In this document: positions 1 through 64,000 of the stretch, in pieces
Layout: each line of letters begins with the position of its first letter
Position numbering within the stretch: position 1 is the stretch's first letter
NCBI RefSeq assembly: GCF_019104765.1
Contig: NZ_JAHRXJ010000004.1
Location: 372,001 to 436,000, forward strand
Reading direction: 5' to 3'
DNA: 64,000 bases
DNA from: Synechococcus sp. HK05
GTDB lineage: Bacteria > Cyanobacteriota > Cyanobacteriia > PCC-6307 > Cyanobiaceae
Notes under the pieces: generated by a model
Told to the model about the DNA's origin: nothing
Seen by the model: only the letters and a program-made list of their open reading frames with translations
Database searches by the model: none
Position numbers and translations under genes: made by a program

Positions 1-1253
1 TCAGTGGAAGCTGGGGATGTGAGCAAGCCTTTTTCTTCGAGATCATCATGCCGGGCCGCGATGCCGTGGGAGCAGCCTTCTGCTGCGGTAGTTGCTGCAT
101 GCATCGCAATGGTGCTCTCAGGGCAGTGGGCGGATTTCCCACCACATCGATCACTGAAGACATCCTGCTGACCGTTTCCTTTGTGAAGCGAGGCTGGAAG
201 ACCGTCTACCTGCGAGAAGCCACCACCATGGGGCTAGCCGCGGAGACGATGCAGTCGTTCTTTGTGCAACGCAAGCGCTGGGGCCGCGGCAACATCCAGG
301 TGGGCTATCTGATCGCTCAGGAACAAGGCCTAAGCCTGTGGAACAAAATTCTCTTCTTCCCCTTTTACTGGATGATCCAGCATGGATCACGCATCTTCTT
401 TCAGCTGATTCCCCTGGTGTTCTTCCTCTGGGGCGTTGGCCCCTTGCCAGCCAGCGAAGGTCAGGAGATTCTCGACTATCAACTTCCCTTCATCCTGGCC
501 GTCACAACAAGCATGTTTCTGTTGATGCGCCCCTTCTACCTACCCCTCTTTACAGAGGCGATGAGCTTGTTCAGCGCCTTTGCATTGCTTCCAGAACTGC
601 TCCAATCGCTGGTGAGACCCTACAGCAAGGGTTTTAGTGTTACACCCAAGGGAAATGCAGCATCCACGGATATCGGGGTCAGCCTGTTTCGACAGACACT
701 GCTACCAAGCAGTGTTCTTCTGGTGATGAATGTGGTGGTGCTGCTCAGAATCATCCTCGATCTCAGCGAAGCATCCACGTCAGTAGGCACAGAACTGGCT
801 CTCTACGGAACGATCTGGTGTGCCATCAACATTGCGCTGCTCGTGATGTGCATTCTGATGTCATTGGAGCGTCCACAACCCAGGCAGGAGCATCGCATCC
901 ATGTTCACCGTCCGGCACGCCTGATCACGGCCAGCGATCAAACGATTGAGGGGGTGTTGGAAGATCTCTCCATGAGCGGTGCACGCTTCAAGGCAGAGCC
1001 AAGCTGCAACGGCAGCAACAACCAGCCACAGGCCGTAGCTCTGGAGTTAGCCGATGGAGTCAGGCTACCTGTGGAGAGAGCCTGGCCCAACGATGCAGGC
1101 GATCTGGTGATGCATTTCGCGTCCCTAGATCTCAACCGACAGAAACAACTGATTGGCTATGCCTTCAGCGGCGAATTCCACTCGGCGGAACAACCCCAAA
1201 GAGTGCATCTGGGCCGTACCTTTAAACAGCTCCTGCAAACGGTGCTTGGGTGA
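1..1253 (+). CDS. Cellulose-synthase-like glycosyltransferase with PilZ domain (5' end outside window)
   Basis: This is the C-terminal part of a processive family 2 glycosyltransferase of the BcsA type, an inner-membrane enzyme that polymerises a nucleotide-sugar and exports the glycan. The reading frame is open from base 3, before the first ATG at 48, so the gene starts upstream. The TED catalytic motif lies at 153-161 and the QxxRW acceptor motif (QRKRW) at 267-281. Several hydrophobic membrane segments follow between about 340 and 870. The C-terminus (about 890-1180) looks like a PilZ domain, with DLSMSG at 963-980 matching DxSxxG; the arginine cluster in front of it is irregular against the usual RxxxR. 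PilZ domains bind cyclic di-GMP, and the next gene is a diguanylate cyclase overlapping by 4 bp. The exact polysaccharide cannot be read from the sequence. Confidence 0.85.
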   Translation, partial: SGSWGCEQAFFFEIIMPGRDAVGAAFCCGSCCMHRNGALRAVGGFPTTSITEDILLTVSFVKRGWKTVYLREATTMGLAAETMQSFFVQRKRWGRGNIQVGYLIAQEQGLSLWNKILFFPFYWMIQHGSRIFFQLIPLVFFLWGVGPLPASEGQEILDYQLPFILAVTTSMFLLMRPFYLPLFTEAMSLFSAFALLPELLQSLVRPYSKGFSVTPKGNAASTDIGVSLFRQTLLPSSVLLVMNVVVLLRIILDLSEASTSVGTELALYGTIWCAINIALLVMCILMSLERPQPRQEHRIHVHRPARLITASDQTIEGVLEDLSMSGARFKAEPSCNGSNNQPQAVALELADGVRLPVERAWPNDAGDLVMHFASLDLNRQKQLIGYAFSGEFHSAEQPQRVHLGRTFKQLLQTVLG

Positions 1254-3253
1254 GCATGGATAAACGGACGGCTGCACTGAACAGGATGGCGTCGCGCCTG
1301 CGGCTGGGGATGTTGCCTTGGCTGGTGCTGCTAATGGGAGTCGGGCTCACCGGCACTTGGTGCCATCAGCAGCGCAGCTACACGCAGCTGGAGCATGAAC
1401 GGATCGAGCGCGATCTGGCTCAGGAGATCAGCCAAGCGGTCACCACACGGCTGCAAACCAACATCGCGGTGCTCGACTCGGTGATTGGCCTATTCGATGC
1501 GTCCTCGGAGGTGACCCGGCCAGAGTTCCACGAGTTCTACATGGCCCTGAGTCGCCGGGGCGACACGCTCAAAGGCATTCAGGGGGTGGGCTATGCGGCG
1601 GTGGTGCCCAACGGGAACGTCAAGGCTTTTGAGCAGCAGGTGCGGGCCTCAGGCCAGCCCGAGTTCAGCGTGAAACCACCCGGGCAGCGTGCCCTCACCA
1701 CAGCCATCCTTTACCTGGAGCCCAACGACTGGCGCAATCAACGCGCCATCGGCTTCGACATGTATTCCCAGATCACCCGGCGCCAAGCGATGGAACTGGC
1801 GGCGAACACAGGTGAGCCGTCCTTGAGCGGTCCGGTGCGGCTGCTCCAGGAAAACTCCATCCGCCCGCAGGTGGGGGCGCTGATTTATCAGGCTATCTAC
1901 AGCCAACCCGAGCAAGCCTTCAGCTCCAGCAAAGACCGGCTCAACCGATTGCGGGGCTGGGCCTATTCACCCCTGCGCATGGAGGATCTGATCAATGGAG
2001 CCCTTTCCACGATCAACAATCCAGCACTGAAGGGTACGGGTGTGTTGGTGTACGACAGCAACCGCTCCAAGCCCGAGAACTTGCTGTTTGACAACCTGAT
2101 GCTGGTGGGAACCAAGCAGCTCACCCACCCAACCTGGTTGGACGTGACGATCGCCAACCGCACATGGGTGATCGGCATCCAACTCGATCACCGCAATCTG
2201 AGCCCCGGTGGTTGGAGCCACGCCCTGTTACTGCAAGCCTTGCTGGGGATCAGCCTGAGCGGCTTGGCCTCTGTGATTACCAAGCAGCTGATTCGCAATC
2301 ACCAGGCGGTGAGGCAGGCGCTGATCAGTGAGCAGCAAGCCTCCAAGGAAAGGGCTCTGGCTGGTGCTGTGTTTGATAGCAGCCCCCTGGCCATCGTGGT
2401 CACCGATCCTGAGGGGATCATCATTCAGGTGAACCCGGCATTCAGCCAACTCACGGGCTATTCCGATCTTGAGGCTCGGGGGAATAAAACCAATCTGCTG
2501 CGCTCTGGCCGCCACGACCAGACTTTTTACGAGCAGATGTGGAACGCCATTTTAAATCGTGGCTACTGGAATGGAGAAATCTGGAATCGCCATCGCAATG
2601 GCCAGATCATTCGGCATGAACTCTCGATCACAGCCGTCTTGGATTCCAAGCAACAAGTGGGGAATTTTGTTGGCCTCTTGCGCGACGTGACGGAGCGCTA
2701 CGAGCAGGAAGAAAAGATGCGGTTTATGGCCACTCACGATCAACTCACGGGCCTCGCCAACCGCACGCTCTTGATTGAGGAGCTCAATCGCAGCCTGGCC
2801 CTCGCCAAGCGCCATGACCATGGGGTTGGTTTGCTCTTTCTGGATCTGAACAATTTCAAACCGGTCAATGATCGCTACGGCCACAGCACCGGCGATGCGC
2901 TGCTCAAAGCCGTGGGACAACGGCTGCTCAACGTTGTGCGCCAAAGCGACACCCTCTGCCGCCAGGGCGGTGATGAATTCGTGTTGCTGATCCCCGATGC
3001 CCCAGCGCTCGAACAGTTGGTGGCCCTGGCTCGCAAGCTGACCCTGGTGCTGCAGCAACCTTTTCAGGATCACCCCGAGTTGCCCGGCAGCATCGTGGTG
3101 AGCGCCAGCGTGGGAGTCGCCCGGTGGCCCGACCATGCCAGCGACGCCGACAACCTGATTGAAGCGGCCGACACCGCGATGTACGCGGCAAAGCAACGAG
3201 GCGGCGACGGCCCCATTGCCATCGCAGCGCCGCTCGCCAAGCCTGAGGCCTGA
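1250..3253 (+). CDS. CHASE-PAS-GGDEF membrane diguanylate cyclase
   Basis: The product (667 aa) is predicted to make cyclic di-GMP from two GTP. A first membrane helix (about residues 20-38) and a second (about 320-345) enclose an extracytoplasmic CHASE sensor domain. A PAS domain follows (about 370-485), then the GGDEF domain (about 490-655). The GGDEF motif is intact at residues 573-577 and an RxxD inhibitory site (RQSD) sits five residues before it, so the enzyme should be active and product-inhibited. No EAL domain is present. The GTG start overlaps the stop of the glycan synthase; an ATG lies two codons later. The coupling suggests this cyclase feeds the PilZ domain of its neighbour. The ligand of the CHASE domain is unknown. 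Confidence 0.88.
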   Translation: MSMDKRTAALNRMASRLRLGMLPWLVLLMGVGLTGTWCHQQRSYTQLEHERIERDLAQEISQAVTTRLQTNIAVLDSVIGLFDASSEVTRPEFHEFYMALSRRGDTLKGIQGVGYAAVVPNGNVKAFEQQVRASGQPEFSVKPPGQRALTTAILYLEPNDWRNQRAIGFDMYSQITRRQAMELAANTGEPSLSGPVRLLQENSIRPQVGALIYQAIYSQPEQAFSSSKDRLNRLRGWAYSPLRMEDLINGALSTINNPALKGTGVLVYDSNRSKPENLLFDNLMLVGTKQLTHPTWLDVTIANRTWVIGIQLDHRNLSPGGWSHALLLQALLGISLSGLASVITKQLIRNHQAVRQALISEQQASKERALAGAVFDSSPLAIVVTDPEGIIIQVNPAFSQLTGYSDLEARGNKTNLLRSGRHDQTFYEQMWNAILNRGYWNGEIWNRHRNGQIIRHELSITAVLDSKQQVGNFVGLLRDVTERYEQEEKMRFMATHDQLTGLANRTLLIEELNRSLALAKRHDHGVGLLFLDLNNFKPVNDRYGHSTGDALLKAVGQRLLNVVRQSDTLCRQGGDEFVLLIPDAPALEQLVALARKLTLVLQQPFQDHPELPGSIVVSASVGVARWPDHASDADNLIEAADTAMYAAKQRGGDGPIAIAAPLAKPEA

Positions 3254-3272
3254 TCAGCGCAGAAGCGCAGCC

Positions 3273-4142
3273 TCAGCGCCAGAGCGCATCCGCCATGCGC
3301 GCCACCTGCACGATCGGGCCGCCGTCGTGCACGCGCACCACATCCACGCCGGCCGACACGCACTGCGCCACCACCGCCGCCGTTCCCCACAACCGCGCCT
3401 TCGGCCTGGGTTCATCCAGCACCGCACCGATGAAGCGTTTGCGGGAGGGGCCCACCAGCAGCGGAATCCCCTCAGCCCGCAGTACAGGCAGCCCGCGCAG
3501 GAGCGCAAGATTTTGCTCGGTGGTTTTGGCGAAGCCCAGGCCCGGATCCCAGATCAGCTGCTCGCGGCGCACCCCGGCCGCAAGGGCTCGATCGCTCGCG
3601 TGGCGCAGCTCCGCCAGAACAGTGGGCACCAAACCAGCAGCGCCGTAATCGGTGAGGCCATCCATGCTCTGGCTATCGCCGCGCGAGTGCATCAGCACAT
3701 AGGGGCAGCCGGCCTGAGCCACCAGCGGCAGGATCTCGGGATCGCGCCGCCCGCCACTCACGTCGTTGATCCAATCGGCACCGGCCTCTAGGGCGGCTTC
3801 GGCCACGGCCGCGCGATAGGTATCCACGGAGATCAACGGCACGGTGCCGAGCTGTTCATCCGAGCGCGCTGGGCAACGCAGCTCGCTGCAATCGATCGCG
3901 GCACGAATCAAGCGCAGCGCCGGAAGCAGGCGTTCGAGCTCTGCGGCGGCGCCCACGTCTTCCGCGCCGGGACGGGTGCTCTGGGCGCCAAGGTCGAGAA
4001 TCTCAACCCCTTGCGCCACGAGGCGCTTGGCCTGAGCCAGGGCCTGCTCCGGCCGATCGAACAGGCCGCCATCGCTGAAGGAATCGGGGGTGACGTTGAT
4101 CACCCCCATCACGTGGGTGCGCTGCCCCCAGGCCAGACTCAT
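3273..4142 (-). CDS. folP: Dihydropteroate synthase
   Basis: FolP joins p-aminobenzoate to 6-hydroxymethyl-dihydropterin diphosphate to give dihydropteroate in folate synthesis. The N-terminal signature GVINVTPDSFSDGG is present right after the start, followed by the DLGAQSTRPGA motif of the pterin site, and GPSRKRF near the C-terminus. The protein is about 289 aa, normal for the family. The frame stays open further upstream, but that part lies inside tpiA; the ATG at 4142 was chosen because it shares one base with the tpiA stop codon (TGATG), a typical coupling, and because homologues begin just before this signature. Confidence 0.93.
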   Translation of the reverse strand: MSLAWGQRTHVMGVINVTPDSFSDGGLFDRPEQALAQAKRLVAQGVEILDLGAQSTRPGAEDVGAAAELERLLPALRLIRAAIDCSELRCPARSDEQLGTVPLISVDTYRAAVAEAALEAGADWINDVSGGRRDPEILPLVAQAGCPYVLMHSRGDSQSMDGLTDYGAAGLVPTVLAELRHASDRALAAGVRREQLIWDPGLGFAKTTEQNLALLRGLPVLRAEGIPLLVGPSRKRFIGAVLDEPRPKARLWGTAAVVAQCVSAGVDVVRVHDGGPIVQVARMADALWR

Positions 4143-4882
4143 CAGGCGGCCACAGGCACCTGGTAGTTGGCGATGCGGCCGAAGCCCTCGGGATCCAGGG
4201 ACGCGCCACCCACCAGCACGCCATCGATGTCGCTCTGGGCCATCAGCTGGTCGATTGTGGCGGGGTTCACCGAACCGCCGTACTGCACCACCACCTCGGG
4301 GTAGCCCACCCACTCGCGAATCAGGCCGCAGATGCGGTTGGCTTCCGCCGCTTCGCAGGTTTTGCCGGTGCCGATCGCCCAGATCGGCTCGTAGGCCACG
4401 ATCAGGCGGGCGGGATCCAGACCATCCACGCCCTGCTCCACCTGACGGCGGATCACGCGCTCGGCCTCGCCGGCTTCCCGCTGGGAATCACTCTCACCCA
4501 CGCAGAGGATCGGGATGATGCCGTGCTTCTGGGCGCTGCGGGCGCGCAGGTTGATCTGCTCGTCGGTCTCGCTGTAGTACTTGCGCGGCTCGCTGTGGCC
4601 CACGATCGCGTGGCTCACGCCGTGCTCCATCAGCATCGGCGCCGAGATCATGCCGGTGAAGGCACCCTTCTCCTGCCAGTGGATGTTCTGGGCGGCGATG
4701 TGGATGCCGCTGCCGGCCAGGGCCGCACTCAAGGTAGGGATCGCCGTGAAGGGCGGCGCCAGCACCACCTCGCGGTCGGCGGGGAGGTTGGCCACCAGGG
4801 GCTTGAAGGCGTCAGCGAAGGCCTGCGCTTCAGCGCAGGTCATGTGCATCTTCCAGTTGCCTGCGATGACAGCCTTACCCAC
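4142..4882 (-). CDS. tpiA: Triosephosphate isomerase
   Basis: TpiA interconverts dihydroxyacetone phosphate and glyceraldehyde 3-phosphate, needed in glycolysis and the Calvin cycle. The N-terminal AGNWKMH with the catalytic Lys, the HSEPRKYY segment with the catalytic His, the [12 protein letters not shown] motif with the catalytic Glu, and the C-terminal QYGGSVNP phosphate-binding loop are all visible. A GTG at 4882 gives 246 aa, the normal length, with three residues before [11 protein letters not shown] longer reading from 4936 exists but would overlap the upstream S4 gene. It forms a tight operon with folP downstream and the S4 protein upstream. Confidence 0.93.
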
Positions 4883-4910
4883 AGCGTCCTGAACGAATCG
4901 ACCCACCAAC

Positions 4911-5147
4911 CTATGGCACCACATGGGTCTGGCCATCGAGCTCCACGCGATCGCCCGGCTTGAGCTTGCGGCCCCGCTGGGTTTCCTGGAAGCCGTTCAC
5001 CCGCACCTCACCGCCCTGGATGCGCTGCTTGGCCTCACCGCCGGTGAAGGCCAGGCCCTGCCATTTGAGGAACTGATCGAGGCGGATCGGTTCAGCCGCG
5101 GGGGAGGTGGCCAAAAAAGCGCTGATAGCTTGCCCCGATGCTCGCAC
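4911..5147 (-). CDS. S4-domain RNA-binding protein
   Basis: A small protein made almost entirely of one S4 RNA-binding fold: [12 protein letters not shown], then [16 protein letters not shown], then [15 protein letters not shown]. Such stand-alone S4 proteins (YbcJ/YaaA-like) are thought to bind structured RNA, possibly rRNA; a specific role is not known. The start is uncertain. GTG at 5147 gives about 78 aa and overlaps the divergent ABC transporter start at 5138 by 10 bp; TTG at 5114 gives 67 aa with no overlap and begins closer to the S4 fold. The gene precedes tpiA and folP on the same strand with a 28-bp gap. Confidence 0.78.
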
Positions 5148-6874
5148 CCCCTTCGGCCGGCTTCCGGCGGCTCCTGCCGTTGCTGATGCCCTACCGCTCC
5201 GCACTCCTGGCCGGCGGGGTGTGCATGCTCGTGTTCGTGGTCTGCTGGCCGCTGCTCGCCTGGCTGGCCGGCCAGCTGATCCCCGCCATCGGCGCCGGCG
5301 ATTTCGGCCGGGTGCTGCAGGTGATCGGCCTGGCCCTCACGGTGTTCATGTTGCAGAAGCTGGCCCAGTTCGGCCAGGACACCCTCCTGGCGGGCCCGGC
5401 GCTGCAGGTGAGCCAGGAGCTGCGGCGTCGCCTGTTTGCGCGGCTGCAACGCCTCGATTTCGGCGTGCTCGAGAAGCTCTCCGCAGGCGACCTCACCTAT
5501 CGCCTCACTGAAGACGCCGACCGCGTGGGTGAGGTGATCTACAAAACGATCCAAGACACCACGCCTTCAGCCCTGCAGCTGGTGGTGGTGTTCGGCTACA
5601 TGGTGTGGCTCGACTGGAAGCTGTCGCTGGGCACGTTGCTCTTGGCGCCACTGGTGGCGGTGCTGGTGAGCGTGTTCGGCGCCAAGGTGATGGGCGCAGC
5701 CGAGAAGAGCCAGAAGCAGGTGAGCGAGCTGGCCTCCCTACTCGGCGAAGCGATCGGCGGGCTGCCACTGGTGCGCGCCTTCGCCGCCGAACCCTGGCTC
5801 CAGCAACGCTTCGAAACGGAGATCGATCTGCACCGCCGCGCCCGCTACCGCACCCAGCGGCTGCTGGCGCTGCAATATCCGGTGGTGGGCTTCCTTGAGG
5901 CCGCCGGCATCCTGGCGGTGCTGCTGATGGGAGCCGCCCGCATCCAGAGCGGTGACCTCAACGGCCAGGGATTCAGTAGCTATGTGGCGGCGCTGCTGAT
6001 GCTGATCGATCCGATCAGCCACCTCACCACCAACTTCAACGAGTTTCAGCAGGGCCAGGCCTCGCTGCGGCGCCTGCGGGAGATCGAGCACCAGGCGATC
6101 GAGCCGCCGGATAAGCCCCAGGCCCTGCCCCTGGGCCAGGTGGCCGGCGAACTCACCCTGGAGCAGGTGAGCTTCAGCTACGAAACCGATCAGCCGGTGC
6201 TGCGCAACCTCAGCCTGCGGGTGAAGCCCGGCCAGGTGGTGGCGCTGGTGGGCCCCTCCGGGGCCGGCAAGAGCACACTGTTTTCCCTATTGCTGCGCTT
6301 CAACACGGCCCAAAGCGGCCGGGTATTGCTGGATGGCCGCGATCTGGCGGATCTCAAGGCCAGCGAATTGCGCAAGGCCGTGGCGCTCGTGCCGCAGCAG
6401 AGCGCCGTGTTCTCGGGCACGGTGGCCGAGGCGATCGCCTTCGGCCGGCCGGCCAGCCGTGAGCAGATCCGAGCCGCGGCACAACTCGCCAATGCCGACG
6501 GCTTCATCGAAGCGATGCCCGGCGGCTACGACGCCCGCGTGGAAGAGCGGGGCAGCAACTTCTCAGGCGGGCAGCTGCAGCGCCTGGCCATCGCCCGGGC
6601 CGTGCTCGGGGATCCGGCCGTGCTGCTGCTCGATGAAGCCACCAGCGCCCTCGACGCCGAATCCGAAGAGGCCGTGCAACGCGGCCTCGATCAGGCCATG
6701 GCTGGGCGCACGGTGCTGGTGATCGCCCACCGCCTCTCCACGGTGCAGGAAGCCGATTCCATCGTGGTGCTCGAGCACGGCCAGATCGTGGATCAAGGCA
6801 ACCACGACCTCTTGATCAGCCGCCCCGGCCGCTACCGCGACCTCTGCGAGCGCCAGCTGATTCGCGGGGCGTAA
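5138..6874 (+). CDS. ABC exporter, fused membrane and ATPase domains
   Basis: A 578-aa half-transporter of the MsbA/HlyB exporter type, expected to act as a homodimer in the cytoplasmic membrane. The N-terminal half (about residues 1-310) carries six membrane helices. The nucleotide-binding domain follows with Walker A GPSGAGKST at about residues 372-380, the signature FSGGQLQRLAIARA (Phe replacing the usual Leu), Walker B AVLLLDEATSALD and the switch His in IAHRLST. The substrate cannot be inferred; cyanobacterial relatives are often labelled lipid or multidrug exporters. It is divergent from the S4 gene and appears to be a single-gene unit. Confidence 0.88.
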   Translation: MLAPPSAGFRRLLPLLMPYRSALLAGGVCMLVFVVCWPLLAWLAGQLIPAIGAGDFGRVLQVIGLALTVFMLQKLAQFGQDTLLAGPALQVSQELRRRLFARLQRLDFGVLEKLSAGDLTYRLTEDADRVGEVIYKTIQDTTPSALQLVVVFGYMVWLDWKLSLGTLLLAPLVAVLVSVFGAKVMGAAEKSQKQVSELASLLGEAIGGLPLVRAFAAEPWLQQRFETEIDLHRRARYRTQRLLALQYPVVGFLEAAGILAVLLMGAARIQSGDLNGQGFSSYVAALLMLIDPISHLTTNFNEFQQGQASLRRLREIEHQAIEPPDKPQALPLGQVAGELTLEQVSFSYETDQPVLRNLSLRVKPGQVVALVGPSGAGKSTLFSLLLRFNTAQSGRVLLDGRDLADLKASELRKAVALVPQQSAVFSGTVAEAIAFGRPASREQIRAAAQLANADGFIEAMPGGYDARVEERGSNFSGGQLQRLAIARAVLGDPAVLLLDEATSALDAESEEAVQRGLDQAMAGRTVLVIAHRLSTVQEADSIVVLEHGQIVDQGNHDLLISRPGRYRDLCERQLIRGA

Positions 6875-6933
6875 AGCAGACAGGCGTGCCCCCTCGAAGA
6901 CCCATAAGCTGAGCGCGCAAGATCGACAACCCC

Positions 6934-7161
6934 GTGACCGACTCCGCCGCCCAGCAGCCCCCTGTGCTCACCTTCGAAGGCAAGCGCTACGACCTCAACG
7001 CCCTGCCTGACGACCTCAAGGAGCTGGTGCGCGGCATGCAGGTGGCCGACGCCCAGCTGCGCATGCACGAAGACACCCTGAAGGTGCTGGCCGTGGGCCG
7101 TCAGTCGATGGCGATGCAGCTCAATGAACGCCTCAAGGGCGTTACCCCCCTGGCCGACTGA
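6934..7161 (+). CDS. Small conserved protein of the DUF6447 type
   Basis: A 75-aa soluble protein with the segment LTFEGKRYDLNALPDDLKELVRGMQVADAQLRMHEDTLKVLAVGRQ (residues about 12-57), which I recognise as a small conserved family of unknown function in cyanobacteria and some proteobacteria. The C-terminal two thirds are predicted helical with a heptad-like pattern. Translation starts at a GTG. It lies alone between the ABC exporter and convergent cysK. No function is assigned. Confidence 0.75.
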   Translation: MTDSAAQQPPVLTFEGKRYDLNALPDDLKELVRGMQVADAQLRMHEDTLKVLAVGRQSMAMQLNERLKGVTPLAD

Positions 7162-7185
7162 TCCAGGCGGCAGCGAGGGCCGGCC

Positions 7186-8163
7186 TCACACCGGCAGGCC
7201 CCGCTCATTGAAGATCCCCTCAAACAACACCGAGCTGAGGTAGCGCTCGCCGGAATCGGGCAGCACCACCACGATCGTTTTGCCGGCCATCGCTGGTTCC
7301 TGAGCCAGGCGAAGCGCTGCCACGGTCGCAGCGCCGCAGCTGATGCCAGCCAGGATGCCCTCCTCACGGGCCAAGCGGCGGGCCATGGCCACGGCCTCCT
7401 CATCGCTCACCTGCTCCACCCGATCCACCAGATCAAGATCGAGGTTTCCGGGCACGAAACCCGCGCCGATCCCCTGGATTTTGTGAGGTCCGGGCTGCAG
7501 TGCTTCACCTGCTTTGGTCTGGCTGATGACTGGGCTGTTGCAGGGCTCCACCGCCACGCTCACCAGGGGCTTGCCGAGGGTGGATTTGATGTAGCGGCTG
7601 ACGCCCGTGATCGTGCCGCCGGTGCCCACGCCGGACACGAGCACATCCACCTGGCCATCGGTGTCGCTCCAGATCTCCGGGCCGGTGGTGTCGTGGTGGA
7701 TCTGGGGGTTGGCAGGGTTCACAAACTGCTGCAGCAGCACGTAGCGATCCGGATCGCTGGCGGCGATCTCCTTGGCGCGGTTCACGGCGCCGGTCATGCC
7801 GAGGCGGCCTTCGGTGAGCTCCAGGTGGGCGCCAAAGGCGGTGAGCAGCTTGCGCCGCTCGAGGCTCATGGTTTCCGGCATGGTGAGGGTGAGCCGGATG
7901 CCCTTGCTCGCCGCCACAAACGCCAGGGCAATGCCGGTGTTGCCGCTGGTGGGTTCAATCAGCTCCTTGCCGGGGCCCAGCAGCCCATCGCGGATGGCGG
8001 CATCCACCATGGCGGCGCCGATGCGGCACTTCACCGAATAGGCGGGGTTGCGGCCCTCGATCTTGGCCAGCACCCGTGCTCCGCAGCCCTCGGTGAGGCG
8101 ATTGAGCTGCACCAGCGGAGTACGACCGATCGTGAGGCTGTTGTCGCTGAAGATCGCGGCCAT
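7186..8163 (-). CDS. cysK: Cysteine synthase A (O-acetylserine thiol-lyase)
   Basis: CysK makes cysteine from O-acetylserine and sulfide using pyridoxal phosphate. The Schiff-base lysine lies in the motif [23 protein letters not shown] is the substrate loop and [10 protein letters not shown] the cofactor phosphate loop. At 325 aa it has the normal length. The ATG at 8163 gives [22 protein letters not shown], which fits the family; an in-frame extension to 8421 would cross the divergent promoter region and the neighbouring membrane-protein gene, and is rejected. It is divergent from the HdeD-like gene at 8263. Confidence 0.93.
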
Positions 8164-8262
8164 CGGTCGGCGGGTGAACACAGACAATCCCCGCACCCTA
8201 ATGAGGGCTCCGGCAGCCGGGCAAAACCCACCTAACCTGTTGCGTTCCAGCCTTCTCCCCCG

Positions 8263-8763
8263 GTGAATCCGACAACCCTGCGTCGCATCACGGCTGTGCT
8301 GCTCTTCGTGGCGGCCGCTGCATCGATCGCATTGCCTTTCCTCTCGGCCACAGCGCTCACCTTGAGCATCGGTGTGATCGCGGCCGTGGCGGGTGTGACC
8401 CAATTGCTGCGCTTGGGGCAAGCCGAAGGCACCAAGGGCAAGATCTTCCGTGCCCTCTCCGGCCTCTTCTACCTGGTGGCCGGCATCTGGGTGGTGGCCT
8501 ACCCGATCGAGAGCGAAATCAGCCTCACCCTGTTTGTGGGCCTGCTGCTGATCTTTGAAGGGGTGATGGAACTGGCCGCCGCTGCCGCCAGCCAGGGCGA
8601 AGCCCGTGGCCTGGTGCTGATGGACGGCGTCGTGACCGCCATCCTTGGCGGCCTGCTGGTGGCGGAATGGCCATCCGACAGCCTCTGGGCCGTGGGCACC
8701 CTGTTCGGCATTTCGCTGTTCTTCAGCGCCTTCCGCCTGCTTACAGCCCCTGCCGAGGCCTGA
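8263..8763 (+). CDS. HdeD-like (DUF308) membrane protein
   Basis: A 166-aa protein of about six hydrophobic helices with short polar loops, matching the HdeD/DUF308 architecture (pairs of helices separated by small Gly/Glu-containing turns such as [15 protein letters not shown]). HdeD in enterobacteria contributes to acid resistance; most relatives, including cyanobacterial ones, have no tested role. It starts at a GTG about 100 bp from the divergent cysK start. No partner gene is evident. Confidence 0.75.
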
Positions 8764-8772
8764 AGCAGCGGG

Positions 8773-9024
8773 TCACTCCAGCTTCACCACATCCACGGGC
8801 TGGCCGAACAGGCTGGCGATGTCACGGGCGGCGGCCACCGCCCGTTCGTGGGTGTGAAACACCCAGGCCCGATGGGGATCGGGCACCGGCTCGATCAGCT
8901 CATTGCGCGGGGCAATCCCAAGGAACTGGGCATCGCAGCCAGCACGAAGCACATATCGCTCCGCCTGGGACCCTTCACCGCAGCGATGGGGATCGATCCA
9001 GGGCCTCCAGAACTTGAGGGTCAT
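8773..9024 (-). CDS. Hypothetical protein, about 83 aa
   Basis: A small soluble protein beginning MTLKFWRPWIDPHRCGEG; I do not recognise a characterised family. It has Cys residues at two places and a compact C-terminus (HTHERAVAAARDIASLFGQPVDVVKLE) that suggests a small alpha/beta fold. It is convergent with the HdeD-like gene (9-bp gap) and divergent from the FAD monooxygenase. A start nine codons upstream at 9051 is also possible. Coding status rests on its orderly amino-acid composition and position. Confidence 0.6.
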   Translation of the reverse strand: MTLKFWRPWIDPHRCGEGSQAERYVLRAGCDAQFLGIAPRNELIEPVPDPHRAWVFHTHERAVAAARDIASLFGQPVDVVKLE

Positions 9025-9110
9025 CTCAGCGTGAGACAAGGCAACATCCACGCTCTAGCCACGAACACGGGCAGCGACCAACAGTTCCCGTACAACCTGC
9101 AGGCCGCTTG

Positions 9111-10316
9111 ATGAACCGGTTCGTGGTGGTGGGTGCGGGACCGGCTGGCTTGAGCGTTGCCCTGCAGCTGGCACGCGCTGGCCATCCCGTGGCGTTAGTG
9201 GAGGCCAGCCGGCACTTCAGCCGCCAGTTTCGCGGCGAGGCGCTGATGCCCTGTGGGCTCGAGGCCCTCGCCCATCTCGGCCTCGGCAACCTGCACCAGC
9301 AGCTGCCCCACCGCAGCCTGGCGGGCTGGAGCGTGTGGGTGGAAGGGCGGCAGCTCTTCCATGTGGCCGAACCCATGGGCTCGCTGCAGCCCTGCACCTT
9401 GGTAGCCCAAGAAGCACTCCTTGAGCATCTGCTGGAGCTGGCGCAGGAGCAGCCTCGGTTCCGCTGGCTCCCGGGCCAAGCCGTGAAACGCCTGCTGCAG
9501 CGCGAAGGCCGGATCAGCGGTGTGGAGTTCGCCAGCGGTGAATCTCTGGAGGCCGATCTGGTGATCGGCTGCGATGGCCGGGGGTCGCTGCTGCGCAGGC
9601 AGGCGGGGCTGACCCTGCAATCAAGCGGCGTGGGGCTCGAGCTGCTCTGGTTCAAGCTGCCTGGCCCCCTGCCAGCGGAGCTCGACGGCAGCTTCAACAC
9701 GCTGCTGGCGGGGGGCCAGATCGGCAGTGCCTGCATCGGCGCCCGCGGGGACCTGCAACTCGCCTGGTTGCTGCAGGCGGATCAAGACATCCCCTCCGCC
9801 GAAAACCCGCTCTGGCCAGAACGCCTGGCGCAGCTGCTCCCACCAGCCTTTGCCGCTGTGCTGCGTGAGCGAGGTGGGGAGCTCTCACCCCCCCAGCGGG
9901 TGTCGGTGCAGGTGGGGATGGCGAAGTCCTGGCACACACCAGGGCTGCTGCTGCTCGGCGATGCAGCCCACCCGATGAGCCCGGTGCGGGCCCAGGGCAT
10001 CAACATGGCCCTGCGCGACGGGGTGGTGGCGGGCCAACGGCTCAGCCGCGCCGGCTCAGCCGAGGAGCTGGATGCGGCGGCGGCCCAGGTGGAGCAGCAG
10101 CGCCGGCCAGAAATCCGCCGCATGCAGGCACTCCAGAGCGCAGAAGCCCGCCAGGGTCACCTGGTGGGCCACAACGCTGTGCTGCGCCACAGCCTGGCCG
10201 GGCTGGCCCCCCTGATCGGGCCTGTGGCCAGCCGGATCTGGCGCCAGCGCCAAGGGCCACTCCGCGAAGGGATCCCAGGCGCCCTGCCTCAGCGCACGAA
10301 CAGCATCTCCTGGTAG
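9111..10316 (+). CDS. FAD-dependent monooxygenase (PHBH/UbiH type)
   Basis: A 401-aa flavoprotein of the aromatic-hydroxylase class. The N-terminus has the dinucleotide fold [20 protein letters not shown], a central DG motif ([11 protein letters not shown]) that contacts FAD and NAD(P)H, and the second FAD motif [22 protein letters not shown]. Related enzymes hydroxylate ubiquinone precursors, salicylate or tetracyclines; the substrate here is unknown. ATG at 9111 was chosen over the TTG one codon earlier. The 3' end runs 28 bp into the convergent glnN gene. Confidence 0.82.
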
Positions 10317-12457
10317 GTGGGCAGCGGCCAGGCAGCGTCGTCCACCAACGCCTCAAGGGCATCCGCGGCGGCCCGCAGCTCACCCATCAGCGGCATCAGC
10401 TGATCGGCGCAATGGCGCATGTGCGCTTCGGCGCCGTGGGGAGCCGAACCCAGCGCTGCTTCCAGGGCGTTAGCCCGATCCACCAGTTGCTGGTTAAGAC
10501 CAGCAATCTGCTGCGCGATCGCCTTGGAGGGCTGCAGGCCGATGGCCTCCTGTTCCTGCAGGGAACCAGCCAGTTCGCCGAGGTAGGCGCTCACTGCGGG
10601 GTAGAGGGAGGTGCGAGCGATGCGCAGCGCGAGGCGGGCTTCCACCTCGATCGCCAGGATGTATTGCTCGGCGTACACCTCAAAACGGCTCTCCAGCTCC
10701 ACGGGGCTGAGCACGTTCTGGCGGGTGAACAGATCGCGAATCGCATCGCGCTTGAGCACCGGCAGGGCATCAGCGCTGGTGCGCAGGTTCTCGAGGCCGC
10801 GCTCCTTCACAGCCATCTCGTGCCAGGCGCTCGAGTAGCCGTCGCCGCCGAAGATCACAGCACCGTTTTCCTGGGTGATCTGCTGCAGCACGCCGAAGCT
10901 GGCCTGCTCGATGCTTTCACCCTTGGCCAGGCGGGCTTCGAGCTGATCAGCCACCCAGCTGAGGGCATCAGCGAGCACGGTGTTGAGCACCACCAGCGGG
11001 CCGGCCACCGACTGGCCTGAGCCCACCGCGCGGAACTCGAAGCGGTTGCCGGTGAAGGCAAAGGGCGAGGTGCGGTTGCGATCGCCCGCGTCCTTGGGGA
11101 ACTCGGGCAGGCTGTCCACCCCGAGCTGCATCAGCCCGCCGCTGGTGGAGCTCTTCAACTGACCAGCCTTGATCTGGTTGAACACATCCTCGAGCTGGCT
11201 GCCGAGGTACACCGAGATGATCGCCGGGGGCGCTTCGTTGGCGCCGAGGCGGTGATCGTTGCTGGCGGTGGCGATGGCGGCGCGCATCAGCGGGCCGTAT
11301 TGGTGCACGCCGCGGATCACAGCGCCGCAGAACAGCAGGAACTGCATGTTCTCGTGCGGGGTTTTGCCGGGATCGAGCAGGTTGCCCTGGGTGCTGTTGC
11401 CGATCGACCAGTTCACGTGCTTGCCGCTGCCGTTCACGCCGGCGAAGGGCTTCTCATGCAGCAGGCAGGTGAAACCGTGGCGCTTGGCCGTGCTCTTGAG
11501 CACGGTCATGATCAGCTGCTGGTGATCGGTGGCCACGTTGGCGGCCTCATGCACCGGGGCGATCTCGAACTGACCGGGTGCCACCTCGTTGTGGCGGGTC
11601 TTGGCGGGAACACCCAGGCGATAGAGCTGATCCTCCACGTCCTGCATGAACACCTGCACCCGCTCTGGAATCGCACCGAAGTAGTGGTCGTCGAACTGCT
11701 GACCCTTCGCCGGCGGCGCGCCAAACAGGCTGCGGCCGGAGAGCTGCAGGTCGGGGCGGAGCGCCATGAAGGCGTTGTCCACCAGGAAATACTCCTGCTC
11801 AGCGCCGCAGCTGGAGTTGATCGGAGCGATCTCCTTCTCACCCAGCAGCTTGAGCACGCGGCGCGCCTGGGCGTTCACCGCGGCGTTGGAGCGCAGCAGG
11901 GGGGTTTTCTTGTCGAGCGCCTCACCGGTCCACGACACAAACACGGTGGGGATGCACAGCGTCACGCCGTTGGGCGTGCGCATCAGCCATGCGGGGCTGG
12001 TCACATCCCAGGCGGTATAGCCACGGGCCTCGAAGGTGGAGCGCAGACCGCCGTTGGGGAACGAAGAGCCGTCGGGCTCACCCTGCACCAGCAGCTTGCC
12101 GGTGAATTCGGTGATGGCGCGGCCATCACCCTTGGGCACGATGAAGCCGTCGTGCTTCTCGGCCGTGAGGTTGGTGAGCGGATAGAAAACGTGGGCGTAA
12201 TAGAGAGCGCCGCGGCTGGTGGCCCAGTCCTTCATGGCGCCGGCCACGGCATCGGCCACGGAAGGATCGAGCCGACCGCCCTGGCGGATCGTGGCCTGGA
12301 TCGACTTGAACACGCTGCGCGGCAGCGCCTCTTTCATCCGATCGAGAGTGAACACATCGCTGGCCCAGATGTCCTGGAGAGCGGAAGGGGCCTGCACCGC
12401 CGCGGGCTTGCGCCGCTGGATGGTCTGCAGGGCAGCAAAACGCTCAGCGCTGGGCAT
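10289..12457 (-). CDS. glnN: Glutamine synthetase type III
   Basis: GlnN condenses glutamate and ammonia with ATP to give glutamine; in cyanobacteria the type III enzyme (about 720 aa) is a second synthetase induced under nitrogen starvation. The length (722 aa), the N-terminal block with [15 protein letters not shown], the [14 protein letters not shown] motif, [17 protein letters not shown] and [12 protein letters not shown] all match the GSIII family. The ATG at 12457 is preceded in frame by a TTG two codons earlier. An NtcA-type site lies about 53 bp upstream (separate entry), which fits nitrogen control. Confidence 0.95.
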
Positions 12458-12481
12458 GGCCAATGTGTATCAATCCAAACC

Positions 12482-12523
12482 ATGCAAGGCGCGCATGGGA
12501 GACTCATTGGTATCAAGCGATAC
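12482..12523 (-). promoter_or_regulatory. NtcA-activated promoter of glnN (candidate)
   Basis: Bases 12510-12523 read GTA-N8-TAC, the NtcA consensus, inside a perfect 8-bp inverted repeat (TTGGTATC, 4 nt, GATACCAA; 12508-12525, plus flanking bases). Going toward glnN, exactly 22 bases follow before TTGCAT (12487-12482), which sits where the -10 hexamer of a class II NtcA promoter belongs, though it departs from TAN3T at one base. The orientation and distance to the glnN start (about 25 bp from the hexamer) are consistent. Binding is inferred, not shown. Confidence 0.72.
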
Positions 12524-12549
12524 CAATTTGCGATCTAATGCACCCGGGC

Positions 12550-12948
12550 TCAGCGCACGCCGCTGCGCCACCAGGGCCGAGGCAGGCACCAATAGATGAG
12601 GAGCAACAGCTCCACCACCACCAACACCCCCAGCCCGGTGGCCATCAGCGGCCGCGCCAGGGGCACCAGCACCAGCCACACCACGCCGTAGCTGAGGGTC
12701 ACCGCCAGGGAGAGCCCCAGGGCCACGATCGCCACCACGCGCCCCCAACGGCGACCTTTCACCAACGCCGCCGAGGCCACCACCCCGAGCACCAGCGCCG
12801 GCAGGATCGCGCTCAGGCCCACAGCCCAATTGGCGGCCGCCATCGAGCCACCGCTGGTGAGCAGTTGCACCAACCAGGGCAGACCAGCTGCATTCAGCAG
12901 CAAACCGGCCCAGGCCAGATCACGATCAAGGTTTTGGTTCGCGCGCAT
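12550..12948 (-). CDS. Hypothetical membrane protein
   Basis: A 132-aa protein with three to four hydrophobic helices and an arginine-rich C-terminus. No family recognised. The ATG at 12948 shares one base with the stop of the upstream 95-aa gene (TGATG), so the two are probably translated together. The long in-frame extension to 13005 would lie inside that upstream gene. It sits behind the glnN control region but on the same strand, ending 27 bp before the NtcA box, so read-through into glnN is possible. Confidence 0.62.
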   Translation of the reverse strand: MRANQNLDRDLAWAGLLLNAAGLPWLVQLLTSGGSMAAANWAVGLSAILPALVLGVVASAALVKGRRWGRVVAIVALGLSLAVTLSYGVVWLVLVPLARPLMATGLGVLVVVELLLLIYWCLPRPWWRSGVR

Positions 12949-13235
12949 CAACAGCCGGAAGAACGCCACGCCATGAAACCGGCATGGCGCAGGGTGCGCC
13001 AGCAACCGCTTGGCGTGCTCATCTCCACCCCCACGTGCAGAGCTAGCTGACGCTCCCGTTCGCGCTGATCTGCCCGCTCATCCACCAAACCCTGCAACTC
13101 CAGCCACTCCATCGCTGCCTCCAAGGCCAGCTCCAGGCTCTCGAAGCACTCATCGAGCACGGGATGGGGCAGGCCCTGGCGGTCGGTCAACCGGTAGAGC
13201 CGGGTGGAGATCGCTGGCCGGGACGCGTAAGCCAT
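12948..13235 (-). CDS. Hypothetical protein, 95 aa
   Basis: A small protein beginning MAYASRPAISTRLYRLTDRQG with a central acidic helical stretch (residues about 28-62). I do not recognise it. The start ATG at 13235 and the one-base stop/start overlap with the downstream membrane protein support a two-gene operon. The last 25 residues are Trp/Arg/Cys-rich and look less conserved. Confidence 0.6.
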   Translation of the reverse strand: MAYASRPAISTRLYRLTDRQGLPHPVLDECFESLELALEAAMEWLELQGLVDERADQRERERQLALHVGVEMSTPSGCWRTLRHAGFMAWRSSGC

Positions 13236-13311
13236 GGCCTAAATCTGATCGGATCAGCGGCGAAGGCGGGTGCCCTGGAGCACAGGCAGCGGTGCCCGCG
13301 TCAGCAGCGCT

Positions 13312-14076
13312 TCAGTGCAGCTCAAACAGCAGCAGGTCGGCGCCGGCGGTTCCACCCCTGAGTGGGGGCTGCGCCGCAGCGCCGGCGGGCTGAGGCCGCC
13401 AACCAAGCCCATCCCCGCGCTGGAGCAACCAGGGCTGCTCCAGTGCTCCGTCGATCATCTGGATCCAGGCTTGCCCTGTGAGCTCAGGGAGCTCCAGCTG
13501 CCCCCCGGGCTCCAGCTGCCCTCTCCACAACCGCACCGGCCGATGAATTGCCAGGGCACCGTCCTGGCACTGGGGATCGAGCAGCGGCGTCCAGCCCGGC
13601 GACAGCGGAAAGGGTTTCTGCTCATAAGCCGGAGCGATACCCGTTGAACTTGGCTCCACCCAGATCTGCAGCAGGCGGCAGGGCTGATCCGATCCATTGA
13701 TCTCGCTGTGCACCACACCGGTGCCGGCGCTCATGCGCTGCACCTCACCGGCGCGCAGCACCTCCGCGTGGCCCATCGAATCGCGGTGGTGCAATTCCCC
13801 CTGCACCATCACCGTGATGATCTCCATGTCGTGGTGGGGGTGCATGCCGAAGCCCCGGCCGGCGGCGATGGTGTCGTCGTTGATCACACGCAGGGGGCCG
13901 AAGCCCATCCAGGCCGGGTTGTAGTGGCTGGAGAACGAAAAGCTGTGCCAGCTATCGAGCCAATCCAGCTGACTGTGAAAGCGCTCGGTAGCAGGGCGGA
14001 GCACCAGGCCATCAGCGCCCAGGGCCTGGGCCAAAGCGAGATGACTCGCGGGTATGGCGAAGGGTGTGGTTGTCAT
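13312..14076 (-). CDS. Pirin-family protein
   Basis: A 254-aa bicupin. The N-terminal metal-binding motif is visible: HPHHDMEIITVMVQGELHHRDSMG, with two His and a downstream Glu/His set, followed by GVVHSEIN. Bacterial pirins bind Fe or Ni; some, such as YhaK/YhhW, are quercetin dioxygenases or redox sensors. A specific substrate cannot be named. ATG at 14076 was chosen; a TTG lies two codons upstream. The FMN reductase gene lies only 6 bp upstream on the same strand, suggesting a shared redox-stress role. Confidence 0.87.
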   Translation of the reverse strand: MTTTPFAIPASHLALAQALGADGLVLRPATERFHSQLDWLDSWHSFSFSSHYNPAWMGFGPLRVINDDTIAAGRGFGMHPHHDMEIITVMVQGELHHRDSMGHAEVLRAGEVQRMSAGTGVVHSEINGSDQPCRLLQIWVEPSSTGIAPAYEQKPFPLSPGWTPLLDPQCQDGALAIHRPVRLWRGQLEPGGQLELPELTGQAWIQMIDGALEQPWLLQRGDGLGWRPQPAGAAAQPPLRGGTAGADLLLFELH

Positions 14077-14082
14077 GGCCAA

Positions 14083-14619
14083 TCAATCGGCTGAGGGCTG
14101 GAGGGGTTGAAGTTGTTTGAGGCGATGGATCAGGTCGGCGATCGACGCATCCTTCGCGCCGCTCACGCTGTTGCTCACCAACTGCCGGCCCACCACATGG
14201 GCGCCGAGGTGGGCCAACTGCAGACGCAACGCCGCCATCACCGCGTGGCCCCCACCGCCGGAATGGGTGGCGATCGCCACAGGCCGGCCGTTAAACAGAG
14301 CGCGGAAATCGTCACCCTGCACCGACAACCAGGCGATGGCGCTGGTGAGCACCGGCGGGATGGAACCGTTGTATTCCGGTGCGCAGATCACCCAGCGCGT
14401 TGCAGCGCCGAGCTGCTGCTGCAGGGGCGCCAGATCAGGCGGCGCGCCTGCAGCCAAGGCCCGCGGTGTGAACAGTGGCAGATCCAACGCCGTGAGATCC
14501 AACACCTCCGCATGTAGACCCTGGGTCTTGGCTTCTGCACCAAAGCGCTCCGCCAGCTTGAGGTTCTCACCATTACTGGCGGCGATCACCAAGAGATCGC
14601 AGGGCACAGGTGTCGTCAC
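14083..14619 (-). CDS. NADPH-dependent FMN reductase family protein
   Basis: A flavodoxin-like protein (178 aa from the GTG at 14619) of the SsuE/ArsH/ChrR group that reduces FMN, quinones or metals with NAD(P)H. It shows CDLLVIAASNGENLKLAERF at the phosphate loop and WVICAPEYNGSIPPVLTSAIAWLS, the classical PEYNGS flavin motif. The frame is open upstream to 14751, but the extra 44 residues resemble no family N-terminus. It is the first gene of a probable two-gene unit with pirin. Confidence 0.85.
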   Translation of the reverse strand: MTTPVPCDLLVIAASNGENLKLAERFGAEAKTQGLHAEVLDLTALDLPLFTPRALAAGAPPDLAPLQQQLGAATRWVICAPEYNGSIPPVLTSAIAWLSVQGDDFRALFNGRPVAIATHSGGGGHAVMAALRLQLAHLGAHVVGRQLVSNSVSGAKDASIADLIHRLKQLQPLQPSAD

Positions 14620-14781
14620 GGTTGGGCTCAACGGTGGAATGCGCAGCAAGGGCACGTGCAGATCTGCAGCCTGGTGCGGCTGAAGGTCTGGATCGCCCTG
14701 CCTACTTGTGATCGTGCGGTAACTAGCGGCAGGAACACAAGAGCGCCCCACAACGTGGTGTGGTGACCCAAACGTGAGCGA

Positions 14782-16011
14782 TCAGTGCTTCACGCCTGGG
14801 ATGAAGCGCTTCTCGTGATCAGCGCCTTTGAGCATGCGGTTCCAGTACACCCAGGGCAGGATCGTGGTCTTCATCACCCACATGCTCCAGCGCTCCTTGG
14901 TGGGATCGAGGGGGAAGGAGGGCTCGGGCTGGGCGTCGTAATTGAACTCAGCCATGATCGTTTTGCCGTAGCCGGTGATCAGCGGGCAGCAGCTGTAGCC
15001 GTTGTAGGAGCCATTGCCTTTGCCGCCATCGAGCTGGGCCAGCAGGTTGGTCACCAGCGCCGGCGCCTGACCACGCACCGCTGCCGCGGTTTTGGAGTTG
15101 GGCATGCCACTCACATCACCAATGGCGAACACGTTCGTATAGCGCACATGCTGGGTGGAGTGCTTATCCACCTCAACAAAGCCACTGGAGGCTGCCAGGG
15201 GGCTCTGGGCCACCACATCCGGCGCCGCCATCGGCGGCGTCACATGCAGCAGCTCGTAGCTGATCACCTCCTCGCGGGGTTCCTCACCCTCTTTGGCCAC
15301 CTTGAACACGGCTTCTTTGCTGGCTGGCCGCACCTCTATCAGGGTGTGGCTGTAGCGCGCATCAATGCCTTTGCGGGCCACCACCTCCCGTAGCGGTGCG
15401 GCATAGGCAGGAATCCCAAAGATGCCTGGAGTGGCCGTGGCATAGATCACCTTGCTCTTGGCGGCCACGGCGGGATCGCGCTTGATCGCGTCGTCGGCCA
15501 TGTAAGCGATCTTCTGGGGCGCGCCGGGGCACTTGATCGGCATCGGCGCGCAGGTGAACACCGCATTGCCGCCCTTGAAGTTCTGAATGCACTCCCAGGT
15601 GTAAGGGGCGAAATCCTTGGAGTAGTTGCTGCACACCCCGCCCTTGCCCAACGCCTCAGGCAGACCCTTGATCGCATCCCAATTGAGCTTCAGGCCGGTG
15701 GCGACCACCAGGGCGTCGTAGGTAAGGGTCTGGCCGCCGCTGGTGCTGACGCTGTTGTTGTCAGGGTCGAAGCCCGCCACCGCGTCGCGGATCCAGGTCA
15801 CGCCCGCCGGGATGAGGTCCGATTCCTGGCGGCGGGTCTGCGCCACGGTGAACACACCGCCACCCACCAGGGTCCAACCCGGTTGGTAGTAGTGCTCGCT
15901 GGAGGGCTCAAGGATGGCTACATCCAGGCTGGGGCGGAAGCGCTTGAGGCGCGCGGCCACGGTGATGCCGCCCGCACCACCGCCCACGATCAACACCTGG
16001 TGATGACCCAT
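14782..16011 (-). CDS. Type II sulfide:quinone oxidoreductase-like flavoprotein
   Basis: A 409-aa pyridine-nucleotide-disulfide oxidoreductase fold: VLIVGGGAGGITVAARLKRF at the N-terminus and NVFAIGDVSGMPNSKTAAAVRGQAP at the second FAD motif. The segment APMPIKCPGAPQKIAYMADD is typical of type II SQR (the mitochondrial SQOR/HMT2 group), and cysteines in GGVCSNY and FTCAPMPIKC would be the sulfur-handling residues. Such enzymes oxidise sulfide and pass electrons to quinone at the membrane. Sulfide oxidation is inferred from the family. It is divergent from rubrerythrin across a 147-bp spacer with an inverted repeat. Confidence 0.83.
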   Translation of the reverse strand: MGHHQVLIVGGGAGGITVAARLKRFRPSLDVAILEPSSEHYYQPGWTLVGGGVFTVAQTRRQESDLIPAGVTWIRDAVAGFDPDNNSVSTSGGQTLTYDALVVATGLKLNWDAIKGLPEALGKGGVCSNYSKDFAPYTWECIQNFKGGNAVFTCAPMPIKCPGAPQKIAYMADDAIKRDPAVAAKSKVIYATATPGIFGIPAYAAPLREVVARKGIDARYSHTLIEVRPASKEAVFKVAKEGEEPREEVISYELLHVTPPMAAPDVVAQSPLAASSGFVEVDKHSTQHVRYTNVFAIGDVSGMPNSKTAAAVRGQAPALVTNLLAQLDGGKGNGSYNGYSCCPLITGYGKTIMAEFNYDAQPEPSFPLDPTKERWSMWVMKTTILPWVYWNRMLKGADHEKRFIPGVKH

Positions 16012-16082
16012 GACCCTGGGATCTGAATTGCTGTCCCAGATCTAACCAGACCCGCCAGCGCTGGCCACGCACCGAAATTATG

Positions 16083-16101
16083 CGAAGTCGTACCGACTTC
16101 G
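16083..16101. promoter_or_regulatory. Perfect inverted repeat in the SQR/rubrerythrin divergent spacer
   Basis: Arms CGAAGTCG (16083-16090) and CGACTTCG (16094-16101) with a TAC centre form an 8-bp inverted repeat, about 58 bp before the rubrerythrin ATG and 72 bp before the SQR-like ATG. The compact spacing suits a dimeric repressor operator controlling one or both genes. It does not match the Fur/PerR or NtcA consensus. Function is inferred. Confidence 0.45.
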
Positions 16102-16158
16102 TCTAAGCCGGGTTATGCTCGCTGCATCGACCCGCGCACCAGGCGCACCCCACCCACC

Positions 16159-16872
16159 ATGGACCTCTCCAAACCCGGCACCCAGGCCAATCTCGAAGCG
16201 GCTTTCGGCGGCGAAAGCATGGCCAACCGCAAGTATTTGTTCTTCGCCGATGTGGCCAAACAGCTCGGCCATACCGAACTGGCGAAGTTGTTCCGCGACA
16301 CGGCGAACCAGGAAACCGAGCACGCCTTCGCGCACTTCCGCCTGCTGCACCCCGAACTGGTGGTGGACGACCCCGCTGCCCTGAGCGACGCCCAAAAACA
16401 GGCCGTGCTCAGCCGCTGCCTGGAGCTGGCCATCGAGGGTGAAACCTACGAATACACAACGATGTATCCGGAGTTCGCCGCCCAGGCCCGCGCCGACCGC
16501 GACGGCGGCGCTGAAGCCGAATTCAACGAGCAGATCAGCGAATCAAAAGACCACGCCGGCATCTTCCGCACCGCCGCGCGCAACTTCGGCCTGTTGACGC
16601 CCGTGGAGCACCACCACGCCGATCGCTACAGCGTGGCGCTGGAAGCGCTGCAGGGACAAGGCATCGCCGGCGAGGCCGCCACACCGGTGAGCGGCCAGTG
16701 GATCTGCAAAGTGTGCGGCGTGATCTACGACCCCACCGTGGGCGACCCGGAATCGGGCATTGCCGCCGGCACCGCCTTCGAAGCGATCCCCGATGACTGG
16801 AGCTGCCCGATCTGCGGCACCCGTAAGGCCAATTTCATCCCCTACCGGCCCGCTGAACTGCAGGCCGCCTGA
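16159..16872 (+). CDS. Rubrerythrin
   Basis: Rubrerythrins reduce hydrogen peroxide at a di-iron site using electrons from rubredoxin-type iron. The ferritin-like domain (residues about 5-160) carries the iron ligands in ANQETEHAF (ExxH), a glutamate-rich helix with EGETYEY, and SESKDHAGIF (ExxH). The C-terminal rubredoxin domain (about 185-235) has WICKVCGVIYDP and WSCPICGTRKANF, two complete CxxC knuckles. At 237 aa the protein is slightly longer than the classic 190 aa because of an insert between the domains. A peroxide-defence role next to a sulfide oxidase fits redox stress. Confidence 0.93.
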   Translation: MDLSKPGTQANLEAAFGGESMANRKYLFFADVAKQLGHTELAKLFRDTANQETEHAFAHFRLLHPELVVDDPAALSDAQKQAVLSRCLELAIEGETYEYTTMYPEFAAQARADRDGGAEAEFNEQISESKDHAGIFRTAARNFGLLTPVEHHHADRYSVALEALQGQGIAGEAATPVSGQWICKVCGVIYDPTVGDPESGIAAGTAFEAIPDDWSCPICGTRKANFIPYRPAELQAA

Positions 16873-16880
16873 ACCCTGAC

Positions 16881-16912
16881 GGGGCTGGCCACAACACAAC
16901 TCCGCCAGCCCC
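16881..16912 (+). terminator. Hairpin after rubrerythrin
   Basis: GGGGCTGGC (16881-16889) pairs with GCCAGCCCC (16904-16912) across a 14-nt loop, 9 bp after the rubrerythrin stop codon. No run of T follows, so it is at best a weak intrinsic terminator or an mRNA-stabilising hairpin. Confidence 0.4.
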
Positions 16913-16951
16913 TGGCCGACTTAGTGTGCGTTCCAGCACAGAACGAGCGGC

Positions 16952-17140
16952 ATGAACGCCGATCTCACCCCAAACGGGCCGCCCGCGAACTCCCAGCCGC
17001 AGGACGCCGCTCCGAGCACCAGCCTCAAATGGGGCCAAAACGGTGAACTCTCCCCAGTGGATCTGCAGCGGGTGCTGGAGCGCCTCACCGATCCCTCGCT
17101 CACGCAGTGCAGCCTCCACCCCGACAGCAGCGAGGATTGA
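16952..17140 (+). CDS. Hypothetical protein, 62 aa
   Basis: A short protein beginning MNADLTPNGPPANSQPQ, disordered and proline-rich in the first half, then a short helix SPVDLQRVLERLTDPSLTQC. No family recognised. It lies 69 bp before the response-regulator start on the same strand. Real expression is uncertain. Confidence 0.45.
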   Translation: MNADLTPNGPPANSQPQDAAPSTSLKWGQNGELSPVDLQRVLERLTDPSLTQCSLHPDSSED

Positions 17141-17208
17141 GGCAGGCCAGGGAGACAGCCCACGGCTTGGTATCGAGCAACACAGGGGTTCACGCCCAGA
17201 ATTGGCGC

Positions 17209-17913
17209 ATGAATCAGGTTGACGACGCCACACCCATGGCGCGGCTGCTGGTGGTGGAGGACGACGACACCATCCGCGAAACCGTGGCGGAAGCCCTCGA
17301 GATGGAAGGCTTCGCCGTAACAGCCGCAACCAATGGCCGCAGCGCCTGGGATCTGCTCAGCCGGGACAGCTACGACCTTGTGGTGCTCGATCTGATGCTG
17401 CCGGGTATCAATGGCCTCGATCTCTGCCGCCAGCTGCGCCAGGGCACGACGCCTCCCCTGATCCTGGTGGTGAGTGCCCGCGACACCGAAACCGATCGGG
17501 TGCTCGGCCTCGAAGTGGGGGCCGACGACTACCTGATCAAACCCTTTGGCATGCGCGAACTGGTGGCCCGCTGCCGCGCCCTGCTGCGGCGCCAGCGCAC
17601 GCCGCTCCCCACCACCAACAGCCTCGAACACCTGGATCTGCAGCTGTACCCAGGGGAATGCCGGGTCACCCGGGCCGGGATCGAGATTCGCCTCTCACCC
17701 AAGGAATACAAGCTGCTCGAACTGTTCATGCAAAACCCGCGGCGCGTGTGGAGCCGCGAGCAATTGATCGAGCAGGTGTGGGGTGTCGACTACATCGGCG
17801 ACAGCAAAACCGTCGACGTGCACATCCGCTGGTTGCGCGAAAAGATCGAAGACGATCCCTCCACCCCCGCCAAGCTGGTCACCGTGCGCGGCTTTGGCTA
17901 TCGCTTCGGCTAA
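17209..17913 (+). CDS. OmpR/PhoB-family response regulator (SphR/PhoB-like)
   Basis: A 234-aa regulator with an N-terminal receiver domain (LLVVEDDDTIRE acidic pair, phosphoacceptor Asp in VVLDLMLPG, switch Lys in YLIKPFGMRE) and a C-terminal winged helix ending TKTVDVHIRW-like and VRGFGYRFG. The paired kinase follows after 3 bp. Close resemblance to cyanobacterial phosphate regulators (SphR, also called PhoB), the SphS-like kinase and the many phosphate genes nearby make this the likely master of the Pho boxes in the window. ATG at 17209 gives MNQVDDATPMARLL; a second ATG at 17236 starts directly at the receiver domain. Confidence 0.85.
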   Translation: MNQVDDATPMARLLVVEDDDTIRETVAEALEMEGFAVTAATNGRSAWDLLSRDSYDLVVLDLMLPGINGLDLCRQLRQGTTPPLILVVSARDTETDRVLGLEVGADDYLIKPFGMRELVARCRALLRRQRTPLPTTNSLEHLDLQLYPGECRVTRAGIEIRLSPKEYKLLELFMQNPRRVWSREQLIEQVWGVDYIGDSKTVDVHIRWLREKIEDDPSTPAKLVTVRGFGYRFG

Positions 17914-17916
17914 CCG

Positions 17917-19065
17917 GTGAGCGCAACCCACGCCCTGGCTTTCCTGATCGGCGGCGGCGCTGGAGCCGGCCTCGCCCTCTGGCTCAAACGCAAGCCACGC
18001 CTGAAACGTCGCAGCCGCCGAAGCCCCCTCGACCCACCCGACACCCAGCTGCGGGAGTGGATGGAGGAGATGCCGCAGGGATGGTTGCTGATCAACGGTG
18101 ACAACCGCATCGGCGGGCTCAATCCCCGCGCCGAATGGCTGCTCGAACTGGAGGATTCAGGCCTGGGGCTTCGGGGTGAACCGTTTGCGCTGCTTGATCC
18201 CTCCGATGAACTGCTCCACCTGGTGAACCTGGCCCGAGAGAAAGGGATGGCCCAGCGCAGCTCCTGGCCGTTGCGCAGCAGCAACCTGGATGTGCGGGTG
18301 ATGCCGGGCGACCACGGCTGGGTGGCCGTGGTTCTGCAGGGGCGCAACCCCCTGGAGAGCCAACTCGAACGCCAGGAGCAGTGGGTGAGCGATGTGGCCC
18401 ACGAATTGAAAACGCCCCTCACCGCCTTGCGCCTCGTGGGCGACAGCCTGGCCCTCAAAGCCGACGGTCGCCAGGCAGTGCTGGTGCAGCGCTTGCAACG
18501 GGAACTGGAGCGGCTGCAGGTGCTGGTGAGCGATCTGCTCGATCTCTCCCGACTCGACAACACACCCTTCACCGAATCCAACCCCCAGGCGGTGGTGGAT
18601 CCGGTGGCCTTGTTGCAGCAGGTGTGGAGCACCCTCGAGCCCATGGCTGGCGAACGCGGCGTGCAGCTAACGCTGAGCTCTGCCGCAGCCGATGGCACGG
18701 AAGGCAGCGTCCAGGCAGCCACCGATCCTGCCCGCTTCCACCAGGCCCTGCTCAACCTGCTGGATAACGCTCTGCGCTACAGCCCCGATCAGGCAGCGAT
18801 TGAAGTAGAGATCAGCACCCGCAACCGCTGGTGCATGGTGGCGGTACGCGACCACGGCCCCGGCCTGAGCGACACGGATCTTGAGCGCATGTTCCAGCGC
18901 TTCTACCGCGGCGACCCCTCCCGAGCCCGCTCTCCGCGCAGCGGCAGCGGGCTGGGCCTGGCGATCGTGCAGCAGATTGCCCTCTCCCAGGGGGGAATGG
19001 TGCGGGCCAGCAATCACCCCGATGGCGGCGCGTTGCTCGAACTGCTCGTGCCGCGCGCCGCCTGA
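17917..19065 (+). CDS. Sensor histidine kinase (SphS/PhoR-like)
   Basis: A 382-aa kinase with one N-terminal hydrophobic helix (residues about 5-23), a basic stretch, a PAS-like domain (about 45-145) and then the kinase core. The H-box is VAHELKTPLTALR, the N-box LLNLLDNALRY, the G1 box DHGPGLSD and the G2 box GSGLGLAIVQQI. No periplasmic sensor domain is present, as in SphS, where phosphate is sensed through the Pst complex and PhoU. It begins with GTG 3 bp after the regulator. Its target phosphate regulon is inferred from context. Confidence 0.84.
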   Translation: MSATHALAFLIGGGAGAGLALWLKRKPRLKRRSRRSPLDPPDTQLREWMEEMPQGWLLINGDNRIGGLNPRAEWLLELEDSGLGLRGEPFALLDPSDELLHLVNLAREKGMAQRSSWPLRSSNLDVRVMPGDHGWVAVVLQGRNPLESQLERQEQWVSDVAHELKTPLTALRLVGDSLALKADGRQAVLVQRLQRELERLQVLVSDLLDLSRLDNTPFTESNPQAVVDPVALLQQVWSTLEPMAGERGVQLTLSSAAADGTEGSVQAATDPARFHQALLNLLDNALRYSPDQAAIEVEISTRNRWCMVAVRDHGPGLSDTDLERMFQRFYRGDPSRARSPRSGSGLGLAIVQQIALSQGGMVRASNHPDGGALLELLVPRAA

Positions 19066-19069
19066 GTGA

Positions 19070-19690
19070 TCAACTGCGTGGCAGGTGGCTCACCACTAGC
19101 TGACGCTGGTCATCGAGCTGCAGCCAGCCCTCTTCCCGCAGCAGCCCCAGCACCCGGGTCACGGTGACGCGGGTGGTGCTCAGGGCATTGGCGATGTCCT
19201 GATGGGTGAGGCGCAGGTTGAGCAGCAGACCCTGCTCGCAGGGCTGACCGTAATCCTGGGCGAGCAGCTCCAGGAAGCCACGCACCCGCTCTTCGATGCG
19301 GCGCAGACCGAGCAGCGCAATCAGTGCTTCCGACTGACGCATGCGACTGGTCATCGCCTTCACCAGGGTGATGGCCAGATGGGGTGTGGACTCGATCTCG
19401 TCCATCGGCAGGCAAAGCAGATCGCTGTCGCCGATGGTGGTGGCCTCATAGAGATCAATGTTGGTGAGGGGTTCACCAAAGATCTCGTTGGGACCAGCCA
19501 AACCGAGCAGCAGGTCATCGCCCTGCTCGTTCATGCAGCTGAGCTTGACCATGCCGCGGGTCACCAGCCACACGTGATTGCGCAGCAGAGGAACCTTGCT
19601 ACCGGCTCCGAGATGCACCAGATCGCGGCGCTGATAAACCTCTTCGAGCGAACTGCGAAGACCTTGCTGACCGCTTGGTGTGTAAACCAT
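19070..19690 (-). CDS. Crp/Fnr-family transcription regulator (PtrA-like candidate)
   Basis: A 206-aa protein with an N-terminal cyclic-nucleotide-binding fold (about residues 20-120) and a C-terminal Crp-type helix-turn-helix: LTHQDIANALSTTRVTVTRVLGLLREEGW. It resembles NtcA and the PtrA regulator that accompanies phoB/phoR in marine picocyanobacteria; position opposite the SphS-like kinase (4-bp gap between stops) favours PtrA. Residues for cAMP binding are not obviously kept. An upstream start at 19735 would add 15 residues. Confidence 0.75.
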   Translation of the reverse strand: MVYTPSGQQGLRSSLEEVYQRRDLVHLGAGSKVPLLRNHVWLVTRGMVKLSCMNEQGDDLLLGLAGPNEIFGEPLTNIDLYEATTIGDSDLLCLPMDEIESTPHLAITLVKAMTSRMRQSEALIALLGLRRIEERVRGFLELLAQDYGQPCEQGLLLNLRLTHQDIANALSTTRVTVTRVLGLLREEGWLQLDDQRQLVVSHLPRS

Positions 19691-19779
19691 CGAGCTGTTG
19701 TGCCGACGGGACCCGCGGACTGTATGGAGCATCACCAGCCCTTGAGCAAAGCTCGGGTAGAGGCTGGGTTAAGGCTGGG

Positions 19780-20736
19780 TTAGCGGTTGAGCTGCAGTTT
19801 CAGCAAGCCCTGCCTGCCCGCCGCGGTGCGCAACTCAGCCGAGGCCGCCAGCCAGGCGGTCCAGGCCTGATCACGGGCCTCAAGGATCAGGCTGCAGAGG
19901 CTGGGCAGCGCGGCATCGGGCTGCTCCTCGAGCAGGCGTTCAAGCGTGAGCATCAGCACCCGCAGGTCTTGCAGCTCGCCCAGGGCGGCCTGCATCTGCT
20001 TGAGCTGCAGCAACCAAGGCTGATAAAGCTCCGGCGCCAAGGGGCTGAGATTGGCCAGGCCGTAGCGGGCACGTTTGATCCGGCGGCGCAATTGATGCAG
20101 CGCCAGGGCGCCATCCAGCTCATGGGGTCGCTCCACCCACCAACCGGGCAGCGTGAACAGGCCCGCCAGCACCACCTGCTGCAGCTCAGGGCACCAGGCC
20201 GCGATCGGCTCGGCACCCATGGGCGTGAGCACCGGCTCCCGCAGCCAGGCCTGCAGCCGCGCGAGGAGCTTGAGATAGCGGCGCCCCTTGAGGGTGTCGG
20301 TGGTGCTGGTGAAAGCCAGCTTGCGCTCGCGCTTCAGCTGCTTGAGCAGCTTGCGCAGGGGGGCTTGCTCCCGCTCGGGCAGCAACGGCAACCAGCGCTG
20401 CTGAAGCCGATCGCGCATCACATCGAGATCGCGGGCCAGCCCGAGATCGGAGCCGATGCGGGCCAGGCGCTGGGCACTCACCGCCTCGGGCAACTCCAGA
20501 GCCGGCTGGAATTGCTCCACCGTGCTGCGGATCTGGCGGCAGCACACCCGCAGTTGGTGCAGCGGCTCAGGGTCGCGGTCGGCGAGCACATCCAGTTGCA
20601 AGGCCACCAAACGGCGCGAACGCTGCTCCAGCAGCAACGCTGCGTAGGCGCCACAACTCTCACCGCCCGACAGCACAGCCTGATCCAGATCGCCCACAGC
20701 GTGGAGCCGCGAAAGGCTCACTCTGAACACAATCAA
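19780..20736 (-). CDS. CHAD-domain protein
   Basis: A 318-aa all-helical protein with two CHAD half repeats, each led by a basic His-containing helix: EPLHQLRVCCRQIRS (about residue 57) and ALHQLRRRIKRARY (about residue 215). CHAD domains bind polyphosphate through these conserved His, Arg and Lys residues and are found on polyphosphate granules. The gene is near the phosphate regulators and the window also holds ppk. The start is unclear: TTG at 20736, or GTG at 20730 or 20721; none has a clear ribosome binding site. Confidence 0.82.
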   Translation of the reverse strand: MIVFRVSLSRLHAVGDLDQAVLSGGESCGAYAALLLEQRSRRLVALQLDVLADRDPEPLHQLRVCCRQIRSTVEQFQPALELPEAVSAQRLARIGSDLGLARDLDVMRDRLQQRWLPLLPEREQAPLRKLLKQLKRERKLAFTSTTDTLKGRRYLKLLARLQAWLREPVLTPMGAEPIAAWCPELQQVVLAGLFTLPGWWVERPHELDGALALHQLRRRIKRARYGLANLSPLAPELYQPWLLQLKQMQAALGELQDLRVLMLTLERLLEEQPDAALPSLCSLILEARDQAWTAWLAASAELRTAAGRQGLLKLQLNR

Positions 20737-20737
20737 G

Positions 20738-20764
20738 AGGTTAAGGAGTTAAGGCATGGTTATG
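20738..20764. promoter_or_regulatory. Pho-box-like repeats between the CHAD gene and the 85-aa gene
   Basis: On the minus strand the segment holds CATAACCA, then 3 nt, then CTTAACTC, and CTTAACCT beginning 8 bp after that. These resemble the cyanobacterial Pho box unit PyTTAAPyPy; the first two have the expected 11-bp period, the third does not. The site lies just before the CHAD start and 52-78 bp before the GTG at 20816, so it fits the latter better. A weak candidate. Confidence 0.35.
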
Positions 20765-20815
20765 GCTTTGGGGTGAACACGAGCGCTGCTACGTTCCTGG
20801 GAAAAGCCTTCCTGC

Positions 20816-21073
20816 GTGAAGCTGTCCACACTGATTCGAGAACCGCTGGCAGAGGATCACGACGCCAGCACCACCTGCGTCGCCGATTCGCCATCCACAC
20901 ACCATCTGCTCTGCCTCAATCAGCAGGAGGCCTTAATGCTGTTTGGGTTACTGCAAGCCGCCTGCCGGCATGAAGCCACCCGGCGCACCCTGCTCAGCAG
21001 TGGCGACTATCAACAATTCCACCGTCAGCTCAGCCAGTCTCTGGCTGAAGGGCTCGCCAAACCTCAGAAATAG
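20816..21073 (+). CDS. Hypothetical protein, 85 aa
   Basis: A small protein starting at GTG, with a helical middle (LNQQEALMLFGLLQAACRHEATRRTLL). No family recognised. It is divergent from the CHAD gene and its last 10 bp overlap the convergent 61-aa gene. The amino-acid composition is protein-like, and the Pho-box-like repeats upstream would make it phosphate-responsive if they are real. Confidence 0.55.
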   Translation: MKLSTLIREPLAEDHDASTTCVADSPSTHHLLCLNQQEALMLFGLLQAACRHEATRRTLLSSGDYQQFHRQLSQSLAEGLAKPQK

Positions 21074-21249
21074 AGGCTGCTCGAGGAGCGGTCACGCTGC
21101 TGCAGTAGGGGTAACCAGCGCTCGCGCAGCTGTTCACGGCTCATCGACCATTCCTCCAGCGGCTGCTGCGCGGCAACCAGGCTCTGAAGCCAATCGCGAA
21201 AACGCTCCAGGCTCTGGAGATCGTCTTGTCGACCGGGCCGCTCAGACAC
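21064..21249 (-). CDS. Hypothetical protein, 61 aa
   Basis: A short helical protein (DLQSLERFRDWLQSLVAAQQPLEEW) starting at GTG, followed by a second charged helix. Unrecognised. Its start overlaps the end of the next upstream small gene by 8 bp, which suggests translational coupling and supports both being real. It ends convergently inside the last codons of the 85-aa gene. Confidence 0.5.
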   Translation of the reverse strand: MSERPGRQDDLQSLERFRDWLQSLVAAQQPLEEWSMSREQLRERWLPLLQQRDRSSSSLYF

Positions 21250-21502
21250 GGGGCTTCAAACCACTCTTCACCAGCGTAGGCGCAGTTCTGCCACTCATTC
21301 GGTGCAGATTCTGAAGATCGGAACGCGGCTGAGCGGGATCCAGCACGTGCAAGGCACCCAGGCAGAAAGCCTGAATCGCCATGCAACAGGCCACTGAAGG
21401 AAGCCAGTTCGGAAGCCAGTTCAAAACGCTCTGCATGAATAGGCTGGCTGTCGCCACCTGATTCGAATGGATTGGAGCGAGGTGGGCTGTGGCAGACAAC
21501 AC
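21242..21502 (-). CDS. Hypothetical protein, up to 86 aa
   Basis: A small frame with a hydrophobic middle (SVACCMAIQAFCLGALHVLD). A later start is possible. The only support is the 8-bp overlap with the downstream 61-aa gene and the lack of any other gene in the interval; I do not recognise a homologue. Treat as tentative. Confidence 0.35.
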   Translation of the reverse strand: MLSATAHLAPIHSNQVATASLFMQSVLNWLPNWLPSVACCMAIQAFCLGALHVLDPAQPRSDLQNLHRMSGRTAPTLVKSGLKPRV

Positions 21503-21579
21503 GGCCTGCCCGTATGGACGCTCACATCCAACGGTTCAAAGCAGCTGGCACCGTTGCCGATGGATGAACGAGCGCCCCT

Positions 21580-22698
21580 ATGCAAAGCCTCCCCCAACTG
21601 AGGCCGACGCCGGGCTCGCTCGATTCACGCCGACTGGAGGAGAGGCCGGGCCAGATGCCCAACAGCCTCTACCTGGCTGGGGGGCGCGCAGCCACCTGCA
21701 TGTCTGCCTTGGTGCTGTGGCCAGAGGGTCCGCAGCTCTGCCGGCTCAACAGCCACCAGCAAGTGCAGGATCTCTTGAGCCAACGGGTGCCGATCTGGCT
21801 GCGGATCACCGGCATGGGGCAACCGCACCTGATCCGCGAGGCGCTCGAGATCTGCCGGATCCCCTCAGCCTTCAGCCCGCTGGTGCTCGACACTCCACAA
21901 TCCACACGGGTGGATTCCATGGGCGATGTGATCGCGGTGGTGCTGCACCGGCTGCGCTTCTCCCGGGATCCCCTCAACCTGGTGAGTGATCAGGTGAGCA
22001 TGCTGCTCACCCACAACTGCCTGATTTCGATCGAGGAGGCACCGAGCGGTGAGCCCTTCGCCTCACTCACCGATTGGCTACTGCACAAAACGCCGATCGC
22101 AGCAGCCGAAGATCTCGACGATCTTCTCCACTACATGGTGGACAACATCCTCGATGGCATTTTTCCAATGCTCGAGCAGATGGCCAATCGGCTGGATGAT
22201 CTCGAGGAAGCGGCCCTGCGTGACCCGCGGCCGCGGGTGCTCACCCGCACCTACCAACTGAGAACCAACCTGCGGCGCATTCGCCAGCAATTGTGGCCTC
22301 TGCGCCATCAAATCCTGCTGTTTCTCCGCCAGAACCAACCGGTGATGGGACCCGATGGCCTGCAGGGATTTCAGGAAATGGCCCAGAACGTTGAGCAGAT
22401 TTTTGAGAGCTGTGAAATCCTTCGCCATCAGTGCGATGCGGTGACCGAAGCCCACATGGCCAGCACGGGCAATCGCATGAACCAGATCATGAAAACCCTC
22501 ACGATTGTGTCGACGATCTTTGCCCCGCTCACGTTCATCGCCGGCATCTATGGCATGAACTTCGACAACATGCCGGAGTTGCATTGGCGCTATGGCTATA
22601 TCGCTTCGCTGCTGCTCATGGGTGCCATCGCCACGATGCAGGCGATCTACCTATGGCGGCGCGGCTGGTTCGAGGATTGGACAGCGCCGCGGCGTTAA
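21580..22698 (+). CDS. corA: CorA-family divalent cation transporter
   Basis: CorA proteins are pentameric membrane channels for Mg2+ or Co2+ (ZntB relatives move Zn2+). The defining YGMNF motif (GMN) closes the first of two C-terminal membrane helices: LTFIAGIYGMNFDNMPEL, then GYIASLLLMGAIATMQAIYLWRRGW. The long helical cytoplasmic domain precedes it. At 372 aa the length is normal. The first ATG at 21580 gives about 25 unusual residues; the ATG at 21655 (MPNSLYLAGG) could be the true start. Metal specificity is not deducible. Confidence 0.88.
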   Translation: MQSLPQLRPTPGSLDSRRLEERPGQMPNSLYLAGGRAATCMSALVLWPEGPQLCRLNSHQQVQDLLSQRVPIWLRITGMGQPHLIREALEICRIPSAFSPLVLDTPQSTRVDSMGDVIAVVLHRLRFSRDPLNLVSDQVSMLLTHNCLISIEEAPSGEPFASLTDWLLHKTPIAAAEDLDDLLHYMVDNILDGIFPMLEQMANRLDDLEEAALRDPRPRVLTRTYQLRTNLRRIRQQLWPLRHQILLFLRQNQPVMGPDGLQGFQEMAQNVEQIFESCEILRHQCDAVTEAHMASTGNRMNQIMKTLTIVSTIFAPLTFIAGIYGMNFDNMPELHWRYGYIASLLLMGAIATMQAIYLWRRGWFEDWTAPRR

Positions 22699-22711
22699 GC
22701 GCCTCGAAGAA

Positions 22712-23080
22712 TCAGTGATCAAGCCCGCGCATCCGCCGCTCGAGGTTCGCCATCAGTTCGATCGCGAACAAGGGCGTTTCCTGCACAGCAAACAAAAATT
22801 GCTCACGGCCCATCTCGATCAATTCCGTGGCCTCAAGCGCCCGAGCCGTGCCATGGCGGCGATGCTGATCGCTCACCAACGCACCCACACCAACCACCTC
22901 ACCCGGCCCGAACTGCTCAAACCCATCCGCACTCCAACGCAGCTCGACCGAGCCGCTGATCACGCAGAAGATCGAGACTCCCGGCTCGCCTGCTTCGAAC
23001 AGCAGTTCACCCGGTGCCAGCGCACGCAAGGGCAAGCTGCTGGCCAGGGCCTGCATGGTGTGAAGCAGACCAGAGTTCAT
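22712..23080 (-). CDS. Single cyclic-nucleotide-binding-domain protein
   Basis: A 122-aa protein consisting of one CNB beta-barrel: LAPGELLFEAGEPGVSIFCVISGSVEL and GPGEVVGVGALVSDQHRRHGTARALEATELIEM. The usual phosphate-binding cassette (GExAL..R) is replaced by VGVGALVSDQHRRHGTA, so cyclic-nucleotide binding is doubtful. No DNA-binding domain is attached. It is convergent with corA (13-bp gap) and divergent from the RCK protein, whose activity it might tune; that link is inference. Confidence 0.72.
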   Translation of the reverse strand: MNSGLLHTMQALASSLPLRALAPGELLFEAGEPGVSIFCVISGSVELRWSADGFEQFGPGEVVGVGALVSDQHRRHGTARALEATELIEMGREQFLFAVQETPLFAIELMANLERRMRGLDH

Positions 23081-23185
23081 GCAAGGTGATGCACCTGGCA
23101 CCACCTTGCCGCGCTTTGATAAAGAGACGGTGAAGGACAGCCGCTGAGGCGGTTTCTACGGTGATGGCGGCGGGCTTGAGCCAGG

Positions 23186-25027
23186 GTGTCGATCGGCGAC
23201 GGGGCTGTTCTGATCTGCGGGCTCGGGGCGCTGGGGCAGGCCTGTTTGGAACGTCTGCTGCCCTTCGATGTGCCGCTGCGGGCCATTGACTTGCACAGCC
23301 CGCAATGGCGGCGCGCTGACTTAAGCCAGCGGATCAGCCTGGTGGTGCAAGGAGATATGCGCCAGGCCCAGGTGCTCGAGCGCGCAGGAATCCGCCGATG
23401 CCGATCGGTGTTGCTGCTCAGCGCTGACAGCCAGGTGAACCTGGAGGCCGCCCTGCAGGTGCGCCTGTTGAATCCGGATGCCGACGTCGTGGTGCGCTCC
23501 AGATCCGGCGAGCAATCCATCGGCCGTCTCCTGGAGCAACGGCTCCCGAAAGTGGCCGTTGTCGATCCCCTGGTGCTCACGGCTGGAGCCGTGGCCAGTG
23601 CGGTGCAGCCCCATGAGGGGTTGATCCAACTCGACAGCCACAGCGAAGGCGAAACCATCAGCGTGGTGAGCCGTGAAGAAGCAGCGACAGCCCTGGCCTG
23701 CAGGCCCGTGCGGCCGAATGCCGCGGGCCGATCCGATCTGTGGATCATCGTGCGCCAAGGGGGCAGCGCTGTGCAGCACTCCAAAGGTGCCAGCTGGTGG
23801 CAACTCCCAGGCCGGATCCGGCGATGGCGCCCCCCTTGGGGCTCCCTGGCGCGGCGCCCGATGCATTGGCTTGCACCGCTCGTTGTGGCGGCCATCGTGC
23901 TGGGTTTGGCGCTGTTCTCCGGGCAGGCGGGGGGATGGCAGCGATCGCTGTTGATCACCCTGGGGCTGCTGCAGGGTGAATTCGTCGACCCGGTGATGCT
24001 GCTCTCGCAGCGCAGCCTGTGGCAGCTGCTGGCTGGTCTGAGTTACGCCCTGCTCGGAACCCTGCTCACCTCGGCCTTGGTAGCCCTGATCCTCGAGCGC
24101 CTGCTGAGCGAACGGCTGGGCTTACGCCGCCGGGAACGGGTGAAGAGCGGGAGCCGGCAGGTGGTGATCGTGGATGGGCCAGAGGTGGTGGAACCGATTC
24201 GCACGCTGCTGGAGAGCGAACGCATCGGTGTTCAAACAGCCAGTCTCAGCGAGGGGATGAACGCCCTGGATCGTCAACTGGAGCGCCTGAACAACTGCCA
24301 GGTGGTGGGCATTGGCCTACTGAGCAACCACCTCCTGAACAACGTGCATGCGGCACTGGCCCTGCAGGAAAAGGATCCGGCCTGCAGGCTGGCGGTGCTC
24401 GCCCACGCCATGGAAGCCAGCGATCAACTGGGTCGCATGCTTGGCGGAATCACGGTGATCTCTGCGGTGGATCTGGCCGCTGATGCATTGGTGGCCACCG
24501 CCTTTGGTGAGCGTGTGGAGCGGGTGTTGCAGATCCAAGGCGTGAACCACCTGGTGGTGCGCTACAGGATTGAACCGGAGGATCAGCTCTGCGGGCTCAC
24601 GGTGGCGCGGGTGGAAAACGGCTACGGCATGACGGTGTTGCGTCACCAACGCCGCCAGCGTCCGCAGGCCCGGGCGATTCCGCCCCTCGATTGGTCGTTG
24701 TTGGCGGGGGATGCCATCACAGTGCTGGCCACCCTCGACAGCCTGCGGCGGGTGGAATGCGGTGAGCGCGAACCACCCCAGTGGTGTGTGGAGCTGCGCT
24801 GCAAGCCCCATCCCCATGAACGGTTTGTGGTGCAGCAGTGTCTCGCCCGCTATCTCGATCTGGCACCTGGGCAGGTGCAAGGCTGGCTCGACGGCCATTG
24901 GAAACGCAGCAAACCCCTGGACCGCGATCTCGCGGAGCTGATGCAACGCGACCTGCAACGCCTGCGTGTTCAGACGCGGATGTGCAGGGCCGATGCACCA
25001 ACCCAGCCTGAGGGCAGCAATGACTGA
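23186..25027 (+). CDS. RCK-membrane-RCK protein (TrkA-N domains)
   Basis: A 613-aa protein in an unusual order: an N-terminal TrkA-N/RCK Rossmann domain (VLICGLGALGQACLERLL, residues about 7-150), a linker, two or three membrane helices (about 232-310), then a second RCK region (RQVVIVDGPEVVEPIRTLL onward) with TrkA-C-like parts. RCK domains bind NAD(H), ATP or ions and gate potassium channels or transporters. No TVGYG-type selectivity filter is seen between the helices, so it is not a standard K+ channel. It starts with GTG and overlaps the following esterase gene by 8 bp, heading an operon with the phytase-like protein and PhoX. Confidence 0.75.
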   Translation: MSIGDGAVLICGLGALGQACLERLLPFDVPLRAIDLHSPQWRRADLSQRISLVVQGDMRQAQVLERAGIRRCRSVLLLSADSQVNLEAALQVRLLNPDADVVVRSRSGEQSIGRLLEQRLPKVAVVDPLVLTAGAVASAVQPHEGLIQLDSHSEGETISVVSREEAATALACRPVRPNAAGRSDLWIIVRQGGSAVQHSKGASWWQLPGRIRRWRPPWGSLARRPMHWLAPLVVAAIVLGLALFSGQAGGWQRSLLITLGLLQGEFVDPVMLLSQRSLWQLLAGLSYALLGTLLTSALVALILERLLSERLGLRRRERVKSGSRQVVIVDGPEVVEPIRTLLESERIGVQTASLSEGMNALDRQLERLNNCQVVGIGLLSNHLLNNVHAALALQEKDPACRLAVLAHAMEASDQLGRMLGGITVISAVDLAADALVATAFGERVERVLQIQGVNHLVVRYRIEPEDQLCGLTVARVENGYGMTVLRHQRRQRPQARAIPPLDWSLLAGDAITVLATLDSLRRVECGEREPPQWCVELRCKPHPHERFVVQQCLARYLDLAPGQVQGWLDGHWKRSKPLDRDLAELMQRDLQRLRVQTRMCRADAPTQPEGSND

Positions 25028-26033
25028 CTGGCTGCAGGCGTTGCTGTTGGGCCCTGGCTGGGGACTGGTGAGCCAGCTGCTTCCCTGCCCACTGAACGCG
25101 GGTTGGTCCGTTGAGCAAGATCTGGCCTTACCGGGGCCTGGTGGGGGGTACTCCGCGATCCAGATGGAACCCGGCCGGCAACGCTTCTGGCTGTTGAGCG
25201 ACCTGCCGGAGGGCGAGCTGAGCGCCTGGACGCTGCCAAGCGATGGCCGCCACCCTGACCGCGTGAGGAGCCTGCAGCTCCAGGTGCCGCCGTCTGTGAC
25301 CCAACAGCTGGATGGCGAGGGCCTTGTGATCGAAGGCGATCAGGCCTGGATCGCCACGGAAGGGCGACGCAGCCGTGAGCGGGCGCCACAGCTGCTCCGC
25401 GTGTCGCTCAGCAACGGAGAACTCCAAGCCGCCGTCGCGCTTCCACCGGCCTGGCAGCAAGGCCTGGCGAGCAACGCCGGTCCGGAATCGTTGGCCAGGC
25501 TGAGCCGCTCCAACGCCCCCCTAGCCCTGCTGATGGCCGCGGAACGGCCGCTCCTCCACGATCCTGCGGATCAGGTCCGCCTGCTGCGCTGGGCCTGGCC
25601 CGCCGGCCGCGATCCCAGGCGGGATCCCCCGCAGGCCCATGAACAGGGCGCCTTAGCTGCACCGGCAGGGGGCCAGTGGGGATTGACCGATCTACTGGTT
25701 CTGCATCCACCGAAGCCACATCCCCCACTGCTGCTCACCCTCTGGCGCCACTACGCCGATCCCTTGCAGTGGAGCAATCAGCTGCGCCTTTATCGACTAC
25801 CTGCACCACAACACCTTGAACAGCCCCTCCAGCAGTGGGATCTGCAGGCGAGCGGCTTGACTCCCGAAAACTGGGAGGGCCTCAGCCTTGGCCCCACGTT
25901 GTCGCCTGGACAACCGAGCTTGCTGCTGGTGAGCGACGACAATCGCAATCCCTTTCAAACCAGCCGGTTGGCACGCCTCAGCCCCCGTCATTCCAGCCAT
26001 TGCACACCAGAACTCCCTGGCAGCAGCCGCTGA
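25020..26033 (+). CDS. Phytase-like esterase (PF13449-type beta-propeller)
   Basis: A 337-aa protein with the pattern of the esterase-like activity of phytase family: GEGLVIEGDQAWIATEGRR and, near the end, ENWEGLSLGPTL followed by LLLVSDDNRNPFQTSRLARL. The family is a predicted beta-propeller phosphoesterase, usually periplasmic or secreted; here the N-terminus is only moderately hydrophobic and a signal peptide is unsure. The ATG at 25020 overlaps the upstream stop by 8 bp and the stop shares a base with the PhoX start. Substrate unproven. Confidence 0.72.
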   Translation: MTDWLQALLLGPGWGLVSQLLPCPLNAGWSVEQDLALPGPGGGYSAIQMEPGRQRFWLLSDLPEGELSAWTLPSDGRHPDRVRSLQLQVPPSVTQQLDGEGLVIEGDQAWIATEGRRSRERAPQLLRVSLSNGELQAAVALPPAWQQGLASNAGPESLARLSRSNAPLALLMAAERPLLHDPADQVRLLRWAWPAGRDPRRDPPQAHEQGALAAPAGGQWGLTDLLVLHPPKPHPPLLLTLWRHYADPLQWSNQLRLYRLPAPQHLEQPLQQWDLQASGLTPENWEGLSLGPTLSPGQPSLLLVSDDNRNPFQTSRLARLSPRHSSHCTPELPGSSR

Positions 26034-28189
26034 TGCAGAGGCGAACGCTGCTCGAGTTGCTGGGGCTCGGCACTGCGAGCTTGGCGATCGGACCAGCCAG
26101 CCATCACCCAGCGCTTGCTCGGCCAGCCAAGACCATGCGCTGGCCATCGATCCAAGGACCAATCCCGCTGCCCAGCGATGGACTCGATGCCGAGCAACAG
26201 CGGCTGAGTTACCAGCGCATCACGCTCAACGATCGGCTCGACGTTCCTCCAGGCTTCCGCGCGGATCTGTTGCTGAGCTGGGGAGATCAGCTCGGCGAGG
26301 GCGTGATGGGGTTCAACAACGACTACCTCGCCTTCACGCCCCTCAATCCAGACCATGCGCTACTCACGATCAACTTCGAATACATCAGTGCCCTGATCTG
26401 GCGCGAGGGCTATGCGGAAGCTCACGGCAGCAACCTGCCCTTTACCGAGCTGGAGGAGTTGCTGAAACAGGCTGGGGGCCGTGCCCACATCCCTGGGCTA
26501 CCAGCCAATGCACGCTTGCGAAGCCTGGCGGAACGGGTGGCTACCGCCGCTCTGGAAGATCTTGGAATTGGCGTCGCCAGCCTGAAGCGAGACGCCAATG
26601 GGCGTTGGCGCCATGCACCCACTGCACTGGAGCGGCGCATTCATGGACTGAGCGGCCTCAAGGATCCGAACCAAAGGATGCGCAGCACCGGCCCGGCAGC
26701 GGCGGTGTTTCGGCGGCACAACCGGCTGGGCTACGACGACGGCCTTGGTGATCGGATCATCGGCACCTTCGCCAACTGCGCCGGAGGGCGAACACCCTGG
26801 GGCACGGTGCTCTCGGCAGAAGAAAATTTCCAATCCCAGGTGCCGGAGGCGGTGTATGCCGACGGCAGCTCGTTAGCGCCAGCAGAGTGCCCCTTTGAAT
26901 TCAGCCGCCAGCGCATCGGGGGCTTGGGCAACCCCTTTGGGCTGGCCGGGAACAAATACGGCTGGATGGTGGAGATCGATCCACAAACGCCGAGCCGGCC
27001 AGCGGTGAAGCACACCTGGCTGGGGCGATTCCGGCATGAGGCGGTAGCGGTGCGCGCCAGAGCCGGTGAACCCCTGGTTGTGTACACAGCCTGTGATCGG
27101 CACGGCGGCCACCTCTACCGCTTTGTGAGCCGCGATCCGGTTGTTGATCCCCGCGATCGCAACAACTCACGGCTCCTCGAACACGGACGATTGGAAGTGG
27201 CGCAATTCGTGGCCGATGGCACGGGGCGGTGGCTGCTCCTGGCCCCGCAGACAGCGGTTGCACCCTGGAAGCCCATGGATCAGGAGCCATTCAGTAGCGC
27301 CTCCAGCGTGACGGTGCCCCACAGTGATCGCAGCCGTGCCGGCGCTGAGCGCCTGCGCACGGAGGCAGATCGAGAGCGCTACTGCGCACAGTTCTCGACC
27401 CTGGCTGATCTCTACGTTGGCGAGGGGGATGAACAGCAGGGAGCGATCTTGATCGATGCCCACTTAGCCGCCAACGCGATCGGTGCCACCCCAACAGCCC
27501 GCCCAGAAGACACCGATCTTGATCCGATCAGTGGTGATCTGTTGATCACCTTCACCATGGGTGGTTCCGATGAGACGGGCCAACCAGATCCAGCCATCTT
27601 CCGGGGGCCTCAGGGTCAAACCCCCTGGCCATTTGGTTGGCTGATGCGCCTCACTGACGCCCCAGCGGATGGCGCGAAACCCGGAGGCAACATCCAGTGG
27701 CGCATGGCCGCCACCGGTGGCACACCCTGGGAAGGGGGGCTCGGATTCGCCAACCCCGACAACCTGGCCATCGACCAGCGAGGCAACGTGTGGATGGTGA
27801 CGGATCGCTCGTTCAGCAGCGCTCAGGGCGACATCTTCGGAAAAAACGCCTGTTGGATCTTTCCCAGATCGGCGGCTGAACAACAGGAGGCAGTGTTGTT
27901 TGCCAGCGGCCCGATGGAATGCGAACTCTGCGGGCCCTGCTTTGACGGCGAGGAGCACACCTTGTTCCTGGCGGTGCAACATCCCGGCGAACAGAACGGC
28001 AGCCATCGCCCTGATCAGATCGAAATGCAGGCCTTCACCTTGGAGGACCGATCCGGGCAACGCTTTGATCAGCTGCGCACAGTGCCCTTGGGCTCAAACT
28101 GGCCATCAGGGGTGCCGGGGCGTGTGCCCCGACCAGGGATCGTGGCCGTGAGCCGCCATCAAGGCGGACCACTGCTGTCGAGCGGTTGA
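26033..28189 (+). CDS. phoX: PhoX-family alkaline phosphatase with Tat signal
   Basis: PhoX enzymes are Ca2+/Fe3+ phosphatases that release phosphate from organic esters outside the cytoplasm. The 718-aa protein starts MQRRTLLELLG, a twin-arginine signal followed by a hydrophobic stretch and an ALA cleavage site near residue 29. Family blocks include the early GDQLGEGVMGFNNDY, GGRTPWGTVLSAEENFQ, GRFRHEAVAV, and PDNLAIDQRGNVWMVTD. The start ATG shares one base with the esterase stop. It is probably co-expressed with that gene under phosphate limitation, though no clear Pho box was seen ahead of the operon. Confidence 0.87.
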   Translation: MQRRTLLELLGLGTASLAIGPASHHPALARPAKTMRWPSIQGPIPLPSDGLDAEQQRLSYQRITLNDRLDVPPGFRADLLLSWGDQLGEGVMGFNNDYLAFTPLNPDHALLTINFEYISALIWREGYAEAHGSNLPFTELEELLKQAGGRAHIPGLPANARLRSLAERVATAALEDLGIGVASLKRDANGRWRHAPTALERRIHGLSGLKDPNQRMRSTGPAAAVFRRHNRLGYDDGLGDRIIGTFANCAGGRTPWGTVLSAEENFQSQVPEAVYADGSSLAPAECPFEFSRQRIGGLGNPFGLAGNKYGWMVEIDPQTPSRPAVKHTWLGRFRHEAVAVRARAGEPLVVYTACDRHGGHLYRFVSRDPVVDPRDRNNSRLLEHGRLEVAQFVADGTGRWLLLAPQTAVAPWKPMDQEPFSSASSVTVPHSDRSRAGAERLRTEADRERYCAQFSTLADLYVGEGDEQQGAILIDAHLAANAIGATPTARPEDTDLDPISGDLLITFTMGGSDETGQPDPAIFRGPQGQTPWPFGWLMRLTDAPADGAKPGGNIQWRMAATGGTPWEGGLGFANPDNLAIDQRGNVWMVTDRSFSSAQGDIFGKNACWIFPRSAAEQQEAVLFASGPMECELCGPCFDGEEHTLFLAVQHPGEQNGSHRPDQIEMQAFTLEDRSGQRFDQLRTVPLGSNWPSGVPGRVPRPGIVAVSRHQGGPLLSSG

Positions 28190-28190
28190 G

Positions 28191-29030
28191 TCATGCCCAT
28201 TCCGCAAGCAATTCACGGGCGGCAGGATCGAGCAGCCGCAGCCGTTTCGTGGAGCGCTCCAACCTGCGGTTGAGGGCCTGGCGGCTAATCCCCATGCTGC
28301 GGGCCACTTCACTCTGGCTTTCACCCTGCACAAGGCGATCGAACACAGCGATCTCTGCCGGTGCCCGCCTGCGAAAGCGCGCCACCGCGTCGTGGAGGTC
28401 TTGCTGATCGAGCGACACATCGGCCGGAGAAGCGAGGCAATCGCCCAGCTTGGTGGTCTCGCTGCCCACCTCGATTGGCCGATCAAGGCTGTCCAGCTGC
28501 GAGGCCTTCCAGGCCTGTTGAAGCTCGTTGAGTTGCTGTGGATCCACACCGAGATACTCAGCCAGTTCGCCGTGGCTGAGGCCCGGCGGCGCAAAATGCG
28601 CCTTGAGCCGCAACTGCTGCTGGCGAGCTGACAGGCGGATGCAACTACCACTGGCCTCGATCTCTCGGCGAATCGACTGGCGAATCCACCAGCTGGCATA
28701 GGTGGAGAAGGAGTAGCCCAGGGCGGGATCAAACTTCTCCACGGCTCGGATCAAACCGATCGAACCGGCCTGGAGCAGATCGGAAAACTCCAGCGCCGCA
28801 CTTCTCTGGATCCGTGCGTGATAAGGCTTAGCGATACACACAACAAGCCGCAGATTTTCTTTGATCATGCGGCTGCGGGCCCGGGCTGCGGCCCGGCGCT
28901 GTGAAGGCGTGGCATCGGGATCGTCAGCCGCGCGAATCTGCTGACCCCGGCTGATCACCAGCTGTGAAGATCCCTGGGGCAAACGGCCGACGCCGTCGAG
29001 CCAGGCACGGGTGCTGTCTTGAACCGCCAT
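28191..29030 (-). CDS. RNA polymerase sigma-70 factor, alternative (group 2/3)
   Basis: A 279-aa sigma factor. Region 2 is complete: [13 protein letters not shown], then [41 protein letters not shown] with the -10-binding helix. Region 3 follows, and region 4 ends with the helix-turn-helix [26 protein letters not shown]. Region 1.1 is absent and region 4 is short and divergent from RpoD, so this is an alternative sigma such as those with stress roles in cyanobacteria. The stop is 1 bp from the convergent phoX stop. Confidence 0.87.
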
Positions 29031-29040
29031 GGCGTCTCAA

Positions 29041-31578
29041 TCAGTCGGACAGCTGGTGGGGCGACGGCTCCATCAACGAGCAAGCGAGCTCAACGGGCAG
29101 AGGCTTCACGTTCCAAACCCGGTCGGCGTACTCCTGGACCGAGCGATCCGAGGAGAAGAAGCCACTGCGAGCCGTGTTCATCAGGGAGGAGCGTCTCCAA
29201 CCACTCGGGTCGCGCCAACGTCGATCAACGCGCTGCTGAGCCTGCAGGTAAGCATCGAAATCAGCCAGCACAAAGAAAGGATCCGACTGCCGTAAACCCT
29301 GCAGCAACGGGGAGAACAAGCCACGATCGCCGTCGCTGAATTGACCAGAATCGAGGAGGTTGAACACTTCCTGAAGCCCTGGTGAAGCCTCGAGCACATC
29401 CCAGGGGCGATAGCCCGAAGAGCGCCAGGCAGCCACCTGGTCGGTAGTGAGCCCAAACAGCTCGAAATGGTCGTGGTCCACTTGCTCAAGGATCTCCACA
29501 TTCGCGCCGTCAAGAGTGCCCAGCGTGATCGCACCATTCATCATGAATTTCATATTTCCGGTACCCGATGCCTCCAGGCCGGCGGTGGAAATCTGCTCCG
29601 AGAGATCCGCGGCCGGGTAGACGTGCTCGGCCAGTTTCACGTTGAAATCAGCCAGGAACACAACCTTCAAAAGATCCTTACAGTCGGGATCACGATTCAC
29701 CACATCCGCGATGCCATTGATCAAACGGATGATCAGCTTGGCCAGGTAATAACCCGGAGCCGCCTTACCGGCAAACACCACCGTGCGCGGCACCATCCCC
29801 TCTGTGAGGCCCTTCTTGATGCGCAGATAGCGAGCGACCAATTGAAGAGCATTGAGATGCTGACGCTTGTACTCATGAATCCGCTTCACCTGCACGTCAA
29901 ACAACGAGGTGGGATCCACCAGCAAGTCATGACGATCAGCAATCAAACTGGCGAGCTGGCGCTTGGCCGCCAGCTTGCAGGCTCCCCAACGATCGAGAAA
30001 GCCCGGATCATCAGCGAAGGACTCCAGCTCATGCCAGCGTTGCGGTTCCACTGGCCAGCCCTGTCCCAAACACTCACTGAGCAGGGAGGCCAAGGGTGGA
30101 TTGGCAAGAGCGAGCCAACGACGCGGTGTCACCCCGTTGGTGATGTTGGTGAATTTCTCCGGCCAAAGGTCCGCGAAATCAGGGAAGAGATCCCGCTGCA
30201 CAAGCTGGCTGTGCAGGACCGCCACACCATTGATGTGATGCGATCCCAGGGCAGCCAGGTGAGCCATGCGCACGGATTTGCCGCCCCGCTCGTCAATCAA
30301 CGACACCCGGCTGAGGATGTCGTCACGCCCGGGATAACGCAGCCGTACCTGCTGGAGGAAGCGGCTGTTGAGTTCATAGATGATCTGGAGGTGCCGCGGC
30401 AGCAGACTTGCAAACAGGCCCAAGCCCCAGCATTCGAGGGCTTCCGGCAAGAGGGTGTGGTTGGTGTAAGCGAGTGAGCGGGTGGTGATCGTCCAGGCCT
30501 GATCCCAGTCCAATTGATGCTCGTCCACCAGCAAGCGCATCAATTCAGCGACGGCGATCGCTGGATGGGTGTCATTGAGTTGCACAGTCCAGTGGTTCTC
30601 AAACTCCGCAATTGGAATCCCCCGCTCCTGCAAACTGCGCAACATATCCTGCAATGAGCAGCTCACAAAGAAATGCTGCTGCTTGAGCCGCAAGCGCCGC
30701 CCTGCATCAGTGCCATCGTTGGGATAGAGCACTTTGGAGAGCGTCTCGCTATTCACTTTGTCTTCAACGGCTGCGTGGTAATCGCCACTGTTGAAGGCAC
30801 GAAAATCAAAACTTTCTGTGGCCACAGCCCGCCAAAGACGCACGCGGCCGCAGGTGTTCACCCCATAGCCCAGCACAGGCACGTCATGGGGGATGCCAAG
30901 CGCTTGCTCGGCTGGCTCCCAACACACCCGCAACCGTCCGTCGCGATCGCGGAAGGTGCGTGTGCTGCCGCCAAAACCAACCCGGCACGACTTATACGGA
31001 TACACCACCTCCCAGGGCCATCCCCCTTTGAGCCACTTATCGGTGATCTCCACCTGCCAGCCATTCTCAATCAGCTGATCGAAGATGCCGAACTCGTAAC
31101 GAATGCCATACCCCGTGGCTGGGATCTCAAGGCTGGCCAGAGATTCCACATAGCACGCTGCAAGCCGACCCAGCCCACCGTTCCCCAAGCCCGGCTCCTC
31201 TTCCACCGCCAAGATCCGATCAAGATTCGCGACGCCAAAACGGGCCATCGCCTCCTGTGCCTCCTCGCGAATCCCCAACATCAACAGGTTGTTTCCCAGT
31301 TGGGGACCCATCAAAAATTCAGCGGACAGGTAGGCCACCGATTTGGTGGGGTGCTGGCGTTGCAGATCCTTGTAGGCCAGATGCCGTGCCATGAGGCGAT
31401 CGCGCACCGCATAGCTCAAGGCCATGTAGAGATCGTGATCGGTCGGCGACGTGGTGCTGGCACCCTGGCTGAAGAACAGATGCTCCGTGATGCCATCAAA
31501 CAGATCGTCAGCGGTGAGTCCGGTGCGTTGCGCGTCGCCATAGCTGGCCGGCAGCGCGATTTTTGGGGTGGTGGTCAT
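29041..31578 (-). CDS. glgP: Glycogen/starch phosphorylase
   Basis: GlgP removes glucose 1-phosphate from glycogen ends using pyridoxal phosphate. The PLP-lysine motif EASGTGNMKFMMNGA and the adjoining GTLDGANVEI are intact, as are the N-terminal YLSAEFLMGPQLGNNL and LGNGGLGRLAACYVESL blocks and the FNVKLAEHVYPAADLSEQIS segment. The length of 845 aa is normal. ATG at 31578 (MTTTPKIALPAS) is preferred over 31602. The MFS gene lies 38 bp upstream on the same strand; the sigma factor starts 10 bp beyond the stop. Phosphorolysis consumes inorganic phosphate, linking it to the local theme. Confidence 0.95.
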   Translation of the reverse strand: MTTTPKIALPASYGDAQRTGLTADDLFDGITEHLFFSQGASTTSPTDHDLYMALSYAVRDRLMARHLAYKDLQRQHPTKSVAYLSAEFLMGPQLGNNLLMLGIREEAQEAMARFGVANLDRILAVEEEPGLGNGGLGRLAACYVESLASLEIPATGYGIRYEFGIFDQLIENGWQVEITDKWLKGGWPWEVVYPYKSCRVGFGGSTRTFRDRDGRLRVCWEPAEQALGIPHDVPVLGYGVNTCGRVRLWRAVATESFDFRAFNSGDYHAAVEDKVNSETLSKVLYPNDGTDAGRRLRLKQQHFFVSCSLQDMLRSLQERGIPIAEFENHWTVQLNDTHPAIAVAELMRLLVDEHQLDWDQAWTITTRSLAYTNHTLLPEALECWGLGLFASLLPRHLQIIYELNSRFLQQVRLRYPGRDDILSRVSLIDERGGKSVRMAHLAALGSHHINGVAVLHSQLVQRDLFPDFADLWPEKFTNITNGVTPRRWLALANPPLASLLSECLGQGWPVEPQRWHELESFADDPGFLDRWGACKLAAKRQLASLIADRHDLLVDPTSLFDVQVKRIHEYKRQHLNALQLVARYLRIKKGLTEGMVPRTVVFAGKAAPGYYLAKLIIRLINGIADVVNRDPDCKDLLKVVFLADFNVKLAEHVYPAADLSEQISTAGLEASGTGNMKFMMNGAITLGTLDGANVEILEQVDHDHFELFGLTTDQVAAWRSSGYRPWDVLEASPGLQEVFNLLDSGQFSDGDRGLFSPLLQGLRQSDPFFVLADFDAYLQAQQRVDRRWRDPSGWRRSSLMNTARSGFFSSDRSVQEYADRVWNVKPLPVELACSLMEPSPHQLSD

Positions 31579-31616
31579 GGGAGAAGCAAGATCAGAGAGC
31601 AATGTGGTGACACCCG

Positions 31617-33053
31617 TCAGAGCGTTTCCATATCCAGGCCTTTGGTCTCAATTCGGTAAAGCCAGGTGACAACCGCTCCCAGCAAGGAGGTGATCACTAG
31701 GGCCATCAGCAGCCGCTCGGTACCCCAAGCCTTCAGCAGCGTGGGAAAGAAAAATGCCGTGAGGACGGCGCCCACCTTGCCGCTGGCGGCCGCAAAACCA
31801 GCGCCAAGCCCGCGAATACGCGTAGGGAACACCTCTCCAGCCAGAAGATAGGTGGTGGCATTAGGGCCGAAGTTGGTCATGAACTGGAAGATCAAGAAGC
31901 CAGCCACGATCAACACCAAGCGATCAGTGGATTGATCGCCGCCACCACCCAAAGCTGCCAAGGACAAACCAACAGCACAGCCGATGAAACCGATCACCTG
32001 CAGGGGGATACGGCCCCAGCGATCCGCGAGCACAATCGCCACCGCAATGCCCACCAGGAAGCCCACATCAATCAGCGCAGTGCCCCGTGCGCCAATCAGA
32101 TCTGCATGAATGATCGAGGCCACATTCCGGTCGTGGCTGACATGACCAAAGGCCAGGCCGATGATCACCGGGGTGAAGATGCCGATCCCATAGGTGGATA
32201 GATCCTGCAGAAACCAGGGCAGCGAGGCAAGGATTGTGCCTCGCAAATACTTCCCGATGAACAGCTGATCCCAGGAGCCCTTGCGATGAGGGCGACCAGA
32301 CTCGCTCTCCACCTGAACACTCTTGAGCCGCAAGTTCTGGCGATTCAGCAACTTACGAAGCTGCTTCTCCGCCTTGGTGGTGAGACCACGCGTGATCAAC
32401 CAGTGGCTACTTTCCGGCAAGAACAAACGACCCCAGATCACCCCAGCCACCGGGATCACAGGTACGAGGTAGAAGAGGCGCCACGCATCGAGATCAGGTT
32501 TCGCGCCCAGGATCACCGCAGCGATGGCTGTACCCAACACCGCTCCCACCGCCTGAAAACTGAAGGCACCGAGCACCAGCCGGCCACGGATGGCCGAGGG
32601 GATACTCTCCGAAATCACCAGGTGCGCGGTGGGGTAATCAGCACCAAGGGCTAATCCGGTGACGAACAGGCTGCCGATCAACACCTGTTTCGAAGGAGCC
32701 AAGGCCGCTACCAGCAAGGCGACCAACAGCAGCACCATCTCGCCGATGAACACTGGCTTCCGGCCCAACCGGTCGGCGAGCCCCCCCAGAAGCAGGGCAC
32801 CAAACAGAATTCCCGCGAGGGTGGCAGCGGTGATCAATCCCTCATCGATATCTGTGAGCGCAAACTGCTCGCTGATCAGGGGCAGGCCAACCCCCTGCAT
32901 GAACACGATCATTCCCTCGAAAAACTTTCCGGCGGTGGCCAGAGCCCACACCAGCCACTGCATCGAGGACAGGGGTGGACCGGCCAGATGGTCGCCGTCA
33001 TCCCAGCTGGGAATCTCTTCGATGAAAGCCTGAACACTCTTGGGGTGGCCCAT
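31617..33053 (-). CDS. MFS transporter, sugar/phosphate porter type
   Basis: A 478-aa membrane protein with about twelve helices and a long soluble loop in the middle. The motif GGLADRLGRKPVF after helix 2 is the MFS signature, and GADYPTAHLVISE in helix 4 resembles the GGDYPLSATIMSE motif of Pht1/Pho84 phosphate symporters. A sugar or phosphate substrate is plausible but unresolved. The ATG at 33053 (MGHPKSVQAF) was chosen over a GTG five codons upstream. Its position in front of glgP could favour a sugar, and the surrounding phosphate genes could favour phosphate. Confidence 0.8.
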   Translation of the reverse strand: MGHPKSVQAFIEEIPSWDDGDHLAGPPLSSMQWLVWALATAGKFFEGMIVFMQGVGLPLISEQFALTDIDEGLITAATLAGILFGALLLGGLADRLGRKPVFIGEMVLLLVALLVAALAPSKQVLIGSLFVTGLALGADYPTAHLVISESIPSAIRGRLVLGAFSFQAVGAVLGTAIAAVILGAKPDLDAWRLFYLVPVIPVAGVIWGRLFLPESSHWLITRGLTTKAEKQLRKLLNRQNLRLKSVQVESESGRPHRKGSWDQLFIGKYLRGTILASLPWFLQDLSTYGIGIFTPVIIGLAFGHVSHDRNVASIIHADLIGARGTALIDVGFLVGIAVAIVLADRWGRIPLQVIGFIGCAVGLSLAALGGGGDQSTDRLVLIVAGFLIFQFMTNFGPNATTYLLAGEVFPTRIRGLGAGFAAASGKVGAVLTAFFFPTLLKAWGTERLLMALVITSLLGAVVTWLYRIETKGLDMETL

Positions 33054-33113
33054 GACGGAGAGAGTCACCCCCTGACCATGGCAAGGGCGGCGGAGGCGCG
33101 CGTTAAGCGGAGG

Positions 33114-34571
33114 TCAACATTCGCTCAAGGCGCGTTCATGTTCACGGCGCTGAAACTGCTCCACCGCCTCCGCCATCGGGCCAAGGAGATCGGCAAACGA
33201 GGGTTCGTTCTCCCAGCCCATCGGGAAAGGAGCAGGCCCCTGCCCGGGTTGGTTGTCATTGGGAAGGCCGGTGATCAGCAGTGAACTGCGCTGCTCACTC
33301 ACGATTGCCCAGAGCCACTTCACCAACAGGGTGATGCGGTTTTCGTCGTCAGGCATAAACGCCAAGTGGGCGAGGGCCCACAGCACCCAGCCGGGAAAGC
33401 CCGCAAGCTTGATTCCCCGCAGGTTGGCCACGGCACTCAGGCGGCCTAACACCGCCATGCTGCCGAAATCCACATAGCGGAAGGACTGATGTGGGCGGCC
33501 TTCGAGTTTGGCGCGAAGATCACGGCCCACCCACTGGCCCATCTGCGTGGCCGGGCCAGCCATGCCAGGGATGGCTTGCCCATCGGCACTGGCGTGGGCG
33601 TAGTGGCAAAGATCACCGATCACCCGAATCTCCGGGTGACCAGCAATCGAGAAATCGGGCTCCACGATCACACGACCGCCGCGATCCAGGGCGCAACCGG
33701 TGGCGTCCGCCAGTCGCTGGCCGAGCTTGGAGGCGCGCACACCGGCGGTCCAAAACACGTTTGCTGCCTGCACCACCCGTTCGTCGCCATCCACGAGGCG
33801 GATCACCACCGCACCGGGCTGCAGGTCGCTGACCCGGCCCAGCACCAGTTCAACGCCCTTGGCCTGCAGATTGGCGGCCGCAGCCTCCGACAACAGCTCA
33901 GGCATCTCCTTGAGCACCCGCCCTCCCGACACCACCAACACCACCCGGGTCTGCTCAGGATCAACACGGCGAAAATCCTTCGCCAAGGCGCGCCGCATCA
34001 GCTCCGCGACCGAGCCGGCCAATTCACAACCGGAGGGGCCACTGCCCACCACCACCACGGTTTGCAGAAACTGGCGCTGCTTGGCATCCACCGTGCGCTC
34101 CGCCTCTTCGAGCGCCATGAGCAAACGGCGGCGAATCTCCTCGGCGTGCTCCAGGATCTTCATCGGCGGTGCCAAGGCGCGCCATTCCTCATGGCCGAGA
34201 TAGGTGCTGCCGGAACCAGTGGCCAGCACAAGATGGTCGTAACGGAGATGGGTACCGTTAAAGGCAACGCTGCGCTCAACCGGATCGATCTGACGCACCT
34301 CCCCCAGCAGAATCTGCAGATTGCGTTGGTCGCCCACCAGCATCCGCAGAGGAATCGCCACATCGCCGCGGGACACCAAGCCCGTGGCCACTTGATACAA
34401 CAAGGGCGCAAAGAGATTGAAGTTGCGCTTATCGATCAACGTGACGCGCACCTTCGCTCCCTTGAGCGCGCGGCACACCCGCAGGCCGGCAAAACCGCCG
34501 CCCACCACCACCACATGGGGCCATGTGGATGTTTCGGGCGACTCCAGCTCTAGAAAAAAGCGCTCGGCCAT
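33114..34571 (-). CDS. Type II NADH dehydrogenase (NDH-2)
   Basis: NDH-2 enzymes pass electrons from NAD(P)H to the quinone pool without pumping protons. The N-terminal FAD fold is VVVVGGGFAGLRVCRALKGAKV, followed by the characteristic NLFAPLLYQVATGLV. The NADH-binding fold is VVVVGSGPSGCELAGSVAE and the second FAD motif is IRVIGDLCHYAHASAD. The C-terminus has a hydrophobic amphipathic segment that anchors the protein to the membrane. At 485 aa it is within the normal range; cyanobacteria usually have several (NdbA-C) and I cannot say which this is. Confidence 0.9.
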   Translation of the reverse strand: MAERFFLELESPETSTWPHVVVVGGGFAGLRVCRALKGAKVRVTLIDKRNFNLFAPLLYQVATGLVSRGDVAIPLRMLVGDQRNLQILLGEVRQIDPVERSVAFNGTHLRYDHLVLATGSGSTYLGHEEWRALAPPMKILEHAEEIRRRLLMALEEAERTVDAKQRQFLQTVVVVGSGPSGCELAGSVAELMRRALAKDFRRVDPEQTRVVLVVSGGRVLKEMPELLSEAAAANLQAKGVELVLGRVSDLQPGAVVIRLVDGDERVVQAANVFWTAGVRASKLGQRLADATGCALDRGGRVIVEPDFSIAGHPEIRVIGDLCHYAHASADGQAIPGMAGPATQMGQWVGRDLRAKLEGRPHQSFRYVDFGSMAVLGRLSAVANLRGIKLAGFPGWVLWALAHLAFMPDDENRITLLVKWLWAIVSEQRSSLLITGLPNDNQPGQGPAPFPMGWENEPSFADLLGPMAEAVEQFQRREHERALSEC

Positions 34572-34654
34572 GGTGCACTCAGGCAGATAGGCCGAAGGTA
34601 TTGAGGGGCAAGCGGCGGGCCTGTGCTGTGCAACACAGCCGGGCGACCCGTGCC

Positions 34655-35416
34655 TCAGCGCACCAGTTCTGGCAGGGCCGCCGCGGGGACGTTGCGAATC
34701 ACTTCCACTTCAGCGATGACCGCTGGATCCGCCTTGAACGCCTTCCATTGCGGGGTGGCGATCAATTGGGCGGCTGCAGCAACACCCAGACGCTGGCCAG
34801 CCTGCACATCGCTGGGGTAATGCACACCGCATAAGACGCGGCTGTTGCCGCCATGACGCCCCACCTCCACCAGCCGCAGGCGTCGCTCGGGCACCAGATC
34901 GGCCAACAGCTCAGACGCGGCCCGAAACCAGGTGGCGTGACCAGAGGGGAAGGAATAACCCTGCTCCAGAGGCAGGCAAGGCTGGATCCTGGTATCAGCG
35001 ACGAACGGCCGAGGGCGCTGATAGCGATCTTTCAGCGTGTCTTTCACGGCATCTACGGGCTTCAGGAAAGCCTTCAGCGCCGCGTTGATCGTTGGCGTGG
35101 TCTTCACCACATCAACGCCAAGCGCCCGGCTGAAGCTGCCGGTGTTGCGCTCCAACAAGGTCCATGTGTTGGCAGCCATCTCCGGTGTGCGCGCCCCCTG
35201 CAGCCAGAGCAGGATGGCCAGATCTTGTCGGGCGAGCTCGCTATCCGAACGCGGTGGCAATCCCACAACCCGGCTGAGGGGGGCGATCGATAAATCAACA
35301 CCTTGGGCGACCGGTGGTTCGGCTCGAGCAGCAGGCGAAGCCAGCGACATCGCCATCAAGGAAGCGACCAGCAACAGCGAGCGCTGCACAAGGCAAGGGG
35401 GAACGATGGGAGTCAT
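34655..35416 (-). CDS. PAP2 / class A non-specific acid phosphatase
   Basis: A 253-aa secreted phosphatase. A signal peptide (residues about 1-32: hydrophobic run then ARA) leads the protein to the periplasm. The three PAP2 motifs are present: KDRYQRPRP (KxxxxxxRP), FPSGHATW (PSGH) and SRVLCGVHYPSDVQAG (SRxxxxxHxxxD), the last matching the class A acid phosphatase signature. It should release phosphate from a range of esters at low pH. ATG at 35416 overlaps the stop of the histidine-phosphatase gene by 4 bp (ATGA), so the pair is coupled. Confidence 0.88.
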   Translation of the reverse strand: MTPIVPPCLVQRSLLLVASLMAMSLASPAARAEPPVAQGVDLSIAPLSRVVGLPPRSDSELARQDLAILLWLQGARTPEMAANTWTLLERNTGSFSRALGVDVVKTTPTINAALKAFLKPVDAVKDTLKDRYQRPRPFVADTRIQPCLPLEQGYSFPSGHATWFRAASELLADLVPERRLRLVEVGRHGGNSRVLCGVHYPSDVQAGQRLGVAAAAQLIATPQWKAFKADPAVIAEVEVIRNVPAAALPELVR

Positions 35417-36021
35417 GGACGGGATCGAGGAATGAGCGCCGAACATCGCTGGGAGCCATCCAGCAAGGCAGCCTGGCTGTAGCGGGTCACCAAGGGTGTT
35501 GAGGAATCCTTGGCGTAGATGAAGCGATAGAGCGTGTCGAAATCGTCGTCGGCGATCGGTGGCATGGCATCCCACCCCAGGCCAGCAGCGAGCAGGGGCA
35601 GATGGCGGTGTTCCCAGAAGAGCACAACCAAGCCACCCTGCAGGGCTGGATTGCGGAGAATCTGTTCTCCTGAACGCCGGGAATCCTGAAGAGATGAGCG
35701 GTCGATCCGAATGTTCACACCACTGGCAACACCAAGCGGAACAGCCGTTTGATAACTACGGGCGTTCTTACTGGTTTCGGCATCCAACGCATACGTGGTG
35801 ATCTGCGTGGGCGCTCCAAAACAGGCCGGTAGAACGCTGGCCAGCGCCAGTGCCCGTTGCAGACCTGCCGGCGAAAGGTTGTAGCTGCGATCAGAAGGCG
35901 CCTTGTGGCCATGGCGCATGAGCAACACCTGGGCGGGGCGGGACCGCACGGGCTGCTCACACCAAGCCACGAACAGCGAAGCCAGGCCACACGCCGTGAA
36001 CAGAGCAACAAACGGGCGCAA
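35413..36021 (-). CDS. Histidine-phosphatase-family protein
   Basis: The conserved core VLLMRHGHKAPSDRSYNLSPAG contains the catalytic RHG motif of the phosphoglycerate-mutase-like (histidine phosphatase) superfamily, and a later EHRHLP supplies the second His. A hydrophobic N-terminus (LRPFVALFTACGLASLFVAWC) could be a signal or lipoprotein signal. The start is uncertain: no ATG precedes the core except far upstream, inside a divergent gene; a TTG at 36021 was taken, giving 202 aa. It overlaps the class A phosphatase gene, so the two may act together on extracellular phosphoesters. Confidence 0.68.
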   Translation of the reverse strand: MRPFVALFTACGLASLFVAWCEQPVRSRPAQVLLMRHGHKAPSDRSYNLSPAGLQRALALASVLPACFGAPTQITTYALDAETSKNARSYQTAVPLGVASGVNIRIDRSSLQDSRRSGEQILRNPALQGGLVVLFWEHRHLPLLAAGLGWDAMPPIADDDFDTLYRFIYAKDSSTPLVTRYSQAALLDGSQRCSALIPRSRP

Positions 36022-36167
36022 ACCGGATAAACACCGCAGAGATGCAGCTTCAGTGTGCTGCAAGGTTGCAGATCCACGATCGCGGGGGCGACACCCCAAG
36101 GTGCAACGCAACACCTGCCCATCAGCCAGAACAACGAAACAATCAATGGGGCCGGCTCTCGATCGGT

Positions 36168-36479
36168 ATGCCCGAACTCGCATGGACAGCCAAGGTGCAC
36201 CAGGCGAGCATCCTGCGCCTGCGCCCCTTGATCGCCAACAGCCTGGACCTTGAACTGCAGCGCCGGCATTGCCGCGATGGCTACCTGCTGCTGAGGGAAG
36301 CAGGGCTGCCTCGCCATTGCCAGGCCGAAGCCGTTGTGGTGACGATGCACTGGAAGGATTCACGCACCAACCTCTGCCACATCAGCGTGGCGAGCCAGGA
36401 GAGCGATCACCCGGAATCCACCCGCTGCTGGGATGTGGCCCTACGGCTACGGCGCCTGCTCCAGCCAACCAAGCCATAA
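36168..36479 (+). CDS. Hypothetical protein, 103 aa
   Basis: A small soluble protein starting MPELAWTAKVHQASILRLRPLI with a C-terminal helix (WDVALRLRRLLQPTKP). It is divergent from the histidine-phosphatase gene and 50 bp ahead of ppk on the same strand. I do not recognise a named family. It may be co-transcribed with ppk. Confidence 0.6.
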   Translation: MPELAWTAKVHQASILRLRPLIANSLDLELQRRHCRDGYLLLREAGLPRHCQAEAVVVTMHWKDSRTNLCHISVASQESDHPESTRCWDVALRLRRLLQPTKP

Positions 36480-36529
36480 CCTGACCGCAACCTTGAACTC
36501 CTAAAAAAGGCTCATCCCTCTGGCAAACC

Positions 36530-38782
36530 ATGGCCACCGCTCAGCCGCCGCACGAGCTGTATCTCAATCGTGAGCTGAGCTGGATCGAATTCAACAAACG
36601 CGTGCTTGCGCAGGCCCTGAATCCACAAACGCCCCTCTTGGAGCAGGCCAAGTTCAGTGCCATCTTCAGCAATAATCTCGATGAATTCTTCATGGTTCGG
36701 GTGGCGTCACTGCAGTCGCAGGTGCACGCAGGCGTGCAGAGCCTTAGCGAGGATGGAAGGACGCCAAGGCAGCAACTGGATGCCATCCGTGAGCAGCTGG
36801 AACCCCTGTTGCAACAACAGCAAGATCACTACCGCCGTGATCTGAAAAGCAACCTGTCCAACCACGGCATTTTGCTACTGGATTACGAGGATTTATCGCG
36901 CAAGCAGAAAGATTGGGCAAACAGCTACTTTCACACCAGTGTATTCCCGGTGCTGACGCCCCTGGCGGTTGACCCAGCCCATCCCTTTCCATTTATCAGC
37001 AATCTCAGCTTGAACATCGCGGTCACCATCCGCGACCCAAACACCCAACAACAACAATTCGCACGCATCAAGGTTCCGCAGAAAAACCTGCCGCGCTTTG
37101 TGAGCATTCCGCCTGAACTCCACGGGGGCCGAACACCGCAGCCGCTGTTCATGGGCTTGCCCCTCGAGCAGTTAGTGGCCTTCAACCTGCAACGCCTGTT
37201 CCCGGGGATGTTGATCGAGGGCCATCACTTCTTCCGGGTTACCCGAGATGCTGATCTCGAGCTGCGTGAGCTCGAAGCCGACGATCTGATGGAGGCCCTC
37301 GAGCAGGGCCTGCGCAAACGGCGCATGGGCGGCGAAGTGGTGCGCTTGGAGGTGGCCGACGAAATGCCGCCAGAGCTCGTGGAGCAGCTGATGCGCGGCA
37401 TGGAAGTCGACGATTTCGACGTGTATCGCATCAATGGCCCGCTGGGATTGGACGATCTGATGGGTTTGCTGGCGATCAACGCCCCCCAGCTCAAGGATGC
37501 GCCGTTTCGAGGCCGAACCCCCAAACAGCTCCGCACCACCCAGAGCAGCCAGCTGGAGGATGGCTCACTGCAGAATCAGGATTTTGAGAGCATCTTCCGC
37601 GTGATTCGCCGCGGTGATGTGCTGCTGCATCACCCGTTTGATCTGTTCTCCACCTCTGTGGAGGAGTTCATCAACCAGGCCGCCGACGATCCCCACGTGC
37701 TGGCGATCAAAATGACGCTCTATCGGGTATCGAAAAACTCGCCAATCATCGCTGCTTTGATCCGAGCCGCCGAAAACGGCAAGCAAGTGATGACCCTGGT
37801 GGAACTCAAAGCCCGCTTTGATGAAGACAACAATATCCAGTGGGCACGGCAGTTGGAACGCTCAGGCGTGCATGTGGTGTACGGCGTGCTGGGCCTCAAA
37901 ACCCACACCAAGATCACGCTCGTGGTGCGCCGTGAACAGGATAATCTGCAGGGCTATTGTCACATCGGAACCGGAAACTACAACTCCAAAACATCCAGCC
38001 TCTACACCGATCTTGGGATCCTCAGCTGCAACAACGAGCTGGTGAGCGATCTGGTGGATCTGTTCAACTACCTCACCGGTTTCTCCAAACAGCAGGAGTT
38101 CCGCCGCCTACTGGTGGCACCAGTCACCCTGCGGCGACGCATGCAGGAGCTGATTCAGCGCGAGATCGAGCATGCGCGCGCTGGCCGGCCCGCCGCCATC
38201 AAAGCCAAGATGAATGCCTTGGTGGATCCAGGCATCATCGCCTTGCTCTACGAAGCCTCCCAAGCGGGAGTGAGCATTGATTTGGTGGTGCGCGGCATGT
38301 GCAGCCTGCGGCCGGGGATCGCAGGCGTGAGTGAAAACATCCGTGTGGTGAGCGTGATCGGACGACTACTGGAGCATTCCCGCCTGTTCTGGTTCGCCAA
38401 TCACGGCGACGCTGAACTGTTCCTCGGCAGTGCCGACTGGATGCCCCGCAACCTGGATCGACGCGTGGAGGCGGTGGTGCCTGTTCTTGATCCCCAGATC
38501 AGCCTGCAGTTGGAGTGGTTGCTGCAGCTCTACCTCGACGATGCCCACGGCTGGCTGATGCAAGCCGATGGCAGCTATGTGGTGCGCAACCCCGAGGCGC
38601 CGGGCCCCCTGGCCCAGCAGGAACTGATGGAGCTCTGGTCGCTCAAAAGCGCTCGGGCTGAGGCGCTTGCCAGGTGGGAGCCAACCGCTGACGCTGCACC
38701 AACACCTGGGCCTTCCGTTCCAACCTGCGGCGATCCAACCACCACAGCCCAAAGCGACCCTCTTGCGCCAGCAGCGGGCTAA
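36530..38782 (+). CDS. ppk: Polyphosphate kinase 1
   Basis: Ppk1 reversibly builds polyphosphate from the gamma-phosphate of ATP. The 750-aa protein shows the N-terminal NRELSWIEFNKRVL, FSNNLDEFFMVRVA, the middle IKMTLYRVSKNSPIIAALI, and the two PLD-like catalytic parts: GLKTHTK with the autophosphorylated His, and HIGTGNYN. The C-terminus ends in a Pro/Thr-rich tail. ATG at 36530 is clear. The last 140 bp overlap the convergent gene 38643-40424. Very degenerate Pho-like repeats (CATAACCT, CGCAACCT) precede the gene at about 36474-36492, too weak to rely on. Confidence 0.95.
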   Translation: MATAQPPHELYLNRELSWIEFNKRVLAQALNPQTPLLEQAKFSAIFSNNLDEFFMVRVASLQSQVHAGVQSLSEDGRTPRQQLDAIREQLEPLLQQQQDHYRRDLKSNLSNHGILLLDYEDLSRKQKDWANSYFHTSVFPVLTPLAVDPAHPFPFISNLSLNIAVTIRDPNTQQQQFARIKVPQKNLPRFVSIPPELHGGRTPQPLFMGLPLEQLVAFNLQRLFPGMLIEGHHFFRVTRDADLELRELEADDLMEALEQGLRKRRMGGEVVRLEVADEMPPELVEQLMRGMEVDDFDVYRINGPLGLDDLMGLLAINAPQLKDAPFRGRTPKQLRTTQSSQLEDGSLQNQDFESIFRVIRRGDVLLHHPFDLFSTSVEEFINQAADDPHVLAIKMTLYRVSKNSPIIAALIRAAENGKQVMTLVELKARFDEDNNIQWARQLERSGVHVVYGVLGLKTHTKITLVVRREQDNLQGYCHIGTGNYNSKTSSLYTDLGILSCNNELVSDLVDLFNYLTGFSKQQEFRRLLVAPVTLRRRMQELIQREIEHARAGRPAAIKAKMNALVDPGIIALLYEASQAGVSIDLVVRGMCSLRPGIAGVSENIRVVSVIGRLLEHSRLFWFANHGDAELFLGSADWMPRNLDRRVEAVVPVLDPQISLQLEWLLQLYLDDAHGWLMQADGSYVVRNPEAPGPLAQQELMELWSLKSARAEALARWEPTADAAPTPGPSVPTCGDPTTTAQSDPLAPAAG

Positions 38783-40424
38783 GCAAAGGCCCCCAGTGGC
38801 GGTGCTGCGCGAGGTGCAGCGGCGCCGCCACCAGGATGTGACTGCTGCGCTGAGGCGCCTGTAAGCGCGGTTCATGGCGTAGACGATCCTCAAGATTCAC
38901 CAGCTCCTGGGCACTCGTTCCTTCGTAGGCAATCGGTGCGCGGGAATAGAAGTGAAAGCTCGGGCGGATCACACCCAAGAGTGCGATCGGCTGCCCTTGT
39001 AGCTGCTCAGCGCCCTGCAGAGCACGGGCACGAAGGGCGAGCGAGCGGATCGGTTGGCTACGCAAGCCATCCCCCAGCCGAAGCAGCGGCAAAAACACGG
39101 CAGGAACAAGCAAGAGCCAGCTCACCTGAACCGCCAATACCGGCCAGGTGAACCGCTCAGCAGGGCTGGGGATGCTGAACCAGAGTGCAAGCAAACCACC
39201 CGCCACAAGCAACACCAGCGCCGGGGTGAGCACACCGGAGGCGAGCACAGCAGGCGCCAGACCCACCAGATCTGGATCGCCAACTTGAGCGAGCCATTGC
39301 GGGGCGAATGCCAAGGCCAAGCCAAGGCTCAGGGAAGCGAAAGCGCCTAGCCGCACGCACCAGCGCACAACCCAATCACGCTCCCGCAACACAGAAGCCG
39401 CCAACAGGGCAGCCGCTGGCGTGGCGGGCAACCAGTAGCTGGGAAGTTTGGTTGCCGACACGCTGAACAGCAGCAACACCGCCAGCAACCAACACGCGGC
39501 AAAACGCGGCAAACCCGGCCCTCGCCGCAGGCCGCGCCAGAGCCCCAACAGAACCAACGGGCTCCAGGGAAGACTGGCAACGATCAGCATCGCCCCGTAA
39601 AACCACCAAGGAGCCGCGTGACGGTTCACCACCTCGGTGAAACGCTGAAGGTTGTGATACCCAAAAAAGCTCTGGGCAAAGGCCGGGCCCTCTCGCCACA
39701 GCGCGCCGGCATACCAGGGGGCTGCCACCACGAGGGTGATCAGCAGACCGCGCTGCGGCTGGAGACGCCGGCAAACATCCGGAAGGTTTCGATCCAGCAG
39801 CGCGCATCCAGCCCAGGCCAGGGCAAACAACACCAGAGCCACAGGCCCCTTGGTGAGGGTGGCGAGGCCAAGGGCCAGCCAACACAGCCACCATGGGATC
39901 CGGGCGCTGTGACACGACCACCAGGAACTCAACAGGGCGAACGCCACCAAGGCGGTGAGCAAGCTGTCGCTCACACCGATACGGCTCCAGAGCATCACCA
40001 ACGGGCTAAGCCCATAGAACAGCCCTGCCACCAACCACAACCCTTGTGGTCGCGTGAGCACACGGCGCTCCCACCACGCCATGAGCACCATCACCAGCAG
40101 CAAGGTGGCACCCGATGCCAAGGCCGAAGGCAAGCTCGCCGACCACGAGCCCAACGCATCCCAACGGCTGTGACCGGGAAGGCAGTACAGGGCCGCCATC
40201 AGCCAATACACGAGGGGCGGCTTGTCGTAGCGGGGCAATCCGTTCACCTGAGGGATCAACCAATCACCGCTCTCGGCCATCCCACGCGCTGATGCTGCAA
40301 AGAGCGGTGGAGTTTCGTCCACCAGCCCGATACCTCCGAGATCCCAGACAAACAACAACAGGGCGAGCAATGCAGCTACCAGGGCCACACCCCACAACGG
40401 AAACGATTTACGGCTTGGCAACAA
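38643..40424 (-). CDS. ArnT-like family 39 glycosyltransferase
   Basis: A 593-aa membrane protein with about ten to twelve helices and the family 39 pattern: after the first helix comes VDETPPLFAASARGMAESGDWLIPQVNG, the acidic pair of the catalytic loop, then RYDKPPLVYWLMAALY. Such enzymes (ArnT, Pmt relatives) move sugars from polyprenyl phosphate to lipid A or proteins at the periplasmic face. The start is a TTG at 40424 with no clear ribosome site and may be wrong. The 3' end overlaps ppk by 140 bp tail to tail. Confidence 0.83.
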   Translation of the reverse strand: MLPSRKSFPLWGVALVAALLALLLFVWDLGGIGLVDETPPLFAASARGMAESGDWLIPQVNGLPRYDKPPLVYWLMAALYCLPGHSRWDALGSWSASLPSALASGATLLLVMVLMAWWERRVLTRPQGLWLVAGLFYGLSPLVMLWSRIGVSDSLLTALVAFALLSSWWSCHSARIPWWLCWLALGLATLTKGPVALVLFALAWAGCALLDRNLPDVCRRLQPQRGLLITLVVAAPWYAGALWREGPAFAQSFFGYHNLQRFTEVVNRHAAPWWFYGAMLIVASLPWSPLVLLGLWRGLRRGPGLPRFAACWLLAVLLLFSVSATKLPSYWLPATPAAALLAASVLRERDWVVRWCVRLGAFASLSLGLALAFAPQWLAQVGDPDLVGLAPAVLASGVLTPALVLLVAGGLLALWFSIPSPAERFTWPVLAVQVSWLLLVPAVFLPLLRLGDGLRSQPIRSLALRARALQGAEQLQGQPIALLGVIRPSFHFYSRAPIAYEGTSAQELVNLEDRLRHEPRLQAPQRSSHILVAAPLHLAQHRHWGPLLSPLLAQEGRFGLWWLDRRRLERKAQVLVQRQRLAPTWQAPQPERF

Positions 40425-40550
40425 TCAGGGGGCGTAAATAGGGGTGAATGTCACCGGTGACAACGCTGGATAATCCGAATCCATGACTGAGTGCGGCGAC
40501 ATGAATACATGTGGCAGTCGCCAAGGCAAACAGAAAGCGAACTTGATCCG

Positions 40551-40808
40551 TCACGGCTGAAAGAGAGAGGAGCGGCTGCCTCGCAAGCTGTTCCAAAGCT
40601 TTTTGATTTCGTCGTAAGCAGCTTCTTGACTGATCTTGCCATTGCCCTGAAGACCAACGATCAAGCCCACACGATCTGCGAACTGCTCGAGGTTCTGATG
40701 AAAGGCCACACGCTCGGGGGTCCAGTCGTCACCACGGTAATGACTGAATCCTTCGAGGGGAGAATGAATGCCCTCTCCATCAGACAGCGGCTTTGGAGAC
40801 TCAGTCAT
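40551..40808 (-). CDS. Small conserved cyanobacterial protein (DUF7219-like)
   Basis: An 85-aa soluble protein. The segment NLEQFADRVGLIVGLQGNGKISQEAAYDEIKKLWNSL (residues about 39-75) is a recurring cyanobacterial small-protein pattern that I associate with DUF7219; function unknown. It starts at a clear ATG and lies alone between the glycosyltransferase and pstB, 57 bp from the pstB stop. Confidence 0.65.
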   Translation of the reverse strand: MTESPKPLSDGEGIHSPLEGFSHYRGDDWTPERVAFHQNLEQFADRVGLIVGLQGNGKISQEAAYDEIKKLWNSLRGSRSSLFQP

Positions 40809-40865
40809 AGAAGGAACAACCCATGATCCAGGAAGCGAGTGGCTGGGAGTTGACGTTCACCATGA

Positions 40866-41690
40866 TCAGCCGAATCGACCCGAGACATAATCCTGCGTTG
40901 CCTGCTGACTCGGTGCATTGAAGATCGTTTCAGTCTCTGCAAATTCCTCCAGGCAACCCACTTTTCCGTCGCCGTCTGCCTTGGGGGTGACATTGAAGAA
41001 GCCGGTCATGTCGCTGACGCGCACGGCCTGTTGCATGTTGTGGGTCACGATCACAATCGTGTAGCTCTTCTTGAGCTCATGCATCATTTCCTCGATCTTG
41101 AGGGTGGAGATGGGGTCGAGGGCTGAACAAGGCTCATCCATTAAGATCACTTCCGGCTCGATTGCAATGGCGCGAGCAATGCAGAGGCGCTGTTGCTGGC
41201 CGCCGGAGAGGGCATAACCGCTTTCCTTGAGCTTGTCTTTGGTTTCGTCCCAAATGGCGGCTTTCCGCAGAGAACGTTCAACCAACTCATCCATATCACC
41301 GCGATAGCCATTGATACGGGCACCGAAGGCAATATTTTCGTAAATGCTCTTGGGGAAGGGATTGGGCTTTTGGAACACCATCCCGATGCGGCGGCGCACC
41401 TCCACAGGATCCACATTCGGTGCATACAGATCCTGGCCATCGAAAATCACACGCCCTTTGATGGCGCACCCTTCGATCAGGTCGTTCATGCGGTTAAGGG
41501 CGCGCAGCACCGTGCTCTTGCCGCAACCGGAAGGGCCAATAAAAGCAGTGACCTTTCCGCGCGGAATCTGCATGTACACACCTTTCACGGCTTCATTGCC
41601 GCTGTAGCTGATGCCGACATTCTCAAGTTCCATGCAGAACTCGGAGCCGGATTGCTGCAGATGAGATGGAGAAGGCATGGAGGTGGTCAT
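40866..41690 (-). CDS. pstB: Phosphate ABC transporter ATP-binding protein
   Basis: PstB powers high-affinity phosphate import through PstCA. The 274-aa protein has Walker [10 protein letters not shown], signature [15 protein letters not shown], Walker [16 protein letters not shown], and the PstB-typical [16 protein letters not shown]. It is the last gene of pstC-pstA-pstB, with 39 bp between it and pstA. Confidence 0.96.
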
Positions 41691-41729
41691 GGCACAGGCT
41701 TAGTGAGGTGCGAAAAAGGAAACGAGAAC

Positions 41730-42644
41730 TCAGGCGCGGGCGAAACGACCCAACCAGCGGGCGAACAGGTTGGCGGCCAGGATCATCACCACCAACACAA
41801 ACGAGGCTGCCCAGGCCAAGGCGATCTGGGCCTCATAGGGCATGATCGCGAAGTTGAAGATCAACACCGACATGGTGGCGATCGGGTTGAAGAGGCCCTC
41901 CTGCCAGAAGGGGGAGAAGAGGGCTGTAAAGATCAGTGGTGCGGTTTCACCGGCAGCTCGAGCAATGCCCAGCACGACACCGGTTGCAATCGGCGTGAAG
42001 GCCGCCGGAAGCGTGATCCGCGTGATCGTGACAAATCGGGAGGCACCGATCCCAACGGCGCCCCAACGCAGTTCCTGAGGCACGAGTTTCAGAGCTTCGT
42101 CGGTGGTTTTGATCACCGTGGGCAGCATCAACACCGAGAGAGCAACACCACCTGCCATCGCGCTGTAGCTCTGGCCGAAAAACAGGCGCGTGCTCACGAT
42201 CAAGCCGTACACAAACACGCCGCAGATAATCGACGGCACTCCCGAGAGAACATTGGTGCCAAAGCGCACGAATTGGGCAAACCAACCGGAGCGGGAGTAT
42301 TCAGCCAGATAGATGCCGCCACCCACGCCCACGGGAATGGCGATCAAGCTGGCGATCAAGGTCACCACAATGGTGCCAACGATGGCATTGCCAATCCCGC
42401 CGCCCTCAAGGCCCGGCGGAGGTGGCAACTCAGTGAGCAGCGAAAGGCTCAGGAGCGATCCACCCTTCACGAGCACATAGCCGAGCACCAGCAGCAAAGG
42501 CAGCACGGCGATCAGCGCGAACACAGATGCCACCACTGTGAACAGCAGGTTCCAGCGGTTACGCGCAAGGGAGCCATTGAAGCGCAGTGAAGAGCGGCGG
42601 AACTCTGGCTGCAGAGGAGCCAACGGTGAAGCTGTAGACGTCAT
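41730..42644 (-). CDS. pstA: Phosphate ABC transporter permease PstA
   Basis: A 304-aa inner-membrane permease with six helices. The inner-membrane coupling motif is in EALKLVPQELRWGAVGIGASRFVTITRITLPAA, matching the EAA loop. Pst-type blocks GVPSIICGVFVYGL and GGVALSVLMLPTVIKTTDEAL are present. ATG at 42644 was chosen; it is 5 bp from the pstC stop, so the genes are likely coupled. It pairs with PstC. Confidence 0.95.
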   Translation of the reverse strand: MTSTASPLAPLQPEFRRSSLRFNGSLARNRWNLLFTVVASVFALIAVLPLLLVLGYVLVKGGSLLSLSLLTELPPPPGLEGGGIGNAIVGTIVVTLIASLIAIPVGVGGGIYLAEYSRSGWFAQFVRFGTNVLSGVPSIICGVFVYGLIVSTRLFFGQSYSAMAGGVALSVLMLPTVIKTTDEALKLVPQELRWGAVGIGASRFVTITRITLPAAFTPIATGVVLGIARAAGETAPLIFTALFSPFWQEGLFNPIATMSVLIFNFAIMPYEAQIALAWAASFVLVVMILAANLFARWLGRFARA

Positions 42645-42649
42645 GGCAA

Positions 42650-43606
42650 TCAGCTGTACTTGAGGCTCAGACGACGCACGATCCACTGCGCCAGGATATT
42701 GACCACCAGCGTGAGCACCATCAACACCAACGCGGCATACATCAGCGCCGACACCTGAAAACCATCGGCCTCACCAAATTGGTTGGCGAGCATCGAGGAA
42801 ATGGTGTTGCCGGGAGCCAACAGACTCCAGCTGAAGTTGTTGGAATTGCCGATGATCATGGTGACGGCCATCGTTTCGCCCATGGCCCGGCCCAGTGCCA
42901 GCATCACCCCTCCGGTGATGCCCGAAACGGCGGCGGGGAGAATCACCCGCAGGATCGCGCCCCAGCGAGTGGTGCCAACGCCGTAGGCGGCCTGACGCAG
43001 CTCAGGGGGAACCTGCTGCAGGGAATCACGGGAAATGGCCGTGATGATGGGAAGGATCATCACCACCAAAATCAGAATGGCGGGCGCCACGCCGGGTCCC
43101 TGGGCCGTGGTGGAGAAGAACGGGAGCCAGCCGAGGTACACATGAAGCGCCTCAAGCAGGGGACGAAGGAAAGGCTCCATCACAAAAATGGCCCAGAGGC
43201 CTAGCACCACCGAGGGGATGGCAGCCAGCAGCTCCACCATCAGGCCAAGGGCCTGACGGATCCACAGCGGAATCAGATTTTCAGTGATGAAGATGGCGGT
43301 GCCAACCCCGAGGGGCACCGCGATCACGAGGGCCAGGATCGAGGTCACGATCGTGCCGTAGATCGCGGTGAAGGCACCGTATTGATTGCCGATCGGGTCC
43401 CAATCGGATGTGGTGATAAAGCGCAGGCCGAACGCGCCAATGGCCTGATGAGCCCCCGTTAACACCGTGAGCAAAATGCCCAACAGCACCAAGCCCACAA
43501 TCGAAGCGAGGCCAACCGAGAGCTGGCGGAAGCCCTGGTCGACCAGCTTCTCAGAGGGGGGGCGGCGCCTCAGAGAGAAGAGATCATTTGGTTCGGCAAG
43601 CGGCAT
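42650..43606 (-). CDS. pstC: Phosphate ABC transporter permease PstC
   Basis: The first gene of the pstCAB operon: a 318-aa permease with six helices, containing AIPSVVLGLWAIFVMEPFL and the coupling loop VPPELRQAAYGVGTTRWGAILRVILPAAVSGI. The ATG at 43606 was preferred over a TTG two codons upstream. Pho-box-like repeats oriented toward this gene lie 47-68 bp before the start (separate entry), implying phosphate control. It is divergent from the sphX-like gene. Confidence 0.95.
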   Translation of the reverse strand: MPLAEPNDLFSLRRRPPSEKLVDQGFRQLSVGLASIVGLVLLGILLTVLTGAHQAIGAFGLRFITTSDWDPIGNQYGAFTAIYGTIVTSILALVIAVPLGVGTAIFITENLIPLWIRQALGLMVELLAAIPSVVLGLWAIFVMEPFLRPLLEALHVYLGWLPFFSTTAQGPGVAPAILILVVMILPIITAISRDSLQQVPPELRQAAYGVGTTRWGAILRVILPAAVSGITGGVMLALGRAMGETMAVTMIIGNSNNFSWSLLAPGNTISSMLANQFGEADGFQVSALMYAALVLMVLTLVVNILAQWIVRRLSLKYS

Positions 43607-43652
43607 CGGCAACAGGCCTCATGCACCCAAGCTCCCACGCATCAGCACTCGT

Positions 43653-43674
43653 GGTTTTAAGAGCCGGTTAAGAG
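43653..43674 (-). promoter_or_regulatory. Pho box of pstCAB (candidate)
   Basis: Read on the minus strand: CTTAACCG, 3 nt, CTTAAAAC, an 11-bp-period direct repeat of the cyanobacterial PyTTAAPyPy unit. The position 47-68 bp ahead of the pstC start, and the mirror-image site of the divergent gene 32 bp away, make SphR binding likely. Only two good repeats are visible; the neighbouring 11-mers match poorly. Confidence 0.6.
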
Positions 43675-43705
43675 AGCGAATCGAGATGCTTATCGCACCC
43701 GTTCC

Positions 43706-43735
43706 TTGAATCATTCATTAACCAGGGCTTAACGA
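43706..43735 (+). promoter_or_regulatory. Pho box of the sphX-like gene (candidate)
   Basis: TTGAATCA (43706), ATTAACCA (43717) and CTTAACGA (43728) are spaced exactly 11 bp, giving a triple repeat with two good and one weak unit. The site ends 31 bp before the ATG at 43767. Together with 43653-43674 it would let one regulator switch both sides of the divergent spacer. Confidence 0.62.
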
Positions 43736-43766
43736 GGTGGCTCCATTGGCTGGTCAGAGTGGCGCC

Positions 43767-44819
43767 ATGCGTTCCTTTCCACCCGTGGTTGCTGCGCGCT
43801 TGGTTGCCCCCCTGTTTGCCGTTGGCCTGGCAGCGGTGAGCGGCGCCGGATTGGCCCAACAGGCCTCCACAAGCAGCAAAACCATCTGGATTTCGGGATC
43901 AAGCACGGTGTATCCCTTCAGCGTGGCTGCCATCGCCAAGACGAAAAGCCTCCTGCCCAAAGACGTGACGTTTAGGGCGAGATCGGTGGGAACCAGTGCG
44001 GGCTTTCGCGAATTTTGCAGCGGCAAGCTCAGTCTCGCCGCCGCCTCCAGGCCGATCAACAGCGAGGAACTCAAGCGCTGCGCTGCCGCTGGTGTGCGCT
44101 TCATCGAGCTACCGGTGGCCTTCGATGCCATCACGGTGGTGGTGAATCCCAAAAACAGCTTTGCCAAAGAGATCAGCACAGCCCAACTGCGCACGCTCTG
44201 GAATCGCAAAGCCCAAGGAACGATCCAGCGCTGGAACCAAGTGAACCCGGCATGGCCCAACACAGCAATCAAGCTCTGTGGCCCAGGCAAGGATTCCGGC
44301 ACCTACGACACCTTCAACAAGGCGATCAATGGCAGCACGACCAATTCCAGGCAGGACTACACCGCCAGCGAAGACGACAATGTGCTGGTGAACTGTGTGG
44401 CCAGCCAACCAGGGGCCCTGGGCTACTTCGGCTACGACTACTACCAAGCCAATCGCAGCAAACTGCGGGCCTTGGCCGTGCGGGGCATGAAGGGCACGGT
44501 GCTGCCCAGTGTGGAGTCGGTGCAGAGTTCCCTCTATCTGCCGCTCTCGCGGCCCCTGTTTTTCTACGTGAATGATCAGGCTCTAAAGAGCAACCCCGCG
44601 ATCCGAGCGATGGTGAGCGGCACCCTGCAGCGCGGCGTGAAGATTGCCCAACAGGCTGGCGTGATTCCGCTGCAGGATTCCACCTATCGGCTGGTCACCA
44701 ACAAGCTGTACCGCAATGTGCTGGGCAGCGCCTTTGCCGGCAACCTCCCCATCGGGTTCACCGTGGGGCAGGTCCTCGAGCGCAGCTTTGATCTGCACAA
44801 GCGGCCGCAATATCGCTAA
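43767..44819 (+). CDS. Phosphate-binding protein, SphX-like
   Basis: A secreted substrate-binding protein (350 aa) of the PstS superfamily. A signal peptide (residues about 1-31: basic start, hydrophobic core, ending GLAQ) precedes IWISGSSTVYPFS, the phosphate-binding loop with Ser/Thr ligands, and later SVGTSAGFREFC and CGPGKDSGTYDTF. It differs from the classical PstS at 45977 and matches the SphX branch that cyanobacteria carry beside Pst. ATG at 43767 fits the signal peptide; 43737 would add ten residues. It is divergent from pstCAB. Confidence 0.88.
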   Translation: MRSFPPVVAARLVAPLFAVGLAAVSGAGLAQQASTSSKTIWISGSSTVYPFSVAAIAKTKSLLPKDVTFRARSVGTSAGFREFCSGKLSLAAASRPINSEELKRCAAAGVRFIELPVAFDAITVVVNPKNSFAKEISTAQLRTLWNRKAQGTIQRWNQVNPAWPNTAIKLCGPGKDSGTYDTFNKAINGSTTNSRQDYTASEDDNVLVNCVASQPGALGYFGYDYYQANRSKLRALAVRGMKGTVLPSVESVQSSLYLPLSRPLFFYVNDQALKSNPAIRAMVSGTLQRGVKIAQQAGVIPLQDSTYRLVTNKLYRNVLGSAFAGNLPIGFTVGQVLERSFDLHKRPQYR

Positions 44820-45152
44820 TGCAAGGTGTTGCAGGCGACACCCAGCCGCCGATCAGCCGCAAATGGTGCGCATTGCTACTTGAAGCGCCATGTCAAGCGT
44901 TAGGTTGGCTTGATTCGAAGGGTTGAACATGTTGGTTAAGACAGGCCAAGGCAGCATCAGTTTTGTGGCGGGTTGCTGCTGGGTGAATTCCGTGATCAAG
45001 CCACCTCCCCTGCGCCATGAACACCATGAGCACCCCTCCCCGAACCGATCCAGCCACAACATCCAACCCGGCCGACTCCACAACAGCTGACAGCCATCCC
45101 TGCAATGAAGCGCTGATCTCCCGGCAGCGGCAGCGCTACCTCGCCTCACTGC
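44820..45152. other. Intergenic region without a convincing gene
   Basis: About 330 bp between the SphX-like gene and the atypical response regulator. It contains a 60-codon frame on the plus strand (45017-45199) of low complexity (Thr/Ser/Pro-rich) that runs into the regulator gene, and a 98-codon frame on the minus strand; neither resembles a protein. A GTTAAG near 44934 is a lone Pho-like half unit. I see no RNA gene or clear terminator. Confidence 0.5.
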
Positions 45153-45896
45153 CTAGCGAGGGGGAGCGGCAAAGCGATAACCAATACCGCGAACAGTAAT
45201 GAACAACGACGGCTGGCCTGGCTGCTCAAGCTTGCGCCGCAACCAGAGCACGTGTACGTCCACGCTTTTGTTGTTGCCGCAGTAGTCGGCACCCCACACC
45301 TGCTCAATCAATTGATCCCGGCTCAGGGCACGCCCCGGCTGGAGCATGAAGCACTCGAGCAGGCGAAATTCCCGCGGTGTGAGGTTCACCTCTTCACCAT
45401 CCACGCACACCCTGCATTGCTCGCGGAACAACTGCAGAGAGCCGGCCTCCAGCACCGTGCCCGCCTGGGATAAACGGACGCTCTGCTCCATGCGCCGCAC
45501 CCGTCGCAGCATGGCCCGGCACCGCGCCACCAACTCCCGTAGACCGAAAGGCCGCACCAGCACGTCATCAGCGCCGGTATCCAACAACTCCACACGCTCC
45601 TCCTCCGTTGCCGCATCAGCCAAGAGCAGCAGTGGCGTGAGCAAATCACGGCGGCGCCAGCGTTGCAACAGCGCCAAGGTGGCAACCAGATCGTGGCGCT
45701 CACTGGGCAGATTCACCACCCAAAGCACCGGTCGTTCACCCACCAGCGGAGCGCTGAGCAGGTCTTTCAACTGCTGGGGAGCGGGTTGCTGATCAACCCG
45801 AAATCCCTCCTGAATCAGCGCCAGGTGACATTGTTCTCTCCAGATTGGATCATCAGCCACAAGCCGGATCCAGGCCGGCTGGGGGGTGGCAGCCAT
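45153..45896 (-). CDS. Atypical OmpR-family response regulator (no phosphoacceptor Asp)
   Basis: A 247-aa protein with a receiver-like N-terminal domain and a complete PhoB-type winged helix (LTPREFRLLECFMLQPGRALSRDQLIEQVWG, ending VRGIGYRF). In the receiver, the strand that normally ends VLDLMLP reads LWVVNLP, so the phosphorylated Asp is Val, and the switch Lys of KPFG is Arg (VRPFGLRE). It should therefore act independently of phosphorylation or sense something else. It lies between two phosphate-binding-protein genes and 57 bp beyond the pstS terminator. ATG at 45896 was preferred over one at 45944, which lies within that terminator. Confidence 0.85.
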   Translation of the reverse strand: MAATPQPAWIRLVADDPIWREQCHLALIQEGFRVDQQPAPQQLKDLLSAPLVGERPVLWVVNLPSERHDLVATLALLQRWRRRDLLTPLLLLADAATEEERVELLDTGADDVLVRPFGLRELVARCRAMLRRVRRMEQSVRLSQAGTVLEAGSLQLFREQCRVCVDGEEVNLTPREFRLLECFMLQPGRALSRDQLIEQVWGADYCGNNKSVDVHVLWLRRKLEQPGQPSLFITVRGIGYRFAAPPR

Positions 45897-45925
45897 TGAA
45901 TCAGCGGTGATGAAAGGTCTGAGGC

Positions 45926-45953
45926 AAAAAAAGGGGGGCTCCATCAGCCCCCC
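45926..45953 (-). terminator. Rho-independent terminator of pstS
   Basis: On the minus strand, GGGGGGCT (pairs 45953-45946) and AGCCCCCC (45940-45933) form an 8-bp GC stem around a 5-nt loop, followed by seven T (45932-45926). It lies 24 bp after the pstS stop codon. A textbook intrinsic terminator. Confidence 0.88.
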
Positions 45954-45976
45954 AAGCGATCCAGGTTTGTCTCAGA

Positions 45977-46954
45977 TCAAGCGCCGATCTTGGCCACAGC
46001 GGCTTTGGCCTTCTTGAGGATGTCGCCCTTGAGGGGCACATAGCCGAGGCCGTCAGCCTGAGCCTGAGCGGGGCCCAGCAGGTAAAGCATCGCCTCACGG
46101 ATCTTGCCAGCCTTGGCGCCGTTCCCCTTCTGGTAAGCCAGGATCCAGGTGAGGGTGGAGATGGGATAGCTGCTGGCGCCGGCGGGATTGGGATCTTCGC
46201 CAGCCAGGTTGGCGTCGAGCTTGATGTTGTTCAGGGCAGCAGCACCACCAGCAAGGGTGGGCATCACATACTTGCCAGCCTTGTTCTGCAGGGCCGCAGC
46301 TTTCAGCTTGCCCTTCACATAGGCCTGGTTCACGTAGCCGATCGAGCCAGTGGTGTTGTTGAGAACACCAGCAACACCCTCATTACCCTTACCGCCCACA
46401 CCCACAGGCCACTTCACGCTCTTGCCCTCGCCCACCTTGCTCTTCCACTCGGAGGAGAAGGCGCTCAGGGAGTTGGTGAAGGCAAAGGTGGTGCCGGAGC
46501 CATCCGAGCGGTGCGCCACGGTGATGGGGCCCTTACCGCACTTGAGCTGATCCCAGGTCTTGATCTTGCCCAGGAAAATGTCAACAGCCTGCTTTTGGCT
46601 GAGCTTGAGGCCCTTGCAGTCGGGCTTGTTGTAAGCGATGGCAATGGTGCCGCCCACGGCGGGGAACTGAACCACACCACGGCTCACCTTGGCGGCTTCC
46701 GAGGCCTTGATCGGCTCGTCGGAGGCGCCAAAATCCACAGTGCCAGCCACGTACTGACGCACGCCGGCGCCGGAGCCCACCGACTGGTAGTTCACCTTGA
46801 TGCCCTTGGAAGCGGCACCAGCGAAAGCGCGCTGATAGAAGGGGGCCGGGAAGGATGCACCGGCACCGTTGAGTACGGATTGTGCAGAGGCTGCTGCAGC
46901 GATACCAAGGCTGGAGAGCACGCCGAAGCAGAGAGCCTTCTTCGCGAAGGACAT
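45977..46954 (-). CDS. pstS: Phosphate ABC transporter substrate-binding protein PstS
   Basis: PstS captures phosphate in the periplasm and delivers it to PstCA. The 325-aa precursor has a signal peptide (MSFAKKALCFGVLSSLGIAAAASAQ, residues 1-25) and the PstS blocks LNGAGASFPAPFYQRAF, VNYQSVGSGAGVRQY, DFGASDEPI and HRSDGSGTTFAFTNSL, which hold the phosphate ligands. It is separate from pstCAB and has its own Pho-like box and terminator. ATG at 46954 suits the signal peptide. Confidence 0.96.
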   Translation of the reverse strand: MSFAKKALCFGVLSSLGIAAAASAQSVLNGAGASFPAPFYQRAFAGAASKGIKVNYQSVGSGAGVRQYVAGTVDFGASDEPIKASEAAKVSRGVVQFPAVGGTIAIAYNKPDCKGLKLSQKQAVDIFLGKIKTWDQLKCGKGPITVAHRSDGSGTTFAFTNSLSAFSSEWKSKVGEGKSVKWPVGVGGKGNEGVAGVLNNTTGSIGYVNQAYVKGKLKAAALQNKAGKYVMPTLAGGAAALNNIKLDANLAGEDPNPAGASSYPISTLTWILAYQKGNGAKAGKIREAMLYLLGPAQAQADGLGYVPLKGDILKKAKAAVAKIGA

Positions 46955-47007
46955 GGAGAGCAACCGTTCAGGAGCTTCCAACGTCTAAACAGCCGCGGCG
47001 GGCAGGA

Positions 47008-47026
47008 GGTTAGCGATTGGTTAAGA
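47008..47026 (-). promoter_or_regulatory. Pho box of pstS (candidate)
   Basis: On the minus strand CTTAACCA is followed after 3 nt by GCTAACCT, an 11-bp-period pair of the PyTTAAPyPy type, 54-72 bp before the pstS start. The second unit has G for the pyrimidine and lacks one T. Similar sites precede pstC and the SphX-like gene, which raises confidence. Confidence 0.52.
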
Positions 47027-47181
47027 GCGCGTGAATGTTTGGTTGTGAACCACAGCGGCGCGTATGGGTGAACACCAGAGGCGCCGAATCATCCGCTCGA
47101 TTTCGATTCCTGCAAGCAAAACCTTGGCCCGAGTCTGCTGCATCCAGACGGTTTAGGTTGAACGTGGTTCAAACCGAATGG

Positions 47182-47598
47182 ATGAACAATTCTCTCTCCA
47201 GCCTCCATCCCAATCCTGGATGGGCCAACACCAGCTCCTCCCAGCCCGTTGGCAAGCACTGCATCCTCGAGCTCTACGACTGCGATCCAGGCAAGCTCAA
47301 CGACGAGGCCTTCATCCGCACCACCATTGCCAGCGCCGCTCGCGAAGCCGGTGCCACGGTGTTGCACCTGATCAGCCACCACTTTCAGCCCCAGGGCGTG
47401 ACCGGGCTTGTGCTCTTGGCCGAATCCCACCTATCCATCCACACCTGGCCTGAATCGGGATACGCAGCGGTGGATGTGTTTACGTGCGGAGACCACACCA
47501 TGCCGGATCGCGCCTGTCTAACCCTGGTGGAGGCTCTGGCTGCTGACCATTACAAGCTCAGCAGCTTCTTGAGAGACACGGCCTTACCAGGCGGCTAA
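47182..47598 (+). CDS. speD: S-adenosylmethionine decarboxylase, prokaryotic class 1
   Basis: The enzyme supplies aminopropyl groups for spermidine synthesis. It self-cleaves at a serine to give a pyruvoyl cofactor: the motif [25 protein letters not shown] contains the cleavage Ser in LSIHTWPE. The 138-aa proenzyme with the opening [13 protein letters not shown] matches the short SpeH/SpeD1B type. ATG at 47182 was chosen over frames starting upstream. The last 4 bp overlap the convergent arsR-like gene. Confidence 0.93.
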
Positions 47599-47927
47599 CC
47601 ACAGCAACGCGCCGGGGCCTGGCAATCGGTGGCCAACGCTGCCAGCCAGCCCTGCAACTGCTCAAGCGCGCCAGAGCGCAGGCGGTAATACACCCAGCGC
47701 CCTTCCTCGCGCGCTTCGATCAAACCGGCTTCCCGCATCACCTTGAGGTGAAACGACAAACGCGATTGGGCCAGGTTGAGGTCGGCCACCAAATCACACA
47801 CGCAGCGTTCACCGCCGGCCAACGCCTGCACAACGTCTAACCGCAAGGGATCGGCCAGGGCCTTGAGCAGTTGACGCGCCTGCTCCTGCTCCAGCGGTTC
47901 GACGGCGACCAAGGCGGGGAGCGGCAC
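47595..47927 (-). CDS. arsR: ArsR-family metalloregulator
   Basis: A 110-aa winged-helix repressor. The helix 3 motif [11 protein letters not shown] carries the CxC pair of the ArsR As(III) site (ELCVCDL in the classical ArsR), and the DNA-recognition helix is [20 protein letters not shown]. An extra C-terminal CQAPARCCG may add thiols. When arsenite binds, the repressor leaves its operator. Divergent from gap/arsJ with two ATCAA-N6-TTGAT sites between them. The start is a GTG at 47927. Confidence 0.88.
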
Positions 47928-47997
47928 GGCACAACGGCGTTGACCAAGGCGAGGTTAAGGGAGCAAACCCAAGACAAGGCGGCCCTGGACAGCCCAG

Positions 47998-48035
47998 ATC
48001 AAGCAGGCTTGATAGATCAACTTTGGTTGATCTAT
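47998..48035. promoter_or_regulatory. Tandem ArsR-type operators
   Basis: Two copies of ATCAA-N6-TTGAT occur, at 47998-48013 and 48016-48031, offset by 18 bp. The first extends to ATCAAG/CTTGAT; the second is part of a perfect 10-bp inverted repeat (48012-48021 with 48026-48035, 4-nt centre). They lie 39-76 bp before the gap ATG at 48074 and 71-108 bp from arsR. This is the ArsR/SmtB operator form and fits control of the arsenate genes. Confidence 0.78.
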
Positions 48036-48073
48036 GGTCCGTTCGTCGCTCTTCCCCTTGCCGCACAGGTCCC

Positions 48074-49099
48074 ATGCGCATTGGCATCAACGGCTTTGGC
48101 CGCATCGGCCGGCTGGTGTTCCGAGCCCTCTGGGGACGGCCCGGTATCGAGCTGGTGCACGTGAACGACAGCGCCGGCGATGCCGCGACTGCTGCGCACC
48201 TTCTGGCCTTCGACTCGGTGCATGGCCGCTGGCACCAAGCCCTGCAAGCCAACAGCCGCGGTTTTGTTGTAGGTACTCAGCCGGTGAGTTACACCCGCGA
48301 GAGCAACCCGACAGCCGTGCCCTGGACGGAAGCGGGCGTTGAGCTGGTGCTCGAGTGCAGCGGCAAGTTCAAAACACCCGAAACCTTGCAGCCCTACTTC
48401 GATGCAGTGGGGATGAAGCGGGTGTTGGTGGCCTGCCCGGTGAAAGGAATGATCGCCGGAGCCGAAGCGCTCAACATCGTTTACGGCATCAACCATCACC
48501 TCTACAACCCTGAGCAGCACCGGTTGGTGACGGCGGCCTCCTGCACCACGAACTGCCTCGCGCCGGTGGTGAAGGTGGTGCACGAGAGCTTCGGCATCAA
48601 GCACGGCTCGATCACCACCCTTCACGATGTCACCAACACCCAAGTGGTGGTGGATGCGTTCAAAAGCGATCTCCGCCGGGCGCGCTCCTGCATGCAGAGC
48701 CTGATCCCCACCACAACCGGGTCAGCCAAAGCGATTGGGATGATCTTTCCCGACCTGCAAGGCAAGCTCAACGGCCATGCGGTGCGTGTACCGCTGCTCA
48801 ACGCCTCCCTCACTGATGCGGTGTTCGAACTGGAGCGCCCAGTGAGCGTGGAAGAGGTGAATGGCGCTTTTGAAACGGCCGCCAACGGAGCCTTACAGGG
48901 CATCCTCGGCTACGAAACCCGGCCGCTGGTGTCTGTTGATTATGTAAACGACAACCGCAGTGCTGTGATCGACGCCCTCTCCACGATGGTGGTGAACGGC
49001 ACCCAGCTGAAGGTCTACGCCTGGTACGACAACGAGTGGGGGTACAGCTCCCGCATGGCGGATCTGGCCTGCCACATCGCCGAGCTCGAGGCACGCTGA
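48074..49099 (+). CDS. gap: Glyceraldehyde-3-phosphate dehydrogenase of the arsenate pathway
   Basis: A 341-aa GAPDH with the NAD fold [19 protein letters not shown] and the catalytic Cys in [14 protein letters not shown], followed by the His of the GAPDH active site and the S-loop. Linked to ArsJ, it would use arsenate in place of phosphate to make 1-arseno-3-phosphoglycerate, which ArsJ exports. The ATG at 48074 starts at the canonical N-terminus. Its stop overlaps the arsJ start (TGATG). A housekeeping GAPDH is expected elsewhere in the genome. Confidence 0.93.
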
Positions 49100-50358
49100 T
49101 GGGCCTCCTCTCCACGGGCCAGCGCTCCCTCTCAGCGCTGCAGCAATACGGGATCGTGACGGCCAACTACTGGGCCTTCACCCTCACCGACGGCGCCCTG
49201 CGCATGCTGGTGGTGTTTCATTTCCACGCGCTGGGTTACACCACCCTTGAGATCGCCTTTCTGTTTCTCTTCTACGAATTCTTCGGCATCATCACCAACC
49301 TCTACGGCGGTTGGCTTGGGGCGCGCTTCGGCCTGAGGCTCACCCTCTGGAGCGGCACCTTGATGCAGGTGGCCGCGCTGCTGATGCTGATCCCGGTGGC
49401 CGACACCTGGCCGAAATGGTGGAGCGTGGCCTACGTGATGGTGGCCCAGGCGATCAGCGGCATCGCCAAAGACCTCAACAAGATGAGTGCCAAGAGCGCC
49501 ATCAAAACCGTGGTGCCCGAAACCACAGACGACCAAAGCCGCGGCGAGGCGCAGCTGTTCAAGTGGGTGGCGATCCTCACCGGCTCGAAGAACGCACTCA
49601 AGGGCGTGGGCTTCTTCCTCGGCGGCTTGTTGCTCACCACGATCGGCTTCAACGCGGCCGTGGGAGCGATGGCAGCCGGCCTGTTCACAGCCTTTCTGCT
49701 CACCCTGGTGCTTCCGGCCGAGATCGGCCGCATGAAACAGAAGCCCACGTTCACGGCGCTGTTCTCCAAATCCGAAGGCATCAACGTGCTCTCCCTGGCC
49801 CGCTTTTTCCTTTTCGGCGCCAGGGATGTGTGGTTTGTGGTGGCCTTGCCCGTGTTCCTGCAGGCCGCCCTGGGTTGGCGCTTCTGGGAGGTGGGCGGCT
49901 TCATGGGCCTGTGGGTGATCGGCTATGGGATCGTGCAGGCCTCAGCTCCTGCCCTACGGCGCAGCTGGGGCCAGAGCAAACCACCGGGAGTTTCAGCGGT
50001 GGAGTTCTGGAGTGGCGTGCTCACGGCCATCCCGGCGCTGATTGCGATCGCGCTCTGGCGCGAGGTGGCACACCCGGGCGTGGCGATCGTGGCGGGGCTG
50101 GCGGCCTTTGGCGTGGTGTTCGCCATGAATTCCTCGATCCACAGCTACATGGTGCTGGCTTACACCGATGCCGAATCGGTAAGCCTGAATGTGGGCTTCT
50201 ATTACATGGCCAATGCCGCCGGGCGGCTTCTGGGCACGCTGCTGTCTGGAGCCCTGTTCCTCCTGGGTGGGATGCAGGCCTGCCTGTGGATGTCGTGCGT
50301 GCTCGTGGCCCTCGCCTTCGGCACGAGCACCAGGCTGCCACCCGTGCAGCCGCACTGA
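49099..50358 (+). CDS. arsJ: ArsJ organoarsenical efflux permease
   Basis: A 419-aa MFS protein with about twelve helices. The N-terminus NYWAFTLTDGALRMLVVFHFHALGYT and the segment GIAKDLNKMSAKSAIKTVVPE are characteristic of ArsJ. Beside a GAPDH gene, it removes unstable 1-arseno-3-phosphoglycerate, giving arsenate resistance without reduction. The ATG shares a base with the gap stop codon, so the two are translated together. Confidence 0.92.
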   Translation: MGLLSTGQRSLSALQQYGIVTANYWAFTLTDGALRMLVVFHFHALGYTTLEIAFLFLFYEFFGIITNLYGGWLGARFGLRLTLWSGTLMQVAALLMLIPVADTWPKWWSVAYVMVAQAISGIAKDLNKMSAKSAIKTVVPETTDDQSRGEAQLFKWVAILTGSKNALKGVGFFLGGLLLTTIGFNAAVGAMAAGLFTAFLLTLVLPAEIGRMKQKPTFTALFSKSEGINVLSLARFFLFGARDVWFVVALPVFLQAALGWRFWEVGGFMGLWVIGYGIVQASAPALRRSWGQSKPPGVSAVEFWSGVLTAIPALIAIALWREVAHPGVAIVAGLAAFGVVFAMNSSIHSYMVLAYTDAESVSLNVGFYYMANAAGRLLGTLLSGALFLLGGMQACLWMSCVLVALAFGTSTRLPPVQPH

Positions 50359-50359
50359 A

Positions 50360-50394
50360 GTGCAGCGACACTACAGTGAAATAATGCACTGCAC
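50360..50394 (+). promoter_or_regulatory. Nested inverted repeats ahead of the RHH-like genes
   Basis: GTGCAG (50360-50365) and CTGCAC (50389-50394) flank CAGTG (50374-50378) and CACTG (50387-50391); an outer GCACT/AGTGC hairpin sits at 50352-50363. Repeated short palindromic units just upstream of a small DNA-binding-protein gene suggest an autoregulatory operator. Inference only. Confidence 0.35.
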
Positions 50395-50412
50395 ATTGAG
50401 TAACATCGTCTT

Positions 50413-50438
50413 GCAAAGGATTTGTGTTCCTCCTTTGC
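50413..50438 (+). other. Hairpin in the RHH leader
   Basis: GCAAAGGA (50413-50420) pairs with TCCTTTGC (50431-50438) around a 10-nt loop, ending 7 bp before the ATG at 50446. The left arm holds AAGGA, a ribosome-binding-site-like sequence. It could mask translation or serve as an operator. Confidence 0.4.
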
Positions 50439-50445
50439 TTACGCG

Positions 50446-50643
50446 ATGCCCCGCCTCACCATCGCCCTAGACGAAAAAGATCACCTAGCCCTTAAGTTAC
50501 TGTCGTTGCGTGAGAACCGGCGCCTGAACGAGGTGATAGACGACGCTATCAAGTTCTACTTGTCCAGCACCGGAGGTTACGGACTTCGCATCAGCGATGC
50601 AGGCGTAGATTCATCTCATCAAGACCAAACAAACGATGACTGA
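50446..50643 (+). CDS. Small ribbon-helix-helix-like protein 1
   Basis: A 65-aa protein whose first 45 residues (MPRLTIALDEKDHLALKLLSLRENRRLNEVIDDAIKFYL) fit a ribbon-helix-helix fold: a short beta strand with alternating residues, then two helices. Such proteins are antitoxins, plasmid copy regulators or simple repressors. No toxin gene is seen nearby. A TTG at 50422 would extend it by eight residues but lies within the leader hairpin. It is the first of three small overlapping genes. Confidence 0.6.
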   Translation: MPRLTIALDEKDHLALKLLSLRENRRLNEVIDDAIKFYLSSTGGYGLRISDAGVDSSHQDQTNDD

Positions 50644-50854
50644 TGAGCAAGGCTGGCATCTTGATCCAAGCAAGTTCCCGCAGAAACTGGAACTCGAGCT
50701 CTCGGCCGAGGCCATGGAGTGGCTACGGGCAACTGCACGGGGAACCGAGCGCACAGAAGCCGAGCTGATCCTCGAGATCCTCGATCAAGCCCTCCAGAGC
50801 CGGCAGCCGAACGAAAACAGCAGCCAAACCAGCTCGGATGCTCAATCAAGCTGA
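50636..50854 (+). CDS. Small RHH-like or coiled protein 2
   Basis: A 72-aa acidic protein starting MTDEQGWHLDPSKFPQKLELELSAEAMEWL with one helical block (EAMEWLRATARGTERTEAELILEILDQAL) compatible with the helical part of an RHH protein. It overlaps the previous gene by 8 bp and the next by 17 bp, so all three would be translated as a unit. Not recognised. Confidence 0.55.
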   Translation: MTDEQGWHLDPSKFPQKLELELSAEAMEWLRATARGTERTEAELILEILDQALQSRQPNENSSQTSSDAQSS

Positions 50855-51179
50855 TCGAACAAGAGCCGAGTTTCGAGAAAACGACACCTTTCCACTCAAA
50901 CCATCACAGAACTTGACAGCCAATCATTGGCGCCCGAGCAAATCGAAAGACATACTGAAGAAGTCCACACGAGAGCAGTCCGTGGTCTATGCAAGTGGCA
51001 CACCAAAGAGTCTGAGTGCTTCCCGCAGCCGCTCCCCTAAGCGCCTGACCATCACCATTCCGTACACCGTCTTCAGCGCACTGGAGCAACGCAGCACCGA
51101 AGAGGGGCGATCGCTCAGCAATCTTGCCGCGTATCTCTTGGAGCAATCGCTGAATCCGCAAGCGCGGGAAAGCCAATAA
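50838..51179 (+). CDS. Small RHH-like protein 3
   Basis: A 113-aa protein: a basic, Ser/Lys-rich disordered first half, then KRLTITIPYTVFSALEQRSTEEGRSLSNLAAYLLEQSL, a CopG-type ribbon-helix-helix. The long basic N-terminal region is unusual for a bare antitoxin. The coding sequence is visibly less GC-rich than neighbouring genes, which hints at foreign origin. Function unknown. Confidence 0.58.
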   Translation: MLNQADRTRAEFRENDTFPLKPSQNLTANHWRPSKSKDILKKSTREQSVVYASGTPKSLSASRSRSPKRLTITIPYTVFSALEQRSTEEGRSLSNLAAYLLEQSLNPQARESQ

Positions 51180-51707
51180 ACGGCATCGAAGCCTGGTTTT
51201 TAACCAATGCCGCGAGGCTGCTTCCCTCGTCCTGAAGGGTTCGCCTTCCGTCTTTCCCAGAGGGCGCAGGTGAGGGTGGCAGCTTCAGCGGCTGTCATCG
51301 TTTTGTGCCAGATCTGACAGACACCTTGCGGCCCCATCGGCGGAACAAAGTGCTGACAGGATTCGCAGCTGGTCAACGCGACCTGTCAGCCAGAGGTTTC
51401 ATCACCCTAGAGGGCCTGATGCAAACATCGGCTCCTGCAACGCATCCAACCCGCTGCATCCGCCGGAAGGCACAAGCCACGTAGGGCAACAACACCATTG
51501 CCGGCAGCACATGCAGGCCTTTGCGCGCCAATCCCACCATGCAGGCAACAGTCACTCTGCCTGTCCTATCCAGCTGCAGGTGGTTTGACGTGCTCTTGAT
51601 TTGAGCTGCCGCTGATCTGAACAGGGCGTCAGAGCTTTCTGCGGCATGCCTGCTCCAACGGCTCAGCAAACCCTCTGGGCTTAGTGCGATCGCCATAGGT
51701 TTCGGGG
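51180..51707. other. Long non-coding gap with repeated CTGACAG motif
   Basis: About 530 bp lack a convincing gene; a 107-codon minus frame (51373-51696) looks like chance. The notable feature is GCTGACAGG (51352-51360) with CCTGTCAGC (51382-51390), a perfect 9-bp inverted repeat with a 21-nt centre, and another CTGACAG at 51314. I see no recombinase or tRNA. Confidence 0.45.
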
Positions 51708-53885
51708 GTGAGCAGCGCCGCCCCCACCCATCAAGCTCGCGCTGAGGCTCTGCTCGAGCAGCTCACGCTGCAGGAGAAGCTGGCGTTGATCAGCGGCTCC
51801 ACTGGGTTTTGGCCAGGCATGGCTTCCATTGCCCTGCGGGATGCGCCCCATCGCCACCCCTGGCCCGCGGGTGTACTTCCCAGGCTGGGGTTGAAAGGGC
51901 TGTGGTTTGTCGATGGCCCCCGAGGTGTGGTGCTGCATGGGGGAGCCACCACCTTCCCCGTGGCGATGGCCCGCGGTGCCAGCTGGAACCCAGAGCTGGA
52001 AGAGCGGATCGGTGAGGCGATTGGCCGCGAAGCGCGCAGTTTTGGAGCCAACTGGGTTGCGGCGGTGTGCGTGAACCTGCTGCGCTTTCCCGGCTGGGGC
52101 CGTGCCCAGGAAACCTATGGCGAAGACCCCATCCATGTGGGCGCGATGGGTGCTGCGATCACTCGCGGCCTGCAGCGCCGCACCGTGGCCTGCGTGAAAC
52201 ACCTGGCGCTCAATTCCATCGATCACACCCGCTTTGTGGTGGATGCGCGGATCAGCTCCCGAGCGCTGCACGAGCTCTACCTGCCGCAGTTCAGAGCGTG
52301 CGTGGAAGCAGGCGCGGGATCGGTGATGAGCGCCTACAACCGCGTGAACGGCGAATGGTGCGGCCAGCACCCACAGCTGTTGGAGCAGATCCTCAAGCAG
52401 CGCTGGGGATTTGAGGGGGTGGTGGTGAGCGATTTCATCTTCGGGATCAGAAATGGCGTGAAGGCGCTGCAAGCCGGCCAGGATCTGGAGATGCCCTTCC
52501 GGATGGTGTGGGAAGGCTGCATCGAAGAAGCCCTGGCCGATGGCCGCCTGCCGCAGCAGCGCCTCGACGACGCCGTGCGCCGGCAGCTCAGGCTTCAGCT
52601 GGCGGTGCCACCGGGTGATGAGCCCAGCGCTGTGCGGGGTTGCCCCGCCCATCGCCGCTTGGCACGCCAGGCCGCCACCGAATCGATCGTGCTGCTGCGC
52701 AACCAGGCTGGGGAATTGCCCTGGCGAAACTTGCAATCGCTGGCGGTGATCGGCGAGCTCGCCCACAAGCCAAACCTCGGGGATCACGGCTCCTCCGATA
52801 CACGCCCCCAACCCGGCCAGATCACCACTCCCCTGGAGGGGCTGCGCCAGGCGGCGCCGGAACTCGTGATCCAAAGCAACAGCGGCCGCAACCCTGCAGA
52901 AGCGGCTGCGATCGCAGCGCAATGTGAGGCTGTTTTGGTGGTGGCCGGCCTGGATTGGCGCCTGGAGGGCGAGCACATTCACCCTGGCGACATCGCTCCG
53001 GTGCTGGCACTGGTGCCTCCGCCGCAATGGCTGCTGCAGCTGTTGGGCCGCCGGCGCCTGCAACCCTGGTGGCCTGCGGTGGCCCGGAGCATGGCCTGGA
53101 TCACCAGCCACGCCTCACCCACACCGGGGGGGAACTTTGCCAGCGGCGATCGCAGTGATCTGCGCCTGCCCCCGGATCAGATCGCCTTGATCGAGGCCGT
53201 TGCGGCAGCTAACCCCCGCACCGTGGTGGCCTTGATGGGCGGCGGCGCGATCCTCACCGGCCCCTGGGATCAGCAGGTGGCCGGGCTGCTGCTGCTTTGG
53301 TATCCCGGCCAAGAAGGCGGCCATGCCCTAGCGGATGTGCTGCTGGGCAAGGTCTCCCCCTCGGGGCGCTTGCCCTTCGCAATACCAGCAGAGCAAGCCC
53401 AGTTGCCAAGCATCGAACCCAGGGCTCTGCAGGTGAGCTATGACCTGTGGCACGGCTACCGCCGCCTGCAGCGTGATGGGCACCCCCCCGCTTATCCCTT
53501 CGGCTTCGGGCTGTCGTACAGCCGTTTTGCCTGGTCTGATCTGAGCCTGAAGCAGGGCAAGCACGCCGTGGAGCTGGGGCTGAGGCTGCACAACTGCGGC
53601 GCGATGCGTGCTGCTGCGGTGGTGCAGGTGTATCTCGAAGCACCAGGCCTACTGATGGAGCGCCCACCGCGCACCCTGGTGGCCTTCCAGCGGGTGGAGC
53701 TGGAGCGCGGCGAGCAGAGCCGCCTGGAGCTGGAGATCCCCCTACGCCAACTGGCCGTGTTTGATCCGGCCCAGGATGGCTGGGTGCTCGAGCATGGCGA
53801 ACATCGCCTTGTGGTGGCCGACCACAGCGAGCACACCGCCCTCTCCGGCGCGATCACCTTGAAGGGCGGTTGGCTGGAGCGCTGA
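51708..53885 (+). CDS. Family 3 glycoside hydrolase (beta-glucosidase)
   Basis: A 725-aa GH3 enzyme that removes terminal beta-linked sugars. The nucleophile Asp lies in EGVVVSDFIFGI (the SDW-type motif). The first domain also shows VKHLALNSIDHTRF (KHF..N type). The second domain (residues about 320-590) has GQEGGHALADVLLGKVSPSGRLP, and the C-terminus has a fibronectin-III-like domain. The start is a GTG. No signal peptide is seen, so it may act in the cytoplasm, or the protein may be exported another way. Its tail overlaps the CrtO-like gene by 32 bp. Confidence 0.9.
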   Translation: MSSAAPTHQARAEALLEQLTLQEKLALISGSTGFWPGMASIALRDAPHRHPWPAGVLPRLGLKGLWFVDGPRGVVLHGGATTFPVAMARGASWNPELEERIGEAIGREARSFGANWVAAVCVNLLRFPGWGRAQETYGEDPIHVGAMGAAITRGLQRRTVACVKHLALNSIDHTRFVVDARISSRALHELYLPQFRACVEAGAGSVMSAYNRVNGEWCGQHPQLLEQILKQRWGFEGVVVSDFIFGIRNGVKALQAGQDLEMPFRMVWEGCIEEALADGRLPQQRLDDAVRRQLRLQLAVPPGDEPSAVRGCPAHRRLARQAATESIVLLRNQAGELPWRNLQSLAVIGELAHKPNLGDHGSSDTRPQPGQITTPLEGLRQAAPELVIQSNSGRNPAEAAAIAAQCEAVLVVAGLDWRLEGEHIHPGDIAPVLALVPPPQWLLQLLGRRRLQPWWPAVARSMAWITSHASPTPGGNFASGDRSDLRLPPDQIALIEAVAAANPRTVVALMGGGAILTGPWDQQVAGLLLLWYPGQEGGHALADVLLGKVSPSGRLPFAIPAEQAQLPSIEPRALQVSYDLWHGYRRLQRDGHPPAYPFGFGLSYSRFAWSDLSLKQGKHAVELGLRLHNCGAMRAAAVVQVYLEAPGLLMERPPRTLVAFQRVELERGEQSRLELEIPLRQLAVFDPAQDGWVLEHGEHRLVVADHSEHTALSGAITLKGGWLER

Positions 53886-54366
53886 GGGCTGGCGTTCTTC
53901 GGGCCAGCAGCAGCTGCAGGCGCAGCCGGTTGTAGCGCTGCAGGAGCAGACAAGGCAGGTTGAACAGGGTGGCAAACACGGCGTTGAGGGCCACACCCGG
54001 GCCGGGTAGCCAGAGCAGGGTGAGCAGCCACAGCGGCCAGAGAGCCCAGTGCACCAGCTCGGCCCGGCGGGTTTCTGCCATCAACCGCAGCAGAGCCGGC
54101 TGATCGCGCCGCGCCAGGCTGGCCTTGGTGATGCCGCCGGGGAGCGCATTGCCGGCATCGGGCATCCAGTGCTTCCACTGGCGAATCTTCAGGCGCCGCT
54201 GGTAGGCCTCCAGCCGCGCAGCCAACAGCGCAGGCGAGACTGCCGCAGGCCTTGCGCTCAGCCAGGCCAGCGGCAGCTGGTTGGCCAAGGCTCCCACCAC
54301 CAGCGAGCCGCCGAGCCACAGGCCCGCTGAACTGATCACCGGCAGCAGGGATGCAGGAGCAACCAT
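53854..54366 (-). CDS. CrtO-like acyltransferase family membrane protein
   Basis: A 170-aa membrane protein with three or four hydrophobic helices. The block RRLKIRQWKHWMPDAGNALPGGITKASL matches glycosyl-4,4'-diaponeurosporenoate acyltransferase (CrtO of the staphyloxanthin pathway), where KxWKxxxPDxG is conserved. The CrtQ-like glycosyltransferase lies directly upstream (5-bp gap), the same pairing as in staphyloxanthin synthesis. A cyanobacterial substrate is unknown; myxoxanthophyll-like glycosides or other glycolipids are possibilities. Overlaps the GH3 gene tail. Confidence 0.7.
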   Translation of the reverse strand: MVAPASLLPVISSAGLWLGGSLVVGALANQLPLAWLSARPAAVSPALLAARLEAYQRRLKIRQWKHWMPDAGNALPGGITKASLARRDQPALLRLMAETRRAELVHWALWPLWLLTLLWLPGPGVALNAVFATLFNLPCLLLQRYNRLRLQLLLARRTPALSAPANRPSR

Positions 54367-54371
54367 GGCGA

Positions 54372-55478
54372 TCAACGGGTACTCACACTGCGGCCCTTCC
54401 ACTGCACCGATCCCCGCTCAAGGTTCACGATCGCCATCAGAAACACACCCAGAAAAAAGAGCACCGGGACCGGAAACACCAGCGGACTCCAGCGAAAGCG
54501 ACCCACCCGCTGGGTGATCACCATCAGTTGCAGGGCATAGGCCCCATAGACCGTGGCATGGCGCCAAGGCTGAGGGTCGCCCACCATCGGCCACCCCAGA
54601 AGCGAGGCCGGCAAACACCAGGCCGCCCAGAACAGACCCGAGAGCCACAACACCACCGCCAGCATCCAGGGCCAGCGCACCTCACCAGCGGCTGTGGCGA
54701 AGTTCTTGTCGAACCCCACCACCAGATCCCCCAACCCGCCCGGATACATGCGGTAGGCGATCTGGTGATCACCGATGAAGGCGCTCACCGGCAAGCCCGC
54801 CTGCTCATAGCGATGGGCCAGGAACCAGTCCTCCACCACTTTGCTCGCCACCGCCTGATGGCCGCCGCTGCGTAGGTAATGCTCACGGCTGGTCGCCATG
54901 GCCGGTCCGAAGGCAACCCCGCAACGGGGCCCCAGCGGAACAGCCATCAACCCCACCAGGTTGAACAGCAGCGACAACTGCTCGTAAAGCCGTTCGGTGC
55001 GGTGAAACGGCTGCACCGACACCAACCCGCCCAGCCGTTGCTGCTGCGCCACCAGGCTCTCCAACAGCCCCGCCGCGGGTTCGGTATCGGCATCGAGAAA
55101 CACCAACACCTCCCCGGCGCTCTGCTGCACGCCGTTGTGCAACGCCCAGGTTTTGCCGCACCAGCCCGGGGGAAGCGGAGGCGGCTGGACCAGCTTCAGG
55201 GGCAACAGCTGGACCGCCGCCTGGGCGATTCGAGCGGTGGCGTCGCTGGAATGATCATCAATCACGATCACTTCAAGCGGTTGGAGAGTTTGGCTGCACA
55301 AACCCTCCAAAAGATGATTCAGCGTGGCTTCTTCATTGCGGGCAGGAACCAACACCGACACCGCCGGTTGGTTCTGCAGGCACGCCTGGGGCAAGGGCAC
55401 GAGATGGCGCGACAACCACCACCCCAGCAACCAGCGCACCACCACAGAAACACCGAGCCAATCCACTGCGGTGAGCAC
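54372..55478 (-). CDS. CrtQ-like family 2 glycosyltransferase
   Basis: A 368-aa GT2 enzyme. Domain parts: PAVSVLVPARNEEATLNHLLEGL (nucleotide binding), VIVIDDHSSDAT, and VLVFLDADTEPA (the DxD site), then VEDWFLAHRYEQAGLPV (ED motif) and R-rich segment. Three hydrophobic helices close the protein, as in 4,4'-diaponeurosporenoate glycosyltransferase (CrtQ). The pair with the CrtO-like gene strengthens this call. The acceptor is not known. Confidence 0.76.
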   Translation of the reverse strand: MLTAVDWLGVSVVVRWLLGWWLSRHLVPLPQACLQNQPAVSVLVPARNEEATLNHLLEGLCSQTLQPLEVIVIDDHSSDATARIAQAAVQLLPLKLVQPPPLPPGWCGKTWALHNGVQQSAGEVLVFLDADTEPAAGLLESLVAQQQRLGGLVSVQPFHRTERLYEQLSLLFNLVGLMAVPLGPRCGVAFGPAMATSREHYLRSGGHQAVASKVVEDWFLAHRYEQAGLPVSAFIGDHQIAYRMYPGGLGDLVVGFDKNFATAAGEVRWPWMLAVVLWLSGLFWAAWCLPASLLGWPMVGDPQPWRHATVYGAYALQLMVITQRVGRFRWSPLVFPVPVLFFLGVFLMAIVNLERGSVQWKGRSVSTR

Positions 55479-55529
55479 CGATCTGTATCCGCAAGTTATG
55501 CCGCGAGATCGCGCTGAATCAGCCCTGAC

Positions 55530-56129
55530 TCAGATGCGCAGCAATTCCTGCGCCAGCGGCCGCAAGGCGGCGGGATCACGCAGCAATTGCGGATGGGTGA
55601 GCACGGGCAGCGCGCGGGCTGTTCCCACCGGCAACACGGCTCGCCAACCCGGAAGTACCGCCAGATCGAGAGCCGAATAGAAGCTGTGGCACTCAACCCC
55701 ACGCAACCCTTCGAGGTTGGTGTTGAGCTCCTGCAGCAACGCACTGCCGCACCGCAGATCGGCCAACCCGCGAAACACACGGCGGGGCCAGGGCTGGGCT
55801 GTCCAGGTGCCCTGCTGCGGGCTGCCCAGGCTGATGAAGCGGCGCACCCGCCGCCGGCCGCCCAGCTGCTGGATCCAGCTGCGGGCAATCACCCCACCCA
55901 TGGAAAAACCGAGCACGTCCATGGGTCCCTCACCAGGTGCAACCGCTTCGATCTGCCGCTGCAACTGCACAGCGGCCTCGTGCACTGGGGTCAACCCGAA
56001 GCGCAGCGGCAGGGCTGGGATCAACAGATCGGGCCGCCGTCCACCCAGTTGCTCACGCAGTGCCCGAAACACCTCCGGGGTATCCAGCAGGCCATGCACC
56101 AAAACCAGGGGTGGATGCACGCGCGCCAA
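55530..56129 (-). CDS. Alpha/beta-hydrolase, triacylglycerol-lipase-like
   Basis: A 199-aa alpha/beta-hydrolase. PPLVLVHGLLDTPEVF is the oxyanion block with HG, DVLGFSMGGVIARSW contains the nucleophile Ser in GFSMGG, and the His is expected near the C-terminus (VLTHPQLL). Cyanobacterial relatives are called lipases or PGAP1-like esterases. Substrate unknown. Start is TTG at 56129, or GTG three codons on. It lies 52 bp downstream from the CrtQ-like gene start on the same strand. Confidence 0.8.
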   Translation of the reverse strand: MARVHPPLVLVHGLLDTPEVFRALREQLGGRRPDLLIPALPLRFGLTPVHEAAVQLQRQIEAVAPGEGPMDVLGFSMGGVIARSWIQQLGGRRRVRRFISLGSPQQGTWTAQPWPRRVFRGLADLRCGSALLQELNTNLEGLRGVECHSFYSALDLAVLPGWRAVLPVGTARALPVLTHPQLLRDPAALRPLAQELLRI

Positions 56130-56281
56130 CCTCCAACACCAGACCGGATCTCAATTCAAGACAAATCAGACCAATGCTCAGGCGCAGGGCGCGGTGCGGA
56201 TCTCCGCCTTCACCGGCAGTCGTTAACCGGGAAACACTCACGTGTGACACCACAAACGCTTTAAACGAATGACCGCAGTTC

Positions 56282-56300
56282 ATTAACCAGCGCTTTACCG
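56282..56300 (+). promoter_or_regulatory. Pho-box-like pair ahead of the choice-of-anchor I gene (candidate)
   Basis: ATTAACCA (56282-56289), 3 nt, CTTTACCG (56293-56300): an 11-bp-period pair nearly identical to the ATTAACCA/CTTAACGA pair of the SphX-like promoter. It ends 22 bp before the ATG at 56323, or 49 bp before that at 56350. It would place this phosphatase-like gene in the Pho regulon. Confidence 0.48.
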
Positions 56301-56322
56301 GCTCAAAAAACGTCGCAGGAGG

Positions 56323-57969
56323 ATGTCTAGAAACAGCACTAAACCCGTTATGGCATTTCTTCGCGCACCACAATCAAGCGTGGACCTCGGTGGCGCAGAG
56401 ATCGTTGCGTATGACAACGATCGCAGCATTGCTGCCGTGATCACGGGTGGATCCACCCTCTCGCTGGTGAGCTATAGGAAAGGACTGAACAGCCCCAAGG
56501 TGGTCGGCGAGCTGGATCTACCGGGCAATGCGCAGAGCGTAGACATCAACAAGGATGGGCTGATCGCCGTCGCTGTAGCAGTCAACGATCGTAACGACGG
56601 CCGCATTTACTTCTACCAGATCAATAATAACGGTGCCACACCGAAAGGAAGCGTTGAGGTTGGCAACCTACCGGATTCAATCAGCTTCACACCGGATGGT
56701 AAAACTCTGGTAAGCGCCAATGAGGGCGAACCCAACGAGTTCTACGGCACCGAGGATGGCGTCGACCCCGAAGGCAGCATCTCAGTGGTGCGCATCAACG
56801 CGCGCAAGCCCGGCCGTTCGAAGGTGAGCAGCCTCGATTTCTCTGGCTACAGCACCGAAGAATTGCGAGGCCGGGGAGTCCGCATCAGCGGAGAGAACCC
56901 CAATCCGCTGCAAGATATCGAACCCGAATACGTGAGCATCAGCGATGACGGGCGGGAAGCCTTCATCACGCTGCAGGAAAACAACGCCATCGCCCGCGTT
57001 GACATCAAACAAGGCAAGATCAAAGACATCTTCAGCCAGGGACTGAAGGATTGGTCTGGCACCGAGATCGACACCACAGACAAAGACGGCGTGTATGCAC
57101 CCGGGATGCGCACCGTCTTCGGTCTGCGGATGGCCGATGGCTTGGACACCTTCCGCCATCAGGGCAAGACCTATGTGATCACGGCCAATGAAGGCGATGG
57201 CCGCGTGAGACCCGACGATGTGAATTTTGAAGCCACCCTCGCCGATGGCACCACCTATTCCTATGGCGACAATCTCGTTGAGGGTGCACTCAGCTCGATC
57301 GAGGATGAGCTCACTGGAGCCACCATCTACGTGTATGGCGCTGCAGACGTGGGCAACCGCGGCAACTTCGAAGCGGATCAAGGCGATGAACTGTTCATCA
57401 CCCTGAAGTACGGACCCGTGAGCGACGATGAGTTCTACAGCGATGAACTGCGTGCAGGGAAGCTGAGCGAGGGTGATGCCACCCTCATCAGCGAAGGGCG
57501 GCTCAAAACCGTGAAGGATGCCAACGATTCGATCACAGGCGTGAAGACCTTCGGTGGGCGGAGCTTCAGCATCTACACCGCTAACGGAAAGCTGGTGTAC
57601 GACTCCGGCAACCTGCTAGACCAAATCACCAACGCCGCAGGCTTCTATGACGATGGCCGCAGCGACGACAAGAGCGTTGAACCGGAGTCGGTGGTCACGG
57701 CCTTGATCGGCAAACGCCGCTTTGCCTTCATCGGCCTGGAGCGCCCCTACAACCAGAACGATCCGGAGGAACTGGGCACCTTCATTCCGGTGTTTGAGAT
57801 CACCAAGCCCAACAAGCCTTCCTATGTGGGCGCCTTCAGTGCGGCTGAGTCGCTGTCACCGGAAGGGCTCCACTGGGTTTCAGGCGGCAACCGCGGCGGC
57901 CATCTGTTGGTGGCCAACGAAGTGAGCGGAACTCTCGATGCGTTCCGCTTCAATCTCGGCATGATCTGA
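56323..57969 (+). CDS. Choice-of-anchor I / alkaline-phosphatase-like beta-propeller protein
   Basis: A 548-aa protein built of repeated beta-strand units resembling a seven-bladed propeller, with family marks such as LPDSISFTPDGKTLVSANEGEPN, DIEPEYVSISDDGREAFITLQENNAIARVDI, and VEPESVVTALIGKRRFAFIGLER. These are typical of the choice-of-anchor I group, often annotated as alkaline phosphatase in cyanobacteria. No classical signal peptide is seen. The ATG at 56323 has a GGAGG right against it, too close; the ATG at 56350 is an alternative. Export may be by another route. Confidence 0.75.
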   Translation: MSRNSTKPVMAFLRAPQSSVDLGGAEIVAYDNDRSIAAVITGGSTLSLVSYRKGLNSPKVVGELDLPGNAQSVDINKDGLIAVAVAVNDRNDGRIYFYQINNNGATPKGSVEVGNLPDSISFTPDGKTLVSANEGEPNEFYGTEDGVDPEGSISVVRINARKPGRSKVSSLDFSGYSTEELRGRGVRISGENPNPLQDIEPEYVSISDDGREAFITLQENNAIARVDIKQGKIKDIFSQGLKDWSGTEIDTTDKDGVYAPGMRTVFGLRMADGLDTFRHQGKTYVITANEGDGRVRPDDVNFEATLADGTTYSYGDNLVEGALSSIEDELTGATIYVYGAADVGNRGNFEADQGDELFITLKYGPVSDDEFYSDELRAGKLSEGDATLISEGRLKTVKDANDSITGVKTFGGRSFSIYTANGKLVYDSGNLLDQITNAAGFYDDGRSDDKSVEPESVVTALIGKRRFAFIGLERPYNQNDPEELGTFIPVFEITKPNKPSYVGAFSAAESLSPEGLHWVSGGNRGGHLLVANEVSGTLDAFRFNLGMI

Positions 57970-57981
57970 GCCTGCCTCACC

Positions 57982-58380
57982 TCATGAAGCGCTAAACAGC
58001 TGCCGGATCTGGGGGCTCTTCTCGGGGCAGAGCATGGGGGAGTAGTAGCGCACCGCTGCGATTTCCACCTGCTCCGGGCTGATCCCCTTGAAATCAATCG
58101 CGGCTTGTTCGAATTGCTCCGCCAGTTGCTGCTCCATCTGGTCCAGCGTTTCGGTGGAGGTCACCCCAGCCCCCTCAGGGCGAAGCGTGTCGCACAGCAG
58201 GCGGGCATACAAACGCGCCGCGCATCCGGTATGACCAAAACGGCTGACGCAGCTGGCCAACTCCGGACTCACCGGCACCGACGGCAACGGTGGAGGCTCC
58301 AGGAGCTGGGCCAGCGCCGGAGCCTCGAGACCCATCAACAGCGCTAGTCGCGCGGCCCATCGCCACCAACCGCCACTCAC
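57982..58380 (-). CDS. Secreted hypothetical protein
   Basis: A 132-aa protein with a signal peptide (residues about 1-24, ending ALAQ) and five cysteines, two near ASCVSRFGHTGCAARLY, which may form disulfides. Start GTG at 58380 overlaps the upstream stop by 4 bp, so it is coupled to the lipoprotein gene. Unrecognised. Confidence 0.65.
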   Translation of the reverse strand: MSGGWWRWAARLALLMGLEAPALAQLLEPPPLPSVPVSPELASCVSRFGHTGCAARLYARLLCDTLRPEGAGVTSTETLDQMEQQLAEQFEQAAIDFKGISPEQVEIAAVRYYSPMLCPEKSPQIRQLFSAS

Positions 58381-58904
58381 CGAAAACGCTCCGGCTGGCA
58401 GCTCCGGAAGCGCTCCACTTCCGGCTCGTTCAGCCGCGGTGCAGCACCAGGCCCTGCCAGAAGCAGCTCGGGATGCACCTGACGCAGGGCTGTAGCGGCG
58501 CGATTCAGGGCTTCAGCCGCTGAGGCCTCCTGGCTGGCCTGCTCGCGCTCCCAGCGCTCTCGGCGCTCCGCCTCCTGGCGCCGCCAGGTCTCCACAGCCT
58601 GCTCATACACGTCTTGCTCGGCTTGCTGGTCGTAGATGGTGAGGCGGCGCTGCTCCTCCGGATCCAGGGGCTTGGGGCCTGGGCTGGGGGTGTAGGTGGC
58701 CGATTCAATCTCGGCCCGTTGTTGCTGGGCAGCCTGAAAGCGATCAAGCAACAGGGGTAGGCGCTCTTGATTGCGGGTGCAGAGGCTGAGCAAGCGCTGC
58801 TGCTCCGCCAGACGCTCGCGTTCCTGGGGCGAAGGAGCTGTTGAGCGGCAACTCGCCAACAACACCACAACCAGCAGGGGCAGCAGCCGGAATCGGCGGA
58901 TCAC
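58377..58904 (-). CDS. Predicted lipoprotein with coiled coil
   Basis: A 175-aa protein whose N-terminus (MIRRFRLLPLLVVVLLASCRS) is a lipoprotein signal with Cys at residue 19. The rest is strongly helical and charged (EQQRLLSLCTRN..., then EAERRERWEREQASQEAS), indicating a coiled coil on the outer side of the membrane. GTG start. Coupled to the downstream secreted gene. Function unknown. Confidence 0.68.
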   Translation of the reverse strand: MIRRFRLLPLLVVVLLASCRSTAPSPQERERLAEQQRLLSLCTRNQERLPLLLDRFQAAQQQRAEIESATYTPSPGPKPLDPEEQRRLTIYDQQAEQDVYEQAVETWRRQEAERRERWEREQASQEASAAEALNRAATALRQVHPELLLAGPGAAPRLNEPEVERFRSCQPERFR

Positions 58905-59027
58905 ACGAACCCTGGGGCTTTAACCACTCTGACAGCAGAAGCCCAGGGCTGACGGGTTGCCCCCAAATGGGGGTAGCGACTGCCGCCGCATTGCTCGTAG
59001 CTGTAGCGAGCCGATCACAGCGGATCC

Positions 59028-59246
59028 TTGGAGAACATCGCAGCCCACCTGGCCAAGCTGAAGGCTGAGCTCGATCAGGCCCGCCAGAGCGGTGACACGG
59101 CCAAGATCAACCACCTCGCGAGCGAGCTCAAGGATCTGGAGGCCTACCAGCAGCACCACCCCGGCGAGCAGAAGGATCCCTCACCGCTGGAGGTGTATTG
59201 CGACCTCAACCCACAAGCCCCTGAGTGCCTCGTGTACGACGACTGA
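59028..59246 (+). CDS. CP12-like protein lacking the core motif
   Basis: A 72-aa protein. Its end, PLEVYCDLNPQAPECLVYDD (residues 53-72), matches the CP12 C-terminus, which has two Cys eight residues apart and binds GAPDH in the dark-inactive GAPDH/CP12/PRK complex. The N-terminal Cys pair and the AWDxVEEL core that contacts PRK are missing and replaced by a charged helix (KLKAELDQARQSGDTAKINHL). Length is normal for CP12. The start is TTG at 59028. A GAPDH-only partner is plausible. Confidence 0.7.
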   Translation: MENIAAHLAKLKAELDQARQSGDTAKINHLASELKDLEAYQQHHPGEQKDPSPLEVYCDLNPQAPECLVYDD

Positions 59247-59250
59247 ACCC

Positions 59251-59481
59251 ATGAGCCAACAGGATGCGCGGATCACCATTGGCGAATTGGAGGCCAATTA
59301 CCAGCTGTATTGCAAAGCCCTGAAGATGTTGATCGCTGAGAAGCGAACCCTCAACAAGATTCAGCGCACCGTGTGTTGGGGGCGACTCGAGACACTGCAT
59401 CATTGCTTACCCAAGCACTACAAGTCGCCCCAATATCTCTACGCCCAACTGACGCGAGACGAACAAAAGGTTGCGACCTGA
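59251..59481 (+). CDS. Hypothetical protein, 76 aa
   Basis: A small basic helical protein (MSQQDARITIGELEANYQLYCKALKMLIAEKRTLNKIQRTVCWGRLETLHHCLPKHYKSPQYLYAQL spans most of it, residues 1-67). Not recognised. It starts 4 bp after the CP12-like stop, so the two are likely co-expressed and may be functionally related. Confidence 0.6.
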   Translation: MSQQDARITIGELEANYQLYCKALKMLIAEKRTLNKIQRTVCWGRLETLHHCLPKHYKSPQYLYAQLTRDEQKVAT

Positions 59482-59533
59482 GCGCATCCAGCACTCCTGG
59501 GCCCGATGATGACCACTCGCCTGGGGCTGCGCG

Positions 59534-60220
59534 ATGGACTTCACGCCGTATCTCGACAGCCTCAGCAACGGCCATCTCGATGAGGTGCTGTTGTCGGTAG
59601 CCGTGCAGGGCAAGGTCGCCCTTGCCCTGAAGGGGCGTTTCTTTCTGCGCTGCCTGTGTGAAAGCTTTAGCTCGTCCACCTTGATCGGTTGCGCCGTCAC
59701 CGATGAGCAGAGTTGCCTCAGCTACCTCCAGCAAGAGCCCTATGAACTGCTGATCTGCACCGACTTTCTGGAGAACGGCAACGGATTTGAACTGGCCCGC
59801 AAGGCACGCCAGTTGCAACCCCAACTGAAGGTGGTGGTGTTGGCCCTCGGTGATGCCATCCCGGTGGAATACGCCGAAGCCAGTTGGCTGGAGGCCGTGG
59901 TGGCGGAAGCGGATTTCATCGAAGACCAGAAACCGCTCGAAGCAGCCGTGATGGCCGTCATGGGCAATCACTCCTACCGAAGCCCTTCCCTCCGCTCCGG
60001 CCAGCTCCCCTATCTGAGTTGCCCGCGGCTGACGCCGCGCGAATACGAGGTGCTCGATCTGCTGGCCAGCGGCCTCACCGACCGCGAAATCGCCGAACAA
60101 CTGGTGGTGAGCGAAGAAACAGCCCGCACCTACACCAAACGCCTGCTCAAAACCCTGGAGGTGAACAACCGGGTGCAGGCCGTGCTCAAAGGGATGCGCT
60201 GCGGCATGGTTCAGATCTGA
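59534..60220 (+). CDS. LuxR-type response regulator with degenerate receiver
   Basis: A 228-aa protein. The C-terminal HTH is typical of NarL/FixJ: LTPREYEVLDLLASGLTDREIAEQLVVSEETARTYTKRLLKTLEVNNR. The N-terminal domain aligns with a receiver: an Asp occurs in LLICTDFLENG, but the acidic pair that binds Mg2+ at strand 1 is absent (KVALALKGRFF). Phosphorylation is therefore doubtful. It follows the CP12-like pair on the same strand; the signal is unknown. Confidence 0.8.
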   Translation: MDFTPYLDSLSNGHLDEVLLSVAVQGKVALALKGRFFLRCLCESFSSSTLIGCAVTDEQSCLSYLQQEPYELLICTDFLENGNGFELARKARQLQPQLKVVVLALGDAIPVEYAEASWLEAVVAEADFIEDQKPLEAAVMAVMGNHSYRSPSLRSGQLPYLSCPRLTPREYEVLDLLASGLTDREIAEQLVVSEETARTYTKRLLKTLEVNNRVQAVLKGMRCGMVQI

Positions 60221-60272
60221 ACCAACTGCCAAAGGCAGAGCCCCACAACGCGCCCATACTGCGGGTCGATGC

Positions 60273-61082
60273 ATGCAGCAACAGCCCATGGCGCCTCGTC
60301 TGTCGGCTTTGATTCCTGTGGCGGCCCTGGGGTTGAGCCTGCCGATCGCCGCGCTGGCGGCTCCGGCCCAGGCAGCTCCCAGCAGCTGCCCCACCCCGAT
60401 GCTCGGGCGCTACGCCGTGATGGGCATGGGGGTGCAAAACGGCAACGGACGCAACACCCCCACGGCGCATCTGCGCGAAGAGCGCTGGCTCGCTGGCGGA
60501 ACGCTGCAGGGAACGGTGGTGGAGCGGCTCGGCCGCGCTGAGCGCCAGGCCAGCTACAGCGGAACGGCGCGTCTGGCAGCGGGCTGCGTGTTGCAGCTGG
60601 AGCGCCAATTGCCCTGGGGCAGCGAGCGCAGTGAAGTGGTGCTCGATGGCAAAGGCCGCCCGCTCTACAGCCTCAACCGCAACGCCGGCAGCGTGATCAC
60701 CAGCCGCTGGTTGCCGATGGCACCCGGCCGCTGCCAGGCATCCGATCTCAATGGCCTGGTGCTCAGCAGCCAGGTGGGGCTCACCTGGCGGAACGGTGGC
60801 TGGAGCCCCAACGCTGTGGTGCAACGGGAGCAATGGCGTGATGGTGCGGTGAACGGCTTGGCGCTCTCCAGCTATGGCGGCGTGGGTGAAACCGCTAGCT
60901 ACAGCGGCCAACTGAAGCTGGATCCCAGCAGCTGCTGGGGCAGCCTCAGCGAACGAGACGCCAAGGGCGTTGGCTACAACTACCGTGCGCTGCTGGTGAA
61001 GGGCCGCTCCGGCGCCCGCGGCTACTTCTACCTGCAGCGCGATCCAGACGACCTCACCGCCGGCTGGCTGGTGCGCGACTAA
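60273..61082 (+). CDS. Secreted hypothetical protein with internal repeat
   Basis: A 269-aa exported protein: signal peptide residues about 1-35 (hydrophobic core, ending AQAA). Two related halves are seen: REERWLAGGTLQGTVVERLGRAERQASYSGTARLAAGC and REQWRDGAVNGLALSSYGGVGETASYSGQLKLDPSSC, each ending in Cys. This suggests a duplicated beta-rich domain with a disulfide. Function unknown. It is convergent with the SelD fusion and its stop overlaps by 4 bp. Confidence 0.65.
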   Translation: MQQQPMAPRLSALIPVAALGLSLPIAALAAPAQAAPSSCPTPMLGRYAVMGMGVQNGNGRNTPTAHLREERWLAGGTLQGTVVERLGRAERQASYSGTARLAAGCVLQLERQLPWGSERSEVVLDGKGRPLYSLNRNAGSVITSRWLPMAPGRCQASDLNGLVLSSQVGLTWRNGGWSPNAVVQREQWRDGAVNGLALSSYGGVGETASYSGQLKLDPSSCWGSLSERDAKGVGYNYRALLVKGRSGARGYFYLQRDPDDLTAGWLVRD

Positions 61083-63187
61083 CCCATCACCTGGCCAATC
61101 AAGGCGGCTTGGTGGAAGCCAGCCGCCTGAACCGCCGCCAGGGCCGCCGGGGCTGAGGCCTCAGGCAGCGCCGCCAGCAGCGGACCGCAGGTTTGCGGGT
61201 CGATCCACAGCTGCTGCTGGGCAGCCGTGGAGGCGCCGCTGAGCTGCAGCGGGCCGGGAGGCTCCAGCCAAGCTAGAGCCCGCGCATTGGCGGGCGCCAG
61301 GGTGCTGCTGAACCCCTGCCCCAACAGCTCCAATGCCCCAGGCAGAGCGGTGATCGCCTCGGGATCCAACAGCACCTGCTGAGCGGGGCCGAGCATCTCC
61401 CCCAGATGGCCGAGCAAGCCAAAGCCCGTCACATCGGTACAGGCCTGGCAGCCGTGGGCCGCGAGCAGCTCCACCAGGGGCGCCTGGCTCTGCTGCATCA
61501 CCTGCAGGGCCGCATCAATCCAGGCGGGCCGCGCCGCACCCACCATCGCCGCCGCAAACAGCACCCCCGACCCAATCGGCCGGGTGAGCAACAACCGCTG
61601 GCCTGCGGCCAATGGCCCCTTCGGCCAGTGGCGCTCCGGCGCCACCAACCCGTTCACCACCAGGCTCAGCCCCAGCCCAGCACCATCGCGCCCCTCAAGG
61701 GTGTGCCCGCCCAACAGCGTTGCCCCCTGGGGCTCGAGCACCGAACGCACCCCCGCCAGGCTCTGCAGCAGCCATTCCTCCTGCAACGCCGGCGCCGCCT
61801 CCGGCAGGGTCACCACCGCCTGCAGGCTGTGCACCCGAGCCCCGCAGGCCCATAGGTCGCTGCAGGCATGCAAGGTGGTGAGCCGGGCGTTGAGCCAGGG
61901 GTCATCCAGCAGGGCCGGAAAGCCATCCACGCTCTGCAGCAACAAGGCACCGCTCGTGCTGGTCTCCACGCAGGCGGCGTCCTCCGCGGCGGGGTGATCG
62001 CCGGTGGGGGAGAGCCGCCCGAGGGCAGCCTCCAGCGGGGCAGCCGGCAGCTTGGCCGCACAGCCGCGGCAGGCCATCGGTGTGGCAGCCGCATCCATGG
62101 CCGCCGCCGGGGCGAAGCCCTGCATGAAGCGGCGATCGATGCGGTCTTTCCAGCGCCATAACCAGCGCGCGGGGCCCCGTTGCCATGGCCCGTAGAGCGC
62201 GAGGGCCTGCGGCGAAGCCGAGCCAGCCCCCCCGCCATCGCCGAGCAACTGCAAGGCCCATCGCTGCGGCCGCCAGCGGCGCAGCGGCCGGGGCGGATCC
62301 GCCAGCTGGCGCCGCAGATTCTCCGCGAGGATCGGCGCCGCGCGCACCGCCCACACCCCGGCTGCAGGCCTGGGGTCTGCCGCAATCACGGCGCAATCGC
62401 CGCTGGCAAACACCCGCTCAACGCCCGGCACCGCCAGGGTGGCGTTGGTGAGCACTCGGCCGGTGGCCGCCTCCACCGGCAGATCACTGGCCGCCAGCCA
62501 ACCCGGCGCCTGGCTGCCCGTGCAGGCCAGATCGGCGGGCACCTGATCCGCCACGCCCCGCTGCAAGGCAATCCCAGCGCGGGCAAGCAGTTGCTCAGCC
62601 GCCCGTTCCGCCGCGGCCGAACCCAGCTGAAGATGCTCACCCCGCAGCAGCAGCTCCGGCTGAAACCCGCGGGCCCGCAGGGCCAGGGCCACCTCCACCG
62701 CCGCGGCACCGCCACCGCGAATGCGCAGACGTGGGTCGGCATCCGGCTGCTGGAGCTGCGCCAAGCGCTGCTCCAACCAGGCCAGAAAGGGCTCGAGCGG
62801 CTTCACGATTTGCACCGCGCCATTGGCCTCAGCGGGCCAGCGGGTGATACAGCCCACATTCAGGCTCAGGGTGTGAAAGCGCAGGGGCGGGCGGCCTTCA
62901 AGCAGCAGCTCCCGGCGCTCTAGGGCCACGCCGGTGATCTCCGCCTGCACAAAGCCCACGCCAGCGCGGCGGCACAGATCGCGCAGATCAATGGCACAAG
63001 CCTCCAGCGGATAGAGCCCCGCCAACAGGCCGGGCACCATGCCGGAATAGAGCGCCGTGCTGGTGCGGTTCACCAGCAACACCGCCACATCAGCGGGGCG
63101 GCTGGCGGGCCGCATGATCCAGCGGCGCAGCAGCAGCGCGTGGGTGTGGCCGCAACCAGCCAACACCAACAGCGCTGCGGCGTGCAA
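61079..63187 (-). CDS. selD: Bifunctional pyridine-nucleotide-disulfide oxidoreductase / selenide, water dikinase
   Basis: A 702-aa fusion. The N-terminal half (about residues 1-340) is an NDH-2-like FAD protein (LLVLAGCGHTHALLLRRW, then VERVFASGDCAV). The C-terminal half (about 365-702) is SelD, making selenophosphate from selenide and ATP: CRGCAAKLP holds the catalytic Cys, GCQACTDVTGFGLLGHL is the metal/ATP site, and NARALAWLE is present. The fusion is known in cyanobacteria and may reduce the selenium substrate on site. TTG at 63187 lies 3 bp from the upstream small gene stop. Confidence 0.88.
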   Translation of the reverse strand: MHAAALLVLAGCGHTHALLLRRWIMRPASRPADVAVLLVNRTSTALYSGMVPGLLAGLYPLEACAIDLRDLCRRAGVGFVQAEITGVALERRELLLEGRPPLRFHTLSLNVGCITRWPAEANGAVQIVKPLEPFLAWLEQRLAQLQQPDADPRLRIRGGGAAAVEVALALRARGFQPELLLRGEHLQLGSAAAERAAEQLLARAGIALQRGVADQVPADLACTGSQAPGWLAASDLPVEAATGRVLTNATLAVPGVERVFASGDCAVIAADPRPAAGVWAVRAAPILAENLRRQLADPPRPLRRWRPQRWALQLLGDGGGAGSASPQALALYGPWQRGPARWLWRWKDRIDRRFMQGFAPAAAMDAAATPMACRGCAAKLPAAPLEAALGRLSPTGDHPAAEDAACVETSTSGALLLQSVDGFPALLDDPWLNARLTTLHACSDLWACGARVHSLQAVVTLPEAAPALQEEWLLQSLAGVRSVLEPQGATLLGGHTLEGRDGAGLGLSLVVNGLVAPERHWPKGPLAAGQRLLLTRPIGSGVLFAAAMVGAARPAWIDAALQVMQQSQAPLVELLAAHGCQACTDVTGFGLLGHLGEMLGPAQQVLLDPEAITALPGALELLGQGFSSTLAPANARALAWLEPPGPLQLSGASTAAQQQLWIDPQTCGPLLAALPEASAPAALAAVQAAGFHQAALIGQVMG

Positions 63188-63190
63188 CGG

Positions 63191-63373
63191 TCAGTCCACG
63201 TTCAGCTGACCGTCGTCATCCCAGCTGAGCAGCGACGGCAATCCATCGCGCCCGTGGGACGACCCCACCCGAGCCACCCTGGAACGACCATTCACAAGCG
63301 GAATCAAGCGGCTGAGCTGCTCGGTGATGCGCTCACTGGCTGGGGTGACGGGTGGTGAGGCCTGGTCGGTCAT
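63191..63373 (-). CDS. Hypothetical protein, 60 aa
   Basis: A small acidic protein (MTDQASPPVTPASERITEQLSRLIPLVNGRSR, then SWDDDGQLNVD) starting at ATG and ending 3 bp before the SelD fusion. Not recognised. Its tight packing between selD and the TolC-family gene supports coding. Confidence 0.5.
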   Translation of the reverse strand: MTDQASPPVTPASERITEQLSRLIPLVNGRSRVARVGSSHGRDGLPSLLSWDDDGQLNVD

Positions 63374-63382
63374 GCCATCACT

Positions 63383-64000
63383 CTAAAGAGATGCCGGCGA
63401 GCCGCTCTCCGGTGCGATGGTGCCGGTTTCCAGCTCCAGGCCGGCGCGGCTGAGGTTCCAGCGGTGGATCGCAACCGCTTCAGCGGAGCGGGCCGCCTGG
63501 AGGTTGCGTTGGGCGATCAGCAGTTCGGTGATCGGAGCCACCCCGGCCCGGTAGCGCAGCAATGCATCCCGCACGGCTTCAGAGCCGGCGGCCGCAGCCG
63601 CAGCCGCCGCCCGCATCTGCGGGCCGGCGGCCTGATGACCGGAATAAAAGGTTTCCACTTGCTGGGTAATGGCCTGCTCCGCCAGCTCAATCGCCACCTC
63701 GCTCTGCTGGGCGCGGCGTTTGGCCAGGGCCACGGCCTGGCGGGTGAGGCCGCCATCAAACAGGGGCTGGCGCAGCCCCAGCACCGCACCCCAGTCGTAG
63801 AAGCTGCCGGAGGCGCTGCCGCTGGTGTTCACGGTGGGGAGATCCGGGCCGGGCGCGCCGTTCACATTCACCCGCGGGCTGGTGTTGAGCACCGGCACAT
63901 TCAGCCAGTCGCCGCTGATGCCGCCGCCCAGCAGCAGGCCCAGCTGGGGCAGGCCCGAGGCGCGGGCCACCTGGATGCGGGCGAGGTTGGCTTGGCGCTG
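63383..64000 (-). CDS. TolC-family outer-membrane efflux protein (start outside window)
   Basis: The C-terminal 205 codons of a TolC-like protein, reading in from the right edge. The second helical repeat is visible: DWGAVLGLRQPLFDGGLTRQAVALAKRRAQQSEVAIELAEQAITQQVETFYSGHQAAG, followed by RDALLRYRAGVAPITELLIAQRNLQAARSAEAVAIHRWNLSRAGLELETG, the classical end of the TolC tunnel. Such proteins form trimeric channels with inner-membrane pumps. The frame is open at base 64000, so the start lies beyond. Confidence 0.85.
   Translation of the reverse strand, partial: QRQANLARIQVARASGLPQLGLLLGGGISGDWLNVPVLNTSPRVNVNGAPGPDLPTVNTSGSASGSFYDWGAVLGLRQPLFDGGLTRQAVALAKRRAQQSEVAIELAEQAITQQVETFYSGHQAAGPQMRAAAAAAAAGSEAVRDALLRYRAGVAPITELLIAQRNLQAARSAEAVAIHRWNLSRAGLELETGTIAPESGSPASL

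Follow-up and report, generated by a model that had tools for sequence, protein, structure and literature searches.

In the CP12 proteins studied so far the C-terminal end CxxxPxxxxC is the part that binds GAPDH, and the CP12s of S. elongatus and Galdieria still form a ternary complex without an N-terminal cysteine pair (both according to the available text of PMC9406205). A class of cyanobacterial CP12 with the C-terminal cysteine pair only has been named CP12-C, and PDB entry 3b1j represents the GAPDH/CP12 structure of S. elongatus (available part of PMC3906501). The second enzyme concerned, PRK, is known to be of bacterial type in alpha-cyanobacteria (excerpts of PMC9199185 and PMC9978339), and an expression paper on Prochlorococcus assumes, in its available portion, that CP12 acts on PRK and GAPDH alike (PMC2663038). 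Among LuxR-type regulators, PedR of Synechocystis interacts with thioredoxin (available text of PMC9025218), and the DUF3136 family has one mention in the accessible parts of the literature, as neighbour of cytochrome c6B. The organisms concerned are of some weight, as at least one quarter of primary production in the sea is due to picoplanktonic Synechococcus and Prochlorococcus (available text of PMC11257934). Here we describe a CP12 gene in a 64,000-nucleotide stretch from Synechococcus sp. HK05 (hereafter the window), whose host genome is picocyanobacterial and 2.53 Mb in size.

The CP12 gene and the CP12 plan of the order

The CP12 paralogue lies at 59028..59246 on the plus strand of the window and encodes, from a TTG start, a protein of 72 aa that matches Pfam CP12 (PF02672) with 52.2 bits over profile positions 4-70 of 70, the Pfam gathering cut-off being 22.7. 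The protein holds just two cysteines, C58 and C67, arranged as CxxxPxxxxC, and finishes with the acidic end YDD; in a 20-row alignment the cysteine pair and this end are invariant or nearly so, with C58, N61, P62, C67 and D72 identical in all rows, including those of a diverged group (B3, see below). Neither an N-terminal cysteine pair nor the AWD_VEEL core is present, the corresponding segment reading ASELKDLEAYQ. No CBS domain was matched within the 72 aa, and the NCBIfam search returned no family for this protein or for the DUF3136 protein encoded next to it. In a comparison of eight relatives of the window CP12 the TTG start was common to all of them (8/8), and dN/dS ranged from 0.06 to 0.31 in the pairs for which it was computable (27 of 28).

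Scored alone against the Pfam CP12 profile, residues 53-72 yielded 29.7 bits and residues 1-52 gave no match, i.e. the CP12 signal is concentrated in the tail. The sequence-only reading, which had noted a CP12 match with the cysteine pair in the last 20 residues as well as the absence of the N-terminal pair and of the PRK-contacting core, had thus caught a true signal, and both observations hold. It had further taken the remainder for an unrelated helix, and such a tail-only CP12 is ruled out by comparison with the one further CP12 match above cut-off in this genome, on contig 13 (68.1 bits, L001:1495-1710). The two proteins align without gaps over 72 residues at about 60% identity (59-60%), and the first 52 residues of the window CP12 align ungapped with L001 at 48% identity (BLASTP E 2e-18); the N-terminal part of the L001 protein scores 29.2 bits alone with Pfam CP12. 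The search for a full CP12 core by alignment thus returned the full-length alignment but not the AWD_VEEL core. An AlphaFold2 model of the window protein (pLDDT 93.5) comprises helices 4-21, 24-43 and 53-60; used for a PDB fold search it gave no match at E <= 0.001, the top match being 6ghl_F, a full-length CP12 with cyanobacterial GAPDH, at a weak E of 0.05. Because of the ungapped alignment to the other CP12, the N-terminal CP12 score found there, the helices and the weak match to 6ghl_F, the preferred reading of the N-terminal part is a diverged CP12 hairpin that lacks cysteine lock and PRK motif. Judged from its sequence, the ORF is a genuine CP12 of the CP12-C class.

The architecture had been presented as special to the window CP12, which does not hold. 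The housekeeping CP12 L001 is likewise 72 aa long, with the C-terminal cysteine pair present and the N-terminal pair and AWD_VEEL absent, and the plan is shared by all CP12s of the order that were checked: neither a cysteine in residues 1-50 nor AWD occurs in any of these 209 proteins (155 distinct) from the fetched order loci. For CP12s of other orders AWD was found in 23 of 23 printed sequences and the N-terminal cysteine pair in 22 of 23, L265 being the sole one without it; this survey, which yielded 24 stretches (23 of them CP12) at 23 of 30 loci and nothing at the other seven, is blind to CP12s without a core, because the core motif served as the search key. Pfam CP12 scores of the order copies listed range from 33.6 to 71.6 bits, and the best copy in each of 21 genomes outside the order scores 90.6-111.8 bits, with further copies lower. 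Since none of the 155 distinct order proteins has an N-terminal cysteine or AWD, we take the missing cysteine pair and AWD_VEEL core to mark the CP12 type of the order, close to the published CP12-C. A typical picocyanobacterial CP12 was also found in a record titled Bifidobacterium breve MAG (L067), which is probably mislabelled or contaminated.

For the trees the housekeeping CP12s were labelled A, the window type B1, its marine relatives B2, the diverged group B3, one odd CP12 sequence (G086) B4, and another, unlinked second copy in marine strains D. Within the window's genus, two matches to the window CP12 were found in 18 of 25 genomes, one in five and none in two. An unrooted tree of 97 proteins (identical rows entered once) placed the B rows on one side of a branch with support 100/99, and a tree rooted with canonical outgroups contained an A+D clade (98/98) and separated all of its 64 same-order CP12s from the outgroup (100/100). 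The best rooted tree does not show a single B clade, although one is not rejected by the AU test (p-AU 0.324); the CP12 trees rest on 72 columns and are weakly resolved, and the rooted one used 14 of 41 A and two of four D rows, without L221, the three 'other' rows and four outgroup loci. A recent duplicate of the housekeeping CP12 is ruled out by both trees and, because of this placement, the window CP12 is not a recent copy of the A gene of its own genome. The B lineage thus represents an old second CP12 outside the housekeeping clade; the LuxR-linked CP12s may or may not all go back to one origin. The type D proteins of marine strains (L182, L183, L185, L204) start with MKTID(E/D)HIQKDQEEF, and no match to LuxR or DUF3136 was found in their fetched flanks.

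Gene company, regulator and palindrome

The two genes following CP12 had been described as those of a 76-aa protein and an atypical LuxR regulator, and the profile searches agree. The first is a DUF3136 protein of 76 aa at 59251..59481 on the plus strand (PF11334, 103.6 bits, cut-off 27), the second a LuxR/NarL-type regulator of 228 aa at 59534..60220, also on the plus strand, with a GerE domain (PF00196, 55.6 bits, cut-off 23.5), a degenerate receiver and conserved cysteines. The DUF3136 gene begins 4 bp after the CP12 stop and is separated from the LuxR gene by 52 bp; because these gaps are so short, CP12, DUF3136 and LuxR probably form one operon and would be transcribed together. A promoter scan of 58905-60300 found no sigma-70-like promoter. 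On the minus strand at 61079-63187 the window also contains a 702-aa ORF which, by eye, looks like a selenide water dikinase fused to an NADH-dehydrogenase-like part.

The linkage was counted over 182 distinct CP12 DNA cores, 51 of which were assigned to B by hand from tree and sequences (L192 was not testable); the genomes are related and hand-picked, so that neither these counts nor those for the palindrome below are independent. A LuxR gene lies within 1 kb in 43 of the 50 testable B loci, every time on the same strand, and is missing at this distance from the other seven; DUF3136 was found in 38 and either of the two genes in 47 of the 50, unlike the other CP12s, those of housekeeping type included, for which neither was found within 1 kb at any of 129 testable loci (of 131). 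Three of the B loci (L221, L229, L231) had been fetched through their LuxR, and without them the counts are 40/47 for LuxR, 37/47 for DUF3136 and 44/47 for either. No account of such a regulator-linked second CP12 was found in the accessible parts of the literature searched, and the gene company of this lineage looks new; the lineage itself, though not necessarily its gene company, may already be tabulated by Stanley et al. 2013.

The same pairing was surveyed from the LuxR side in 80 genomes, a set chosen rich in multi-copy CP12, with loci for fetching likewise picked by hand, which gave 56 matches in 50 genomes after exclusion of three weak G183 matches. Among 55 orthologues with readable surroundings 38 are located beside CP12, including one in reversed order (G175) and one frameshifted LuxR (G216); the remaining 17 are not, ten of them having DUF3136 nearby, and one more (G163) sits at a contig edge. 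Decayed or frameshifted LuxR genes beside DUF3136 were seen at L324 (G162) and L171/L122 (G216), and no CP12 was found at the G162 locus. At E <= 1e-20 a class sample of 145 genomes yielded LuxR matches in the window's family alone (5 genomes), and beyond the window's genus the fetched flanks of the CP12-LuxR pair contained none of the window's other neighbours. Multi-copy-CP12 genomes with LuxR number 44 and those without 14, single-copy genomes 6 and 16; the Fisher test of copy number vs LuxR gives p 0.00017, but this genome set was hand-picked and we do not count the result as evidence. A LuxR tree of 60 loci (57 distinct proteins; several copies, the defective LuxR genes in G216, G402 and G350 among them, were left out) shows CP12 linkage in both main clades, as would result from a single old pairing followed by several losses or from repeated gain.

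The frequent presence of DUF3136 (38 of 50 loci) and the altered residues before the last cysteine in B3 members would be in keeping with a CP12 that has left GAPDH and become a small adaptor, its hairpin serving another partner such as DUF3136. We hold this to be highly improbable, as the five C-terminal residues named above are invariant in all 20 rows, B3 included, and the CxxxPxxxxC end is the one that binds GAPDH in the CP12s studied (available text of PMC9406205).

The AlphaFold2 model of the LuxR regulator (pLDDT 87.5) has a receiver-like fold and resembles, according to Foldseek, the NarL-type regulators RcsB and VraR. Key residues of a phosphorylatable receiver are an acidic pair, an Asp, a Thr/Ser and a Lys. 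In the window regulator the receiver match stays below threshold (PF00072, 20.2 bits vs a cut-off of 30.2) and L/M-K stands where the acidic pair would follow strand 1; D77, just past strand 3, is the same in all 41 rows aligned. Cysteines 42, 53, 61, 75, 163 and 223 are kept in 95-98% of 61 distinct rows. We infer that the regulator is independent of phosphorylation, and it may sense thiol state. One could also imagine that oxidised CP12, with or without GAPDH, binds this cysteine-rich LuxR and gates its DNA binding, thereby passing redox state on to expression. The six nearly invariant cysteines, the receiver-like fold without key phosphorylation residues, the pairing conserved in 43 of 50 B loci and the interaction of PedR with thioredoxin as a precedent (PMC9025218, available text) would all suit such a scheme, but with 17 of 55 LuxR orthologues lacking an adjacent CP12 and a likeness to PedR confined to the HTH it appears very unlikely.

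Upstream of the CP12 gene lies a putative operator, CCCCCAAATGGGGG followed by TA (58960..58975, plus strand), within which the match to CCCCNNNTGGGGGTA starts at 58961, 67 bp before the CP12 start codon. CCCCNNNTGGGGGTA occurs exactly in 23 of 27 upstream regions of B1, B2 and B4 CP12s, a number that rises to 25 if one mismatch is allowed; among 1350 shuffled upstreams no copy was exact and 3 were found at this tolerance. The spacing is fixed, 24 of the 25 palindromes (two of the 24 with one mismatch) beginning 65-67 bp before the start codon and one at -86. One of the two upstreams without palindrome, L121 (G391), has an exact copy about 219 bp upstream (L235). B3 upstreams mostly lack the palindrome (exact in 1 of 19), and, unlike in the window type, the 200 bp upstream of the CP12 gene are free of it in all 102 A-type loci scanned.

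The palindrome is also found before other genes. Of 72 distinct DUF3136 genes, 46 have CCCCN3TGGGG, in either orientation, in the 200 bp upstream, compared with 588 of 20000 random windows drawn from the same loci (background 2.9%); ten of these 46 genes share their site with a divergent CP12 and one (G162) had been retrieved by its palindrome, while 19 of the 26 DUF3136 genes without it sit directly behind CP12. In 24 whole genomes the exact pattern matched 49 times vs 5 for the reversed control, with 48 sites in the 21 LuxR-bearing genomes and a single one in the three LuxR-less genomes; the LuxR-bearing genomes G021, G022, G030 and G054 have no exact site. The single site in a LuxR-less genome (G162) precedes the DUF3136 gene beside the decayed LuxR remnant, with no LuxR found there at E 1e-30. 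CP12 (16), DUF3136 (8) and LuxR (1) together follow 25 of the 49 sites, four precede a small protein family and 20 are without clear assignment, i.e. about half precede none of CP12, DUF3136 and LuxR. The window's genome carries two exact sites, one before CP12 and one before a DUF3136 paralogue. The small protein family shares the motif W-[ST]-A-[DS]-G-[ES]-LSE and was found downstream of the palindrome in four genomes (L310:1959-2162, L313:1732-1944, L315, L323); the two members scanned, those of L310 and L313, gave no Pfam match. Because of the co-conservation, the LuxR regulator is probably the protein that binds the CCCC-N4-GGGG palindrome before CP12 and other DUF3136 genes, and from the site position we would guess that it activates rather than represses them.

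A simpler account would regard the second CP12 as redundant, exerting the same dark/oxidation brake as the first copy and standing next to LuxR by inherited gene order only. Its architecture is indeed that of the first CP12, the identity between the two is about 60% and the GAPDH-binding loop is intact. The adjacency, however, lasts across several genera in which the window's other neighbours are absent, the fixed-spacing palindrome is missing from the A-type loci and the lineage has diverged from the A clade in the trees, so that we consider redundancy unlikely.

Candidate partners and a proposed brake on Gap2

The genome was found to contain three GAPDH genes. That of the window (48077-49099) had been suggested for complex prediction with CP12 and is rejected as first-choice partner, since it belongs to the ArsJ-associated type (NF033735, 561.7 bits, cut-off 450) and is followed by an ArsJ gene (584.9 bits, cut-off 400). 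The two genes make up a GAPDH-ArsJ arsenate-resistance pair at 48077-50358, about 9 kb before the CP12 locus. A better candidate is the GAPDH of another contig (L208), which is of the Gap2 type with 3b1j as its top PDB match (E 5.4e-159) and is the likely target of CP12.

PRK is represented by a single PF00485 match in the genome, and this is of bacterial type, with 486.4 bits for NF011997 (cut-off 362) vs 62.8 bits for NF005655. In the class sample of 145 genomes relatives of this PRK were found in all 14 genomes of the window's family and, at 69-72% identity, in 10 genomes of the genus g66 outside the order, with none in the remaining 121. Both g66 genomes searched keep a canonical CP12 (L255, L257), so that a bacterial-type PRK alone does not force the loss of the core. 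As loss of the N-terminal pair is compatible with a ternary complex, the proposal that the window CP12 does not bind PRK has its main basis in the type of PRK and in the absence of the core.

Our preferred reading, to which we assign a probability of roughly 55% as a whole, is that of an inducible, regulator-controlled CP12 brake on the photosynthetic GAPDH (Gap2). By analogy with the CP12s studied (available text of PMC9406205), the oxidised window CP12 would bind and inhibit Gap2 through its C58-C67 loop. PRK would not be clamped, since AWD_VEEL and the N-terminal cysteine pair are missing and the sole PRK found is of bacterial type. The protein would thus probably be limited to GAPDH and perhaps redox-gated, much as the sequence-only reading had proposed. 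That a second CP12 has been kept together with a regulator and a common DNA switch suggests that the brake is applied on demand, and the conserved cysteines may make the LuxR regulator redox-sensitive as well. A palindrome TGTCCCCAGATGGGGACA of the form TGTCCCC-N4-GGGGACA is situated about 80 bp before the gap2 start in this genome (L208:1412-1429), on account of which gap2 itself is possibly part of the regulon; at a background of 2.9% the site is only a hint.

In a further-reaching version LuxR would switch on CP12 and DUF3136 by way of the palindrome, and CP12, free or bound to GAPDH, would feed the redox state of the Calvin cycle back to LuxR. This two-way device is a long shot; if true, it would link a Calvin-cycle protein complex directly to transcription. 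As an inducible brake on Gap2, a second CP12 with linked regulator and operator would offer a handle on Calvin-cycle shutdown, both on the condition that triggers it and on whether GAPDH is its only target, and would bear on how the Calvin cycle gets switched off in cells with a bacterial-type PRK and reduced CP12. DUF3136, a family of unknown function, gains a candidate regulon.

Comparison with known systems

The regulator is like PedR in its LuxR-type HTH only (NF052366, 35.2 bits, residues 166-226), remains far below the NCBI PedR cut-off of 120 and, unlike PedR, has a receiver-like N-terminal domain. CBS-CP12 fusions share the CP12-like C-terminus, with 5nmu aligning to residues 34-72 of the window protein, and differ in their N-terminal CBS domains, of which the window CP12 has none. 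Cyanophage CP12 is a further relative: with the window protein as query, tblastn (E <= 1e-3) gave matches in 359 of 50,697 phage records, the 15 best rows listed being 48-50% identical to it, and two records, outside these rows, match at 60-80%. The closest counterpart is the CP12-C class, with which the window CP12 agrees in having the C-terminal cysteine pair and no N-terminal one. Beyond CP12-C as described in the available part of that review (PMC3906501), the window lineage has LuxR and DUF3136 as neighbours and a palindrome upstream.
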